64,000 nt of DNA from Shewanella litorisediminis (GTDB lineage: Bacteria; Pseudomonadota; Gammaproteobacteria; Enterobacterales; Shewanellaceae): the NCBI RefSeq assembly GCF_016834455.1, contig NZ_CP069213.1, positions 868,501-932,500 of the forward strand, written 5' to 3'. The position numbers and the translations under genes are program-made. Each line of letters starts with the position of its first letter. Position 1 is the stretch's first letter. Positions 1 to 64,000 of this stretch are shown piece by piece. The notes beneath the pieces were generated by a model. It made no database searches. It worked only from the letters and a program-made list of their open reading frames with translations, and had not been told where the DNA came from.

Positions 1-594
1 AACGCGGTGTCTGAACAGCTGATTGGGTTCGCCCTGAAGCAGTGGGCAGAAATAAGCCGTCAGCCAGAATGCAGTCACGCCCGTTTGTCTATTAATCTTA
101 CTCCAGCCCAGCTTGGACAGAGTTATTGGCCTGGTCGCCTGCTGAGCTTTTGCCACAAATGGCAGGTGGATATCAGCAGGGTGACGGAAGAAATTACTGA
201 AAATCAAGCGCTTGATAAACAGTCACAACATTCAGGTATCTCACGGTTGCGGCTGCACAATTTTGGTGTGGCCATCGATGATTTTGGCACCGGCTATACC
301 AACTTGAGTCAGATATGCCGGCTGCCCATCAGTGAGCTTAAGTTGGATATGAGTCTGGTGCGGGGAATTCACATGGACCCATTGGCGCAGACCATTCTGA
401 AGTCACTTTTGGAAATAGGCCGGCAATTGGGGGTATCTGTGGTCGCCGAAGGCGTGGAAGATCCCAGAGACTATCACTATCTTCAATCGATCCCCAACCT
501 GATAGTTCAGGGCTTTTTGGTATGCCGGCCCAAACCCCTTGGTGAATTGGTTCGTTGGTTGAAAGCTCGTCAACGGGTAGCGTTTGAGGCCTAG
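1..594 (+). CDS. EAL-domain cyclic-di-GMP phosphodiesterase, 3' end only
   Basis: C-terminal part of an EAL domain, the enzyme that linearises cyclic di-GMP to pGpG. The frame is open to base 1, so the gene starts outside the window; the GTG at position 7 is internal. Visible family residues include the EITE segment, the DDFGTG loop, a lysine in ELKLD, VAEGVED and the closing QGF motif. The metal and catalytic residues in this half are therefore present and the domain is probably active. The EAL triplet itself and any GGDEF or sensor domain lie upstream, unseen. The gene stops at 594 and is followed by over 400 bases without a convincing gene. Confidence 0.9.
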   Translation, partial: NAVSEQLIGFALKQWAEISRQPECSHARLSINLTPAQLGQSYWPGRLLSFCHKWQVDISRVTEEITENQALDKQSQHSGISRLRLHNFGVAIDDFGTGYTNLSQICRLPISELKLDMSLVRGIHMDPLAQTILKSLLEIGRQLGVSVVAEGVEDPRDYHYLQSIPNLIVQGFLVCRPKPLGELVRWLKARQRVAFEA

Positions 595-792
595 GGGCTA
601 TTGGCAGACGCGACTGACAGCCGGGTAATAATGGATGAATGCCATGGGATGAAGCAGCGAATGGCATGTCTCTGGTTCAGTGCGCTGGCGCTGCATCCGT
701 TGATCTGAGCCTGCTGGTCGATTCAACCTGTTGGTCTACTCGATGTCTCAACATCGATGATACCTGCCAGAGCGTAAGCTTCGTTAAGTCCG

Positions 793-807
793 GGACACTT
801 GATGTCC
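793..807. repeat. Inverted repeat GGACA-CTTGA-TGTCC
   Basis: Perfect 5-base arms around a CTTGA loop. The same arms and loop, extended by one base per arm, occur at 10683-10699 before the FKBP gene. This could be an operator half-site pair or a fragment of a dispersed palindromic repeat. Confidence 0.5.
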
Positions 808-832
808 AAGCTACTTTTTGTCCATGTCAGCT

Positions 833-864
833 GGTGATTGGGTGATTGGGTGATTGGGTGATTG
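833..864. repeat. Four tandem copies of GGTGATTG
   Basis: Four perfect, contiguous copies of an 8-base unit. There are no spacers, so this is a microsatellite-type tract rather than CRISPR. It is intergenic, about 160 bases before the next start codon, and copy number could vary by slippage. Confidence 0.9.
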
Positions 865-948
865 GGGCGTGCAATGATGAGAGGCCACCCGCTGAACCCC
901 AAACGTGTTGGTGCATAGCGATAAAAGCATTGCTCCGGCGCGTTTCAG

Positions 949-974
949 TGATCTCTTTTTCTTCTTGCCACGTA
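949..974 (+). promoter_or_regulatory. Candidate ECF-sigma promoter of the photolyase operon
   Basis: TGATCT at 949-954, then 16 bases, then CGTA at 971-974, 48 bases before the ATG at 1023. This resembles, from memory, the TGATCC-type -35 and CGTA-type -10 associated with the RpoE/ChrR singlet-oxygen sigma group. The match is to one site only, and the sigma factor gene is not in the window. Confidence 0.35.
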
Positions 975-1022
975 TCTTGAACAAGGCATTGTAAAACCAT
1001 CAAAACTTTCGGGAGACGCACT

Positions 1023-1976
1023 ATGCACAAATTCAATCCTGACCGGATACAAATTGGGATCAGCGCTTGCTTGCTGGGGGAAAAAGTGCGCTTTGATGGC
1101 GGCCACAAAAACTCTGCTTACTGCCAGCAGGAGCTGAAGCCACATTTCGATTTTGTACCCGTGTGCCCCGAGATGGCCATTGGCATGGGCGCGCCGCGCA
1201 AAAGCATCCGTCAGGTGCGTATCGACGGGGAAATCCGGGTTCGAAGTGCCGATGGCAGTTTGGATGTCACTGAGCCGCTGCAGGCCTTTTGCGATCAGAA
1301 AGCCGATGGACTTGGTTTCCTCAGCGGCTACCTCTTTTGTGCCAAGTCGCCGACCTGCGGGATGGAGCGGGTGCCTGTATACAAGGCAGACGGCAGCGGC
1401 GGCTTTAAGGAAGGCGTTGGCGTATTCGCGGCGGCGCTGATGAAGCGTTTCCCCCATTTACCGGTGGAAGAAGAAGGCCGGTTGCATGACCTTGTCATAC
1501 GGGAAAACTTTTTCACCCGGGTCTATGCCTATCATGATTGGCATTGCATGCGGTTAAAGGGCCTCAGTCGCAAGGCGTTGACCGACTTTCACGCCCGTTA
1601 CAAGTATCTGCTGTTATCCCACAGCCCTGCTATCTACCGCACCCTTGGCCCCCTGCTTGCTGGTGAGGGGGAGCTCGAGGCCGTGGCCGAGGCTTACTTT
1701 AATGGTTTTATGTCGGCGCTTGAGCAAAAGGCGAGCCGTCGCAACCACACCAGTGCGCTGCAGCACATTCAGGGCTATTTCAAAAAGTTTCTCTCCGGCA
1801 GCCAGAAAGCAGAGCTCAGCGATGCCATTCTTGCGTATCGCCAGGGGGTACAACCGCTATTGGTGCCTATTACCCTTATCCGTCATTACCTGCGGGAGCA
1901 CCCCAATGACTACATTGCCTCACAGGTGTACCTGAATCCGCATCCGGATTCCCTGCGGTTGCGATATGCTTACTGA
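1023..1976 (+). CDS. DUF523-DUF1722 fusion protein (YbgA-related)
   Basis: 317 residues. The N-terminal half is a DUF523 domain, with the typical ISACLLGEKVRFDGGHK start, a CPE motif and further cysteines in SPTCGME. The C-terminal half (from about residue 190) is DUF1722, the domain of E. coli YbgA. Its molecular function is not established. In E. coli, ybgA sits directly upstream of phrB, and here too the photolyase follows after 27 bases, so the pairing is conserved. It is the first gene of the block ending at 9656. An ATG at 1023 preceded by GGGAG supports this start. Cytoplasmic: no signal or membrane segments. Confidence 0.88.
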   Translation: MHKFNPDRIQIGISACLLGEKVRFDGGHKNSAYCQQELKPHFDFVPVCPEMAIGMGAPRKSIRQVRIDGEIRVRSADGSLDVTEPLQAFCDQKADGLGFLSGYLFCAKSPTCGMERVPVYKADGSGGFKEGVGVFAAALMKRFPHLPVEEEGRLHDLVIRENFFTRVYAYHDWHCMRLKGLSRKALTDFHARYKYLLLSHSPAIYRTLGPLLAGEGELEAVAEAYFNGFMSALEQKASRRNHTSALQHIQGYFKKFLSGSQKAELSDAILAYRQGVQPLLVPITLIRHYLREHPNDYIASQVYLNPHPDSLRLRYAY

Positions 1977-2003
1977 CAAGATACTGAAAAACGGTGAAAA
2001 AGA

Positions 2004-3434
2004 ATGAATACACTTGTCTGGTTCCGGCAGGACCTGCGCACCATCGATAACCAGGCACTGACGCTGGCGTGTGAGGATGCCAAGGCTCGTGGCGGAAAGC
2101 TGTATGCGCTCTTTATTGCCAGCCCGTGTCAGTGGCAATTACACGATATGGGAGTGCGCCAGCAGCGTTTTTTGCTGGCGAACCTGAATGTGCTGGGGAA
2201 GGAGCTGGGGCTTCTCGGCATTCAACTCTCCCTGTTGAAGGTAGACTTTTTTAATCAAACTGCCGCCGCCCTCAAGGCCTTTTGTAAAGAAAACAGCATC
2301 TCCAGTATCTTTGCCGGGGCTCAAATCGAGATTGATGAGCGCAGGCGCGATCAGGCGCTTCTGGATAAAGGCTTCCCGCTGCATCTGACAGATGAGCACT
2401 GCATCTTGCCCCCGGGCAGCGTGGTCACTCAAGCGCAGCGTGACCAGGGCGGCGCCATGTACCGGGTATTTACGCCCTTTGCCCGCCGCTGGCGTGAAAT
2501 CGCCGCCTCCCGTCCGCTGTGGCCCATTCCTGCGCCCACGTCTGTGGCCGAGCCATTGGAGTTTGCCCCCTTCGACTTTTGGGGGGCCACAACACAGGAT
2601 GACCCGGCTCTTGATAAATGGCCTGCCGGCCAGGATGCGGCCCTGGAAAAGCTGTCTCGCTTTCGGGAGCTTGCCATGGCCCGCTACGGTGAGAAACGCG
2701 ACTTTCCCGCCATCGATGGTACCAGCAGTTTATCCCCTTTTCTGGCGCTCGGCGTGATATCACCCCGTCAATGTCTGGCGGCGATTTTGGAAGACTTTCC
2801 CGACGTTTTTGTGAATGAATCTTCACCGGCACGCACTTGGCTTAACGAGTTGGTGTGGCGCGAATTCTACCGTCACCTGCTGGTGGCCTTCCCAAGCCTC
2901 AGTATGGCAAGGAATTTTAATCCTCTGGGTGACGGCATTCGCTGGCGCAATGATGAAAAAGAGTTCGAGGCATGGAAGAGCGGCCGCACCGGCTATCCGC
3001 TGGTGGATGCAGCCATGCGGCAACTGCACCAAACCGGCTGGATGCACAATCGTCTGAGAATGGTAGTTGCCAGCTTTCTGACCAAGCATCTGCTTATCGA
3101 TTGGCGCTGGGGTGAGCGTTATTTTCGCGATCAGCTAATCGATGGCTGCCTTGCGGCCAACAACGGTGGCTGGCAGTGGGCCGCGGGTACAGGCTGTGAT
3201 GCCCAGCCTTACTTTCGGATCTTTAACCCTATGAGTCAGTCGGAAAAATTTGATCCCGACGCTCGCTTTATCCGTAAATACTTACCAGAAATCGCGCAGT
3301 GGCCAACCAAGTCGCTGCATCAGGCAAGTGGGCCGGGGCTGTTTGATAACAGTGGCTATCCGTCTCCGATAGTTGAGCACAGCAGTGCCCGTTCAAGGGC
3401 GCTGGATGTGATGGCCGTGATGAAGAAGGGTTAG
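2004..3434 (+). CDS. phrB: Deoxyribodipyrimidine photolyase
   Basis: 476 residues, normal for a class I CPD photolyase. It uses FAD and an antenna cofactor to split UV-induced cyclobutane pyrimidine dimers with blue light. The N-terminal antenna domain begins LVWFRQDLR. The C-terminal FAD domain shows WREFYRHLL, GRTGYPLVDAAMR, GWMHNR, NNGGWQWAAGTGCD and the FNP...Q..KFDP segment. Tryptophans of the electron-transfer chain are in the expected motifs. It lies inside the operon: the upstream stop is 27 bases away and the next start is 3 bases downstream. A CPD photolyase is more likely than a cryptochrome given the E. coli-like neighbourhood. Confidence 0.95.
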   Translation: MNTLVWFRQDLRTIDNQALTLACEDAKARGGKLYALFIASPCQWQLHDMGVRQQRFLLANLNVLGKELGLLGIQLSLLKVDFFNQTAAALKAFCKENSISSIFAGAQIEIDERRRDQALLDKGFPLHLTDEHCILPPGSVVTQAQRDQGGAMYRVFTPFARRWREIAASRPLWPIPAPTSVAEPLEFAPFDFWGATTQDDPALDKWPAGQDAALEKLSRFRELAMARYGEKRDFPAIDGTSSLSPFLALGVISPRQCLAAILEDFPDVFVNESSPARTWLNELVWREFYRHLLVAFPSLSMARNFNPLGDGIRWRNDEKEFEAWKSGRTGYPLVDAAMRQLHQTGWMHNRLRMVVASFLTKHLLIDWRWGERYFRDQLIDGCLAANNGGWQWAAGTGCDAQPYFRIFNPMSQSEKFDPDARFIRKYLPEIAQWPTKSLHQASGPGLFDNSGYPSPIVEHSSARSRALDVMAVMKKG

Positions 3435-3437
3435 GGA

Positions 3438-3959
3438 ATGAATGCAGGTGTGCGCAGTTCGGTTGATAAGGGTTCGTTGGACGAGAGTCTGTTTGATATG
3501 CGTAAGCATGAGCAAAGCAGTCTCGCTGAACCGTTGTCGGAGCCCGTTGAAAAGCTGATGGCCCTTTATCAAAAGCTGGGTGCCCATAACCTTGCGCTGC
3601 TCGACGAGGTTTACAGCGACGCAGTGGTGTTTTGCGACCCCATGCATCGTATCGAAGGGCTTTCGCTCCTCAAGGGGTATTTTGCCAATCTGTATCAAAA
3701 CCTCAGCAGCATAGACTTTGTTTTTCATCACGTGATGGATGATGGCGCGCAGGCCACACTGGTGTGGACCATGACCTTTGCCCACCCCAAACTGGCAGGT
3801 GGTAAACCCATCAGCGTGGAGGGGGTAAGCCAGATTGGTTACAGCGACAAGGTAGACTTCCACCGCGACTATTTTGATATGGGCGCTATGCTCTATGAAC
3901 ATATTCCCGGCCTTGGCGCTTTGGTGCGGCTGGTTAAAAACAGGGCGGGCAGGTCATGA
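3438..3959 (+). CDS. NTF2/SnoaL-like protein of the photolyase operon
   Basis: 173 residues with a cone-shaped NTF2-like (SnoaL) fold expected from the pattern LMALYQKLGAHNLALLDEVY, a central FCDPMHRIEG and a closing FHRDYFDMG. The first 35 or so residues are a poorly conserved lead. The ATG sits 3 bases after the photolyase stop and the stop overlaps the next gene's start by 4 bases, so translation is probably coupled. Family members bind small hydrophobic molecules or act as isomerases; the substrate here is unknown. No signal peptide. Related proteins accompany the SDR/amine oxidase/DUF1365/Cfa set in other proteobacteria, so a role in acyl-chain chemistry is a reasonable inference. Confidence 0.8.
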   Translation: MNAGVRSSVDKGSLDESLFDMRKHEQSSLAEPLSEPVEKLMALYQKLGAHNLALLDEVYSDAVVFCDPMHRIEGLSLLKGYFANLYQNLSSIDFVFHHVMDDGAQATLVWTMTFAHPKLAGGKPISVEGVSQIGYSDKVDFHRDYFDMGAMLYEHIPGLGALVRLVKNRAGRS

Positions 3960-4717
3960 ACATGCTGAGCGGTCGTGTACTGATCACGGGGGCCAGCTCA
4001 GGCATAGGGAAGGCGCTGGCGCTGGAATACCTTAAATCAGGATGGCAGGTGGTTGCCTGTGGCCGTGATAAGGCGCGCCTGGATGCGATTCTTGAGGCCC
4101 ACCCGCGATTTGCCTGTCAACTTTCTACGCTGACCTTTAACGTGTCTGACAGGCTTGCCTGCCTTGAGGCCGCTTCGTCTCTGGATGGCGAACTTGACCT
4201 CATTATCCTGAATGCAGGCAGTTGCGAGTACATAGATAACCCCAAGGTCTTCGACGGCAAACTCTTCGCCAGAGTGATAGAAACCAATCTGATTTCAGTG
4301 GGGTTCTGCCTGGAGGCCTTCTTGCCTGCATTGGCTGCCAAGGGCAGGCTGGCACTGATGGGCTCAAGTGCAGCGCTCTTGCCGCTGCCCCGGGCCGAAG
4401 CGTACGGCGCCTCCAAGGCGGCGCTGGCGTATCTGGCAAGCACGTTACGATTGCATCTGGCACCCGATGATATTGGCGTGTCCCTGATTGAGCCAGGCTT
4501 CGTGCGTACGCCTCTGACCGACAAAAACGATTTCCCCATGCCGGGGAGGATTGAAGTGGAAGATGCGGCGCGGCGCATTGTTCATGGGCTTTCCCGCGGT
4601 AAAGACCGGATCCAGTTCCCGCGCAGGTTGTTGTGGCCTATGCGGCTGCTTGCCTTGCTGCCGGGTGCTGTGTGGGGCCTTATTGCCAAAAGCAACATCA
4701 GGCGCCAGTCCGCCTGA
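3956..4717 (+). CDS. Short-chain dehydrogenase/reductase
   Basis: 253 residues, a classical SDR. The nucleotide-binding TGASSGIG motif is near residues 10-18, then LNAG at about 85, the catalytic serine in MGSSAAL and the YGASKAA Tyr/Lys pair at about 150. The coenzyme is NAD(P)H; the substrate is not predictable from sequence. The last 25 residues are hydrophobic (LLWPMRLLALLPGAVWGLI), suggesting association with the membrane, which fits a lipid substrate. It overlaps the previous gene by 4 bases and is followed by a 69-base gap, the largest in the block, where a secondary promoter could lie. Confidence 0.9.
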   Translation: MNMLSGRVLITGASSGIGKALALEYLKSGWQVVACGRDKARLDAILEAHPRFACQLSTLTFNVSDRLACLEAASSLDGELDLIILNAGSCEYIDNPKVFDGKLFARVIETNLISVGFCLEAFLPALAAKGRLALMGSSAALLPLPRAEAYGASKAALAYLASTLRLHLAPDDIGVSLIEPGFVRTPLTDKNDFPMPGRIEVEDAARRIVHGLSRGKDRIQFPRRLLWPMRLLALLPGAVWGLIAKSNIRRQSA

Positions 4718-4786
4718 CGTGAGGCGGGCAGTATTAATCGATTTAAGTCCTTTTGCGCTTTTTATAAATCACCACTGGAAGATGAG

Positions 4787-6049
4787 ATGAAAAGAATTGC
4801 CGTTATCGGCTCGGGAATTTCCGGCCTCACCACAGCCCATTTGCTCTCCGGTCAGCATGAGGTGAGTCTGTTTGAGGCCAATGATTACCTCGGTGGCCAC
4901 ACGGCTACCGTGGATGTCACTGTCGATGGAAAAGACTATGCGATAGACACAGGCTTTATCGTCTTCAACGACAGAACGTATCCCAACTTTCAGAAGCTGT
5001 TGTCACGGCTGTCGGTGACAAGCATTCCCACCGAAATGAGTTTTTCGGTTCACAACCTCGACAGTGGCCTTGAGTATAACGGCCATACGCTGGCTACCTT
5101 GTTTGCTCAAAAGCGTAACTTGTTCAGCCCAAAATTTTGGGGATTTCTGAAGGAAATCATCAGGTTTAATAAGCTTGGTAAAGCCTGTATTGAGTCCGGG
5201 CAATACCCCTGTAATACCCTAGGGGAATTGTTGGCGAAAGAGCAATTTTCAGACTTTTTTGCACGGCACTACATATTGCCCATGGGCGCAGCCATCTGGT
5301 CATCGAGCCTGGATGATATGGCGGCCTTCGAGCTTAAGTTTTTCCTGCGCTTTTTCCACAACCACGGCCTGCTGAATGTCAGCGACCGCCCTCAGTGGTA
5401 TGTGCTCAAGGGCGGCTCACGCAGCTACATTCCGGCGCTGGTGGCACCTTTTGCCGAGCGTATTCATCTCTCTACTCCAGTGACCGCGGTAAAGCGCCAT
5501 GCTGAAGGGGTGTCCATTCAGACAAACGGCCAGGATTGGCATGAATTTGATGAGCTGGTGCTTGCCTGTCACAGCGATCAGGCGCTGAAGCTGCTCACCG
5601 ATGCCTCAGATGCCGAGCGGGCGGTGCTTGGCGCCTTGCCCTACAGACGCAACGACGTGGTACTGCACACAGACACAGGGCTGTTACCAAAACGCAAAGC
5701 CGCCTGGGCCAGCTGGAACTATCGCCTCGATGAAGATAATCAGCGCCCCGCAGCCGTGACCTATCATATGAACACCCTGCAAAGGCTGCCGGCGGGCTCT
5801 CCTGACTTTATGGTGACCCTCAATCAGACCGAGGCCATCGCCAAAGACAAAATTCTGCGCCAGTTCAGTTATGCACATCCGGTATTTTCCTCGGCCGCCA
5901 TGGCCGCACAGGCACGCAGGATGGATATCTGCGGACAGCAGCATACCCATTTTGCGGGTGCTTACTGGTACAACGGCTTCCATGAAGATGGCGTAAGAAG
6001 CGCCCTGGATGTTTGCCAGCGCTTTGGTGTCAGCCTGGAGAGCGCATGA
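4787..6049 (+). CDS. FAD-dependent amine-oxidase-family protein
   Basis: 420 residues. It opens with a dinucleotide-binding motif, VIGSGISGLTTAHLL, then LFEANDYLGGHTATV, the NAD(P)-binding-8 / amine-oxidase pattern. Members next to DUF1365 and Cfa-like genes are often annotated as cyclopropane-fatty-acid-associated flavoproteins. They are candidates for desaturating or oxidising an acyl chain rather than an amine. It ends with the family's GAYWYNGFHEDG segment, where the flavin is bound. The stop overlaps the next ATG (ATGA), so coupling with DUF1365 is expected. No signal peptide; probably cytoplasmic and peripheral to the membrane. Confidence 0.88.
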   Translation: MKRIAVIGSGISGLTTAHLLSGQHEVSLFEANDYLGGHTATVDVTVDGKDYAIDTGFIVFNDRTYPNFQKLLSRLSVTSIPTEMSFSVHNLDSGLEYNGHTLATLFAQKRNLFSPKFWGFLKEIIRFNKLGKACIESGQYPCNTLGELLAKEQFSDFFARHYILPMGAAIWSSSLDDMAAFELKFFLRFFHNHGLLNVSDRPQWYVLKGGSRSYIPALVAPFAERIHLSTPVTAVKRHAEGVSIQTNGQDWHEFDELVLACHSDQALKLLTDASDAERAVLGALPYRRNDVVLHTDTGLLPKRKAAWASWNYRLDEDNQRPAAVTYHMNTLQRLPAGSPDFMVTLNQTEAIAKDKILRQFSYAHPVFSSAAMAAQARRMDICGQQHTHFAGAYWYNGFHEDGVRSALDVCQRFGVSLESA

Positions 6050-6840
6050 ACAGCGGCATCTTTTTTGGCCATGTGAGTCATCAGCGGCTGGGGGCGGTGC
6101 GCCACAGCTTCAGTTACCCCATGGCGATGCTGGTGATGGATCTGGACGAGCTGCCAAGACTTGCCAGATTGAGTGCTGTGTTTGGCCTGTCATGGTTTCG
6201 GCCGCTGCGATTTCGCGCAGGCGATTATCTGATTTCAAAGGCACCGGCTGCTTTGCAACGGGGCAAAGAAGAAAGCGCCGAACAGGCCGTGCAGTCATTA
6301 AAACAGCGGGCGCTCATAAAAGCCCGGGAGCTTGGCGCTGAAGGTGAGCTTAATCGGGTGGTGTTTGCCGGGCAGGTGCGCCACTTTGGTTTTTATTTCA
6401 GCCCGGTGAACTTCTTCTTTTTGTGCAGTGGCGATGAGCAGCGTTACCTGCTCGCGGAAGTGAGTAACACCCCCTGGAACGAGCGCCATTGTTATCTGGT
6501 TGATGTAACCGAGGCACACGACAAGGGCCAGGCGGTAAACGACAAGGTGTTTCATGTCTCGCCCTTTATGAGCCTGGATATGCGTTACCGCTGGCAGGTC
6601 GACGCCAACAATGAACGCTTTCGGCTGCAAATTGATAACGAGCGAGAAGGGGGCGAGCGGCTCTTTCGTGCCGGGTTACAGCTCCGTGGGCAGGCCTTTG
6701 ATAAGGCAGGTCTAAAACTTTTTATTAAACGTTTTCCTATACTTACAGCTTATATCCTGTATGGCATTTATCGGCAGGCCCTGAGCCTGTTTCGAAAAGG
6801 TGTGACTTTTGTGGCCCACCCCGGGCCGGTGGAGAAATAA
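6046..6840 (+). CDS. DUF1365 protein
   Basis: 264 residues. Start chosen at the ATG at 6046, which overlaps the preceding stop; a longer frame from 6013 would only extend into the upstream gene. It begins NSGIFFGHVSHQRL, the typical DUF1365 opening, and contains FGFYFSPVNFFF and VSNTPWNERHCYLV, the family core. The C-terminus is hydrophobic and basic. Its function is unproven; the family is almost always found beside a Cfa-like methylase and an FAD protein. In Rhodobacter sphaeroides the equivalent gene belongs to the RpoE/ChrR singlet-oxygen regulon, as far as I recall. It is separated from the Cfa-like gene by 2 bases. Confidence 0.88.
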   Translation: MNSGIFFGHVSHQRLGAVRHSFSYPMAMLVMDLDELPRLARLSAVFGLSWFRPLRFRAGDYLISKAPAALQRGKEESAEQAVQSLKQRALIKARELGAEGELNRVVFAGQVRHFGFYFSPVNFFFLCSGDEQRYLLAEVSNTPWNERHCYLVDVTEAHDKGQAVNDKVFHVSPFMSLDMRYRWQVDANNERFRLQIDNEREGGERLFRAGLQLRGQAFDKAGLKLFIKRFPILTAYILYGIYRQALSLFRKGVTFVAHPGPVEK

Positions 6841-6842
6841 TC

Positions 6843-8072
6843 ATGGACAATACCGCAGTTGCCAATAAGAGCACTTCATCGACGCTGGAATCGTTGGCCC
6901 AACGCATTTTGCTGACCGCCCTGAAAGGCTTGTCTTACGGTGGCCTCCGACTGATTTGTGATGGCGAAACCCTGGTATTTGGCAGTCATCAGGGACCACA
7001 GGCGGTTATCCACGTGAAGTCGCCCCGATTTTTTCGCGAAGTTTTGCTGTCAGGCTCTGTGGGGGCGGGGGAGTCCTTCATTGATGGCCACTGGGACAGC
7101 CCGGATTTGACCGAGGTGGTGCGTCTCTTTGCCGCCAATCTGCCGCTGCTCGACCGTCTCGAGAAACGCTTTGCCTTCCTGTCGGGTGTCACCAATCGCA
7201 TCAGCCATCTGCTCAGTCGCAACAGCATTGAAGGTTCAAAACGCAACATTCTGGCCCATTATGATTTGGGCAACGCCCTGTATGAATGTTTTCTCGACAA
7301 ATCCATGCTCTATTCGTCGGCCATCTATCCGGATGTGAACGCAACCCTGGAGGCGGCTCAGCAGCATAAGCTCGCCACGATTTGTGAGCGCTTGAAGCTT
7401 GCTCCGGGTATGGAACTCCTGGAGATCGGTACCGGCTGGGGAGCCCTTGCCATCTACGCAGCAACCCATTATGGGGCCAAGGTCACCACGACCACCATCT
7501 CCGATGCCCAGCATGACTACGCCCTCGCACGCATTCGCGAGGCTGGGCTTGAGGGGCAAATAACCCTGCTTAAAAAGGACTATCGCCTGCTTGAGGGTAA
7601 ATACGACCGTCTGGTATCCATTGAGATGATTGAAGCCGTGGGCCATGAATACCTGCCGGGCTTCTTTACCAAGCTCGAGAGCCTGCTCAAAGACGATGGT
7701 TTGATGCTGCTGCAGGCCATCACCATTGCCGACCAAAGGTATGAGAGCTACCGCAAAGGCTGTGACTTTATTCAAAAATACATCTTCCCCGGCGGCTGTT
7801 TACCTTCTGTAAGCCGCATGGCAAACCTGATTGCCCAGCGCACCGACATGGTGATGCTGAGCCTGGATGATATTGGCGAAGATTACGCCCGTACCCTGAA
7901 GCACTGGCACGAGAATGTTGACCAAGAGCTGCCGCAGATTCGTGCTCTGGGTTACGACGAGCGATTTATCCGCTTGTGGAAGTTTTACCTGAGCTACTGC
8001 GAGGGTGGCTTTTGGGAGCGTACCACCAGTGCTGTGCATCTGGTGGCTGCAAGACCGGGCTGGCGCCCCTAG
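6843..8072 (+). CDS. Cyclopropane-fatty-acyl-phospholipid synthase-like methylase
   Basis: 409 residues, a SAM-dependent methyltransferase that acts on double bonds of phospholipid acyl chains. The SAM motif is LLEIGTGWGALA at about residues 192-203. The bicarbonate-binding glutamate of the Cfa family corresponds to E264 in MIEAVG. HYDLGNALYE at about 139-148 is also a family motif. Where E. coli Cfa has Cys139 in YSCAYW, this protein has YSSAIY (157-162), so it belongs to the subgroup linked to DUF1365 rather than the housekeeping Cfa type. It may make cyclopropane, methyl-branched or furan fatty acids; sequence does not decide this. It could be called cfa, but the subgroup difference argues against the symbol. 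Confidence 0.88.
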   Translation: MDNTAVANKSTSSTLESLAQRILLTALKGLSYGGLRLICDGETLVFGSHQGPQAVIHVKSPRFFREVLLSGSVGAGESFIDGHWDSPDLTEVVRLFAANLPLLDRLEKRFAFLSGVTNRISHLLSRNSIEGSKRNILAHYDLGNALYECFLDKSMLYSSAIYPDVNATLEAAQQHKLATICERLKLAPGMELLEIGTGWGALAIYAATHYGAKVTTTTISDAQHDYALARIREAGLEGQITLLKKDYRLLEGKYDRLVSIEMIEAVGHEYLPGFFTKLESLLKDDGLMLLQAITIADQRYESYRKGCDFIQKYIFPGGCLPSVSRMANLIAQRTDMVMLSLDDIGEDYARTLKHWHENVDQELPQIRALGYDERFIRLWKFYLSYCEGGFWERTTSAVHLVAARPGWRP

Positions 8073-8095
8073 GTCACCGACATACTGGAGCCCCT

Positions 8096-8605
8096 ATGTC
8101 ACAGCGATGGTTTTTGCTCGTCAGCGCAGCCATTTACACCGCAGCCTGGTGGCTTGCGGTTCTTGAACGCGGTCAGGGACTTATTTGGCTGTGTCTGTTG
8201 CTGATGGTGCACTTTGTGTTAAGTCCCACAAGACTTAAGGACTTTCAGCTGCTGCCCCTAGCGCTGATTGGCATGACCATGGACACCCTGCTGATGTACG
8301 CAGGTGTGTATGAGTTCAGCGCCATGCCAGTGTGGCTGATGCTGCTGTGGCTGCATTTTTTACTGGCCATGGGCCATTGTCTCGCCTGGCTTGGCAAGCA
8401 GCCCATGTGGGTGCAGGTGTTTACCGGTGTGTTCGGCGGTGCAGGCAGCTATATTGCCGGGGCTGAGCTTGGCGCCGTGGTGATGCCCCTTGGCAATCTG
8501 CTTACCTTCCTGCTCATTGCGCCCCTTTGGGGGGCGATTATTCCCGGATTCTTTTGGCTGCAGCAAAGGCTGCCAGGCAACGGAGACTACCTATCATGGC
8601 GATAA
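8096..8605 (+). CDS. DUF2878 inner-membrane protein
   Basis: 169 residues from the ATG at 8096, 23 bases after the methylase stop. An upstream in-frame start at 7976 would run inside the methylase and is rejected. Strongly hydrophobic with about five membrane segments, including FLLVSAAIYTAAWWLAVL at the start and LTFLLIAPLWGAIIPGFFWL at the end. This matches DUF2878, a family of unknown role regularly found in this cluster. Its last 10 bases overlap the next gene. A membrane site supports a link between the cluster and lipid or membrane chemistry. Confidence 0.82.
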   Translation: MSQRWFLLVSAAIYTAAWWLAVLERGQGLIWLCLLLMVHFVLSPTRLKDFQLLPLALIGMTMDTLLMYAGVYEFSAMPVWLMLLWLHFLLAMGHCLAWLGKQPMWVQVFTGVFGGAGSYIAGAELGAVVMPLGNLLTFLLIAPLWGAIIPGFFWLQQRLPGNGDYLSWR

Positions 8606-9147
8606 CATCAGCGAGCAAAGCATTTAAAAGGTTATCAGGTGCGCTACTGCTGGTCGCGCTCAGTTCCTTTTCGGGCGCCTCCGTCAGTGCGGATAACCCC
8701 CTTGATGGCATGAGCCGTGTTGGCAAAGGCAAAATGACCTGGCTTTGGCTTGAGCTTTACCATGCCAGCCTCTATTCAGTCGATGGTCGCTATCAGGCTG
8801 GCCGTTATCCGCTGGCACTTGAAATCCAATACTCGCGGGAGATAGAGGCGAAAGATTTGCTGGAAGCCACAGGTAGCGAGTGGCAAAAGCAGGGCATGAG
8901 CGAGGCTCAGGTGAAGGCGTTTTTGGCTAAACTCGCGCCCCTGTGGGTGGATGTACGGCCCGGTGACACCCTGCTGCTTGTGGCCAGTGACGCGAGCCAT
9001 GGCGAATTTTTCCATAACGGCCAATCCCTTGGCAGCGTGAATGATAACGGACTCATGCAGGCCTTTTTGGGTATTTGGCTTCGTGACGACACCAGTGAGC
9101 CCACGTTAAGGGCACAGCTTTTGGGAGAAACCTCATGCGATTGCTAG
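8596..9147 (+). CDS. Exported chalcone-isomerase-like protein
   Basis: 183 residues from the ATG at 8596. An N-terminal signal peptide (residues 1 to about 33: a basic start, a hydrophobic LLLVALSSFSGA core and cleavage near VSA/DN) sends it to the periplasm. The remaining domain resembles bacterial chalcone-isomerase-fold proteins: GKGKMTWLWLELYHASLYS, then the ...YPLALEIQYSREI segment. Some proteins of this fold bind fatty acids, which would suit this cluster, but no ligand is known here. It overlaps both neighbours (10 and 13 bases), so it is translationally coupled to DUF2878 and DUF3833. Confidence 0.82.
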   Translation: MAITSASKAFKRLSGALLLVALSSFSGASVSADNPLDGMSRVGKGKMTWLWLELYHASLYSVDGRYQAGRYPLALEIQYSREIEAKDLLEATGSEWQKQGMSEAQVKAFLAKLAPLWVDVRPGDTLLLVASDASHGEFFHNGQSLGSVNDNGLMQAFLGIWLRDDTSEPTLRAQLLGETSCDC

Positions 9148-9656
9148 CCTTGCTGTTATCGGCCACCTTGCTTTTGGGCTGCGAGAGCGCCGATATCGAC
9201 GATTATCGCACCATGAACAATGAGCTTAAACTGGACACCTTTTTTGTGGGTGAGCTGGATGCCCATGGCATGGTGCAGGATATGAGTGGCAAGGTGACGC
9301 GACGCTTTGTGGTTACCATGCTGGGGCGACTTGAGGGTAATCGCATTATCCTCGAAGAAGACTTTGTGTTTGATGATGGTGAAAAGCAGCGACGGGTGTG
9401 GCAGCTCGAACCCCTGGGCGGGGGCCGCTGGCTTGGACGTGCCGATGATATTCTTGGAACTGCCGAAGGGCAGTTAGAAGGCTTTGCCCTGCGCTGGCGT
9501 TACGATATGCGCCTCACTGTGGATGGCAGTGAGGTCGATGTTGCCTTCGATGACTGGCTCTATCTGATTGATGAAAACACGCTGCTTAACAAAAGCGATA
9601 TCAATAAGTTTGGCATCACTGTCGGCGAGGTTACCCTGGTTATCCGCAAGCGCTGA
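9135..9656 (+). CDS. DUF3833 lipoprotein
   Basis: 173 residues with a lipoprotein signal: LLSATLLLGC, lipidated cysteine at residue 16, followed by Glu-Ser, so outer-membrane targeting is likely. The mature part matches DUF3833 (LDTFFVGELDAHGMVQD, then FDDGEKQRRVW), predicted to form a beta-rich, lipocalin-like domain. Last gene of the operon. With the chalcone-isomerase-like and DUF2878 genes it forms a constant trio at the 3' end of this cluster, possibly handling a modified lipid in the envelope. A weak hairpin follows at about 9678-9690 without a clear U-run. Confidence 0.85.
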   Translation: MRLLALLLSATLLLGCESADIDDYRTMNNELKLDTFFVGELDAHGMVQDMSGKVTRRFVVTMLGRLEGNRIILEEDFVFDDGEKQRRVWQLEPLGGGRWLGRADDILGTAEGQLEGFALRWRYDMRLTVDGSEVDVAFDDWLYLIDENTLLNKSDINKFGITVGEVTLVIRKR

Positions 9657-9744
9657 ATACATTGAAAGTTGAGGGTGGGCCGAAACGGCCAAGGCAAGCC
9701 CTGGACCGCTTCAGCGCCGGGAAGACGATACTGCAAAACGGAGC

Positions 9745-10521
9745 TTAGCGAAGGATTACATCCCCTTGAATATTGGCGGTATTAACGCTGCCTGAGCCAT
9801 CTGAGTGGATAATCAGGCCACCGGCGTTTTTGACGTTGATATTGCCCGAGCCGTCGGTGATTTCGACCTTGCCTTTGGTTTGATCAACGAAGATATTGCC
9901 AGAACCATCCTGGATTTTGGCATTCCCCATGACTCCCGTTACCCTGATATCTCCGGAACCATCATTGATATCGGCGCTGCCTGAAATGTCGGAGACAGTG
10001 ATATTGCCAGAGCCATCGTTGATATCGACACCACCAGCGCTGTTGGTGAGGGTAAGATCCCCTGAGCCGTCATTGATGGATACCTGATTGCCTCCCTCGA
10101 TAACGAGATTGCCAGAGCCATCGTTCACCCGGATATCACTTGTCAGGCCACGGATGTCGATGTCGCCGGAGCCATCTTTGATGTCCAGCATCATGGATTG
10201 GGGCACAGTCACAGTGACATTGATGTAGGGTGATTTGCCTGAAAATGAGTAGGACTCGGGAAATTTAGCCACCAGATAAGCGGTTGAACCCCGCACTTCA
10301 AGGGTAAATTCGGGCTTTTCACCTTTGGGATGGTAGATGTCGGCTACAGCCAGTACTTCGCTGGTGTCGCTACCGGTGAGCTTAAAACTGCCAGCGCCCG
10401 CTTCTACATTAAGGCTTGTCAGCCCATTGGCCGATACCGACAGCTGTTGGCGTTCATCGGCCAGGGCGGCGGCTGAAGCGAATACCAGGGATAAAGCAGT
10501 GAGAGACGCGATGATTTTCAT
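9745..10521 (-). CDS. Exported DUF4097 beta-helix-like repeat protein
   Basis: 258 residues with a signal peptide (cut near ALA/DE at residue 21). Residues 23-115 are a beta-rich lead. From residue 116 the protein is built of eight repeats, each with DGSG, at residues 116, 134, 151, 169, 187, 205, 223 and 241, a near-exact 18-residue period. Each repeat reads roughly DGSGxIxVxxxxGxxxIx, as expected of a right-handed beta-solenoid of the DUF4097/DUF2807 type. A periplasmic or cell-surface location is likely; function unknown. It is convergent with the lipoprotein gene and divergent from the FKBP gene, sharing a 248-base region rich in GTGTCCG half-sites. Confidence 0.85.
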   Translation of the reverse strand: MKIIASLTALSLVFASAAALADERQQLSVSANGLTSLNVEAGAGSFKLTGSDTSEVLAVADIYHPKGEKPEFTLEVRGSTAYLVAKFPESYSFSGKSPYINVTVTVPQSMMLDIKDGSGDIDIRGLTSDIRVNDGSGNLVIEGGNQVSINDGSGDLTLTNSAGGVDINDGSGNITVSDISGSADINDGSGDIRVTGVMGNAKIQDGSGNIFVDQTKGKVEITDGSGNINVKNAGGLIIHSDGSGSVNTANIQGDVILR

Positions 10522-10640
10522 GTGAATTCCTTGTTCTTTTATCTACTGTGAACTGAGCGTTATTTTGTTAATTAGCAGGTAACGTGCCAGTTTTTAAGTT
10601 ATTGATATGATGAGTATTTGATTTTTCGTTCGTGGATGTT

Positions 10641-10718
10641 TGTCCGGCCGGACACTATCAGTTGGTCGAATTCACCACTTTCGGACACCTTGAGTGTCCG
10701 CTGAGGGCTGAGTGTCCG
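10641..10718. promoter_or_regulatory. Cluster of GTGTCCG half-sites (candidate operator)
   Basis: A perfect 14-base palindrome (TGTCCGGCCGGACA, 10641-10654), an inverted pair CGGACAC-5-GTGTCCG (10682-10700) and a further GTGTCCG (10712-10718) lie within 78 bases. That gives five copies of one half-site, on both strands. It lies 52 bases before the FKBP start and 120 bases from the divergent DUF4097 start. The arrangement suggests binding of a dimeric regulator; which one is unknown. Confidence 0.5.
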
Positions 10719-10769
10719 TTATCTGCTGTGGTACACTCAGGCTTTGTTTGCTGTTAAAGAAGAGTCTTT

Positions 10770-11108
10770 ATGTCTGAACTCCTGATAGAAGATGTGATTG
10801 AGGGCGAGGGTAAGGCGGCGGTAAAGGGCGCGCTTATTACCACCCATTATCGGGGCTGGCTCGCCGATGGCACCCAGTTTGATTCCTCCCATGACAGAGG
10901 CCAGGCGTTTCAGTGTGTGATAGGCACTGGCAGGGTTATCAAGGGATGGGATCAGGGCATCATGGGCATGAAGGTTGGTGGTAAACGTCGGCTACAGGTG
11001 CCATCGCATTTGGCCTATGGCGAGCGCCAGATTGGCAACATGATCCCGCCAAACTCGGATTTGACCTTCGAGATTGAACTGCTGGAAGTATTGACCCGGG
11101 ATGACTGA
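10770..11108 (+). CDS. FKBP-type peptidyl-prolyl cis-trans isomerase
   Basis: 112 residues, a single FKBP domain without signal peptide, so a cytoplasmic proline isomerase/folding helper. Family residues are seen in HYRGWLADGTQFDSS, GTGRVIKGWDQGIMGMKVGGKRR, HLAYGERQ, IPPNSDLTFEIELL. It lacks the SlyD-type insert and metal-binding tail and the N-terminal dimer domain of FkpA/Mip. A good intrinsic terminator follows at 11127-11151, so it is transcribed alone. The preceding region carries the GTGTCCG cluster. Confidence 0.92.
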   Translation: MSELLIEDVIEGEGKAAVKGALITTHYRGWLADGTQFDSSHDRGQAFQCVIGTGRVIKGWDQGIMGMKVGGKRRLQVPSHLAYGERQIGNMIPPNSDLTFEIELLEVLTRDD

Positions 11109-11126
11109 ACCGTCTCACACTATAGA

Positions 11127-11151
11127 AGCCCATGTTCCCATGGGCTTTTTT
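11127..11151 (+). terminator. Intrinsic terminator after the FKBP gene
   Basis: 8-base-pair stem (AGCCCATG / CATGGGCT), TTCC loop, followed by a run of T. Confidence 0.88.
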
Positions 11152-11306
11152 GTATCTGCGAATGGGGCGGCCAGGCTCCGGTCCTTGGCGTACACTGATA
11201 TAACAACGATGTTTTTGTTATCAGCTTGGCAGGATAGTTCTCTGGCCATGTCTTGAGCCTTGCGGTCAGGTAACTGGCACAAGCCCTTCGCAAACAGGAC
11301 GTTATT

Positions 11307-12677
11307 ATGGATAGCCGGATTGAAAAAGACAGCATGGGCGAGGTTTCGGTACCCGCCGAGGCACTCTATGGCGCCCAAACTCAACGGGCGCTGAACAACT
11401 TTGCCATTGGTGGCCAGCCGATGCCAAAGGCGTTTATCGACGCGCTATTGCTGATAAAGGCCGCTGCTGCCCGAGCCAACAGCCAATTGGACGTGCTTGA
11501 GGGCGATAGTGGCCTGGCCATCTCTGAGGCGGCCTTATCTTTACGCCAGGATAAATCGCTGATGCAGCACTTCCCTGTGGATGTGTTTCAAACCGGCTCA
11601 GGTACCAGCAGCAACATGAATGCCAATGAGGTACTGGCCCGCCTTGCCTCAGAGCGTCTCGGTCGACTTGTCAGCGCCAATGACGAGGTAAACCTTGGGC
11701 AGAGCAGCAACGATGTCATTCCAAGCTGTATTCAGGTGGCGTCGGCAAGCTTATTGACCAAGGCCCTGTTGCCAGCCTTGGTGCATCTGAAAGCATGCAT
11801 CAGAACCAAGGCGGCCAGCGTGCAAGGCATAGTGAAAACCGGGCGTACCCATCTGATGGATGCCATGCCGGTGCGCTTGAGCCAGAGCCTCGAAACCTGG
11901 GCGAGCCAGTTGGATGCCAGGGAGCTGCAATTGCAGTCGCAGCTCATTTCACTCTGGCAGCTGCCCCAGGGCGGCACTGCTGTGGGGACGGGCGTTAACG
12001 CCGCGCCGGGTTTTCCCCAGGCGTTTTGCCATGAGCTGAATCTGCTCACGGGGCTGGCATTTCAGCCCGCGCCCCATCTTTTTACTGCCATCGCCAGCCA
12101 GGATACGGCGGTGGCTCTATCCGGTGAGCTTAAGGCGCTCGCTGTCACATTAATGAAGATAGCCAATGATTTACGGTGGATGAACTCGGGGCCGCTTGCA
12201 GGTCTTGGTGAGATTCGTTTACCTGCGCTGCAGCCCGGCTCATCGATTATGCCCGGTAAGGTTAACCCCGTTATCCCGGAAGCCGTTGCCATGGCCGCAG
12301 CGCAGGTAATCGGCAATGATGCCTGTATTACCGTGGCGGGGCAGTCGGGTAACTTTGAGCTCAATGTGATGTTGCCAGTGATTGCGCAAAATCTACTCTC
12401 ATCGCTTGCGCTTTTGACCCATGCAATGACGGATCTCGCTGACAAGGCCATCAATGGGTTTGAGGTGTGCGAAACGCGCATGGCAAAGGAGCTTGGCCGA
12501 AACCCGATTTTGGTGACGGCGCTGAATCCCATCGTGGGATATGCCAGTGCGGCCGAAATTGCCAAGAGAGCCTACGCTGAAGGTCGGCCCATATTGGAGG
12601 TGGCGCTGGAAATGACCGACATAGACGCTGAAGAGCTGGCGAGGTTGCTTGACCCGGTACGACTGACCGGAGAATGA
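11307..12677 (+). CDS. fumC: Class II fumarate hydratase
   Basis: 456 residues, the usual length for the oxygen-stable, iron-free fumarase interconverting fumarate and malate in the TCA cycle. Signatures are GSGTSSNMNANEV, the QSSNDVIPS substrate loop, GRTHLMDAMP and GSSIMPGKVNPVIPEA. The last reads GKVNP, as in fumarase, rather than AKVNP as in aspartase, but continues VIPE as in aspartase-like members. Fumarase is the best call. The gene has its own upstream region of about 200 bases and ends at a strong palindromic terminator, so it is monocistronic. Confidence 0.92.
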   Translation: MDSRIEKDSMGEVSVPAEALYGAQTQRALNNFAIGGQPMPKAFIDALLLIKAAAARANSQLDVLEGDSGLAISEAALSLRQDKSLMQHFPVDVFQTGSGTSSNMNANEVLARLASERLGRLVSANDEVNLGQSSNDVIPSCIQVASASLLTKALLPALVHLKACIRTKAASVQGIVKTGRTHLMDAMPVRLSQSLETWASQLDARELQLQSQLISLWQLPQGGTAVGTGVNAAPGFPQAFCHELNLLTGLAFQPAPHLFTAIASQDTAVALSGELKALAVTLMKIANDLRWMNSGPLAGLGEIRLPALQPGSSIMPGKVNPVIPEAVAMAAAQVIGNDACITVAGQSGNFELNVMLPVIAQNLLSSLALLTHAMTDLADKAINGFEVCETRMAKELGRNPILVTALNPIVGYASAAEIAKRAYAEGRPILEVALEMTDIDAEELARLLDPVRLTGE

Positions 12678-12691
12678 TAAAGGTATGAACC

Positions 12692-12731
12692 CAAAACAAA
12701 AACGCCTGCTGTCGCAGGCGTTTTTGTTTTG
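12692..12731. terminator. Bidirectional terminator between fumC and tRNA-Ile
   Basis: Long palindrome with a GC core (ACGCCTGC / GCAGGCGT), 4-base loop, flanked by A-rich and T-rich arms. It can end fumC on the + strand and the tRNA transcript on the - strand. Confidence 0.9.
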
Positions 12732-12735
12732 AATT

Positions 12736-12812
12736 TGGTGGCCCCTCACGGACTTGAACCGTGGACCTAACGATTATGAGTCGTGTGCTCTAACCAACTG
12801 AGCTAAGGGGCC
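12736..12812 (-). tRNA. tRNA-Ile (anticodon CAU, lysidine-modified)
   Basis: 77 bases including an encoded CCA. The cloverleaf closes with acceptor GGCCCCU / AGGGGCC, a normal D-loop (AGCTCAGTTGGTTAGAGC), anticodon CAU within ACTCATAATC, and TTCAAGTC in the T loop. The acceptor stem and body resemble E. coli ileX (tRNA-Ile2) rather than elongator or initiator tRNA-Met. The C of CAU should be converted to lysidine by TilS so that it reads AUA. Confidence 0.88.
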
Positions 12813-12845
12813 GGATATTGCCGGGTGGAACCCAAGGCGGCTTGC

Positions 12846-12874
12846 AGTATACGAACTTTGCTTTGCCTTGTCAC
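12846..12874 (-). promoter_or_regulatory. Sigma-70 promoter of tRNA-Ile
   Basis: On the - strand, GTGACA (-35, 12874-12869), a 17-base spacer and TATACT (-10, 12851-12846), each 5/6 to consensus. A GC-rich stretch follows, as in stringently controlled stable-RNA promoters. The -10 lies 34 bases before the tRNA 5' end. Confidence 0.75.
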
Positions 12875-12955
12875 GGGGCAAATGGCGCAAAATTCCAGCT
12901 TGGTGTTCAATTGGTTATTGGGTAATCAACATCGGCAGCCGGACTAAAAATACCG

Positions 12956-12986
12956 AGAAAAAACAAAGCCACCCGAGGGTGGCTTT
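12956..12986 (-). terminator. Intrinsic terminator after rpoD
   Basis: Stem AAAGCCACC / GGTGGCTTT around a short loop; on the - strand it is followed by a TTTTTT run. It closes the rpsU-yqeY-dnaG-rpoD operon. Confidence 0.85.
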
Positions 12987-13002
12987 ATGGCGTCAGACCG
13001 GA

Positions 13003-14856
<1,854 letters not shown>

Positions 14857-14982
14857 AGATATCATCCAATTTGGGTAAGTGTTACAACGAGCGCACCCGT
14901 GGCCGGACCACAAAGTCGCGCAAATCGTCAATTATAGCCATCTGCCTATGGCTGTGCCAGAGGGAAGGGGCGGTTTTTTGCC

Positions 14983-16713
14983 CTACTTCATGCCCTTCAT
15001 CACAACGATAAGCTTTTGGAGTTGCAGCTTTTCTTCCCGGGTAAGATCGGGTTTGATGCTGAGCTCCTGGTAGCGCTGCTCTATGTATTGATTATTAAGC
15101 CATACCAGCGCTTTGCGAAATTCCTGGGCCACATTATCTTCGGCAATTTGGTGTTCCCATTGGGCCAGCTTGGTCAACGGGCTCCAATGCTCGGTTTCAC
15201 GATAGGACTCGAGCAGTTGGGCGGTTGACAGCACCTGTCCCCGGGTGAGCTCCAATAATTGGATCAGCAGCTCAATTCCCGCCATGCGAATGTGACCCAA
15301 AGCCGGCTGTACCGGCAGCTTGTGTCCCAGTTCGGGGTGTTGCACCAGCAGTGAAATGGCCAGTCGCAGCGGTGTACCCCGTCCTTTGAGTCCCTTTTGC
15401 GCCAGCGCCTTGGGACCTGTGGACATACTAGTTAGACCGAGTTTTTTCCTGAGATCTTCACTGGAGTTCATCCCGAGTTTGTGGGCGAGGTTTTCCAGCA
15501 GCAGATTGGCAAGAACTGTGTCTTTAATTTTTTCAATCAGAGCAATGGCTTGTTTGGCCAGATTGCCTTTGTCTGTGCCGTATTTCTGTGACAAGGTGTC
15601 AAACAGATAATCGGCCAGCGGCAGCGCATTATCGATGCGCGCTTCGAAGGCTTCTTTGCCTTCTTTACGGACTTGCGAGTCCGGATCTTCTCCCTGAGGG
15701 AGGAACAAAAATGTTACTTTGTCGCCGGGTTTTAGCAGTGGCAGGGCAGTTTCCATTGCTCTCCAAGCCGCTTCATAACCCGCTCTGTCACCGTCGTAAC
15801 AACAGATGACTTCTTTGGCACTGCGCAGCAGCAATTGAAATTGCTCTGCGGTTGTAGAGGTACCCAGTGAGGCTACCGCGTAGTCGATGCCAAATTGTGC
15901 CAGTGCCACCACATCCATGTAGCCTTCCACAATCATGACCCGCTCCGGGTCGCGATGTTTTTGCTTCAGTTCATAGAGGCCGTAGAGTTCCTGACCTTTA
16001 TGAAATATGGGCGTTTCCGGCGAATTCAAATATTTTGGTGTTCCGTCACCCAGCACCCGGCCGCCGAAGCCGATTACCCGGCCGCGCCGGTCGCGGATCG
16101 GGAACATCAAACGATCGCGGAAGCGGTCATATCGCTTGCCACCATCGTTTTCTATCAGCATACCGCCGGTGAGCAGTTTGTCCTGGGCATCCGGATTGGT
16201 CCGATAACGGCCCAGCAAACCATCCCAGCCATCGGGGGCGAAACCGATACCGAAGTCTTCAACGACTTCGTTGCTCAGCCCACGCAGTGCCAGGTACTCG
16301 TCGACTTTTTGTTTGTCGGCGTGCTGGCGCAGTTGTGTCTGATAATGCCTTGCGGCCTCTTCCATCAGTTGGTAAAGATCACGGGCCAGCCCTTCGTCAC
16401 GTCGAGGTCCGGTTCCTTGTTCCCGTGGGACTTCCAACCCCAGCTGTCCAGCCAAGTCTTCAATGGCGTCGACAAAGTTAAGCCGGTCGTACTCCATGAC
16501 GAAGTCGATGGCATTACCATGGGCGCCACAACCGAAACAGTGATAAAACTGCTTGTCTCTGCTGACGGTAAATGAAGGTGATTTTTCGCTGTGGAAGGGA
16601 CAACAGGCAGAATAGTTCTTACCTGCTTTTTTGAGCGGCACTTTACGGTCGATAAGCTCGACTATGTCCGTTCTGGCTATCAGATCATTGATGAAATCAC
16701 GAGGTATCGCCAC
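14983..16713 (-). CDS. dnaG: DNA primase
   Basis: 576 residues, normal length. It makes RNA primers at the replication fork with DnaB helicase. The N-terminal CHC2 zinc ribbon shows CCPFHSEKSPSF and HCFGCG. The RNA-polymerase/TOPRIM core carries VIGFGGRVLGDGTPKYLNSP and MIVEGYMDVVALAQFG, with the acidic CCYDGDRAG metal site. The C-terminal DnaB-binding helical domain ends in MKGMK. It lies between yqeY (81 bases upstream) and rpoD, the conserved order of this operon. Confidence 0.98.
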   Translation of the reverse strand: MAIPRDFINDLIARTDIVELIDRKVPLKKAGKNYSACCPFHSEKSPSFTVSRDKQFYHCFGCGAHGNAIDFVMEYDRLNFVDAIEDLAGQLGLEVPREQGTGPRRDEGLARDLYQLMEEAARHYQTQLRQHADKQKVDEYLALRGLSNEVVEDFGIGFAPDGWDGLLGRYRTNPDAQDKLLTGGMLIENDGGKRYDRFRDRLMFPIRDRRGRVIGFGGRVLGDGTPKYLNSPETPIFHKGQELYGLYELKQKHRDPERVMIVEGYMDVVALAQFGIDYAVASLGTSTTAEQFQLLLRSAKEVICCYDGDRAGYEAAWRAMETALPLLKPGDKVTFLFLPQGEDPDSQVRKEGKEAFEARIDNALPLADYLFDTLSQKYGTDKGNLAKQAIALIEKIKDTVLANLLLENLAHKLGMNSSEDLRKKLGLTSMSTGPKALAQKGLKGRGTPLRLAISLLVQHPELGHKLPVQPALGHIRMAGIELLIQLLELTRGQVLSTAQLLESYRETEHWSPLTKLAQWEHQIAEDNVAQEFRKALVWLNNQYIEQRYQELSIKPDLTREEKLQLQKLIVVMKGMK

Positions 16714-16749
16714 GTTGCTTACTTCAATTTCCTAAAAGCTCAGTTAAAC

Positions 16750-16780
16750 AAACAAGCCGCGCAATTGCACGGCTTGTTCA
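16750..16780 (-). terminator. Weak terminator or processing hairpin between yqeY and dnaG
   Basis: Inverted repeat AACAAGCCG / CGGCTTGTT enclosing the small palindrome GCAATTGC, followed on the - strand by TGTTT. It may attenuate or process the operon mRNA, as the hairpin between rpsU and dnaG does in E. coli. Confidence 0.5.
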
Positions 16781-16794
16781 TACACAAAAGTCGA

Positions 16795-17238
16795 TTATTG
16801 CAGTTTGGCGCGGATCTGTTGGCCTATGGCACCCAGATCGGCACGTCCCTGAACTTTCGGCTTCAGTGCTCCCATTACTTTACCCATATCCGCAATGGAG
16901 GCAGCACCTACTTCAGCAATGGTGGCCTCAATGAGGGCAGCTATTTCAGCTTCACTCAGTTGGGCCGGCAGGAAAGTTTCGATGACCGAAATTTCTGCGG
17001 CTTCTGCGTCGGCAAGTTCGTTGCGACCCGCTGCCTCATACTGGGCAATGGAATCGCGACGTTGCTTCACCATTTTGGTCAGGACAGCAAGCACTTGCTC
17101 ATCATTCAGCGTCTCGCGTGTGTCCACTTCGATCTGCTTGATGGCGGCCAGAGCAAGACGAATAGTACCAAGGCGAACCTTGTCTTTGGCGACAAGGGCC
17201 TTTTTCATTTCGTCTTTAAGCTGTTCTGTCAGGCTCAT
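16795..17238 (-). CDS. YqeY/GatB-like protein
   Basis: 147 residues, the YqeY family related to the tail domain of GatB. It starts MSLTEQLKDEMKKALVAKDKVRL and carries the conserved GKVMGALKPKVQGRADLG near the C-terminus. A role with tRNA-dependent amidotransferases has been proposed for the fold but is not shown for stand-alone YqeY proteins. It sits 6 bases after rpsU and before dnaG, its usual position in Shewanella and Vibrio, so it is co-transcribed with them. Confidence 0.9.
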   Translation of the reverse strand: MSLTEQLKDEMKKALVAKDKVRLGTIRLALAAIKQIEVDTRETLNDEQVLAVLTKMVKQRRDSIAQYEAAGRNELADAEAAEISVIETFLPAQLSEAEIAALIEATIAEVGAASIADMGKVMGALKPKVQGRADLGAIGQQIRAKLQ

Positions 17239-17244
17239 AAGGAA

Positions 17245-17460
17245 TTAGTATAAACGTACGCGACGTGCGTTTTCGCGAGAAAGCTTCTTGGCCAGACGCT
17301 TAACCGCAGCGGCCTTGGCGCGCTTACGGGCAGTAGTTGGCTTCTCGTAGAATTCACGAGCACGCACATCGGCCAGGATACCTGCTTTTTCGCAAGAGCG
17401 CTTGAAACGACGCAGAGCTACGTCGAATGGTTCATTTTCACGTACTTTAACGATTGGCAT
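17245..17460 (-). CDS. rpsU: 30S ribosomal protein S21
   Basis: 71 residues, full length, basic. It begins [20 protein letters not shown] and ends [10 protein letters not shown], near-identical in pattern to the E. coli protein. It binds the small subunit near the anti-Shine-Dalgarno region and helps initiation. First gene of the macromolecular-synthesis operon; a good sigma-70 promoter lies about 90 bases upstream. Confidence 0.98.
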
Positions 17461-17550
17461 ACGCCATCACCCCTTAGGTGTAGATTGTATTGGTTCAGAT
17501 ATGACCCCGCGGCCACACCCTCACCAAGAAGGATTAAAAATGGTGCGGAA

Positions 17551-17579
17551 TTTTAAACCGAACCCGCAATTAATGTAAA
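17551..17579 (-). promoter_or_regulatory. Sigma-70 promoter of rpsU operon
   Basis: On the - strand, TTTACA (-35, 17579-17574), a 17-base spacer and TTAAAA (-10, 17556-17551). It lies about 90 bases before the rpsU start, leaving a roughly 80-base leader. Confidence 0.6.
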
Positions 17580-17693
17580 GCCCCAGTCCGGTTAAAAAGG
17601 ATCGTCGGGGGATCTGAGGCGTAGCTTTACTGGAGTAATAGTAGCTTAACGGGTAGAATTGGCCGCCCTTTTAAAGCGGAGTAACGACACAAA

Positions 17694-18707
17694 ATGCGGG
17701 TTTTGGGAATAGAAACGTCCTGTGATGAAACAGGCATTGCCATCTATGACGAAGAGAAAGGCCTGATGGCCCACACTCTGTACAGTCAGGTCAAACTGCA
17801 CGCCGATTATGGCGGCGTTGTGCCTGAGCTGGCCTCCCGTGACCATGTGCGTAAAATCATTCCGCTTATCCGTGAAGCCCTGAAAAATGCCGATACCCGT
17901 ATCGAAGATCTGGATGGGATCTGCTACACCAAGGGACCCGGCCTGATTGGTGCGCTGCTGGTGGGGGCGTGTGTGGGGCGGTCATTGGCATTTTCCTGGA
18001 ACCTGCCTGCCGTGGGTGTGCATCATATGGAAGGCCATTTGCTGGCGCCCATGCTGGAAGACGAAGTGCCCGAGTTTCCCTTTGTGGCGCTTTTGGTCTC
18101 AGGTGGTCACTCCATGCTGGTGAAGGTAGACGGCATTGGCCAGTATCAAGTATTGGGCGAGTCCATCGACGATGCCGCCGGTGAGGCTTTTGATAAAACA
18201 GCCAAACTGATGGGGCTCGATTATCCCGGTGGCCCCCGTCTCGCCAAACTGGCGGCATCGGGTCAGCCGGCCAACTACAAGTTTCCGCGCCCCATGACCG
18301 ACAGACCCGGACTGGACTTCAGCTTCTCAGGCCTGAAAACCTTTGTGGCCAATACCATAGCCGCGGAGCCTGATGATGAGCAGACCCGCGCCAATATCGC
18401 CCGCGCCTTTGAAGAGGCGGTGGTGGATACCCTGTCCATCAAGTGTCGCCGTGCGCTGGAGCAAACCGGCTATAAGCGCCTGGTGATTGCCGGTGGGGTG
18501 AGCGCGAACACGCGCCTGCGCGCAGGTCTTGCCGAGCTGATGGAAAAACTGGGGGGTAAGGTGTACTACCCCCGCGGGGAATTCTGTACCGACAACGGCG
18601 CCATGATTGCCTATGCCGGCTTGCAGCGCCTGAAGGCCGGACAGATTGAAGATCTGGCGGTAAAAGGTCAGCCACGCTGGCCGCTGGATACCTTGCTACC
18701 TGTGTGA
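17694..18707 (+). CDS. tsaD: tRNA N6-threonylcarbamoyltransferase catalytic subunit
   Basis: 337 residues. With TsaB and TsaE it transfers threonylcarbamoyl to A37 of ANN-decoding tRNAs. ASKHA-fold motifs include [14 protein letters not shown] at the start, the metal-binding [20 protein letters not shown] and [21 protein letters not shown] near the C-terminus and a late [10 protein letters not shown] aspartate complete the site. Divergent from rpsU, as in most gammaproteobacteria. It ends at a bidirectional terminator. Confidence 0.97.
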
Positions 18708-18739
18708 GTCACTCAGACTCATCCATAAACACTTCATCT

Positions 18740-18769
18740 AAAAAATGGCGCCCGGTGCGCCATTTTTTA
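18740..18769. terminator. Bidirectional terminator between tsaD and plsY
   Basis: Stem ATGGCGC / GCGCCAT with flanking A and T runs; it serves both convergent genes. Confidence 0.88.
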
Positions 18770-18782
18770 TGGAGATAAGAGG

Positions 18783-19400
18783 TCAGTCCTGGGATTGTTG
18801 GCGCCGTTTGCGCGATACCTTGGACTCTTCGCCCCTCAATAGCCTTTTAATGTTGTCTTTATGACGGATAAGGATAAGGGTGGAGAGCATGGTCACCGGA
18901 AGGGTAAATCTGTCGTCCAGCCACCAGGTGTAGACAGGGGCGAGCAGGGCGGTCGCCAGGGCTGCCACAGAGGAGTAGCGGGTGACAAGCAGGGTCACAA
19001 TCCAGGTGGCTATCAACAAGAGGGTGAGATAGCCGTCGATAGGGGCGATGGCACCGTAGGCCGTGGCAACCCCTTTGCCGCCTTTGAAGCCGAAAAACAC
19101 CGGGAAGATATGGCCAAGACAGGCCGCGATGGCTATCACGCCGAGCCAAACAGCATCGATGCCGAGTTTGTAGGAAATATAGGCGGGGATTGCACCCTTG
19201 AGCATGTCAAACAGCAGCACCATGGCCGCAGCACTGGCACCACCGATACGCAGCACGTTGGTGGCGCCCGGATTACCCGAGCCTTGAGTGCGTGGGTCAG
19301 GCAAGCCTCTTAGCTTGCAAACAAGCACAGCACTGGACACCGAACCTGCCAGATAGGCGCAAAGGATCATTACCGCCGTCAGTGCTATTTCGCTGGTCAA
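18783..19400 (-). CDS. plsY: Glycerol-3-phosphate acyltransferase PlsY
   Basis: 205 residues, an inner-membrane enzyme that acylates glycerol-3-phosphate from acyl-phosphate, the first step in phospholipid synthesis. It has five hydrophobic segments and the family motifs [12 protein letters not shown] (near 40-51) and [12 protein letters not shown] (near 104-115). The C-terminus is basic ([16 protein letters not shown]). Divergent from folB, convergent with tsaD; this order is standard in Shewanella. Confidence 0.95.
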
Positions 19401-19416
19401 CTTGGTTTCCTTTCAC

Positions 19417-19528
19417 TTCTTAAGGTATTATCGCCGCCAATCCCGTGACGGCACTCAGTCGCCCATCGTGGGACTCGATTCATTTTTGGGCACGCTTGCC
19501 GGTAAATGTTGATTCTTAAGGTGTTATC
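19417..19528. repeat. Direct repeat pair TTCTTAAGGTATTATC in the plsY-folB gap
   Basis: A 16-base sequence at 19417-19432 recurs at 19513-19528 with one mismatch, in the same direction. They lie in the 236-base divergent promoter region of plsY and folB. They may be a duplicated promoter element or regulator site; no known motif is recognised. Confidence 0.5.
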
Positions 19529-19636
19529 CTAACGCCCTTGGCGCCAATGAGAAAGCGCAATCCATCGATTGTTGCTATCGGCGAGCGGATTATACCGACA
19601 AAGCGGGCCAAAGCTTGTCAGACCTCAGGAACTGCC

Positions 19637-19996
19637 ATGGATAAAGTACTGATCCGTGCCCTGCGTATCGACACCGTGATAGGTGTTTACGACTGGGAAA
19701 AAGCCATTCAGCAATCGCTGTTTCTCGATTTGGATATGGCGTGGGATATCAAACCCGCCGCCGCCACCGATGATTACAGCCATGCCCTGTGCTACGAGAC
19801 TGTCTCTAATCGTCTGACAGCCCTTATCACTGAAAAGCCCATTGAGCTGATTGAAACCGTGGCCGAAATGGCCGCCCGCTGCGTGATGGACGAATTCAAG
19901 GTGTCCTGGGTGCGGGTCAAGGTGATGAAGCCCGGCGCTGTAAAAGCGGCCGAGGCCGTGGGCGTTGAAATTGAGCGCCGTGCCGGGGATTGCTGA
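19637..19996 (+). CDS. folB: Dihydroneopterin aldolase
   Basis: 119 residues from the ATG at 19637; the upstream extension lacks family similarity. It converts 7,8-dihydroneopterin to 6-hydroxymethyl-dihydropterin in folate synthesis. It has DKVLIRALRIDTVIGVYDWE at the start (the substrate-site glutamate region), the internal YSHALCYETVSNRL tyrosine segment and the closing KPGAVKAAEAVGVEIER with the catalytic lysine. Two bases separate it from folK, which uses its product. Confidence 0.94.
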   Translation: MDKVLIRALRIDTVIGVYDWEKAIQQSLFLDLDMAWDIKPAAATDDYSHALCYETVSNRLTALITEKPIELIETVAEMAARCVMDEFKVSWVRVKVMKPGAVKAAEAVGVEIERRAGDC

Positions 19997-19998
19997 GC

Positions 19999-20505
19999 AT
20001 GACACGGATTTATATCAGTGTGGGCAGTAACATAGAGCCGGAAAAATACTTAAGAAACGCCCGCTCAGCCCTCGCGGCACATCTTGGTGAGTTGCATCTT
20101 TCGCCCGTTTACCAGTCCGAGGCCGTTGGGTTTGAAGGGGAGCATTTCCTCAATATGGTGATTGGCGCAGAAACCGAGCTGGATATCGCGGCTCTGGTGG
20201 CCTTGTTCAAGCAAATCGAGCTGGACAATGGCCGCAAGCCCGGCGCCAGGAAATTCAGTGCCCGTACCCTGGATTTGGATTTATTGCTGTTTGGTGATGC
20301 AGTTTGTCAGGCGCCCATTGAACTGCCCCGGGCAGAAATTCTGCATAACGCCTTTGTGCTATGGCCATTGGCGGATATCGCACCGCAATTGGTGCATCCG
20401 CTGTCCGGGCAAAATTATGCAGCGCTTTGGGATCAATTCGATAAACAAAGCCAACGCCTTTGGCCGGTGGCATTTTCCTGGGACAACGCCCCCCTCTTTC
20501 AATAA
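19999..20505 (+). CDS. folK: 6-hydroxymethyl-dihydropterin pyrophosphokinase
   Basis: 168 residues from the ATG at 19999; a TTG at 19990 would be too close to the folB stop and is less likely. It transfers pyrophosphate from ATP to the FolB product. It shows YISVGSNIEPEKYLRNA, FLNMVIGAETELD, KPGARKFSARTLDLDLLLFGD (catalytic aspartates) and the C-terminal PLADIAPQLVHP. It forms a folB-folK-uppP unit with gaps of 2 and 9 bases. Confidence 0.95.
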   Translation: MTRIYISVGSNIEPEKYLRNARSALAAHLGELHLSPVYQSEAVGFEGEHFLNMVIGAETELDIAALVALFKQIELDNGRKPGARKFSARTLDLDLLLFGDAVCQAPIELPRAEILHNAFVLWPLADIAPQLVHPLSGQNYAALWDQFDKQSQRLWPVAFSWDNAPLFQ

Positions 20506-20514
20506 AGGAATATT

Positions 20515-21315
20515 ATGGATACCTTGCAGGTCATTATTCTTGCCCTTATTCAGGGCCTGACCGAATTTTTGCCCATTTCCAGTTCGGCACATTTGATTTT
20601 GCCGGCGCAGCTACTTGGCTGGGAAGATCAGGGCCTGTCCTTCGATGTGGCGGTGCATATGGGCTCGCTGGCGGCCGTGGTGATTTATTTTCGCAACGAA
20701 ATAGTCGCGATGCTTAAGGCCTGGCTTGCCAGTATCTTCAAGGGGCAGCAGAGCGATGACAGCAAGCTCGCCTGGTGGATTATCCTGGCTACCATTCCCG
20801 CCATCGGCGTTGGTTTTGCCGCCAAAGACCTGGTGGAAACCCATTTGCGCGGCCCCGGAGTGATTGCCATCACCACGGTTATCTTTGGCTTGTTGCTGTG
20901 GTTTGCCGACCGTATCGCCAAAGATGAAATGACGGAGTACCAAACCGGCTGGCGTAAGGCGCTGTTGATTGGTATTGCACAGGCGCTGGCGCTGATTCCG
21001 GGAACCTCCCGAAGTGGTATCACCATTACCGCGGCCCTGATGCTGGGACTGAAACGGGAAGCTGCTGCCCGCTTCTCATTTTTGATGTCCATTCCGGTGA
21101 TTTTGGGCGCCGCCCTGCTGATGACCAAAGACATCATTACAGAAAATCATGTGGTGGACTGGCATGCGATGGCACTGGGGTCGATACTGTCATTTATTGC
21201 GGCTTATGCCTGTATTTACTTTTTCCTGAAAATTATCAGTCGCATGGGGATGACTCCCTTCGTAATTTATCGACTCGCGTTGGGGGTATTCCTCTGCGGG
21301 TTTATTTATTTGTAA
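20515..21315 (+). CDS. uppP: Undecaprenyl-diphosphatase
   Basis: 266 residues, a polytopic inner-membrane phosphatase that recycles undecaprenyl pyrophosphate for cell-wall synthesis and gives low bacitracin resistance. The two active-site motifs are [14 protein letters not shown] (near residues 15-28) and [17 protein letters not shown] (near 162-178). About eight membrane segments. It begins 9 bases after folK and is probably co-transcribed. Confidence 0.95.
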
Positions 21316-21338
21316 TACTGGAGCAATTCAGATTGACC

Positions 21339-21367
21339 AAAGGGGCGGCATTGGCCGCCTCTTTGAT
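21339..21367 (+). terminator. Probable terminator after uppP
   Basis: GC-rich hairpin (GGCGGC-ATTG-GCCGCC) with a short T-rich tail just before the Shine-Dalgarno sequence of the next gene. The U-run is imperfect, so read-through is possible. Confidence 0.5.
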
Positions 21368-21380
21368 TTAAGGAGTTTTC

Positions 21381-22196
21381 ATGGAGTTTCAGTGTCCACT
21401 TTGTCGCCAACCGCTGCACTTTCACGAAGAGTCACGTGGATGGCATTGCGATGGTAAGCACCACTTCGATAGAAAGGAAATCGGTTATTGGGATTTTTAC
21501 AGGGGTAATAAACCCCGCAATGCCGAAAGCCGTCAGGAACTGCGTGCCAGACAATTTCTGTTGACCTCGGGCTTGTATCAAACGGCAGTCGAAGCCATGG
21601 ATAAGGTGGTTCAGAACGAGGGGCTCAATACCGAACTCAATTGCGTCAATCTGGGGCCTGGACATGCTTGGATTGGAAAATTGCTGGCGCAGTCTCTGTC
21701 TGAACATCAGCTGCAGCTGAAGCTATTCAGCCCTCTGGAGTCGGAAAACGAAGCCTTTGCGGCGGCCAAGGCCGGAATGGAAGCTGTGTGCCTGACACCG
21801 CTTAAATCCTTGCCCTTTGCCGATGCTTCTGCCGATATGGTGTGGCTCCTGGATATTCCTGCCAAAGGAAAGGAATGGCAACGAATACTCAAACCCGGTG
21901 GATTTTTATTGATGTTGGCTCCCGGGCCAAGGCACCTTTGGCAAATTAAAGAATTTGTCTATGAAGGATTAACCGAAAAGCCGTTTGTATTGGAGCTTTC
22001 CAGCCAATTTGAGGTGGTCAGCGAAACCCCTGTTTCCTGGACCCATTCCCTCAGTGTGGCAGACGCCAAAGTATTAATGGGTATGGCGCCTTGGGCCTGG
22101 CGGGTAAAAGAAGCCAGTTTAAAGGCAATGGAGAAGGGCGATTTTTCCGGATTGGAAATGGACTATCGGATCATTCTTGCTAAAAAGCGTGAATAA
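21381..22196 (+). CDS. RlmA-like (23S rRNA guanine-N1 methyltransferase) homologue with altered SAM site
   Basis: 271 residues, aligned by eye along its length with E. coli RlmA, which methylates G745 of 23S rRNA. The N-terminal zinc site is intact (C5, C8, C23, H27), and LKPGGFLLMLAPGPRHLWQIK matches the family core. However, motif I, normally DIGCGEGYY, reads NLGPGHAWI (90-98), and the acidic residue after strand 2 (FGLDVS in E. coli) is replaced by LFSPLES. Both are standard SAM contacts. It may be inactive or bind SAM differently. Strong Shine-Dalgarno (AAGGAG); ends near the lipoprotein terminator. Confidence 0.75.
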   Translation: MEFQCPLCRQPLHFHEESRGWHCDGKHHFDRKEIGYWDFYRGNKPRNAESRQELRARQFLLTSGLYQTAVEAMDKVVQNEGLNTELNCVNLGPGHAWIGKLLAQSLSEHQLQLKLFSPLESENEAFAAAKAGMEAVCLTPLKSLPFADASADMVWLLDIPAKGKEWQRILKPGGFLLMLAPGPRHLWQIKEFVYEGLTEKPFVLELSSQFEVVSETPVSWTHSLSVADAKVLMGMAPWAWRVKEASLKAMEKGDFSGLEMDYRIILAKKRE

Positions 22197-22231
22197 CTCG
22201 CCAAAAAGTGGGAATAACGCGAAAAACAGGT

Positions 22232-22268
22232 AAAAAAATACCGGCAACGCCTGAAAGCATTGCCGGTA
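22232..22268 (-). terminator. Intrinsic terminator after the Lpp-like gene
   Basis: Stem TACCGGCAA / TTGCCGGTA with a run of seven T on the - strand. The + strand lacks a U-run, so it mainly serves the lipoprotein gene. Confidence 0.82.
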
Positions 22269-22279
22269 CCAACGTAACA

Positions 22280-22543
22280 TTACTTCTTGTAAGAAGAGGC
22301 TACGTTGTCCAGACGGTCGTTAGCACGCTTGGCTTCTGCTTGAGCGTCCATAGCAGCAGCTTTTGCAGCCTTGGCGTCAGCAGCGATCTGGCCTTGCTCA
22401 GACTTCAGAGCACTCACGTCAGCAGACAGTTGGTCTACTTTGTTGCTCAGGTTAGCAACGCTTTCTTCCAGAGCGGTAGTGTTGGCACAGCCACCCAGCA
22501 GAGCAGTCATGGCAACACCGGCGATCAGCAGTACTTTTTTCAT
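22280..22543 (-). CDS. Lpp-like major outer-membrane lipoprotein
   Basis: 87 residues from the ATG at 22543. The signal peptide ends in the lipobox LLGGC, followed by a long heptad coiled coil (VANLSNKVDQLSADVSALK), an alanine-rich middle and a terminal lysine (SSYKK). In Lpp the terminal lysine is joined to peptidoglycan by L,D-transpeptidases, tethering the outer membrane. A CATAAT -10 element on the - strand at 22612-22607 fits an expected strong promoter. Shewanella species commonly carry such small alanine-rich lipoproteins; equivalence with E. coli Lpp is likely but not proven. Confidence 0.85.
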   Translation of the reverse strand: MKKVLLIAGVAMTALLGGCANTTALEESVANLSNKVDQLSADVSALKSEQGQIAADAKAAKAAAMDAQAEAKRANDRLDNVASSYKK

Positions 22544-22725
22544 GAAAACATCCCTTAACATAGGTTGGATTTGACATTTCAGCTGCCAGGCAACTGAAGC
22601 CGGCTAATTATGTCATAGCCAAAAATTTTTGCTACGAATATCCATCAATTCGCTCAATAACCATATCTAAAATTCAGTGAATTGCAAGTTTCAAGTAGAG
22701 AATCCACAAGTTTTAAGCAGAAATT

Positions 22726-24012
22726 TCACGCTTCTAGGTCAGTTTTTTTCACCGATGAAGCTTTTGATTGATTTTGGGCTGAGTTTTTTATCAATCCTAT
22801 TTCCGACAGCCGCCGTTTCGCCAATTCATTTTTGATTTCAACCCCGGTAAAACCGGCGTCAATTATTTCCCGAATGTCAATTTTTTGGGTTGCCTGATAA
22901 CAGTCCAATAAATATTTTTTCTGCGGATACGTTTTATTTTCGAAACCCGTTCGACCTTTAATGTCGGCCTCGCAGGCATCCAACACCAGGGGCAATCGTC
23001 CTGGCTTGCGCCAGAGATCCAATTTATCAAACAGCCTGAGAATGGTGTCGGCTCTGAGCTCAAAGGCATTATGAATGTTCTGATGCTCGTCGCTGACCCA
23101 AAGTGCCAGCTCTTTATAGTCTCCTGGCACCCGAAATCTGTCACAGAGTGCTTTGATGAGTGGCAATCCCTTTTGCCCGTGGCCATGATGTTTTGGCCAG
23201 AGTGCCTTTGGCGTTACCCCTTTGCCAAGGTCATGCACCAGCGCCGCAAACCTGACCTGCTTATTGCTTGTCAGCTTGGCCGCCTGTTCCAGCACCATCA
23301 GGGTATGGATCCCGGTATCAATTTCGGGATGCCATTGTTCGGGCTGAGGCACGCCAAACAGCGCGTGTATTTCCGGAAACAGCACCTCCAGAGCACCACA
23401 TTGCCCGAGCACCTCAAAAAAGACTTGGGGGTGGTCGCAGCCGAGGACTTTTTCAAGTTCCTGCCACACACGCTCAGCAGTGAGATGCAAAAGCTCGCCA
23501 CTGTGACTCAGCTGACGCATCAATTCCATGGTTTCGGGGGCAACAGTAAACCCCTGAGGCGCGAAACGGGCGGCAAAGCGGGCGACACGAAGCACCCTGA
23601 GCGGGTCTTCCACAAAGGCCTCGGACACATGCCGTAACTGACGGGCTTCGATATCTGCCACGCCACCCCAGGGGTCGTGCAGGCTTCCATCTTCCGCCAT
23701 GGCGATGGCGTTGATGGTCAGATCCCGGCGCTTGAGGTCTTCTTCGAGGGTGACATCGGGGCTCGCATGACAAACAAAGCCGCCATAACCTGTGCCGCTC
23801 TTTCGTTCGGTGCGGGCAAGGGCATATTCTTCCTGGGTTTTAGGGTGCAAAAATACCGGGAAGTCTTTACCGACCTGACGATACCCCGCCGCCAGCATCT
23901 CCTCCACGGTTGCGCCAACCACCATATAATCCCGGTCTTTTACGTCAAGACCGAGAAGTGAATCCCGAACCGCGCCGCCTACCAGATATGTTTTCAATGT
24001 GTTATCCATCAA
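22726..24012 (-). CDS. cca: CCA tRNA nucleotidyltransferase with HD domain
   Basis: 428 residues; initiation at 24012 or one codon later cannot be told apart. It adds and repairs the 3' CCA of tRNAs. Motifs are [15 protein letters not shown] with the DRD catalytic pair just after, [15 protein letters not shown] and [16 protein letters not shown]. The C-terminal HD domain ([19 protein letters not shown]) is the phosphohydrolase part found in gammaproteobacterial Cca. The last 25 residues ([15 protein letters not shown]) are a low-complexity tail not expected in E. coli Cca. Divergent from exeA. Confidence 0.95.
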
Positions 24013-24251
24013 GCTGTCATACAGTTAGCTTAACACGAGCGCAGGTATAACCGTGACTGGGAGTGGGCAATACCCATATCGGGTTTTTAGCACTGTATAA
24101 ACTGAACGAGTGGTAAAACCCCGCTCCATGCCTCAAGCCCGGGGAGACTTTTTGACATTGACCGCCACTGGCATTACCTTGGCTCCACTCGCTGTATTCA
24201 GGTCGCCAGGGCTGTGCGCAGTTGGCTGTTCCCAAGAAGGATAGATAAGGC

Positions 24252-26066
24252 ATGTACAAGGCGTTTTATGGGTTAAAGGACAACCCATTTTCCATTGCTC
24301 CCAATCCAACGTATTTGTTCCTCAGTGACAGACACAGGGAGGCGCTTGCCCACCTGACCTATGGGCTGGGTGAAACCGGAGGCTTTGTGCTGCTGACCGG
24401 CGAGGTGGGCACAGGCAAAACCACGGTTTCCCGTTGTTTGCTGCGCCAATTGCCCGATACTACAGACACCGCCTTTATCCTCAACCCGGCCCTGACTGAA
24501 CTTGAGCTGCTCGCCACCCTCTGTGATGAACTCAAGATCCCCTATGGTGAAGCCCCCAGCCTTAAGATGCTGACAGATCTTATCAGCGGCTTTTTGCTTA
24601 AAAATCACAATGCCGGTCGTAATACTGTGCTGATTATCGATGAGGCGCAGCACCTGAAGGCTGAAGTGCTGGAGCAGCTCAGACTGCTCACCAACCTCGA
24701 AACAGATACCAAAAAGCTGCTGCAGGTTATTTTGATTGGCCAGCCTGAACTTCAGCAGCTGCTTAAGCGTCAGGAGCTCAGACAGCTCGCTCAGCGCATT
24801 ACTGCCCGTTATCACCTGTTACCCCTTACCGCAGAAGAAGTCGGCCTCTACGTCCAGCACAGGCTGCAGGTCGCGGGGCGGTTTGAGCCGCTGTTCAACG
24901 CCGGTGCCATCAAGGCGCTGCACAAGGCCAGTGGCGGTATTCCCAGAATCATTAATTTGCTGTGCGAAAGGGCGTTGATGGCAGGCTTTGCCCAAAGCCG
25001 GGTGCCTATCAATAAACAGATGGTGCGTCAGGCTGCCGTTGAAGTGTTGGGGCTGGAACCCCAAACACCATCCTGGTACGAGCGTCCCCTTCCGTTGACA
25101 CTGGCCACCGCCCTGACGTTTGGCGTGGCGCTTTATGGCTTTAATTACCTGAATCAGCCCGTGACGGCGGCCACCTCGCTCACGTCTCCAACCGCTGATG
25201 TCCCCGTGCTGGTAATGCCATCTGCGCCGCAGCAAAGTGTGTCAGTGAATCAAAACGTGGCTGAACCCTTGCCGCCGGAGCCTATTGAGAGCGCGACCGT
25301 TGCACAATCCGATACCGATATGCTGAGTTCGGCGGCCATTGCCCCGGATAACAATTTACAATCTCAGACCTCGGCTGAGGTCACGCCCATCAGCCGGCTC
25401 ACAGATGCCGGAGCAGAACTTGCCGAGCTTGAAGCCCGCCAGGCAAAAGTGCGTGAGCGGGTGCTGACGGACGCAGTGTCCCAGAGCCGCAGTTTGGATA
25501 CCGCCTATGCGGCGCTCTTTGGCGCCTGGGGGCTGGCACCGATAAAAGACCTCAGCCCCTGCGAGTCGGCCCGTGAGCAGGGGCTTTCCTGCTTCCAGCA
25601 GCAGGGAACCTGGTTTAACCTGGTTAAACTCAACTATCCTGCCGTGGCCTATATGATGGATGACACCGGTGGCGAGTTCTTCGTCACCGTCATTGAGCGG
25701 GATGGTGACGAACTCCTGGTGCAACTTGCCGAGCAGCAACTTTGGGTCAATCGGGATTGGTTTAACCGCCACTTCACCGGCACCTTTGAGCTCTTCTGGC
25801 AGGCACCCGTCTACAGCCCACGGGAAATCGGCATTGCGTCACCCCAGCCTGAGGTACAGTGGTTGGAAAACGGTTTGGCCAAGGTTGACAAAATCACCCC
25901 AAGATTAGTGAATGAATTTGATACAGAGCTTGAGAATCGACTCAAGTTATTCCAGCGTCAGCATGGCCTCAAGGCCGATGGTATCGCCGGCAGCCAAACT
26001 CTTCAGCAACTTAACCTCTACCTGAGCAATGATGGTCCGCGCCTGGTTCAGGGAGGACTGTACTGA
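24252..26066 (+). CDS. exeA: Secretion-system assembly ATPase ExeA
   Basis: 604 residues. It works with ExeB to insert the type II secretin through peptidoglycan. An AAA ATPase forms the N-terminal half: Walker A GEVGTGKTT (50-58), Walker B VLIIDEAQHL, and the PRIINLLCERAL sensor region. One membrane segment lies near 280-300, followed by a Pro/Ser/Ala-rich linker. The periplasmic part ends in a peptidoglycan-binding domain (KLFQRQHGLKADGIAGSQTL, near 568-588). Its stop shares one base with the exeB start. The main gsp operon is not in this window. Confidence 0.92.
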   Translation: MYKAFYGLKDNPFSIAPNPTYLFLSDRHREALAHLTYGLGETGGFVLLTGEVGTGKTTVSRCLLRQLPDTTDTAFILNPALTELELLATLCDELKIPYGEAPSLKMLTDLISGFLLKNHNAGRNTVLIIDEAQHLKAEVLEQLRLLTNLETDTKKLLQVILIGQPELQQLLKRQELRQLAQRITARYHLLPLTAEEVGLYVQHRLQVAGRFEPLFNAGAIKALHKASGGIPRIINLLCERALMAGFAQSRVPINKQMVRQAAVEVLGLEPQTPSWYERPLPLTLATALTFGVALYGFNYLNQPVTAATSLTSPTADVPVLVMPSAPQQSVSVNQNVAEPLPPEPIESATVAQSDTDMLSSAAIAPDNNLQSQTSAEVTPISRLTDAGAELAELEARQAKVRERVLTDAVSQSRSLDTAYAALFGAWGLAPIKDLSPCESAREQGLSCFQQQGTWFNLVKLNYPAVAYMMDDTGGEFFVTVIERDGDELLVQLAEQQLWVNRDWFNRHFTGTFELFWQAPVYSPREIGIASPQPEVQWLENGLAKVDKITPRLVNEFDTELENRLKLFQRQHGLKADGIAGSQTLQQLNLYLSNDGPRLVQGGLY

Positions 26067-27163
26067 TGTCTATCCTGCTCGATGCCGTAACCCGCAGCAA
26101 GCAACAGGAAAACGGCTTTGATCCTGTATCCAGCCCTCGTCCGCAATATCGCCCTGATAAGGCACCAATCAGACCCGGAAAGCTGCTGTTATTGCCCGCG
26201 GCGCTATCGCTGGCTGTGGCCGCAGCCTGGGGGGTAAACCAGTGGTGGTTGCAGCCTGCACCGCAAAGCAGCATGCATCTGCCTGTTCAGGCCGGGGCGG
26301 CCAGCGCCGCAAACGTGGTTTCAAACCCGGCTCAAACAATTGTACCCAATAAGACTTCCCTGGTTCAGATGCCTGTTACCCAATCCCCGTCCGAGCCGGT
26401 TATTTCCACCAACAGTGACACGGGCAATGGCGTGCGTCTTGCGGGCAAGGCGGCGCTGCCAGCTCCGGTAAACCTCAATACTGACTATGGTGTTGTCAAT
26501 CCGCCCCCCGTTGCCGTTGGCGACCCCAATTCAGATCTCAGCTTTGAGGTGGCAGAAGAAACCGCCGAGGCAAGGGCTGCACGACTGGAGGCTCTGATGG
26601 CTGCCGGTGTTACCGATGACCAGCGCCGGGCCTTCGATGAAGTGATGCAAACCGAAGAGTCTCGCCCAAGGCAGGTACTGACGCAAAGCCAGAGCGCCAG
26701 AGCCCCGAGCACCCAGGGCATGGCTGCCCTGCAAGCCGAAGTGGATAAAGCGGCAGCCGAATTTGGCTTACAGCGCACTGAACCCAAGCCCGTCTCCCGC
26801 AGTGACAGCAATACCCTCAGTGGTGATGCGCTGGTGCAGGCCTTTGAAGCAGCGCTCAAAGAAGTGGAGTTTACCGAGTCGGCAAACCGGGATGTCACAC
26901 CAGCACCCGTATCGACCATTCCACAAACCTCTGACTACCCCAGATACGGTGATTTACCCGCCGGATTGCAGTTGCAGGTGCCTGAATTCACTATCATGGC
27001 CCATGTGTACTCCAATGATCCCAGTCAGCGCTGGCTGAATGTGGATGGTGCTGAGTTGCAGGAGGGCGATAGCATCAAAGGGTCGCTGAGCATTGTTGAA
27101 ATCCGTCCACGGGACGTGGTGCTCTCCATCGATGGCACGGCCTTTAAAGTGCCGGCTATCTGA
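26066..27163 (+). CDS. exeB: General secretion pathway protein B (ExeB/GspB)
   Basis: 365 residues. It has a short cytoplasmic N-terminus (MSILLDAVTRSKQQE, typical of the family), one membrane segment near 35-56, a long low-complexity periplasmic stretch rich in Ala, Pro, Val and Ser, and a compact GspB C-terminal domain. That domain reads PEFTIMAHVYSNDPSQRWL, ELQEGDSI and VLSIDGTAFKVP. It pairs with ExeA in secretin assembly; the 1-base overlap indicates coupled translation. A bidirectional terminator follows. Confidence 0.92.
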   Translation: MSILLDAVTRSKQQENGFDPVSSPRPQYRPDKAPIRPGKLLLLPAALSLAVAAAWGVNQWWLQPAPQSSMHLPVQAGAASAANVVSNPAQTIVPNKTSLVQMPVTQSPSEPVISTNSDTGNGVRLAGKAALPAPVNLNTDYGVVNPPPVAVGDPNSDLSFEVAEETAEARAARLEALMAAGVTDDQRRAFDEVMQTEESRPRQVLTQSQSARAPSTQGMAALQAEVDKAAAEFGLQRTEPKPVSRSDSNTLSGDALVQAFEAALKEVEFTESANRDVTPAPVSTIPQTSDYPRYGDLPAGLQLQVPEFTIMAHVYSNDPSQRWLNVDGAELQEGDSIKGSLSIVEIRPRDVVLSIDGTAFKVPAI

Positions 27164-27194
27164 TGCCGGCGGGCTTGGTGTAAATAGAACCCAA

Positions 27195-27222
27195 TAAAAA
27201 AGGCGCCCAAGGCGCCTTTTTT
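27195..27222. terminator. Bidirectional terminator between exeB and nhaD
   Basis: Stem AAAAGGCGCC / GGCGCCTTTT with a 3-base loop and runs on both sides, between convergent genes. Confidence 0.92.
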
Positions 27223-27243
27223 ATATCTGCTTACCGGCTGCCA

Positions 27244-28491
27244 TCAGCCATAAAACTGGTAGGCAATCAGCAGTGTCAGACCATAGCCCACCACGTAAGA
27301 GAGCAGCAGAGAAGGCACGTACTTAAGGTAGGTGACGAAGGTCAGTTCCTTCACCTTGCTCATGGCGATGATACCGGCAGCTGAACCAATCACCAGCAGC
27401 GAACCACCCACACCCACGGCATAGGTAAGGCCCAGCCATTCAGGTGTTGACAGCACTGGCTCTGCTTTGAGCAATGCAGCCGTCAGCGGCACGTTATCGA
27501 GAACCGCCGAACCCATGCCCGTCACGAAGTTGGAGATATTGGGGTCATACATGGCGTAAACCTGAGTCAGCAGCTCAAGGGTTCCGATCTCTTTAAGCAT
27601 GCCAACCAAGAGCAGGATCCCGAGGAAGAACAGCAGGGTGTCGTATTCCACCTGGCGGATGTATTCGAGGATCTTGATTTCTTCTTTGTCGGAGCGAATG
27701 GTATGCCCCACGAGGAACATCACCGACAGACCGGTCAGGAACGTCAGCACAGGTGGGATGCCAAAGAGTACGTTCAGCGCCATGGTCATGATGATGGTGA
27801 TAAAGAAAATTACCGCAATGGCAATGTCCACCGGCTGATACGACCGGTTGATAGGGGTCGTGCTCACTTCACCCTTGGCATTCATGGAGAACAGGATTGC
27901 CAGCAGGAACACGCTCACCGCTGCAGGGATAAAGAGGATAAGCAGTTCAGAGATGTGTACGTGGCCGGAGAGGAAGATCATCAGGGTGGTCACGTCACCC
28001 GTGATAAGGGCCACACCGCCTGAGTTCACCGCAAAGATAATGAGCACCGCCATCCGGCGGCGCATTTGTTTATCGAGTTTAAAGGTGGTCAGCAGGCCAA
28101 GGGATACCAGGGTGGCAGTCACGTTATCACAGAAGGCCGACAGGATAAGGGCGAACAGCGCCACCTGGATCATCAGCATCCGCACAGATACCCGCTGCGG
28201 GAATACTTTCTGTACCATTATCTGGATCATGCCCTTGGCGTTGAGGTAGGCCACAAAAGTCATGGTCGACATCAAAAAAAGCCAGAGGGTGGCGATTTCA
28301 AGCAGGTTTTCATTGAGCTCATGGGCAACCAGCTGCGAGTGTTCACCACCACCTGAGGCGATAAACAGGGTTACCCAGGAAATACAGCCAAGAAACAGGG
28401 TGGTTTTGGCTTTATTGAGGTGAGTCACCTCTTCGAAGATGATACTGAGCAAGGCCAGTATCGCCAAAATGATCAGAAAGGTATGGAGCAT
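27244..28491 (-). CDS. nhaD: NhaD-type sodium/proton antiporter
   Basis: 415 residues, about eleven to thirteen membrane segments. It belongs to the NhaD family of the ion-transporter superfamily, which expels Na+ or Li+ in exchange for protons and is common in marine bacteria. Typical segments are FSDNV-like AFCDNVTATLVSLG, AVNSGGVALITGDVTTLMIFL and GMGSAVLDNVPLTAALL; the two DN pairs within the re-entrant regions are the expected ion-site residues. Monocistronic, ending at the terminator shared with exeB. Confidence 0.92.
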   Translation of the reverse strand: MLHTFLIILAILALLSIIFEEVTHLNKAKTTLFLGCISWVTLFIASGGGEHSQLVAHELNENLLEIATLWLFLMSTMTFVAYLNAKGMIQIMVQKVFPQRVSVRMLMIQVALFALILSAFCDNVTATLVSLGLLTTFKLDKQMRRRMAVLIIFAVNSGGVALITGDVTTLMIFLSGHVHISELLILFIPAAVSVFLLAILFSMNAKGEVSTTPINRSYQPVDIAIAVIFFITIIMTMALNVLFGIPPVLTFLTGLSVMFLVGHTIRSDKEEIKILEYIRQVEYDTLLFFLGILLLVGMLKEIGTLELLTQVYAMYDPNISNFVTGMGSAVLDNVPLTAALLKAEPVLSTPEWLGLTYAVGVGGSLLVIGSAAGIIAMSKVKELTFVTYLKYVPSLLLSYVVGYGLTLLIAYQFYG

Positions 28492-29010
28492 AAAGGCACG
28501 TCCTACTGCTGACTCGGGATCCGTATCGCCTGTATAAACAGGCCTGAATAACGAGCTGAATCAAGGATTGATTAAGCTGGTTATGGTATCGCCGCCACGG
28601 GCGTGCGGATCAGACCATAACCGCCACAAGAACGCAACTGTTAACCACTAGGCAATTTGTCTAAGAATCGTGAACTCTGTCACGTGAAATCGGTGGTTGT
28701 CCAGAGTTTATTGCTGGGGTTTGATAATCAATTAGCTGTTCCTGCTGCATCCTGTGTTGCCTCGACTTGATGAGTGGGCAGATATACTGGTTGTTCTTAA
28801 CTCTAATGCACTGAATGTTATTTTGTTGTAACGGATAAAGCGCTGGTTGATACGGAGGCTCGTACGTTAAAAGCCTTGGCTAATGCTGACATCTATTGCA
28901 CTTTCAAGTGATTGCAAATTGACCCCGTCTGATATTTGATTGTTGGCTTTTTAAGCTGTACCTTGCGCGCCCATAGAAAGATTGAGGTCATTGATGGGGT
29001 GTCGCCGGGA
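28492..29010. other. Intergenic region upstream of nhaD
   Basis: About 520 bases between the divergent nhaD and a small membrane ORF. No convincing gene, RNA or repeat was seen; presumably it holds the promoters of both genes. Confidence 0.5.
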
Positions 29011-29196
29011 ATGCAATTTCTGCTGAAGAGCGTTTTGTTGCTGGGGTCTTTGGCGTGGCTGGCGGTTTGCGCCAAGACGTTGCTGAGTCTTGGCGTGATG
29101 GATAACCCTTCGATAGTGAAAGAACACCTTTTTCTGGTGGCGCAAGTCGTGGTGGCACTCGTGATACTGCGCAGCGTCTCTGGCAAACGCAGCTAG
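29011..29196 (+). CDS. Small predicted membrane protein, 61 residues
   Basis: Not recognised. From the ATG at 29011 it encodes two hydrophobic helices (FLLKSVLLLGSLAWLAVCAKTL and HLFLVAQVVVALVILRSV) separated by a short polar loop, and ends in basic SGKRS. That composition is more like a real two-pass membrane peptide than chance. A TTG at 28936 would add 25 residues, but these look unrelated to a signal or membrane segment. A terminator follows at 29288-29321, supporting a transcript that ends there. No function can be proposed. Confidence 0.5.
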   Translation: MQFLLKSVLLLGSLAWLAVCAKTLLSLGVMDNPSIVKEHLFLVAQVVVALVILRSVSGKRS

Positions 29197-29287
29197 CCTG
29201 TTACTTCAAACACTTTGCCTGCGACGTTTTGCTCAGGGCCCTCCCGGGTAGCTGAGCATTCATGCCTGAATAGAAAGGCAAGCCCAA

Positions 29288-29321
29288 ATAAAAAAGGACG
29301 CCGATGGCGTCCTTTTGTTTT
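29288..29321. terminator. Bidirectional terminator after hemL
   Basis: Stem AAAAGGACGCC / GGCGTCCTTTT with a GAT loop and A/T runs on both sides, between the small ORF and hemL. Confidence 0.9.
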
Positions 29322-29359
29322 GCAGTGCCGTAATAGAGGCGCGCGTCAGGGCGTCGCTG

Positions 29360-30643
29360 TTACTTCATGCGGGCCAGCACGCGGTCAGCGGCGGCCAGGG
29401 TTTCTTCGATTTCTTTGTCACCGTGGGCCATGGACAGGAAGCCTGCCTCATAGGCACTTGGCGCCAGATACACACCCTCGTCCAGCATGCCGTGATAGAA
29501 GGCGCGGAAGTGGTCCATGTTGCAACGGGTCACCTGATCGAAGCGGGTGATGTGCTGCTCGTCGGTGAAGAAGAAGCCGAACATGCCGCCAACGTAGTTG
29601 ATGGCCATCGGGATCCCATGCTTGTCGGCAGCGGCCTTGAAGCCTTCGGCGATGCGCTTGGTCTTGGCGGCGAGTTCTTCATACAGGCCATCGGCGCACA
29701 GGGCGTCGAGCTGAGCCAGGCCCGCAGTCATGGCAATAGGATTACCGGACAGGGTGCCGGCCTGATACACAGGGCCCGCCGGTGCCAAATACTGCATCAC
29801 GTCTTTCTTGCCGCCAAAGGCGCCAACAGGCATACCGCCGCCAATCACCTTGCCCAGAGTGGTGAGGTCCGGGGTCACGCCATAGTGGCCCTGGGCACCG
29901 CTTCTGGATACACGGAAGCCAGTCATCACTTCATCGATGATAAAGAGGGCACCGTACTTGTCACAGATGGCGCGCAGGCCTTCCAGGAAGCCGGGAACCG
30001 GTGGAATACAGTTCATGTTGCCGGCAACCGGCTCGATGATGATACAGGCGATATCTTCAGGATACTGGTCGAAGAAAGACTGCACTGACTCCAGGTCGTT
30101 ATACACGGCGGTCAGGGTGTGCTTGGCGAAGTCTTCCGGGATACCGGGTGAGCTTGGCTGACCCAGGGTCAGGGCGCCTGAGCCTGCTTTTACCAGCAGA
30201 CAGTCGGCGTGGCCGTGGTAGCAGCCTTCAAACTTAAGGATTTTGTCACGCTTGGTGTAGCCACGGGCCAGACGGATGGCGCTCATGGTGGCTTCAGTGC
30301 CTGAACTCACCATACGCACCTGATCCATGGAAGGCACCATTTCGATGACCTTCTCGGCCATGATGACTTCAAGCTCGGTGGGGGCGCCGAAAGACAACCC
30401 ATTGTGAACGGCTTTGAGTACGGCTTCGCGGATGCTTGGGTGGTTGTGGCCCAGGATCATCGGGCCCCAGGAGCCCACGTAATCGATATAGGCCTTGCCG
30501 TCGGCATCATAGATGTATGCGCCATCGGCCTTTTCGATAAAGCGAGGGGTACCGCCCACGCCATTGAAGGCGCGCACCGGTGAGTTAACCCCACCGGGAA
30601 TGGTTTTTTTAGCCTGTTCAAACAAGGTTTCGGAACGGGTCAT
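29360..30643 (-). CDS. hemL: Glutamate-1-semialdehyde 2,1-aminomutase
   Basis: 427 residues, standard length. A PLP enzyme that makes 5-aminolevulinate, the haem precursor, from glutamate-1-semialdehyde. It starts [24 protein letters not shown] and contains [27 protein letters not shown] and the PLP lysine in [16 protein letters not shown]. Monocistronic between the bidirectional terminator and pyrB, whose stop is 30 bases downstream of it on the same strand order (pyrB lies upstream, so read-through is possible). Confidence 0.97.
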
Positions 30644-30673
30644 GTATCAATCCTTTAAGTCAGTGGCCGACCC

Positions 30674-31693
30674 TTAGAAGTCAGCCTTACGTGAATACCA
30701 GTTAACCGGACACTCGTACTTTTCCAGCTGCTCGTCCACGCCCAAAGTCAGGGCAAACAGTGCCATGCGAATAAGCAGCCCGTTATCGGCCTGGCGGAAG
30801 ATGGCCAGGTTCGGATGGCTGTTCAAATCGTTGTCCAGCTCGTTGGCCTGGGCACGTGAGTCCCGGGGGAGCGGATGCATGATCACCGTATTGGACTTAC
30901 AGTGCTGGGTGTAAATGCTGCGGTTGAGACGGAACTTGCCGCGATACTTGTTGGCTTCATCCTGTGAGGGGAATCGCTCTTCCTGAATTCGGGTCAGGTA
31001 CAGGATGTCGGCCTTGTCCAGATTGCCTTCCAGCTGATCGGTTATTGTGACCTTATGGCCGGCATTTTCAATGTCGGCAATCACATAATCGGGCATTGCC
31101 AGCTCTTTGGGAGAAATCAGGGTAAAGCTGACATTCTTGTACAGGCACAGCAGGCGCGACAGCGAGTGTACCGTGCGGCCAAATTTGAGGTCGCCCACCA
31201 TGGCGATGTGCATGCCATCAATGCTCATACCGGCGTGGCTCAGTTCCTTCTGGATGGTGAACAAATCCAGCAGAGCCTGAGTCGGATGTTCGTTGGGGCC
31301 GTCGCCACCGTTTATCACCGGCACCCGGCTACCCTCGGCGAATTCGCGCACCGAGTAAGCATCGGGATGACGCATGGCAATCACATCTGAGTAAGTCGAG
31401 AGCACACGGGCTGTGTCGTACAGCGATTCACCCTTGGACAGTGAAGATGAAGCCATGCCCACGGTTTCGGCCACGCGGCCGCCCAGCAGGTTAAAGGCAC
31501 AGCCAAAGCTCACCCGGGTACGGGTGCTGGGTTCAAAGAACAGGTTCCCCAATATGGCACCATCCAACACCCGGGTACGTTTTTCCCGTAACGCATAGGG
31601 CGCCATACGCTCGGCAACATTGAAAATAGTGTGAATGGAGTCCAGATTGAACTGGTTTACGGAGAGGATGTGAGATCCTTTGAACTGAGTCAT
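30674..31693 (-). CDS. pyrB: Aspartate carbamoyltransferase catalytic chain
   Basis: 339 residues from the ATG at 31693; the frame continues upstream without family similarity. It condenses carbamoyl phosphate and aspartate in pyrimidine synthesis. The FFEPSTRTRVSF carbamoyl-phosphate loop, MRHPDAYSVREF, EHPTQALLDLFTIQ and MHPLPRDSR are all present, as is the 80s-loop lysine (SSSLSKGES). It is nearly 30 residues longer than E. coli PyrB (311), partly from a C-terminal tail (EQLEKYECPVNWYSRKADF). No regulatory pyrI gene follows, so allosteric control by nucleotides may be absent or different. Confidence 0.93.
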   Translation of the reverse strand: MTQFKGSHILSVNQFNLDSIHTIFNVAERMAPYALREKRTRVLDGAILGNLFFEPSTRTRVSFGCAFNLLGGRVAETVGMASSSLSKGESLYDTARVLSTYSDVIAMRHPDAYSVREFAEGSRVPVINGGDGPNEHPTQALLDLFTIQKELSHAGMSIDGMHIAMVGDLKFGRTVHSLSRLLCLYKNVSFTLISPKELAMPDYVIADIENAGHKVTITDQLEGNLDKADILYLTRIQEERFPSQDEANKYRGKFRLNRSIYTQHCKSNTVIMHPLPRDSRAQANELDNDLNSHPNLAIFRQADNGLLIRMALFALTLGVDEQLEKYECPVNWYSRKADF

Positions 31694-31833
31694 CAGCCGG
31701 CTTTCCAAATGCTGTGGGAGGGAGTGGCGACAAGGCCTTTCCGCCCCTGGTTTATGTAGGGTTTGGCTGAGGCGCAACTATAGCAGAAGGGGCAGCGCTT
31801 TGAAATGGCAGCAGCTAAATTACCTGCTGCCCA

Positions 31834-33549
31834 TCACACCTGGCCTGAGCGAATTTCCTGCTGCAACTTACTCCAGCCGATAACGCCCACGAGGTTATCT
31901 TTATCTCCCTGATAAATATAAACTTCGCCAGTGCGCTTTGGTGAGAGGATCTCATAGGCTTCGTTCAGGGTAGCGGTATCGGGCAGCCCCTGCATAGGCT
32001 GGCGTGACAGTGTTGTGCTGTCTTCAAAGGACTGCATTTCCAGTCGCAGCATCTGGACTTCACCTTCGGCGCTTCGCACCATCACAGGGCGTCCCTCGGC
32101 ACGCTTCATCACTTCAAGCAGCAACTCATCATCGTTTTTCACCACCACAAAACGCCTGTCCATCAGTGCGCGCACGCCGGTTTTCTGCAGGCCCTGATTC
32201 AGCGGGGGCACCTTGTAACCCAGACCCATGATGTCCAGCTGCCGTAAAAATACCGACTCGGTTTGAAACCACTGATAAGCCACCAGGAAGGCAGGAATGG
32301 TCACGAACATGGCGGGCAGAATAATGGAGGCGTCATTGGTGAGTTCCAGAAGTGCCACCAGGGCCGCCAGCGGGGCGCTCAGGCACACCCCCATCATGGC
32401 TGTCATACCTATGACGGTATAAAGCCCCACGTAGGGTGCAATGGAGGGGAACAGCATGGCGCTGATAAGCGCCAGAATGCCACCCAGCAGGGCGCCAATC
32501 CCGTAAAGAGGGCCGATAAGACCTCCGGGGATACCGAGGCCTATGGCGGCAATGGTGGCAATCATTTTGCCAATCAGCACAGCTATCAGTAACAAGAGAC
32601 CGGGGTTGTCGGCGATTACGGCATTGATGGCCAAATCCCCCGACCCCAGAGCCTGGGGCAGGGCAATGCCGACAACCGTGGTGATGCTGCCAGCCAATAG
32701 CAGCCGGACTATCAAGGGCCAGTGCTGGCCAGTGGCCGTTACCTTGAGAAGGGTCCAGTTAAAGGCGGCGGCAGCGCAGCCAAGACCCAGGCCACCCAGG
32801 GCCAGTAAGGGATAATGATCCAGTGGGATATGAAACACCTCAATGGCGTCGTATTCGTGGACATTGCCAAATACCAGTTGGCTTGAAAGCGCGCCGCAGA
32901 TGGCCGAAATCATGATGGGAAAGAAATAGTGAATCTTGTATTCCCGCACCACCACTTCAAACACAAACACCACAGCCGCGAGTGGGGCATTAAAGGTGGC
33001 CGCAATCCCGGCGGCGATGCCACTGGCACACATAATCCGGACGCTGTTGTCAGGCAGCTTGAATTTTTCGGCCAGCACACTGGCGCTCACAGCACCCAGG
33101 TGAATGGCCGGGCCTTCGCGGCCGACGGAAAAGTTGGTGGCGAGGGCTATCAGGGCCTGAAAGAACTGCCCGGGAGCCGATTGCAGTGGAATTTTGCCAT
33201 AGTGCAGCTTGAAGCGGTGCAGTACATAGGCGATACCCATGCGCCGGTAACGTTTGGAGCCCAGGGTCGCCACGAGCCAAATCAGCAGTGCACCGAAAAG
33301 CGGCAGCAGCGCACGCCAGTCGTACACCAGGGCCTCCATGTCCATACGTTCGATACCGGAGTAATGGTTGGCACCCTCCAGCAGCAAGCGAAACAAGATA
33401 ATGACCAGCGAGGCGATAAGCGCAAAACACAATGCCAGGCCACACAGCTGCAGACTGATCCGCGCTTCGGACAGCTTGTCTCTGAGTTCGGTGTGAAAAT
33501 ATCTGAGAGCGAGTCGACGCATCGCCTCGAGCCGGGTTTTAATCTTCAT
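31834..33549 (-). CDS. ClC-family chloride channel/transporter with CBS domains
   Basis: 571 residues from the ATG at 33549, preceded by AGGGCAGG; a GTG five codons upstream is less likely. The membrane part (to about 430) has the GREGPAIHLGAV gating-glutamate motif, the APLAAVVFVFEVVV helix and GIPGGLIGPLYGIGALLGG. A C-terminal CBS pair follows (KVPPLNQGLQKTGVRALMD; LPDTATLNEAYEILSP). The first selectivity-filter motif, GSGIP in E. coli ClcA, is not present; the equivalent place reads YRRMGIAYVL. Whether it is a channel or an exchanger cannot be decided. Confidence 0.88.
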   Translation of the reverse strand: MKIKTRLEAMRRLALRYFHTELRDKLSEARISLQLCGLALCFALIASLVIILFRLLLEGANHYSGIERMDMEALVYDWRALLPLFGALLIWLVATLGSKRYRRMGIAYVLHRFKLHYGKIPLQSAPGQFFQALIALATNFSVGREGPAIHLGAVSASVLAEKFKLPDNSVRIMCASGIAAGIAATFNAPLAAVVFVFEVVVREYKIHYFFPIMISAICGALSSQLVFGNVHEYDAIEVFHIPLDHYPLLALGGLGLGCAAAAFNWTLLKVTATGQHWPLIVRLLLAGSITTVVGIALPQALGSGDLAINAVIADNPGLLLLIAVLIGKMIATIAAIGLGIPGGLIGPLYGIGALLGGILALISAMLFPSIAPYVGLYTVIGMTAMMGVCLSAPLAALVALLELTNDASIILPAMFVTIPAFLVAYQWFQTESVFLRQLDIMGLGYKVPPLNQGLQKTGVRALMDRRFVVVKNDDELLLEVMKRAEGRPVMVRSAEGEVQMLRLEMQSFEDSTTLSRQPMQGLPDTATLNEAYEILSPKRTGEVYIYQGDKDNLVGVIGWSKLQQEIRSGQV

Positions 33550-33656
33550 GCCTGCCCTGTGCACAGGCCCGGGTGCTGGCCTTTGCCATGCTTATGCTGT
33601 TATTCTGCCCCGTCGAAGGTCCGGCGGACCGAAAGTTACTAAGAGGCTGTTATTCA

Positions 33657-34460
33657 ATGGCGAATTATCAACGTTGGCTCGATAGGCTGCAAGTGATGGA
33701 GCGCAAATTCCGCCCTTCGAGCTGGTATTTGTTTTTGTTGATGCTGGTCGCGTTTTTACTGGGTGCCCTTAGCTACCATTTAACCCTGTCCATGGAGCAA
33801 CCCGTGTTGAACCTTGGTGGCGGCAGGGCAAAGCTGTTGGCTGAGGAGCTGAAAACCCAAAATCAGCTGCTGGCGAGTCGCAATTTGGAGCTGGCCGTTG
33901 AGAAAGAAGCCAATGTCCAGATGCAGGCCATGTTTACCGAGCAGGCCGCCAAACAGCGGGAGCTTGAACGGGAGCTGGCGTTTTACCGCGCTGTGATGGC
34001 GCCCAATGAAAACGCTGAAGGTGTCACCATCCATGGGATGGAGCTCACGGCATCTCCGGTTGAGGGGCAACAAAGGCTCAAGGTGGTACTGACCCAGTTG
34101 CAAAAGCGGCGGCAGAATATCAAAGGAAGCCTGGAGCTGACGCTGGTGGGCCTGGTGGATAACAAGCTGACCAGCCTGCAACTGAAAGACGTGGGCGCCA
34201 AGCTCGATAATTTCGACTTCCGTTATTTTCAGGTGCTTGAAACCCCTGTGACATTCCCGGCAGAGTTTCAACTGACGACCATTAAGGCCAAGATCCGGGT
34301 CACCAAGGGGCGTTATAATCAGGCCGCCCTGGCAGAGCAGGAATTCAGCCTGCCGATGCTGACGGGAGAGACAAAAGAGCCCGGTATAATACTTGAACAA
34401 AATAGTCAGGTAACGGATAATTCCGGGCAGCAATCTGAAGTTCGAGGTAGTAATGACTGA
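33657..34460 (+). CDS. Membrane-anchored coiled-coil protein (DUF6776-like)
   Basis: 267 residues from the ATG at 33657. An N-terminal anchor at about residues 22-42 ([20 protein letters not shown]) is followed by a coiled coil (about 60-115: [20 protein letters not shown] and more) and a compact beta-rich C-terminal domain. Shewanella carry this protein next to erpA; from memory it corresponds to DUF6776. Function unknown; the topology suggests a periplasmic structural or assembly role. Its 3' end overlaps erpA by 8 bases, so the two are translated together. Confidence 0.75.
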
Positions 34461-34803
34461 ACAAGCTGACGTAGCCATGCCCATTTCTTTTACCGATGCG
34501 GCCGCTGCCAAAGTTAAGGCTCTGCTTGATGAAGAGCAGAATGATGCACTCAAGCTGCGTGTCTATGTGACCGGCGGTGGCTGTTCTGGATTCCAGTACG
34601 GTTTCACCTTCGATGAAAAGGTGAACGACGGCGATTTCACCGTGGAAAAGCAGGGTGTTCAGCTGGTGGTCGACCCAATGAGTCTGCAATATCTGATGGG
34701 CGGTGAAGTGGATTACACCTCAGGCCTGGAAGGTTCACGCTTCTTTGTGAAAAACCCCAATGCCACCACCACCTGTGGCTGTGGCGCCAGCTTCTCTGTA
34801 TAA
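34453..34803 (+). CDS. erpA: Iron-sulfur cluster insertion protein ErpA
   Basis: 116 residues, an A-type carrier that delivers [Fe-S] clusters to apoproteins such as IspG. Conserved cysteines are in [11 protein letters not shown] and the C-terminal [22 protein letters not shown] is also typical. The start overlaps the coiled-coil gene. It ends at a strong terminator shared with the convergent membrane-protein gene. Confidence 0.96.
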
Positions 34804-34822
34804 GCTGTTTTTGCGTTGACAC

Positions 34823-34850
34823 CAAAAAGCCGCCCCAGGGCGGCTTTTTT
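34823..34850. terminator. Terminator after erpA
   Basis: Stem GCCGCCC / GGGCGGC with T6 on the + strand and A5 on the other side; usable in both directions. Confidence 0.9.
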
Positions 34851-34892
34851 CATTGGCGATACGGCGTGGTTAAGCCGTCTCAGGCTTGTGTC

Positions 34893-35315
34893 TCAGCTCA
34901 TCAGATTGAAGTTTTGGGCGCGATTGAAAAAACGGCCCACCTTTGGCGTAAACACCAGCCAGACCTGCACCATACAGAAAGCAATCAGGGCTGCAAAAAT
35001 GGCGTAATCCGATGCCTCGAAAGGCATCCCGGCAAGGTTCAGGGTATTGGGACCTGTGGCCACATCATCCCCTTGATCCAGAATGAGAGGCAGCAGACTG
35101 ACCATGGCCAGTTGCAGCAGGGTATAGCCACGGAGGAACCACAACCCGGCCCGTTGGCGCGCAAATACCCCGAGCACCATCAGCAGGGTTAACAGGCAAA
35201 AGAGCACGCCCTGCTTGGCGACAATACCGCTTACGGCCGCTGCAATATAGAGTAACATCAATGCTATCAATCGCTTGGGCATGGGAGCTGGCTTGGGAAT
35301 ACTCTGCTCTGTCAT
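34893..35315 (-). CDS. Uncharacterised four-helix inner-membrane protein
   Basis: 140 residues. After a polar, proline-rich start (MTEQSIPKPAPMPKR) there are four hydrophobic segments, the third and fourth separated by a periplasm-like loop (LILDQGDDVATGPNTLN). It ends in a basic, aromatic tail (GRFFNRAQNF). The family was not recognised with confidence; small membrane DUFs of this size are common in Shewanella. It is 12 bases downstream of the DUF2750 gene and probably co-transcribed with it. Confidence 0.7.
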   Translation of the reverse strand: MTEQSIPKPAPMPKRLIALMLLYIAAAVSGIVAKQGVLFCLLTLLMVLGVFARQRAGLWFLRGYTLLQLAMVSLLPLILDQGDDVATGPNTLNLAGMPFEASDYAIFAALIAFCMVQVWLVFTPKVGRFFNRAQNFNLMS

Positions 35316-35327
35316 GGCTGCCTCTTA

Positions 35328-35702
35328 TCAGTGGCGTGGCTTGGGCTGAAGGCGGCTTTCGAGCTCCCAAGGTGGAACCACGACACCCAAATCCTCCTGA
35401 ACAGGGAATACGGCGACCTGCAGATCGTCATCCTGCATGCCTGCCACCCAGCGCTCCAGCCACTCGTTGAGCGGAATAGACAGTGGCTCGCAATCCTGCC
35501 ACTCGTCCACAGCCCACAGTGCAGCAGCCTCTTCGGAGGGCCACATGGGGATGCAGTCATCCTCATCCGTGGTCAGCATTACGCAACCATCCTGATCCTG
35601 CAGCGTCCAGATTTCCTTATGTTCTTTAACTTCGGCAACCAGGTAGTCGTAACGGGCTTCGGGTGTCATGGCGGTGATTTGCGCCAGTGTTTTCTTGGTC
35701 AT
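35328..35702 (-). CDS. DUF2750 protein
   Basis: 124 residues from the ATG at 35702; the longer frame upstream has no conserved content. The core pattern, YDYLVAEVKEHKEIWTLQD..CVMLTTDEDDCIPMWPSEEAA..W....W, matches DUF2750, a small acidic cytoplasmic family of unknown function found mainly in gammaproteobacteria. It is first of a two-gene unit with the membrane protein downstream. Nothing in the context suggests a pathway. Confidence 0.82.
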   Translation of the reverse strand: MTKKTLAQITAMTPEARYDYLVAEVKEHKEIWTLQDQDGCVMLTTDEDDCIPMWPSEEAAALWAVDEWQDCEPLSIPLNEWLERWVAGMQDDDLQVAVFPVQEDLGVVVPPWELESRLQPKPRH

Positions 35703-35842
35703 GGGTAGCACTCTCTCGGTGGGGCAAATAGCGTGCAAAAGGCACGGCCCGATTGTGGCCGCATGGTAACATTTGTTCACCCGGGGAAAAAGAGTGCTGT
35801 GGCTTGCCCTTCCCCGGGGAACCTGGAGTGTCGGCTCCTTAA

Positions 35843-38374
35843 CTACAGAGGCTGAGTCGACTGCGTGGCCGATGCCTCCTTGGGAGAGAGATGGCTTCGA
35901 AGCCATTTCTCCTGTTCCCACAGGACATGAAGCTGAGACTCACGGGCGCGGTAGCTGTGGCCCTCAAAGGGCAGGGTCACCAAGCGGGCCTGACCGCCGA
36001 GGGTCGAAACTGCATCAAACAAGCGGCTCGATTGCATGGGGTAGGTGCCGGAATTGGCATCCGCTTCGCCGTGGATAAGCAGCAGGGGCTCGTTAATTTT
36101 GTCGGCGACGTTAAAGGGCGACATTTGCTGATACAGCGCCTGGGCCTCCCAATAGTTGCGCCGCTCGTTTTGGAACCCAAAAGGCGTGAGGCTACGATTA
36201 TAGGCGCCGCTGCGGGCGATACCGGCGGCGAAAAGGTCTGTGTGTGCCAGTAAGTTGGCCACCATAAAGGCGCCATAGGAGTGGCCTCCCACGGCGATGC
36301 GACCTGGCTCGGCGATACCTCTGTCGGTAAGCACCCTGACAGCTGCCTCGGCATTGGCAATCAGTTGCTCAAGAAAGGTATCGTTGGGCTTGTTTTTGCC
36401 TGCGCAGATAATGGGCATGGATACCTTATCGAACACCGCAAACCCGGCAGCCACCATGGCCGGGGCGCTGAGCGGACTCAGCCAGGGGTAAGACAGTGGG
36501 TTAAAGTCCACCTGGGCCGCCACCTCGGCGTTTTTATACTCCCTCGGATAGGCCCAAATGAGCACCGGCAGGGGACCATCACCGCGTTGGTAATTGGCCG
36601 GGAGATAGAGGGTGCCGGACAAGGGTTGGCCGTCGGCGCGGGTAAATTGGATATGCTCCTTCTGTATGCCTTCGATGGCAGCTTGCCTTTTTGCCAGTGG
36701 CATCAAGGCTTCGCGTTTTCCGTTGTCAGGCCAAACCCGGTAGAGCTGTGGTGGCTGTGTCGGCGATTCGTGGCTTATCAGCAGCCGAAGTGGCGACACA
36801 GACTCCAGCGCCACAACACGTTCAAACGCCGATGACGCACTTTGCCACAAGAGGCTTCTGGCTTCTCCTGCCTTGCTGGTGGCCAGAAAGGGGCGCATTC
36901 CCTCCTCTGAATGGCCATCGCCATAGTGAAACATGGCGCCGTTCTGGGTCATGACCAACTGAGTCACAGGGTGTCGCACCAGCGTGCCCGGGTCCTGATA
37001 TTTGTCTTTGCTGCTTATCTGATACCAGTCCTCCCAACACGCCGGCGCACCTTCGCAGGCCGGGGTCAGCAGGCTTACCTTTATGAGTTGCTTACTTCGC
37101 CTGCTTTGGCTTACCAGAGCCTTTCCATCATCGCGCCAACTGACAGCGCTGATGGGCCAATGGGTTTGGCCAAGCTCTGTGGGAGGCTGGTCAAAGGGCG
37201 GGCTCAGGGTGTACAGGAAATCCCTGAATTTGGGTTCGGCTTGTTGATCATCGTCGCTTTCTTGTTGGGATAGCGCTTTTAACGATGCCTCCGGCTCATG
37301 AGTCTTTGACTCTCGCTCTTTGGTGTCGGCCAGCTTTCCCTGGGCCCATATCAGATTTGCGCCCCCTTGCCAGTGGAAGAGTCTTGGCGCTGGGCCAGGG
37401 GTATCGGCATCATCCCGCTCAGAGTCCCGGCCTGGAACCTGAAGACTGTAGAGCGTCTCACCGGTTTGCAGGCGCTGAATATCATAGCGTTTGCTAAAGC
37501 CGCGATAGGGCACTCTGTTGGAGAAGGGCTCTGTCAGCTGTTCAATCAGCACATACCGGCCATCGGGGGAGGCTTCGGCATCCAGCAGATAACCGGGGCT
37601 CCCCAAAAGGCGAAGTGGGCCGTTTCTTGGCTGCAATGCCAGCTGACTCTTCACCTGCCCGGCGAAGGTTTTATGGTCTGCCGGGGTTATCAGCAAGTTT
37701 CTGTGGGTGCGTTTGGCAACCTGATTGGGCTGGCTCTCTTTGATGCCGGGCATGCTTTGAGAAGCGCTTTGAGTCGACAGTGAGGCACCTTGCTCGCTCA
37801 CAACCAGAGGAAGCAGCAGGGCACTGCTGTCCGGCAGCCAGCGGTAATTCACCCCCAAACTGAAGTTGAGCCTTAAGTCGTACTCCAGAGTCTTTCCAGA
37901 TGACACATCAATCACCCAGAGTCTCGGTTGCTTTTTTGCCAGGCTTATCAACGCCAGGGTTTTGCCATCGGGGGAAAATTTGGGTGCCATCAGCGGCATT
38001 AATGCGCTGAGGCCATGGATGGATTGCGGCTGCATGTCACCGGCGCGACGCAGGCTCAGCTTGTCATAGAGGGTGGGCAGTTTGCCAGGCAGGTGATTGA
38101 GGCTGTCAATTTCCGTGCCCCCCAATCGCATAATGGGCTCGGCAAGCTGGCTGATGGCTGGTGCTCCCTGAGGACTCAGGCTTAAAAGCCACTGACCATC
38201 GGGGGAGAGCAGCACCTTGTCCGGTCTTGATTGGTCCACCAGATCTGTCAGTGGTGATGATGGCAGCCGGTAGCCCGCCTGATAATCGGTAGCTAAAACT
38301 GGTTTGACATGGCCTGCACTTAACACGAGCAGACAGCTTATTACGAGGGCCGGTATCGGGCGGCGAAGTTTCAT
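35843..38374 (-). CDS. Exported S9-family (prolyl oligopeptidase-like) serine peptidase
   Basis: 843 residues from the ATG at 38374; a GTG four codons upstream is possible. The signal peptide (PALVISCLLVLSAGHVKPVLA) indicates export. The N-terminal 550 residues form a beta-propeller-like filter with SPDG-type repeats. The alpha/beta-hydrolase domain has the catalytic serine in GGHSYGAFM, aspartate in HGEADANSG and histidine in EGHSY. It resembles bacterial glutamyl/acyl peptidases of the S9 family; the cleavage preference is not readable. It is divergent from a CadC-like regulator with 216 bases between, suggesting that the regulator controls it. Confidence 0.9.
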   Translation of the reverse strand: MKLRRPIPALVISCLLVLSAGHVKPVLATDYQAGYRLPSSPLTDLVDQSRPDKVLLSPDGQWLLSLSPQGAPAISQLAEPIMRLGGTEIDSLNHLPGKLPTLYDKLSLRRAGDMQPQSIHGLSALMPLMAPKFSPDGKTLALISLAKKQPRLWVIDVSSGKTLEYDLRLNFSLGVNYRWLPDSSALLLPLVVSEQGASLSTQSASQSMPGIKESQPNQVAKRTHRNLLITPADHKTFAGQVKSQLALQPRNGPLRLLGSPGYLLDAEASPDGRYVLIEQLTEPFSNRVPYRGFSKRYDIQRLQTGETLYSLQVPGRDSERDDADTPGPAPRLFHWQGGANLIWAQGKLADTKERESKTHEPEASLKALSQQESDDDQQAEPKFRDFLYTLSPPFDQPPTELGQTHWPISAVSWRDDGKALVSQSRRSKQLIKVSLLTPACEGAPACWEDWYQISSKDKYQDPGTLVRHPVTQLVMTQNGAMFHYGDGHSEEGMRPFLATSKAGEARSLLWQSASSAFERVVALESVSPLRLLISHESPTQPPQLYRVWPDNGKREALMPLAKRQAAIEGIQKEHIQFTRADGQPLSGTLYLPANYQRGDGPLPVLIWAYPREYKNAEVAAQVDFNPLSYPWLSPLSAPAMVAAGFAVFDKVSMPIICAGKNKPNDTFLEQLIANAEAAVRVLTDRGIAEPGRIAVGGHSYGAFMVANLLAHTDLFAAGIARSGAYNRSLTPFGFQNERRNYWEAQALYQQMSPFNVADKINEPLLLIHGEADANSGTYPMQSSRLFDAVSTLGGQARLVTLPFEGHSYRARESQLHVLWEQEKWLRSHLSPKEASATQSTQPL

Positions 38375-38593
38375 GGAGGATCCCACTGACGGATTGATTA
38401 ACGGGTTGTAAAAAAAGTTGAGTGAAGCGGCAATCAGGGTTGCCTCGATTATTGCTTGTTTCTATCTCTATTTTTTATCTATTCAATTTAAATACAATCG
38501 CTTGGATAAATTTGCATGAGGTGTTTTCGCTTGTCTTGCTGACGGGGCACTTTTAATATGGGCATTACCCCTAAAAGACCCTGATGGCCTGTG

Positions 38594-40696
38594 ATGCTTG
38601 AGACCAAACAGAGCGTATTTTACCTCGGCAGTTGCCGCATTGATGTCAGCGACAACAGTCTGCTATTCCCCGCGACCGCAGAGCGCGCGCAAGAACGCAT
38701 CACCCTGCAGCCGAAGTTTGTCGAAGTGCTCGCTTACCTCGCCCACCAATTTCCCCGGGTGGTGACCCGGGAAGCCCTGATCACCGACATCTGGGAAGGG
38801 AACACGTACGTGGGTGAGAAGGCGCTCACCAACGCCATATGGCATCTCCGGCAGCAGCTTGGGCCTCTGGGCGCGGGCGAGGTGATAGAAACCGTTCGTA
38901 AGACGGGATACCGGCTCTGTATCGAGCCCAGATTTGAGCTTGCCGCCGAAGACGGACACTTGCGGCTCGAGCGTAAAAGTCGCCTCCTTGGCCGCGCGTT
39001 GCTGGGGTGTTCTATTGTGCTGGCGTTAGTCTTGGTGGCTGCGGGCCATCATTGGTATGAGGATACCTTGCACCGTCCTTTCGGGGTTGACAGACTCACG
39101 AGCGATGGTGGCTCAGAGCGGTTCCCCGGTGTGTCACCGGATGGCCGCTTTTTGGTGTACGGCGGTCAGCAACCCGGTAAAAACGGCAGCCTGTTTCAGC
39201 TGGATTTGGACCATCCCGACGCCAGCCCCAGGCAGCTCACCCCGGACAGTTCGGATGAGCTGCGCGCTGTTTGGTCAAACGATGGCAAGTCGCTGTATTT
39301 TCCCAGTGTTTCCGCCGGTAGTTGCAAGATAACCCGCTTGGACTTGAAAGACGGTCAGCTCACGCCTCTTGCCGACTGCAACAGCGTGACCTCGGCCATT
39401 GAGCTCAGCGCCGATGGTAATACCCTGGCGTTTATTACCACCAATGCCCCGCAGCGGAATGCGGGCATTTACCTGCTGGATTTATCACAGGAAAATGCGT
39501 TGCCGGTGCGGTTGTCCTGCGATACCGACTGCCCCCACCGTGACCGTGATTTCGCCTTCAGTCCCGATGGGCAAACCCTGGCCATTGCCAGACGCTTTGG
39601 GGATATCTCGGAAGATATTTTTTTACGCCAACTTGCTGATGGCAGTGAGCGGCGTTTGACCCAGGGTATTGAAGATATCCGCGGCCTTTCCTGGCACAGG
39701 GATGGGCGACGGCTGGTGTACAGCACCGAAGAAGCGGGGAACCGTGGCGGCTACCTTATCGACACAGAAAGCGGCGATATCACGGCGCTGGATTTGGAAG
39801 GTTTGAGTTACCCCCGCTTTGTACCCGACTCCGACGAGTTGGTGTTCTATCACTACAATAATCATCGCCAGTTGGTGTCCATGCATCCCTTTGCCGAGGT
39901 GCCCCAGGCGCCTTTTCCAATGATTTACGGCAACTTCAGCCAGCGTTATGCGGATTATTCGCCGCAGGCCGGCAGGCTGGTATTTGTGTCCAATGAGTCG
40001 GGGCACAATGAAATCTGGACCTCGGATGTGGATGGGCAAAGGCGACAAATGCACACATCCCTTAAACGTCAGGCCACCTCGCCCGCCTGGTCACACGATG
40101 GCAGTCGCATAGCCTTTGTGGCTGCCGATACCAATCATGAGGGTAACAAGCTGCATATTCTGGACATTCGCGACAACAGTATCCGGATTGTGGCCTCACC
40201 CTATATCAACCACGGCCGCCCGGAATGGAGCGGTGATGACAGCTTTTTGCTTGCCAGCACTGTGGATGGTTTGACCCGGTTTCATCTGGACAACAAGCCC
40301 CCTGTTCTGGTGTCTCCTATAATGGTCAGGCGGCTACAGGTAGTGGGGGACTGGCTTTACTTCAGTTACAGCACCGGGCCACGCGGGCTTTGGCGCATGC
40401 CATGGCAAGGGGGGGAGTCAGAGCTGGTGCTTGGGGGTAAGTTGATGAGTGACGGTTACAACTGGACTCTGGCAGAACGCGGGGTATTTTTCCGGCAGCG
40501 CCACAGCAGCTCAGCGCTGCTCAGCTACTATGACTTTGCCCAGGCGCAGGTCAGGCCCCTGATTGAGCTGCCGCCCAACAGTATCAGCCGTCAGGAGAAT
40601 ATGGTGTGGGTCGAGAATGAGCAAAAGTTGGTGCTGGTGTCCTGGAACTATCCAAGGCGCGACGTGATGCGATTAAGGCATCCCGCGCTGCAATGA
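38594..40696 (+). CDS. CadC-like membrane transcriptional regulator with beta-propeller sensor
   Basis: 700 residues from the ATG at 38594 (a GTG directly before it is equally possible). An OmpR-type winged helix fills residues 10-110 (LQPKFVEVLAYLA, TREALITDIWEG, ALTNAIWHLRQQLG, VRKTGYRL). One membrane segment follows at about 131-151, then a periplasmic region of about 540 residues with TolB/PD40-type repeats (SPDGRFLVY, SNDGKSLYF, SHDGSRIAF). This is a one-component sensor like CadC/ToxR, with no phosphorylation domain. The signal is unknown; the divergent S9 peptidase is a likely target. It ends at a terminator. Confidence 0.88.
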   Translation: MLETKQSVFYLGSCRIDVSDNSLLFPATAERAQERITLQPKFVEVLAYLAHQFPRVVTREALITDIWEGNTYVGEKALTNAIWHLRQQLGPLGAGEVIETVRKTGYRLCIEPRFELAAEDGHLRLERKSRLLGRALLGCSIVLALVLVAAGHHWYEDTLHRPFGVDRLTSDGGSERFPGVSPDGRFLVYGGQQPGKNGSLFQLDLDHPDASPRQLTPDSSDELRAVWSNDGKSLYFPSVSAGSCKITRLDLKDGQLTPLADCNSVTSAIELSADGNTLAFITTNAPQRNAGIYLLDLSQENALPVRLSCDTDCPHRDRDFAFSPDGQTLAIARRFGDISEDIFLRQLADGSERRLTQGIEDIRGLSWHRDGRRLVYSTEEAGNRGGYLIDTESGDITALDLEGLSYPRFVPDSDELVFYHYNNHRQLVSMHPFAEVPQAPFPMIYGNFSQRYADYSPQAGRLVFVSNESGHNEIWTSDVDGQRRQMHTSLKRQATSPAWSHDGSRIAFVAADTNHEGNKLHILDIRDNSIRIVASPYINHGRPEWSGDDSFLLASTVDGLTRFHLDNKPPVLVSPIMVRRLQVVGDWLYFSYSTGPRGLWRMPWQGGESELVLGGKLMSDGYNWTLAERGVFFRQRHSSSALLSYYDFAQAQVRPLIELPPNSISRQENMVWVENEQKLVLVSWNYPRRDVMRLRHPALQ

Positions 40697-40713
40697 GTGC
40701 ACAGCCAGAGACA

Positions 40714-40742
40714 TAAAAAAACGGCCGCCTGGCCGTTTTTTA
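40714..40742. terminator. Bidirectional terminator between the regulator and anmK
   Basis: Stem ACGGCC / GGCCGT, loop GCCT, with A7 and T6 runs, between convergent genes. Confidence 0.9.
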
Positions 40743-40750
40743 ATGGCTTA

Positions 40751-41860
40751 TTAGGCCGCAGGGAAACGGGCGCCGAGCACGGCTTCCCGTCTTGCTCCAG
40801 TTACAGCAGGCAGGTTGGCTGGCAGCCCCTGATGATGCCGCAGGGCAAGCCAGGCAAAAGCAATGGCTTCAACCCATTTGGGGTCGACACCAAGCGCTGA
40901 GGTGGTGGTCAGTGTGAATCCGGGTAACAGGGCCTGCAGGCGGTTCATCAGCTCAGTATTGAGGGCGCCACCACCGCAAACAAACAGCTCACCACTGTTA
41001 GACAGCTTGAGTATGTCCGCCGCGATACTGTGGCAGCTCAGGTCAAGCAAGGTTGACTGAATGTCGGCCTCATCGAGATAGCCAAACTTTTCCAGTTGCT
41101 GTTCCAGCCAGGCGTGATTGAAGAGCTCCCGGCCAGTGCTTTTGGGGTATTGCAGGGCAAAATAAGGATGTGACAACAACTGGGCCAAGAGCGCATTGTC
41201 CGTTTTACCACTGGCGGCGAAGGCGCCATCCTGATCGTAAGCCTGCTGCCTGACCTGTTGTATCCAGCCATCTATCAGGGTGTTGCCAGGCCCGGTGTCA
41301 AATCCCAGCACCGCTTCGGCATTGCCCGGCAGCCAGGTGATATTGGCGATACCGCCGATATTGAGGATCACCCGGCGCTTGTCTGCTTTTGCAAAAATCT
41401 GCTGGTGGAATGCCGGCACCAGCGGTGCACCCTGTCCACCAAGGGCTATATCTTTTCGGCGAAAATCCGCAATCACATCGATACCCGTTTCGGCGGCGAT
41501 GGTGTTGGGGTCGCCAATCTGCAGGGTAAAGCCAACTTCGAGGTTGGGCATGTGGCGCACGGTTTGGCCGTGGCTGCCGATGGCCACAACCTGGGATTTA
41601 TCTACACCACTGATGGCAAGCAGGTTGTTGACGGCTTTGGCAAAGAGGCTGCCAACGCTGCGATCGAGCCGCCCAAGCCGGTTCACTTCATCCTGTCCGG
41701 GCTGACACAAACGCTGCAGCCCTTTGAACAGGTGTTCCGGTATGGCCTCTGTGTGGGTGGCGATAAGTTTGGGGGATGGAGTGTCGAAATCCACCAGGAC
41801 GGCGTCCACACCGTCCATACTGGTGCCGGACATGAGTCCGATAAACAGAGATTGGCTCAT
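40751..41860 (-). CDS. anmK: Anhydro-N-acetylmuramic acid kinase
   Basis: 369 residues, normal length. It phosphorylates and opens 1,6-anhydro-MurNAc during recycling of peptidoglycan. Visible motifs are the phosphate loop [58 protein letters not shown] and [10 protein letters not shown]. It overlaps the upstream M23 peptidase gene by 4 bases, linking wall cleavage with recycling of the products. Confidence 0.96.
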
Positions 41861-43245
41861 GGAGTCTGCTTGCCCTCTGGCGCCATGGCCAGTTGCTGTT
41901 GCTTGTTAAAGGAAATTTTAGCCATCAAACCCTTGCTGATGCGGCTGAATTTAGCCAACTCTTTTTTACTGATGGACTCTGCTTTTGGCAGGTCAACGGT
42001 GCGGGGATTTCTGTGTACGCCGTTGACGATAAATTCGTAATGCAGGTGAGCCCCGGTTACCCTGCCGGTTTTGCCGAGCGTTCCGATAATTTGGCCCTGT
42101 TTTACCGAGTCGCCCTTCTTCACCCTGCGTTTGTTCAGGTGCAAATACTTGGTGGTATAGGTGCCGTTATGGCGAATAAAGACGTAGTTGCCGTTGTACT
42201 GATTGTAGCCTGCCTCTATCACCTTGCCCGCACCGGCGGCTTTTATCGGTGTGCCAATGGCGGCCACATAGTCCACGCCCCTGTGGGCCTTTACCTGACC
42301 TGTTACCGGATGCAGGCGCTTGGGGTTGAAATTGGAGCTGACGTAATTGAAGTCCACCGGCGATCGCAAAAAGGCTTTGCGCATGCTCTGGCCGGATTCG
42401 GAATAGTAATTACCGTCTTCATAGCGCACTGCGGTGTAGCGTTTGCCATCGTTGATAAATTCTGCAGCCAGAATGGCGCCATTTCGAACAAACTCGCCGT
42501 CGGCATAGTGTTTTTCGTAGAGCAGGGCGAAGGTATCGCCTTTTTGCAAATCCTGGGCAAAGTCGATGTCCCAGCCAAACACGGTGGCCAAATCCATGAT
42601 CTGGCCGCTGTTAAGGCCCGCATCCACGGCTGCTGTCCAAAAATTGCTGAAAATTTTGCCCTGGGCAAAATCGGTACGGGTTGTCAGCTGTTTGACATCG
42701 ATGCGCTCACTGTACCCCGACTCGGTGCGCTGCACCGTGAGGGTCGAAATGCCGTCGATACGGTAACTGAGCTCAGCAAACTCACCCTTGTCATCCTTCA
42801 TGATGACAATTTCTTCCCCGGGCAGGATTTTCAGCAGGTTGCTTTTGGCCTCCGGCAGGCGAGTGATTTCGTAGACATCGCGGCTGGAAAGCCCGGCGCG
42901 CTGAAACAGGGCCGCCAGTGTATCGCCCCTGGATACCTCAAAATGCTCTACTTCACGGTTGGAGGGCACAGCGCTTGATTTTGCGCTGGGCAAGGCTTCC
43001 TGCTCGCTTTCACCATTTGGGGCGGCAATGTTGATATCGGAGGCCTGGCCCAGCGGTGGCGTGGGGGTGCGCTGCGACAGCGGCAGGGTAAAGTCGATAT
43101 TGTCGTTGGCTAGCGGAGATTGCCGTGAGGCTTCGGCATCCTCAGAGGGGAAAAACAGGGTGACTGTGGTTAACAATAAAAGAATGCTCAGAATGACCTG
43201 ATGCTTTTTGGGGAGCAGCTTGAGAAGCGTAATAACCTTTGTCAT
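41857..43245 (-). CDS. M23 peptidoglycan endopeptidase (MepM-like)
   Basis: 462 residues from the ATG at 43245; the longer frame adds only unconserved residues. It has an N-terminal membrane anchor ([16 protein letters not shown]), a LysM/OapA-like segment near 120-170 ([20 protein letters not shown]), then a C-terminal M23 LytM domain. Its zinc ligands lie in [10 protein letters not shown] and GAHLHYEF. The order anmK-M23-tyrS divergence is typical of gammaproteobacteria. It probably cuts D-Ala-mDAP crosslinks to allow wall growth, as E. coli MepM does. Confidence 0.93.
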
Positions 43246-43373
43246 TTGACCCGGGTACCAAATCCCTATTTCCTGTCGAATGGGCCTAGTGTACACACTT
43301 TCATTTGCCCAGGCTAACAAGTAACATAGGTCTCTTTGATTGAAATCGGATAACCACAGAGGTAGCTGCCAAC

Positions 43374-44573
43374 ATGGCTGATTTGGACCAGGTATTAGCA
43401 GAAATTAAACGGGGCACAGACGAGATCCTGCTTGAAGCAGATCTGATTGAAAAACTGAAAGAGGGCCGTCCACTGCGGGTGAAACTGGGTGCCGATCCTA
43501 CCGCTCCCGATATCCATCTGGGCCACACGGTTATTTTGAACAAACTGCGCCTGTTCCAGGAGCTGGGACACGAAGTTATCTTCCTTATCGGTGACTTCAC
43601 CGGCATGGTGGGTGACCCAAGTGGTAAAAACAGCACCCGTCCGCCACTGACCCGCGAGCAGGTATTGGCCAACGCCGAAACCTACAAGGAGCAGGTGTAC
43701 AAAATCCTCGATCCGGCCAAGACCCGCATCGAATTCAACTCAAGCTGGCTCGAACAGCTTGGCGCCGCCGGGATGATCCGTTTGGCTTCCCACCAAACCG
43801 TGGCCCGTATGCTGGAACGTGATGATTTTAAAAAGCGTTATAGCAGCGGTCAGCCCATCGCCATCCATGAGTTTATGTACCCGCTGCTGCAGGGCTGGGA
43901 CTCGGTTGCATTGAAGGCCGACATCGAACTGGGCGGTACCGATCAGAAGTTCAACCTGCTGATGGGCCGTGAGCTGCAAAAGGCCGAAGGCCAGAAGCCG
44001 CAAACCGTGATCATGATGCCGTTGCTGGAAGGCCTCGATGGCGTGAAGAAGATGTCCAAGTCCGCCCACAACTACATAGGTGTGAGCGAAGCGCCGGATG
44101 AAATGTTCGGTAAGCTGATGTCTATTTCCGATGATCTGATGTGGCGCTATTTCGACCTGTTGTCGTTCCGCCCACTGGCAGAAGTTGAGCAATTCAAGGC
44201 CGATGTGGAAGCCGGAGCCAACCCAAGAGATATCAAGATTGCGCTGGCCAAGGAAATTATCGCCCGTTTCCACGATCAGGCTGCTGCAGATGCCGCTCAC
44301 CAGAACTTTATCGATCGCTTCCAGAAGGGTGCCATCCCCGATGACATCGAAGAAGTGACCCTGAGTGCCGGTGCTGAAGGCGTGGCCGTTGCCAACCTGC
44401 TTAAAGAAGCTGGCCTCGTGGGCTCGACTTCCGATGCCATGCGAATGATTAAGCAGGGCGCGGTGAAGATGGACGGTGAAAAGCTGGAAGATGCCAAGCA
44501 GGTATTCAGTGCCGGTCTGACCGCCGTATTCCAGGTGGGCAAGCGCAAGTTTGCCAAGGTGACTCTGAGCTAA
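43374..44573 (+). CDS. tyrS: Tyrosyl-tRNA synthetase
   Basis: 399 residues, class I synthetase. The HIGH-like motif is HLGHT within [14 protein letters not shown] and the KMSKS motif is intact ([11 protein letters not shown]). The tyrosine-binding region and a C-terminal S4 RNA-binding domain ([20 protein letters not shown]) are present. This is the shorter-spaced TyrS subgroup with HLGH rather than the E. coli-type HVGH (TyrS of about 424 residues). It stands alone and ends at a strong terminator. Confidence 0.96.
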
Positions 44574-44593
44574 TCCAGCTCTCACCGAGTCAA

Positions 44594-44626
44594 CAAAACG
44601 GGCGCCTTAGGCGCCCGTTTTGTTTT
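44594..44626. terminator. Bidirectional terminator after tyrS
   Basis: Stem CGGGCGCC / GGCGCCCG, loop TTA, flanked by AAAA and TTTTGTTTT. Confidence 0.92.
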
Positions 44627-44655
44627 GAAGTAATTGCTGTTGTTCAAGCAGGCGC

Positions 44656-45129
44656 CTATTGCATGGATAACTGGTCGGCCATGGTCTGATAGTCGATAAG
44701 GTCCGTATGCTCAGTCACCCTTTGATTGCGCATATCCAGTCTCAGCGTGGTGACCGCAGGCACTGCCACATCAATGATTTTGCCTGGCTTACCGAACTGT
44801 TCACCCGGCCCCTTAAAGCGGTAGTTGCCTATCATGACCACCAGAGAGCCTGCGTTGTACATGTGCTCAATGCTGAAGTTGTATTCCAGCACGCCTGCAT
44901 GGGCGCGCTCGAAAAATTCGATAATAAAACGCCCACCCTTGTATTTACGCCCGGCGGTCCTGTCCTGAAAAACGCTGTCGCGATTGTAGTATCTGGCGAG
45001 GGCAGCATAGTCATGCTCGGTCAGCGCCTGAATGTAGTTTACTGCCATTTGCTGCTCTTCAGGCATCTCACCGCTGCTGGCGGTCGCCCAGGAAGTCAGA
45101 AAATAAAGCAGTAACACCAGATATCGCAA
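44656..45129 (-). CDS. Exported NTF2-like protein
   Basis: 157 residues with a signal peptide (MRYLVLLLYFLTSWATA/SSG). The mature domain is NTF2/SnoaL-like: AVNYIQALTEHDYAALARYY, DSVFQDRTAG, FFERAHAGVLEYNFSIEHMY. Members bind small ligands or act as isomerases; neither is indicated here. It is 3 bases downstream of the TRIC-type channel gene and so is co-transcribed. Not closely related in motif to the NTF2-like protein of the photolyase operon. Confidence 0.8.
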   Translation of the reverse strand: MRYLVLLLYFLTSWATASSGEMPEEQQMAVNYIQALTEHDYAALARYYNRDSVFQDRTAGRKYKGGRFIIEFFERAHAGVLEYNFSIEHMYNAGSLVVMIGNYRFKGPGEQFGKPGKIIDVAVPAVTTLRLDMRNQRVTEHTDLIDYQTMADQLSMQ

Positions 45130-45132
45130 AAG

Positions 45133-45756
45133 TCAGTCTCTCCGGGTTTTCAGGTCGAAGGCCGGCAACGAAAGATGCCAGCGAATGGCCGCGAGCCTCA
45201 AGATCAGCGCACTGAGCATGGACAGCCAGAGTGCGGTTTGGCTGTTCATGCCTAATTGCAGGCTGAGGGTATAGGCAATGCCACCCAGAATGGAGGCGGT
45301 TGCATAGATTTCGGTTCTGAGCACCATGGGAATTTGGCGACAGAGCACATCCCGGATAATGCCGCCACCCACGCCGGTAATCAAGCCCATGATCACAGCA
45401 GACATGCCATTAAGGCCAAGGCTGAGTGCTTTTTGGGCACCTATCACGGTAAAGAGTGCCAATCCCAGCGCATCGGCGATGGGCAAGGTGTACTGGGGCA
45501 CCTTACGGGGGCGCCGGATAAAAATCAGGGTAAATCCGACTGTCGCAAGGATGACAATCAGGTAATTGGGGTCGCGCAGCCAAAAGACCGGGGTAGCACC
45601 GATAATGGCATCCCGAATGGTACCGCCACCCACGGCTGTTACGGCGGCCAGTACGGAGACGCCAAAAGGATCCATTCTGTGCCTGCCGGCCGCGAGGGCA
45701 CCGGTGAGGGCAAACACGGCGGTACCGCACAGGTCAAAAAAATACAGCCAGCTCAT
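45133..45756 (-). CDS. TRIC/UPF0126-family cation channel protein
   Basis: 207 residues, six to seven membrane segments in two related halves. Each half carries the family motif: [13 protein letters not shown] in the first and [13 protein letters not shown] in the second, around residues 40 and 125. Prokaryotic TRIC proteins form homotrimeric K+-permeable channels; E. coli YicG is the nearest familiar member. The stop and start overlap with the upstream DUF2721 gene (4 bases). Confidence 0.88.
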
Positions 45757-46142
45757 CTGCTCATCTCTTTCAGGTGAATGTTGAGTGCATCCACAGAGAT
45801 GCGGATTTCAATGACCGAGAGGATGAGCGAATACAGCAGCAACAGCAGGCTACCACCAAAGATGAGTGAGCCGGTTTTGTTCATGCCGACGTAGATAAAA
45901 ATCATGCACAGTACACACAGGGCAAAGCTGCTGACACCGGCCTCCTGCATGCGCCGGATAATCACAATTCGCTTTTTCAGATTGGTGATTTGGTTCTGAT
46001 GCACCGGCTCCTTGCCACTGGAGAGGCTTCGTATCAGGGCAGCCAGTGAAAAGAATCGGTTGGTGTAGGCCAGCAGCAGTAATGAAATGGCCGGAAACAG
46101 CAGCGCCGGTGTTGTCAGCGATAAGTGCAGTTTTTCTAACAC
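45753..46142 (-). CDS. DUF2721 membrane protein
   Basis: 129 residues. It opens with a hydrophobic helix ([21 protein letters not shown]), has a polar basic middle ([21 protein letters not shown]) and two further helices. This is the DUF2721 pattern (LAAPALLFP.....). Function unknown. First gene of the DUF2721-TRIC-NTF2 unit, coupled to the TRIC gene by a 4-base overlap. Confidence 0.82.
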
Positions 46143-46212
46143 GTTGAGTGCCCGTTATGGAAAGTGGAGAGGTTCCCCTGAGGCGAGCCATTATAGTGTG
46201 TCGCTTTACAAA

Positions 46213-47202
46213 TTACAGCGTCTGACTGTATCTGAGCAGGGTCCAGGCGAGGGGCAACAACAGCAGAAAGGCCAACCAGGTAAAGCAGGCGCGGTTGGAA
46301 AGTGTAATGGCTTCCCCGATTTTGGCGGCATCGGGTAAGGAGCCTTTGCCTATCTTATCGACAGCAACCCTGTTGCCGCGGTATTTGTGTGGCCCGCCAA
46401 GCTCAGTGTGCAGCACGGTCGCGGCAACGAACGCCGCCCGCATGGCGTTCGACAGGGGCTGCCAGCGTCTGGGGGTTAGCAGAGCCTTAAAACCACTGGG
46501 TCCGCCAACGATTGCCAGGGTCAGGCTCCAGAGCCAGGCTGGCACATAAAGGAGGGCTGAAACCAACTGATTTACCGGCGCGACAAAGGCACGGAAATCC
46601 GGTGACATGGGAGGCCAGACCAACTCCAGCTGCTTAAGCATACGCACCAGCAGCACCATGGGCGCACCGGCCAGGGCATAGAAAAATACCACCCCTGCGG
46701 TGCCATAAATGGGTGCCGTGACCAACTTTTCGATGGTGGCCTTGGCAAGTCCGGCTTCAGACAGCTCGGCGGTATCCCGAGACAGATATTGACTCAGCAG
46801 CTTTCTGGCCCTGTCTTTATCGCCATGGCTCAGCGCCCGCTGCACCTCTTCGGCGACCTGAGCAAAACTGGCATCCGACAGGCAAAGGTAAAGAATTAAA
46901 AACTCAAAAAACCAGGGGAAAGCGGCCAAATCCAGCAGAAAGGCGACAATGAGCCAAAAGGGCAGCACCAGAAGCACTGTGGCCATGATGCCCGCGATAA
47001 GCTGCTGACGGGGTCCCCGCGACGGGTGATTCACTTTGCGGGCAAGCTCTCTTGCCAGCACGCCAAACCACACCAGTGGCTGCATTTCCCTCGGCAGGGG
47101 GGCCAGTCGTGCCAGAGGCAGCGCGCACAGGATGATAAGGAAGCCCTCAAACAGGGCTCCATCCAGGGCAATCAGCTGGCTGACAAACTGGCTTTCGGTC
47201 AT
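46213..47202 (-). CDS. CbiB/CobD-like membrane protein, altered active-site motif
   Basis: 329 residues, about five membrane segments. It aligns with CbiB (adenosylcobinamide-phosphate synthase) through QPLVWFGVLARELARKV near 41-57 and FFYALAGAPMVLLVRML near 173-189. CbiB, and also AmpE, belong to this superfamily. The CbiB signature between these segments, IESLAEN..D, here reads IEKLVTAPIYG (157-167), lacking the Asn and Asp. No other cobalamin gene is in the window. Cobinamide synthesis is therefore doubtful. It follows mtnN with no gap, and the two are co-transcribed. Confidence 0.75.
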   Translation of the reverse strand: MTESQFVSQLIALDGALFEGFLIILCALPLARLAPLPREMQPLVWFGVLARELARKVNHPSRGPRQQLIAGIMATVLLVLPFWLIVAFLLDLAAFPWFFEFLILYLCLSDASFAQVAEEVQRALSHGDKDRARKLLSQYLSRDTAELSEAGLAKATIEKLVTAPIYGTAGVVFFYALAGAPMVLLVRMLKQLELVWPPMSPDFRAFVAPVNQLVSALLYVPAWLWSLTLAIVGGPSGFKALLTPRRWQPLSNAMRAAFVAATVLHTELGGPHKYRGNRVAVDKIGKGSLPDAAKIGEAITLSNRACFTWLAFLLLLPLAWTLLRYSQTL

Positions 47203-47895
47203 TTACAGGCCTTCAATCAGCGCCATTACCATCAAGGCTGAGTGGTGACCGGCTTTCACCAGATATGACTCAAAGTCGACGGGGCTGTCGTTGTTGGCGT
47301 TATCAGACAGTGAGCGGATCACCACGAACGGGGTGGCAAACTGGTGACAGACCTGACCGATGGCGGCGCCTTCCATTTCACAGGCGGCCATGGTGGGGAA
47401 GTCGGCCTGCATTTTGGCGGTGCGTACCGGGTCGCAAATAAAGCTGTCACCGGTACAGATGAGGCCTTCTACAGTTTTCACTTCACCCAGTTTGGCGACG
47501 GCGGCCTTGGCGGCATCTACCAGGCGGGCATCACACAGGAAGGCGGCGGGCTGCTGGGCCATTTGTCCGATTTCATAGCCAAAGGCGGTAACGTCCACAT
47601 CGTGGTAACGCACTTCACTGCCGATAACCACGTCGCCAATGGTCAGGCTATCAACAAAGCCACCGGCAGAGCCGGTATTAATCACGTAATCGGGGGCAAA
47701 CTTATCGATAAGCAGGGTGGTGGCGAGTGCCGCAGCGACCTTGCCAATGCCTGAACGGGTCACTATGACCTGCTTGCCATTGAGTTCACCCTGGGTGAAT
47801 TCGATGCCGGCTATCTGGCTGATGACAGGGGTTTCCAGAGAAGCAATAAGGTGAGCAACTTCCGGCTCCATGGCGCCGATAATACCAATTTTCAT
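47203..47895 (-). CDS. mtnN: 5'-methylthioadenosine/S-adenosylhomocysteine nucleosidase
   Basis: 230 residues from the ATG at 47895. It cleaves MTA and SAH, releasing adenine, and supplies S-ribosylhomocysteine for the LuxS route. It begins [17 protein letters not shown] and shows [31 protein letters not shown], the [13 protein letters not shown] substrate glutamates and the catalytic aspartate in SDNANNDS. It directly abuts the CbiB-like gene, as in other Shewanella. Confidence 0.96.
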
Positions 47896-47975
47896 AAACT
47901 TGCCTTTGAACTGCTTTAGAGAATGGCAGCCAATATACCACAGTCGACGAAGTGGCATACAGGCAAGCTGCAGAG

Positions 47976-48013
47976 ATAAAAAAGCGCATCCTCAGGCAAG
48001 CCTTTGGATGCGC
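47976..48013 (-). terminator. Intrinsic terminator after gltD
   Basis: On the - strand, stem GCGCATCC / GGATGCGC with a 14-base loop, followed by TTTTTT. It ends the gltBD operon. Confidence 0.82.
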
Positions 48014-48039
48014 AAGACACAAGCAACTTGTTGTTGGGA

Positions 48040-53914
<5,875 letters not shown>

Positions 53915-54419
53915 ACTAATTCCCCACCTGAAAACCTGTGACTGATACTGCTCGGGGAATCACGCAAATGACAATGATAGATATGCACCCGAATCTCCCA
54001 AATTATCCTGAGAATTTACAAAGGTCAAACTTAAAGATTGCATAAAACATGGGTAAAAAATCATGTTTCATACAGTTTTGATAATTGGGTTACGTTAACG
54101 TCAACTGGTGAAAGTGTTGTATAACATTATGAATTATAGCAATTTTAAAATTGCGTTATTTTTTGGTTTACGATTGTGTAACAGGAGTGGCGATTGTTTG
54201 GTGTTTGCAAATAGTGATTTTTTTTGCAGGCACAGTTGTTTGTTTTCAAAGAAATGCCATTGATTAACTATTCAAAAACTGTGATTAACCCCCTGTTTTG
54301 TTCGGTGCAAAAATGACTGGTGTTGCAAAATGGGGAAAAAGGCCGTCGTTTTGACCTGGATCCGGGCGCGGCTGAGCCCACAAGTCCATACTGGCGCTTT
54401 CTTTCTTATGGAGGCGACT
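53915..54419. promoter_or_regulatory. AT-rich divergent region between gltB and yhcC
   Basis: About 500 bases, markedly more AT-rich than its surroundings, especially 53990-54300. It includes a perfect 16-base palindrome, GCAATTTTAAAATTGC (54139-54154). In E. coli the gltB promoter region is a large Lrp- and ArgR-responsive site, so similar nucleoprotein control is likely. Individual operators could not be assigned. Confidence 0.5.
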
Positions 54420-55409
54420 GTGTCTCAATCGGTTAGCATCACCCCCACATTGGATGCGCTGGTGAATACCTTTGGCAATGACTGCCGTTTGCGATTTGGC
54501 AAGCGTGTGCGAAAGCTGACGCTGGATGCGCATTTTACCTGCCCCAACCGCGATGGCAGCCTCGGCGTTGGCGGTTGTACCTTCTGCCATGTGCCTTCTT
54601 TCAATGCCGATGATGGACAGCAGTTTGATATTGCATCGCAGCTTAAACGGCAGATGGCTGGGCGCAGTGATGCGCTTTACTTCATTTATTTTCAGGCCTA
54701 CACCAGCACCTACGATGAGGTTGCCGTACTGAAGCGCAGATACGATGAGGCCCTGTCGATTGGGAATGTGGCTGGACTTTTTGTGGGAACGCGCCCTGAC
54801 TGTGTGCCCGATGCTGTGCTGCAATTATTGGCCGACTATCAACAGCAGGGGATTGATGTGTGGCTGGATTTGGGGCTGCAGACTGCCCGGGATGACACCC
54901 TGAAACGAATCAATCGAGGCCATGATTTTGCCGTGTATGCCGATGCCGTCACCCGGGCCAGAAGGCTGGGCATCAAGGTGTGTACCCACCTTATTCTGGG
55001 TCTGCCGGGGGAGAGGCCGGAGGATTTTGTCGCATCACACCGGCAGGTATTGGCACTTGGGGTTGATGGCCTCAAGTTGCACCCACTGCATATAGTGGAG
55101 GGCAGTATCATGGCACGGCAGTGGCGGGCAGGAAGGTTGGATACCTTGAGTTTGGATGATTATGTGAACGCCGCTGTCCAGCTTATTCAACGTACCCCGG
55201 CTGACATTATTTTCCACCGGGTTACGGCCCATGCCAGGCCTCCACTGCTATTGGCCCCCGAGTGGTGTGGCCATAAATGGCTGGCGATGGGCGCCATTTG
55301 CAGTAGTCTGGCACAAACCGGTGGGCAGGGCAGTCTAACGGAATATCCCTATCTCACTGACAAAAAGAGCAAAGTTTCAGAACCCTATCCAACGGCGATA
55401 GGTGGTTAA
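54420..55409 (+). CDS. yhcC: YhcC-family radical SAM protein
   Basis: 329 residues from a GTG at 54420, chosen because GGAGG lies 7 bases before it; an ATG at 54408 is possible. It matches E. coli YhcC along its length (TIGR01212): RKLTLDAHFTCPNRDGSLG, GGCTFC with the three radical-SAM cysteines, FQAYTSTY, VGTRPDCVPDAVLQLL, LQTARDDTLKRINRGHDF and LKLHPLHIVEGS. The reaction is not known. The gene is also next to gltB in E. coli, a conserved but unexplained neighbourhood. Confidence 0.93.
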   Translation: MSQSVSITPTLDALVNTFGNDCRLRFGKRVRKLTLDAHFTCPNRDGSLGVGGCTFCHVPSFNADDGQQFDIASQLKRQMAGRSDALYFIYFQAYTSTYDEVAVLKRRYDEALSIGNVAGLFVGTRPDCVPDAVLQLLADYQQQGIDVWLDLGLQTARDDTLKRINRGHDFAVYADAVTRARRLGIKVCTHLILGLPGERPEDFVASHRQVLALGVDGLKLHPLHIVEGSIMARQWRAGRLDTLSLDDYVNAAVQLIQRTPADIIFHRVTAHARPPLLLAPEWCGHKWLAMGAICSSLAQTGGQGSLTEYPYLTDKKSKVSEPYPTAIGG

Positions 55410-55551
55410 TTATTTGTTAAAATTAGAAAATATCCACATGGCTGAAACGCCATACGGTTGCACCGTGGGGCAGAGAAGGTATTATGTGCAATAGTATTGT
55501 CGGCAATTGACTGCCGATGTGGACAATTTTATGACTGTTAAGGGGGCCTTG

Positions 55552-55917
55552 ATGGCAACTGCTGCACTGGACGAGATTTTGGATCTGAACACTCTTGAAC
55601 AATATTGCAGTGCGATTGGGGCCGGAACTCTGCTCAAGAGTGTGGTGCTGTTTGAGCAGCTGATGCCCGAATACGTTGGCAACCTGGTCAAGGCGCAGGA
55701 AGCCGGTGACAAGGACACCCTGTGCTCTGAAGCACATAAGTTTAAAGGGGCGGCGGGCAGCGTTGGTCTGAAGCGCATCCAACAATATGCCCAATTGCTG
55801 CAACACGGCAATGACGAAGGTTGGGAAGCCGGCCATGTCGAGTGGCTTGATGTTATTGCCACCCATGCCTTTGACGATCTCGCTGCGCTTAAGTCTTTCC
55901 TGCAGGCCAAAGCCTGA
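55552..55917 (+). CDS. hptA: Histidine phosphotransfer protein HptA
   Basis: 121 residues from the ATG at 55552, preceded by AGGGGG; an in-frame ATG at 55531 has a poorer ribosome site. It is a single four-helix Hpt domain, with the phosphorylated histidine at residue 62 in AHKFKGAAGSVGL, followed by a KRIQQYAQLLQ helix. In Shewanella oneidensis the gene at this position, beside yhcC/gltB and oxyR, is HptA, which relays phosphate from ArcS to ArcA because the sensor lacks its own Hpt domain. The match of family and position makes the same role here likely. No arcA/arcS is in the window. Confidence 0.88.
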   Translation: MATAALDEILDLNTLEQYCSAIGAGTLLKSVVLFEQLMPEYVGNLVKAQEAGDKDTLCSEAHKFKGAAGSVGLKRIQQYAQLLQHGNDEGWEAGHVEWLDVIATHAFDDLAALKSFLQAKA

Positions 55918-56323
55918 TTTGTGCTGAAACCGGCGTGGGACATGCTTAGCCTGCGCCGGTACTGTCTACCCGCTATTTCTCTCGTTTTTCCGCGTTATTC
56001 TCCCTGTGGTTTGCCAACTTTGGTTTTGTGAAGCCGGATGTGTGAAGCTGGTTTTCTGAGGCAGAATCTCTCACTCGGCGTGACTTGTCTTGCCAGTATG
56101 TATCCCCGATGTTGAGGCATGCTTGTTTCATCGGCAGCGCTTCAAGTTAAACCCTGTTTCCCGCGCTTGAAGAAAGCCCCTCCGACTTACCATCGCCCAG
56201 TGAGTACTCCACTTGTGCAGATATTGCTCACATATCCGCGTGAGGACCTTATGAACTCAGGTAAAGCCTGTGTTAAAGTGCAACGTGTCCTATCAATCCA
56301 TCCAAGCGCCGGTAATCGATAAA
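55918..56323. other. Intergenic region before oxyR
   Basis: About 400 bases without a convincing gene. A GC-rich inverted repeat (ACCGGCG ... CGCCGGT, about 55928-55959) could end the hptA transcript but lacks a U-run. The rest presumably holds the oxyR promoter. Confidence 0.5.
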
Positions 56324-57241
56324 ATGAAACATCTTCCCAGCCTTAAAAATCTCTATTATCTGGTGAATCTTTATCAGGAACAGAATTTTAATCGCGCCGC
56401 CAAGGTATGTAATGTCAGCCAGTCGACCCTCTCCAGTGGTATTCAAAACCTGGAGGAGCAATTGGGGCATCAACTGATAGAGCGCGATCACAAGTCATTT
56501 ATGTTTACGGCCATCGGCGAAGAAGTGGTTGGCCGTTGCCGCAAAATTCTGACCGATGTGGATGACTTGGTGGAGCTGGTGCGCAATCAGGGCGAACCCA
56601 TGACAGGGGAAATCCGTTTGGGCTGTATTCCAACGATAGCGCCTTTTTTGCTCAGCAGAGTCGTGCGTCACTGTCAGCAGCACTATCCCAAGATGGTGTT
56701 ACTGCTGAAGGAAGACACCACCGAGCGCCTGCTCGATGCCCTTGGTAAAGGTGAACTGGACTTACTGCTGCTGGCCTTGCCTGTGGATACCTCGGGATTT
56801 CTCAGCATGAAAGTGGGGGTCGATCCCTTCAAAATGGTGATGCACAAAGACTTGTCCCATGAAGTGCATCAGCCGGTGGATTATCAGGCATTGCCGGACG
56901 AAAGCATCTTTCTGCTGCAGAATGAGCACTGCATCACCGGCCACGCCATCAGCGCCTGTCAGTTGGGTGACTCCAATAAAATCAACCCCTTTGCTGCAAC
57001 CAGTCTGCACACCCTGGTACAAATGGTGAACAGTAAGCTGGGCACAACCTTCCTGCCACAAATGGCGATTGATGCAGGCATTCTGAAAGACACTGAGTTG
57101 GCGGTTATGGATCCCCCGGGCAGTGCCCCATACCGCGACATAGGCTTGGTTTGGCGCCAAACGACCAGCCGGATCCGGACTTTCAGAACGCTCGGATTGG
57201 AAATTGAAAAGCTGCTCGGTGGTGAGCCCAAGCAGGGCTGA
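56324..57241 (+). CDS. oxyR: LysR-type hydrogen-peroxide regulator OxyR
   Basis: 305 residues from the ATG at 56324; the upstream extension is unconserved. The N-terminal LysR helix-turn-helix is NFNRAAKVCNVSQSTLSSGI. The effector domain includes GEIRLGCIPTIAPFLL and the redox pair C203 and C212 in EHCITGHAISAC, spaced nine residues apart exactly as Cys199/Cys208 in E. coli OxyR. Peroxide should therefore oxidise it to a disulfide-bonded activator. In S. oneidensis oxyR also follows hptA. A weak hairpin separates it from the convergent cyclase gene. Confidence 0.93.
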   Translation: MKHLPSLKNLYYLVNLYQEQNFNRAAKVCNVSQSTLSSGIQNLEEQLGHQLIERDHKSFMFTAIGEEVVGRCRKILTDVDDLVELVRNQGEPMTGEIRLGCIPTIAPFLLSRVVRHCQQHYPKMVLLLKEDTTERLLDALGKGELDLLLLALPVDTSGFLSMKVGVDPFKMVMHKDLSHEVHQPVDYQALPDESIFLLQNEHCITGHAISACQLGDSNKINPFAATSLHTLVQMVNSKLGTTFLPQMAIDAGILKDTELAVMDPPGSAPYRDIGLVWRQTTSRIRTFRTLGLEIEKLLGGEPKQG

Positions 57242-57259
57242 GCAGTCAGACAGGATGAT

Positions 57260-57287
57260 GGGGCGAAACCTCAGTCGCCCCGCTTTG
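57260..57287 (+). terminator. Weak terminator after oxyR
   Basis: Hairpin GGGGCGA / TCGCCCC with a short T-containing tail (GCTTTGG). It overlaps the 3' end of the convergent cyclase gene. Confidence 0.4.
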
Positions 57288-58347
57288 GTGTTACCCCAAA
57301 GACTTCAATGGAATGTTGTTTCCCCTTGAGTTTAACCGGCCCGAGGGAGCTCAGTTGGTAATCACTGTCTTCATTATCGAGCCGGGCCGCCACAGCACCG
57401 GAGATCAGCATCCGCTGTCCCAATGGATTGCATTGATCCTGTAGTCTCGCCAGGGTATTGAGTACATCGCTGAAGAAGCTGATTTCCTGCTTTTGCACTC
57501 CGACAACGGCCGCCACGACCTGACCGCAATGCGCCGCTGCCTTGAATTTGGGCACAAAGCCGTAGTGCTCTTCAAAATACTGCCGCTGCCAATTGAGCTG
57601 CTGACTGAATTCCCAATAGATGTTCATGCAGCGGTCTTTTTGGATACCTTCATTAAGGGGCCAGTGGATCAGCACTGCATCTCCCATATAGCGGTAAATC
57701 TCGGCTTCGTTATTGGCCACTGTGTCTGACAGCAGGCTGAAGCTGTCCTGAATGAGGCGGCTGAAGCGATAGTCTCCAAGGGATTCTGCGTGTGTGGTGC
57801 TGGCTACCATATCCAGATAGAGGAATAAGCGCTGCTCGTATCTGGGCTTGTGGTATTTACCGAGGCCAATATTGAACAGCACTCTGGGGCCAACCAGGAG
57901 TGCCATCTGCTCAATAAAGGCCAGCCCCATGCGAACCACCACCAGATAGACAATCAATGCCTGAAAGGAAGGGCTGTAGAGCACATGGACAGTCAGCATC
58001 TGCCTGAGGGTTGTCATGTGGTTTTCGATGGCCCACATATTCAGAAACTGGGTGATATAGGCGAGGGTCGTGGCTCCAAGGAGCAGAAAAAGCCCCTTGA
58101 ACAGGACAGAAAACAAATAAGGTAAGCGATTAATGGCACTGAAGTCGGCAATGAGATTGGACATCCAGTGCAGGCTGCCGAAGATGATCCCCATATAAAT
58201 GGCGAGCGTTGCGAGATCGGCAGAACCTACCGCCCATTGGGGCAGATCTTGCGTTTGCGCATAACGAAAGAAGACAAAAGCGGCCATGGCGATGCCCCAG
58301 GCCAGGATGGCAAACAACAGCTTTTTTGCCTGACGAATCGCTCTCAC
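57271..58347 (-). CDS. Membrane-anchored class III nucleotide cyclase
   Basis: 358 residues. Residues 8-160 contain about four hydrophobic segments; the cyclase domain fills 174-355. The two metal-binding aspartates are D179 (LYLDMVASTTHAE) and D223 (YMGDAVLIHWP). The transition-state residues N297 and R301 are in SDVLNTLARL, and D294 matches the adenine-specifying Asp/Thr position. The partner lysine of adenylate cyclases (usually K three before the GD) is R219 here. Activity is thus likely, but specificity for ATP over GTP is not certain. Convergent with oxyR. Confidence 0.85.
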   Translation of the reverse strand: MRAIRQAKKLLFAILAWGIAMAAFVFFRYAQTQDLPQWAVGSADLATLAIYMGIIFGSLHWMSNLIADFSAINRLPYLFSVLFKGLFLLLGATTLAYITQFLNMWAIENHMTTLRQMLTVHVLYSPSFQALIVYLVVVRMGLAFIEQMALLVGPRVLFNIGLGKYHKPRYEQRLFLYLDMVASTTHAESLGDYRFSRLIQDSFSLLSDTVANNEAEIYRYMGDAVLIHWPLNEGIQKDRCMNIYWEFSQQLNWQRQYFEEHYGFVPKFKAAAHCGQVVAAVVGVQKQEISFFSDVLNTLARLQDQCNPLGQRMLISGAVAARLDNEDSDYQLSSLGPVKLKGKQHSIEVFGVTPKRGD

Positions 58348-58468
58348 TGCAGCTTCAAAACCCGAAAAATTAGCTTTTACGAAGAAGGAGCTAGTGTATA
58401 GAAAACCTATGCCTCATTACCAGCCCTTAACGTGATCTGAATCAATTCAGGTGTCGATTCGGTGACGA

Positions 58469-59143
58469 CTAGTAGTCAAAAGCTTGGCGCAGTATTGCCT
58501 GAGTGAAAGGGATCTTCAGGTAAAAGCCCCGGGGATTGGTCAGTCCTACTGTGCCATCCTCCATTATGCAGTCGGTTTTGGCGGCGGCATTGGCGGCTTT
58601 GGGGCGAAGCTGTAACACTTCACCGTGCCTTGCACTGAGGCGGTGCACCTTGCCCAGGGCGATAAACTCCATGATTTCTTCCCAGTCCTGGCGCAGGGAG
58701 GCACTCTGTTGTGGCGTGGGTTGCCACAAAATGGCGGTGCCTATGCGTCTGTCGGCCAGAGGAATGTCTCTTTCGCCCTCCACCGGTACCCAAAGTACCC
58801 GTTCGAGTTTGTGCTTTACCAGACTCTGCTCCCAACGTAGTCCTCGGGTATCCATTAATGGCGCCACACAAACATAGGTGGTTTCCAAAGGTTTACCGCT
58901 ACGGTCGATGGGAATTGTCTTGAGCTCAACCCCCAAATGCAAAAAGTCCTGCTCGGGTCTTGAGCCCGCGGTGGCGCCGAGCTCCTGCTCTATCAGTTGG
59001 CCTATCCAGCCCTTGTCCCGTTTCAGATTGGGGGGGACTGGCCAGCCAAGTCCGGCTGCGAGTTGCCCAAGCGAAAGGCCAGCCATCATTTTGGCCCTGG
59101 TCAGCAACTCGTCGAGGCTTTGTGGGGGGAGGGGAGCATTCAT
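58469..59143 (-). CDS. mutH: DNA mismatch repair endonuclease MutH
   Basis: 224 residues, normal length. It nicks the unmethylated strand at hemimethylated GATC sites when activated by MutS/MutL. The type II restriction-like catalytic residues are in [15 protein letters not shown] (D, then E-x-K). [17 protein letters not shown] closes the C-terminus. Its presence implies Dam methylation in this organism. It is divergent from rppH across a 695-base AT-rich region. Confidence 0.96.
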
Positions 59144-59335
59144 GGTGCGAATTTTACCCTCTTTGGGGATAAGATCAATATTGATGCTTTTTTGAACGCC
59201 TGATTGGCTTGGATAAGTTTTTTAGCAATTGCTTTGCGTAAGTGCATGTATTAAATATTTTTTTTATAAATGAAAATCGATTGCTCGCAACGCTCTTAAA
59301 GTTACTCGCGTATTTCCCCATTATTCCCCACACAT

Positions 59336-59358
59336 TTATCCACAGATTTGTGGGATAA
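59336..59358. promoter_or_regulatory. DnaA-box-like pair
   Basis: TTATCCACA (59336-59344) is a perfect match to the DnaA box TTATNCACA. Fourteen bases on is TGTGGGATAA, the inverted box with one extra G. Whether DnaA binds is untested. Confidence 0.45.
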
Positions 59359-59672
59359 GTGTCAAATAAACTCGCCAATACTGGAGAAAAACCTTCGAGT
59401 CAACGGAAAATATCGCGAGTTTTACCGATTATTTTCCATCGCCCCTATAGAGGCATGTGCATAAAACTGAGCATTAGTAACTGCCAAAGTCTGTTGCCCG
59501 ACACTTGGTTTATTTTTGTGCGATCCTATGAGGATAGTGGTCTGTTAATCAGTGATTGATATTTAAATTCAATTAAAACAACAATATAAAATGAGGCTGT
59601 TGATTGTTTGATCCGACTCGATCTGAACTATTATTGAACATTTCCAAGGATTCCCATTACTTGCCTACAGAG

Positions 59673-59695
59673 ATATCCACAGTTTTTGTGGATAG
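59673..59695. promoter_or_regulatory. Second DnaA-box-like inverted pair
   Basis: ATATCCACA (59673-59681) and TGTGGATAG (59687-59695) form perfect 8-base arms TATCCACA / TGTGGATA around a 5-base loop. Each is close to the DnaA-box consensus. Confidence 0.45.
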
Positions 59696-59838
59696 AATCG
59701 GGTTTGATAGTCAGGGTCTGTTGATAAGGGGTCTTGTCTTGGGAAATTATCCAAAGAAGTCCCTTAAATAGGGGTTTGCTGCGGGCTTGGCTTTGTGAAA
59801 CAATCCTTCTATTACGATTTGTGTATTTTGGAGTCCAT

Positions 59839-60357
59839 GTGATTGATAGCGACGGCTTTCGCGCAAATGTGGGCATCATCATCTGTAACGCTTATGGCCA
59901 GGTCATGTGGGCCAGACGATTTGGACAACATTCATGGCAATTCCCCCAAGGGGGCCTGGATGACGGCGAAACTGCCGAAGATGCCATGTACCGTGAATTA
60001 TATGAGGAAGTAGGTCTGAGGCCTGAGCATGTACAAATCCTCACGTCGACACGGTCCTGGCTCAGGTATCGTTTGCCAAAACGTTTGGTTCGGCAAGACA
60101 GCAAGCCTGTTTGTATTGGGCAAAAACAGAAATGGTTTTTGTTGATGCTCAAAAGTCAGGAAAGTGCCATTAACCTGAACTCTTCCGGTCATCCTGAATT
60201 TGATGATTGGCGTTGGGTTAGTTATTGGTATCCTGTACGGCAAGTAGTGTCGTTCAAGCGGGATGTTTACCGAAAGGTGATGAAAGAGTTTGCCCCGGTG
60301 GCGTTAGCGCTTCAGGCGCGTGAAATACCAAGGGGTAAACGAAACAGAGGGCGGTAA
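59839..60357 (+). CDS. rppH: RNA pyrophosphohydrolase
   Basis: 172 residues from a GTG at 59839 with TTGGAG six bases upstream; the known family start [12 protein letters not shown] supports it. It removes pyrophosphate from 5'-triphosphate mRNAs, triggering RNase E decay. The Nudix box is [23 protein letters not shown]. The N-terminal [11 protein letters not shown] and [10 protein letters not shown] are typical. The tail is basic (GKRNRGR). In E. coli and here the order is rppH-ptsP-(tauE-like)-lgt. Confidence 0.96.
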
Positions 60358-60396
60358 CCTTAACAGCGTGTCTGAAAATCGGGGGAGATAAAGGCA

Positions 60397-62631
60397 GTGC
60401 TCAATACGCTCAGGGATATCACACAATCGGTGGCGTCGGCCCATACCCTGGAGCTGGCGCTGGAGTCCTTGGTCAGTCAGACCAAGGCCGCCATGGAAAC
60501 AGAGTGTTGTTCCATCTATATCCTCGAGCAACAACAATTGGTGTTATCCGCCACCGATGGGCTCGAAAAAGCCGCTGTGGGTCGGGTTAAGATGCCGCTC
60601 AGCGAAGGCCTGGTTGGCCTGGTCGCCCAGCGTGAAGAAGCCATTAACCTTGCCGATGCCCATCTGCACCCCAGATTCAAGCTCTTCCCTGAGGCCAACG
60701 AAGACGAATACCGGGCGTTTTTGGCCGCCCCCATCATTTATCAAAAGCAATTGCTTGGCGTCATAGTTGTACAGCAGGCAAAGGCTCGTCAGTTCAACGA
60801 GGGCGAAGAAGCTTTCCTGATGACGCTGGCCGCGCAGCTCGCCATGGCGATTCGTGGCCTTAAACGCCGCGCCGAAGTGCATTCGCTGGATCATCAGGTG
60901 CTGTTCACTGGCACCAGTGCTTCCACTGGTGTCGCCATTGCCCATGCCCTGGTTATCGGCGGAGAAATCTCCCTCGAACAACCTGAAGCCTGTGCCACCG
61001 ATCTGGACTTCGAGGTCAATCGTTTACGCCAGGCCATGGCCCGCAGTCGCGATGCCTTGAGCACATTGGCGCAAAAGTTTGAAAATGACCATGACGATGA
61101 GCTGAGTTCCATCTTCACCTCGCTGCAGTCTTTGCTGGAAGATGCCAGTCTGGGGGGCGAATATCAGCGGGAGGTCCTCTCAGGTTGGAGCGCTGAAACC
61201 GCCGTCAGCAGAGTATCCCTTCGCTATGTGGCTCAATTTGAGACCATGGAAGATACATACCTGCGTGAGCGGGCAAGCGATATCCGGGATTTGGGGCAGA
61301 GAGTACTGCGCCAATTGATAGAGCCCGGCCGTATGATGCTGGACCCCGATAAGCCCGTTATCCTTGTGACCCGTGAAGCCGATACCAGCATGCTGGCGGA
61401 GTTTCCAAGACAAAAGCTTGCGGGGATAGTGACAGAGGCAGGAGGCGTTAACTCCCACGCGGCGATATTGGCAAGAGCACTTGGGGTACCCGCCATCATG
61501 GGGGTTGAGCAGGTGCTGCAGGCCAATCTGGATAAGCAGCTTTTGGTACTTAACGCCAGCCGTGGCATGTTGATGGTATCGCCATCACCCACAGTGGTGG
61601 ATGAATACCGCAATCTTATCAGCGCCCAAAAGGCGTTGGATCGCCAGTATGCTGAGGAACTCAAAGAGCCGGCAGTCACCCTGGATGGTCATCGCATCCA
61701 TCTGTACCTCAACGCGGGGCTCATGAGTGGCGTGGCCACTGAAATTGCCGATGGCGCCGATGGGATTGGACTTTACCGCACCGAAATCCCCTTTATGTTG
61801 CAGCAGCGTTTCCCCAGCGAGTCTGAGCAGATAAAGGTTTACCGCAGCGTCTTGCAGTCGGCGGCGGGGCGACCCGTAGTCATGCGGACACTGGATGTGG
61901 GCGGGGATAAGCCGCTGCCGTATTTTCCTATTTCAGAAGAAAATCCCTTCCTGGGCTGGCGAGGCATTCGTCTGTCACTGGATCATCCCGAGTTGTTTCT
62001 GGTGCAGCTCAGAGCCATGTTGCAAGCCGCTGGTGACACCGACAATCTGAAAATTTTGCTGCCCATGGTGAGCAGCCTCGATGAAATTGACGAGGCGCTT
62101 TTATATCTGGATCAGGCGTTCAGCGAGCTGCGGGCCGACGTTAACCCATCGCTTGCGCGCCCCCCCGTGGGGGTGATGTTGGAAGTCCCGGCGCTGCTGT
62201 ATCAGCTCAGAGAGGTCTCTCAGCGGGTCGAGTTTGTCTCTGTAGGCAGTAATGACCTGACCCAATATTTGTTGGCGGTTGACAGAAACAACCCCAGAGT
62301 CAGCAGCCTGTACGATTCCTATCACCCGGGCGTGCTGCGGGCATTGCGTCAGGCCTTGCAGGAATGCCGCCAGTACAAGCTGGATGTGAGTGTTTGTGGC
62401 GAGCTTGCCGGTGAACCCATGGGGGCGCTGTTGCTGGTGGCTATGGGCTATGACGAGCTTTCCATGAACCAGGGCAGTCTTGCCAAAATAAACTATCTTC
62501 TGCGGCGCGTTGAGCGCAGTGAGCTTGAGCAATTGCTCGCATTGGTAATGCAAATGTCCAACGGCCAGGACGTGCGTGAGCTGGTGCGTGAATATCTCGA
62601 TACGCGGGAGTTGAGCTCAATCCTTGGATAA
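60397..62631 (+). CDS. ptsP: PEP-protein phosphotransferase of the nitrogen PTS (EI-Ntr)
   Basis: 744 residues from a GTG at 60397. The N-terminal GAF domain (about 1-160) starts LNTLRDITQSVASAHTLELA. Enzyme I domains follow: FTGTSASTGVAIAHALVIGG, and the phosphorylated histidine in GGVNSHAAILARALGVPAIMG. The C-terminal PEP-binding barrel has GADGIGLYRTEIPFM, VMRTLDVGGDKPLPY and VSVCGELAGEP. It starts the phosphate relay to NPr and EIIA-Ntr, tied to nitrogen and potassium status. It is 39 bases after rppH. Confidence 0.96.
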   Translation: MLNTLRDITQSVASAHTLELALESLVSQTKAAMETECCSIYILEQQQLVLSATDGLEKAAVGRVKMPLSEGLVGLVAQREEAINLADAHLHPRFKLFPEANEDEYRAFLAAPIIYQKQLLGVIVVQQAKARQFNEGEEAFLMTLAAQLAMAIRGLKRRAEVHSLDHQVLFTGTSASTGVAIAHALVIGGEISLEQPEACATDLDFEVNRLRQAMARSRDALSTLAQKFENDHDDELSSIFTSLQSLLEDASLGGEYQREVLSGWSAETAVSRVSLRYVAQFETMEDTYLRERASDIRDLGQRVLRQLIEPGRMMLDPDKPVILVTREADTSMLAEFPRQKLAGIVTEAGGVNSHAAILARALGVPAIMGVEQVLQANLDKQLLVLNASRGMLMVSPSPTVVDEYRNLISAQKALDRQYAEELKEPAVTLDGHRIHLYLNAGLMSGVATEIADGADGIGLYRTEIPFMLQQRFPSESEQIKVYRSVLQSAAGRPVVMRTLDVGGDKPLPYFPISEENPFLGWRGIRLSLDHPELFLVQLRAMLQAAGDTDNLKILLPMVSSLDEIDEALLYLDQAFSELRADVNPSLARPPVGVMLEVPALLYQLREVSQRVEFVSVGSNDLTQYLLAVDRNNPRVSSLYDSYHPGVLRALRQALQECRQYKLDVSVCGELAGEPMGALLLVAMGYDELSMNQGSLAKINYLLRRVERSELEQLLALVMQMSNGQDVRELVREYLDTRELSSILG

Positions 62632-62696
62632 GGTCGCGTCCCGGGCACGATTGTTTTAAGCTATTGGCCCATCATGGAAATCAGCAAGGTTTAAGT

Positions 62697-63497
62697 GTGG
62701 AACAAATACTTTGGGTGATTGGCTGTTGCGTCGTGCTGGGGGCTTTTGTTGGCTTTATGGCGGGTTTGCTGGGGATTGGCGGTGGGCTCATGATAGTGCC
62801 GGCACTGCTTTACTTGCTGCCAGCCATTGGTTTTTCTTCCGAATATCTGCCTCATGTTGCTATTGCGACTTCCCTGTCTGCCATCATTCTGACGTCCATA
62901 TCCTCGGCCCGTGCACACCATGGCCGAGGGAATATTGATTTTCAACTGCTGAGGATATTGGCTCCTGCCGTATTGGTGGGTGCACTGGTATCGGGTTTTG
63001 TCTCTGAGCAAATACCAGCCGAGCAGCTCAGGCAAGCCTTTGCCATCTTTGTGATCCTGATGGCAGTGCAAATGGCGTTTCCCTTCAAAGCGGCGGCCGC
63101 CAAGCCTATGCCGCCGACTGTGCTGATTTTTATCGCTGTCTTTTTTGTCGCCTTACTTGCCGGATTAATGGGCATTGGCGGTGGTGTGCTGCTGGTGCCC
63201 ATGATGATGTATTTTGGGGTGGCCATGCGCAATGCAGTGGGCGTTTCGGCGGCGACGGGCCTGCTTATTGCCGTCTCCGGCAGTGTCAGTTATGTCGTTG
63301 CCGGTTGGAACACCCAGGGCATGCCCGAATTTACGTTGGGCTATGTGTATCTCCCGGCCTTGCTCGGTATTGTCTCTACTTCAATGCTGACAGCGCCGCT
63401 TGGGGCCAAAGCGGCCAGCACCTGGCCGACAGCCGTACTTAAAAAGATTTTTGCTGTGCTGTTAACCCTGATTGGCCTGCGTCTGGTGATGGGGTGA
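62697..63497 (+). CDS. TauE/SafE-family membrane transporter
   Basis: 266 residues from a GTG at 62697 with AAGG seven bases upstream; a TTG at 62664 would add eleven polar residues. It has about eight membrane segments in two halves, each opening with the same motif: [17 protein letters not shown] and [17 protein letters not shown]. The family exports sulfite, sulfoacetate or other organic anions; the substrate here is unknown. It lies between ptsP and lgt, a common arrangement in marine gammaproteobacteria. Confidence 0.9.
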
Positions 63498-63540
63498 GTC
63501 CCTTCACCGAACCCAATCCCAGTTAATTACCGGAATCAAT

Positions 63541-64000
63541 ATGCCGATAAACTTTCCCGACATAGACCCTGTTATCGCCAGGTTCGGGCCTTTCGAGGTG
63601 TTTGGCCAGACCTTTGAGCCCGCCCTGCGCTGGTATGGCATGATGTACCTCGTGGGATTTTTGGCTGCCCTGTGGCTGTTAAATCGCAAGGCTGACCAAT
63701 CGAACGGCGTGTGGAGCCGTGAGCAGGTATCGGATTTATTGTTTTATGGCTTTCTCGGCGTGGTGCTGGGGGGACGCCTCGGTTATGTGCTCTTCTATCA
63801 CTTCGATCTCTTTCTTACTGATCCCCTCTATCTGTTTCGGATCTCAGAAGGTGGCATGTCATTCCACGGTGGCCTCATTGGGGTGATTACCGCGATGGCT
63901 TACATTGCCTGGCGCCAAGAAAGGCGGTTTTTCGCGGTAGCCGATATGGTGGCCCCTGTGGTGCCCATCGGTTTAGGGGCCGGCCGCATTGGTAACTTTA
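63541..64000 (+). CDS. lgt: Prolipoprotein diacylglyceryl transferase, 5' part
   Basis: The frame runs from the ATG at 63541 off the window edge; 153 residues are visible. Lgt transfers diacylglycerol from phosphatidylglycerol to the lipobox cysteine of prolipoproteins. Visible motifs are [26 protein letters not shown], the essential HGGLIG (in [11 protein letters not shown]) and the start of the signature [10 protein letters not shown]. It probably processes lipoproteins such as the Lpp-like and DUF3833 proteins in this window. Confidence 0.97.

Follow-up and report, generated by a model that had tools for sequence, protein, structure and literature searches.

The window analyzed here, the whole stretch of 64,000 nt, contains ten genes that follow each other on the forward strand in the order RudS, phrB, SnoaL, SDR, ufaD, ufaO, ufaM, DUF2878, CHI, and DUF3833. 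The first (positions 1023 to 1976) encodes a homolog of the tRNA 4-thiouridine desulfidase RudS (TudS plus DUF1722; PMC11417400). It is followed by phrB for a deoxyribodipyrimidine photolyase (2004 to 3434), a gene for a SnoaL_2-fold protein (3438 to 3959), and a gene for a short-chain dehydrogenase/reductase of the same kind as RSP_1087 (SDR, 3956 to 4717). Downstream lie the genes of an FAD-dependent oxidoreductase similar to UfaD (4787 to 6049), a DUF1365 protein similar to UfaO (6013 to 6840), and a CMAS methyltransferase similar to UfaM (6843 to 8072). All seven were assigned through Pfam matches.

The last three genes of the run (hereafter the trio) are intact and co-directional. They encode a DUF2878 protein, predicted to reside in the inner membrane with six helices (8096 to 8605; PF11086, 6.2e-36), a protein with the chalcone isomerase (CHI) fold and a signal-peptide-like N-terminus, predicted to be periplasmic (Chalcone_3, 8596 to 9147; PF16036, 1.2e-11), and a DUF3833 lipoprotein, for which a ten-stranded calycin-like barrel is predicted (9135 to 9656; PF12915, 2.9e-67). 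With 45.5 bits, the Chalcone_3 protein is a divergent member of its family. The DUF2878 and CHI genes share 10 bases (8596 to 8605) and the CHI and DUF3833 genes 13 bases (9135 to 9147), and Shine-Dalgarno-like stretches (GGAG/GGGAGA, judged by eye) precede all three starts. The preliminary description of this DNA had given the same three identities and the same overlaps, with which our coordinates and Pfam matches agree.

Operon identity and regulation

Furan fatty acids shield membranes from singlet oxygen. Gene content and order support the assignment of the window run to the furan-fatty-acid/photo-oxidative-stress type of operon (UfaM/UfaD/UfaO), which bears out the earlier proposal that the trio is attached to a lipid-modifying operon. 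An FAD oxidoreductase gene (ufaD) directly followed by a DUF1365 gene (ufaO) was found at all 101 mapped DUF1365 loci, including that of the window. In Rhodobacter sphaeroides, UfaD (RSP1091), UfaO (RSP1090), and the SAM methyltransferase UfaM make 9M5-FuFA (PMC7380195). That UfaO is the DUF1365 protein is our reading of its position and of PMC5507510 and PMC10012899, the RSP proteins being known by description and gene order. In a tree of 69 CMAS sequences chosen from the hits (58 from operons and 11 others, UfaM proteins of proven activity not being among them), the 58 operon sequences and one divergently placed neighbor form a single clade with a support of 0.966, and Escherichia coli Cfa falls outside of it. 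The window CMAS accordingly groups with the putative UfaM type rather than with Cfa. The window gene is the only full CMAS match in the home genome; the next one reaches 34 bits across 111 positions.

Comparable runs are reported to be inducible by light in Pseudomonas (PMC9758184), to be induced by blue light in Vibrio cholerae (at VC1122; PMC5241685), and to respond to riboflavin in Aeromonas salmonicida (PMC10012899); in P. syringae, a sigma factor is reported to bind ahead of phrB (PMC5507510). The light-inducible PplR/PmlR cluster of Pseudomonas has the same core as the window run (phrB, SDR, FAD oxidoreductase, ufaM, and hypothetical genes), and in P. mendocina phrB and ufaM were induced by light about 25- to 33-fold (PMC9758184). 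The named Pseudomonas loci differ from the window in that CHI-DUF3833, or DUF3833 by itself, is either convergent to the ufa run or not within view of it. The furan-fatty-acid operon of R. sphaeroides (RSP_1091-1087, with ufaM; sigma-E/ChrR core regulon) likewise unites UfaD and UfaO with a membrane gene, a gene of the lipoprotein type, and an SDR in a single run, and three Rhodobacteraceae-like loci (L050, L053, and L055) show the order UfaD-UfaO-MFS-DUF3833-SDR, with CMAS-CHI inserted before the MFS gene in L055. In contrast to the RSP operon, the window run includes UfaM, contains a CHI gene, carries DUF2878 instead of MFS_2, and is led by RudS and phrB.

An ECF11/ChrR-type sigma-E promoter-like site (TGATCT-N16-CGTA) was found by motif search at 949 to 974 on the forward strand, about 50 bases 5' of RudS. 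Sites of this type are not more frequent in the window than expected by chance (3 found versus 1.04 expected), so only the position of this one is notable. A site of this type lies 5' of the first gene in 15 of 101 operons (that of the window included), compared with 224 of 20,200 random stretches. The home genome encodes a ChrR over the cut-off (G000:C1:2397036), whose locus has two sigma-E-type sites upstream. With ChrR present and a putative promoter before the operon, the run would belong to the ECF11 sigma-E/ChrR regulon. A LitR-like B12-binding regulator was not seen in the home genome, as the sole B12-binding_2 match sits in a frame of 1261 residues. Between positions 600 and 10000, neither sigma-70 promoters (3 found versus 5.4 expected) nor terminators (10 versus 11.7) exceeded expectation.

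Co-occurrence and exchange of the membrane partner

Among 200 Pseudomonadota genomes, DUF3833 was found in 36, DUF2878 over its cut-off in 27 (29 when two dropped matches under the family cut-off, in G189 and G034, are added), Chalcone_3 in 57, and DUF1365/UfaO in 52. One sub-cut-off Chalcone_3 match each in G124 and G067 and the repeat fragments in G112 and G013 were dropped before these counts. In these genome sequences, DUF2878 and DUF3833 are almost confined to genomes with UfaO, which accompanies DUF3833 in 34 of 36 cases and DUF2878 in 26 of 27 (Fisher 7e-23 and 4e-17, both uncorrected for kinship). The same link was observed from the side of single loci. Among the best 80 DUF3833 matches listed, 28 had no ufa gene in view; for the 21 of these that were followed up, UfaO was found elsewhere in the genome in 19 and DUF2878 in 18. 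Two of the three genomes that lack DUF2878 also lack UfaO, and the third, S. stutzeri KOS6, has the MFS transporter described below.

The trio is nevertheless not one inseparable unit, a candidate description that is ruled out by the 51 UfaO genomes (a set that leaves out G123 with its DUF1365 fragment): both DUF2878 and DUF3833 are present in 20, only DUF2878 in 6, only DUF3833 in 14, and neither in 11. Given UfaO, the association between DUF2878 and DUF3833 is not significant in these genomes (Fisher p=0.14, uncorrected for kinship). The two genes can also sit far apart, and in two genomes (G142 and G158) a different protein lies between them; at an E value of 0.1, Pfam gives a single weak sub-cut-off match for one of these middle proteins and none for the other. 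Independent occurrence of the three genes, which the preliminary description had named as evidence against its proposal, was thus observed in part.

Chalcone_3 proteins fall into a canonical sort (more than 100 bits, in 30 genomes, of which 6 have UfaO) and a divergent sort, to which the window protein belongs and which was defined as every match below 100 bits anywhere in the genome. The divergent sort is present in 23 of the 51 UfaO genomes. A membrane partner (DUF2878 or the MFS transporter of the module) accompanies it in 22 of these 23 (p=1.7e-4) and DUF3833 in 19 (p=0.04; both uncorrected for kinship), which leaves 4 of 23 without DUF3833. When only CHI genes near DUF3833, DUF2878, or CMAS are counted, a definition that favors the result, 17 genomes remain, 17 with a membrane partner and 16 with DUF3833. 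Six genomes without UfaO, and hence outside of this test, also carry divergent or fragmentary Chalcone_3 matches (G011, G036, G064, G108, G110, and G112). With 22 against 19 of 23 genomes, it is thus the membrane partner on which the middle gene depends most, as expected of a go-between or substrate-handler.

The membrane partner itself is exchangeable. At the Burkholderiales loci examined, the usual order is UfaD-UfaO-UfaM-CHI-MFS_2-DUF3833-SDR-SnoaL, with an MFS_2 gene in the place of DUF2878. Among the best 80 DUF3833 loci listed, a non-random sample in which many loci are cut by contig ends, 36 have CHI, MFS, and ufa genes, 11 have CHI, DUF2878, and ufa genes, 16 have DUF3833 alone, 6 have only CHI-DUF3833, and 11 have other partial sets; none combines DUF2878 with an MFS gene. 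In the 51 UfaO genomes, DUF2878 (26 genomes) and the module MFS (9 genomes, from a search covering the vicinity of ufa or DUF3833 genes) never coincide (p=7e-4, uncorrected for kinship), an exclusivity that partly follows taxonomy.

The exchange was also seen within a single genus. Among 56 Stutzerimonas genomes, DUF3833 over the cut-off was found in 23 (or 25 if two weak fragments are included); these 23 are also the genomes that have UfaO, and DUF2878 was found in one. All 23 DUF3833 regions were read: 22 are arranged as CHI-MFS-DUF3833 without DUF2878, and the sole DUF2878 genome (G271, whose coordinates are those of G023 in the 200-genome set, so that it is counted in both) has CHI-DUF3833 beside DUF2878 and no MFS in the module. 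In the majority of module-bearing Stutzerimonas genomes, about 12 kb separate UfaO from DUF3833, and the shared distribution of the two genes may therefore reflect one island that was gained or lost; a single island would not explain the swap between DUF2878 and MFS. At the level of gene content, DUF2878 or an MFS_2 transporter is shown to serve alternatively as the membrane partner, and the module is tied to furan-fatty-acid genes as a set with one exchangeable member, not as a fixed trio.

The six module MFS proteins that were scanned all belong to Pfam MFS_2. A profile built from 15 module MFS sequences scored higher against MFSD2A, the sodium-dependent lysophosphatidylcholine symporter, than against the melibiose permease MelB (104 versus 79.5 bits), as did a profile from five (76 versus 49), whereas five E. 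coli GPH transporters, combined into a profile as a control, ranked the two the other way round (melibiose permease 291, MFSD2A 129). A single module MFS sequence used alone found no solved relative. As MFSD2A outscores MelB and the control is reversed, the module MFS is not of the sugar-permease type and leans toward lipid carriers, with MFSD2A as its nearest, though remote, solved relative. A profile comparison with hhalign gave no sequence relation between DUF2878 and the module MFS, which speaks against DUF2878 being one half of an MFS protein; from the swap, we infer that the two are functionally equivalent.

It could be argued that the three proteins are independent passengers of a light or singlet-oxygen regulon, co-regulated but with separate jobs like RudS and the photolyase. 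The operon does bring together genes that act on tRNA, DNA, and lipids, many genomes carry the trio in split form, and published single deletions had no fatty-acid phenotype (PMC7380195). Against this reading, which we consider improbable, stand the near-constant pairing of the divergent CHI protein with a membrane partner, the mutual exclusion of DUF2878 and MFS, and the recurrent tight coupling of the genes. A start codon (ATG or GTG) lies within -40 to +30 of the upstream stop at 28 of 29 CHI-DUF3833, 9 of 12 DUF2878-CHI, 38 of 40 CHI-MFS, and 51 of 51 MFS-DUF3833 junctions; such a stretch is estimated to hold a chance start codon about half the time, and the telling part of the spacing is the 4-base overlap in most MFS junctions. 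Gene fusions offered no proof of partnership: long DUF3833 frames in L003, L008, and L025 were checked and showed no fusion, as an ordinary lipoprotein start lies just 5' of the DUF3833 domain.

Predicted folds and locations

Sequence searches yielded no solved relatives of value for any of the three proteins; structural models were compared for DUF2878 and DUF3833. The DUF2878 model consists of six long helices, predicted to span the membrane. It has no clear counterpart among solved folds by Foldseek (best E 1.4) or VIA (best Z 5.2 at an rmsd of 7.3), and a known fold was therefore not assigned.

The CHI protein has a hydrophobic N-terminus ending in ...ASVSA, and by our own heuristic such an N-terminus is present in 46 of 54 CHI relatives, which is in line with the predicted periplasmic location. 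Its fold is assigned by sequence profile, with PF16036 matching 26 of 26 module CHI proteins at E values up to 1. DUF3833 has the lipobox LLGC. A simple lipobox pattern (again our own heuristic) fits 73 of the best 80 DUF3833 relatives listed, 0 of 73 having Asp at +2. The three separate envelope compartments assumed in the preliminary description are reasonable as predictions from these features and the DUF2878 model.

The DUF3833 model is a ten-stranded barrel (pLDDT 92.3) with a best Foldseek E value of 1.5e-4. VIA-align placed it closest to BFA1 (Z 16.1, rmsd 3.1, 138 aligned), followed by DUF3598 (15.2), OssO (14.8), nitrobindins (about 14.5), OlmO (14.2), CpeS (13.7), the FABP-like Ycf58 (12.9), and FABP3 (10.1). 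A designed transmembrane barrel scores 15.8 against the same model, so barrel shape alone is unspecific. DUF3833 is predicted from the model to be a lipid-anchored calycin barrel. Calycin and CHI folds often bind hydrophobic ligands, and a lipid is therefore a fair guess for the ligand of the trio, not a result.

The same folds also occur in enzymes, and CHI enzymes act on α,β-unsaturated ketones. The CHI protein could thus isomerize or cyclize an α,β-unsaturated ketone arising from an oxidized furan, with DUF3833 as a calycin enzyme and DUF2878 or MFS moving the product. The likeness of the DUF3833 model to the calycin spirocyclases OssO and OlmO fits such chemistry, as do residues Y55, Y79, and W161, which are invariant in 26 module CHI proteins, and R81, which is nearly so. 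The CHI profile, however, has no sequence match to solved CHI and hence no alignment to its catalytic residues, and a transporter slot fits carriers equally well; we consider joint enzymatic action unlikely.

Possible function in the envelope

The reading that we tentatively favor, at a little under an even chance, is that of an accessory envelope module that carries a furan-fatty-acid-related lipid, with DUF2878 doing the job of a transporter in a relay or retrieval route. The trio would supply the envelope proteins of a furan-fatty-acid operon that is induced by light or singlet oxygen. Its membrane partner, be it DUF2878 or the MFSD2A-like transporter that replaces it elsewhere, would move the lipid, and the CHI-fold protein and the DUF3833 lipoprotein would bind it and pass it on between the inner and outer membranes. 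Candidate cargoes are a free acid, a lysolipid, or a furan photo-oxidation product. Because the MFS partner is related to lysolipid symporters, we lean toward uptake, in which damaged lipid would be retrieved for the SDR and SnoaL-type proteins, both presumably located in the cytoplasm. Were this correct, the swap would provide a first testable function for DUF2878 and would place the divergent CHI-fold proteins in the same pathway as DUF3833, and the module may suggest where bacterial CHI-fold proteins work. A narrower version, which we doubt, regards DUF2878 as a minimal six-helix flippase for lysolipids or fatty acids, functionally equivalent to a bacterial MFSD2A-like transporter, that retrieves photo-oxidized furan lipids from the outer membrane for repair together with the CHI carrier and the calycin lipoprotein; the envelope would then have a route dedicated to the repair of light-damaged lipids.

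LolA/LolB, Mla, and LplT are lipid shuttles of the Gram-negative envelope. The trio resembles them in combining an inner-membrane protein, a periplasmic carrier, and an outer-membrane lipoprotein, and differs from them in that the module has neither an ATPase nor an MCE protein and in that its proteins belong to other families (by Pfam name). In the literature searched, we found no account of how furan lipids or their oxidation products cross the envelope.

Published mutants bear on these readings. By their order in L050, L053, and L055, we infer that RSP1087, RSP1088, and RSP1089 are the SDR, DUF3833, and MFS proteins. RSP_1089 is listed as a GPH-family symporter (PMC7074977), and the P. syringae lipoprotein PSPTO_2515, before which binding of PSPTO_1043 was not seen, is a 32% match to RSP_1088 (PMC5507510). 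Single deletions of the three genes in R. sphaeroides caused no detectable change in fatty acids (PMC7380195), and RSP_1091 and RSP_1090 alone restored the singlet-oxygen resistance of a strain lacking the whole operon (PMC3818230). The module is therefore dispensable for furan fatty acid synthesis and in that resistance assay. The hydrophobic-ligand relay proposed in the preliminary description draws plausibility from the two folds and from the MFS_2 kinship, and the unchanged fatty acids of the deletion strains speak against it.

The module might instead act as a sensor arm that signals the state of envelope lipids to ChrR or a light-regulator pathway without transporting lipid. Turnover of ChrR under singlet oxygen requires RSP_1090 (UfaO; PMC3818230 and PMC6852236), but RSP_1091 and RSP_1090 suffice without the other operon genes, and an MFS transporter in the same slot would be unusual for a sensor. 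The other pointer to sensing comes from the DUF2878 protein VC1123 of Vibrio cholerae, the only case for which our literature search on DUF3833, DUF2878, or the trio found any account of function: in its deletion strain, ompU rose about 316-fold and ompT fell about 8-fold, and toxR/toxS did not change (PMC12971978). The strain shows other large changes as well (relB and a transposase gene), and we regard a sensory role as very unlikely. The VC1123 phenotype is an envelope effect and not proof of lipid transport; a lipid-carrying module would offer a frame for this unexplained outer-membrane phenotype. Deletion of VC1123 also improved growth in bile salts (PMC12971978).

Variation in the trio and its neighborhood

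In two genomes (relatives' loci L031 and L034), the place of the CHI gene is taken by an unrelated protein, with open frames of 269 residues (L031:6440-7246, minus strand) and 243 residues (L034:6187-6915, minus strand) lying in the interval between DUF2878 and DUF3833. Both middle proteins have a hydrophobic N-terminus and no Pfam matches over the cut-off. In the window, a gene at 9745-10521 (minus strand), convergent with that of DUF3833, encodes a secreted-looking protein containing many copies of a DGSG(D/N)I repeat, for which a Pfam scan at 0.001 returned zero matches.

Canonical Chalcone_3 and taxonomic spread

The home genome carries a second, canonical Chalcone_3 gene (G000:C1:2736887-2737381, 184 bits), which is distant from the ufa operon, and UfaO is absent in 24 of the 30 genomes with canonical Chalcone_3. 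Whereas PMC3818230 describes conservation of RSP_1089-1087 of R. sphaeroides as confined to Rhodobacteraceae, DUF3833 and the module MFS are widespread in Gamma- and Betaproteobacteria too among the loci of this analysis.

Additional enzymes beside the module

In Stutzerimonas stutzeri KOS6, CHI-MFS-DUF3833 is directly preceded by a GTP cyclohydrolase I gene (L184:7310-7864, plus strand, PF01227); light-inducible Pseudomonas genes include folE, according to PMC9758184. Six ufa loci (L033, L041, L061, L081, L088, and L105) have a second, distant CMAS-type methyltransferase inside or nearby; a guess based on PMC7380195 is that it could be FufM-like and serve dimethyl furan fatty acids. In some of these loci, its gene adjoins DUF2878.
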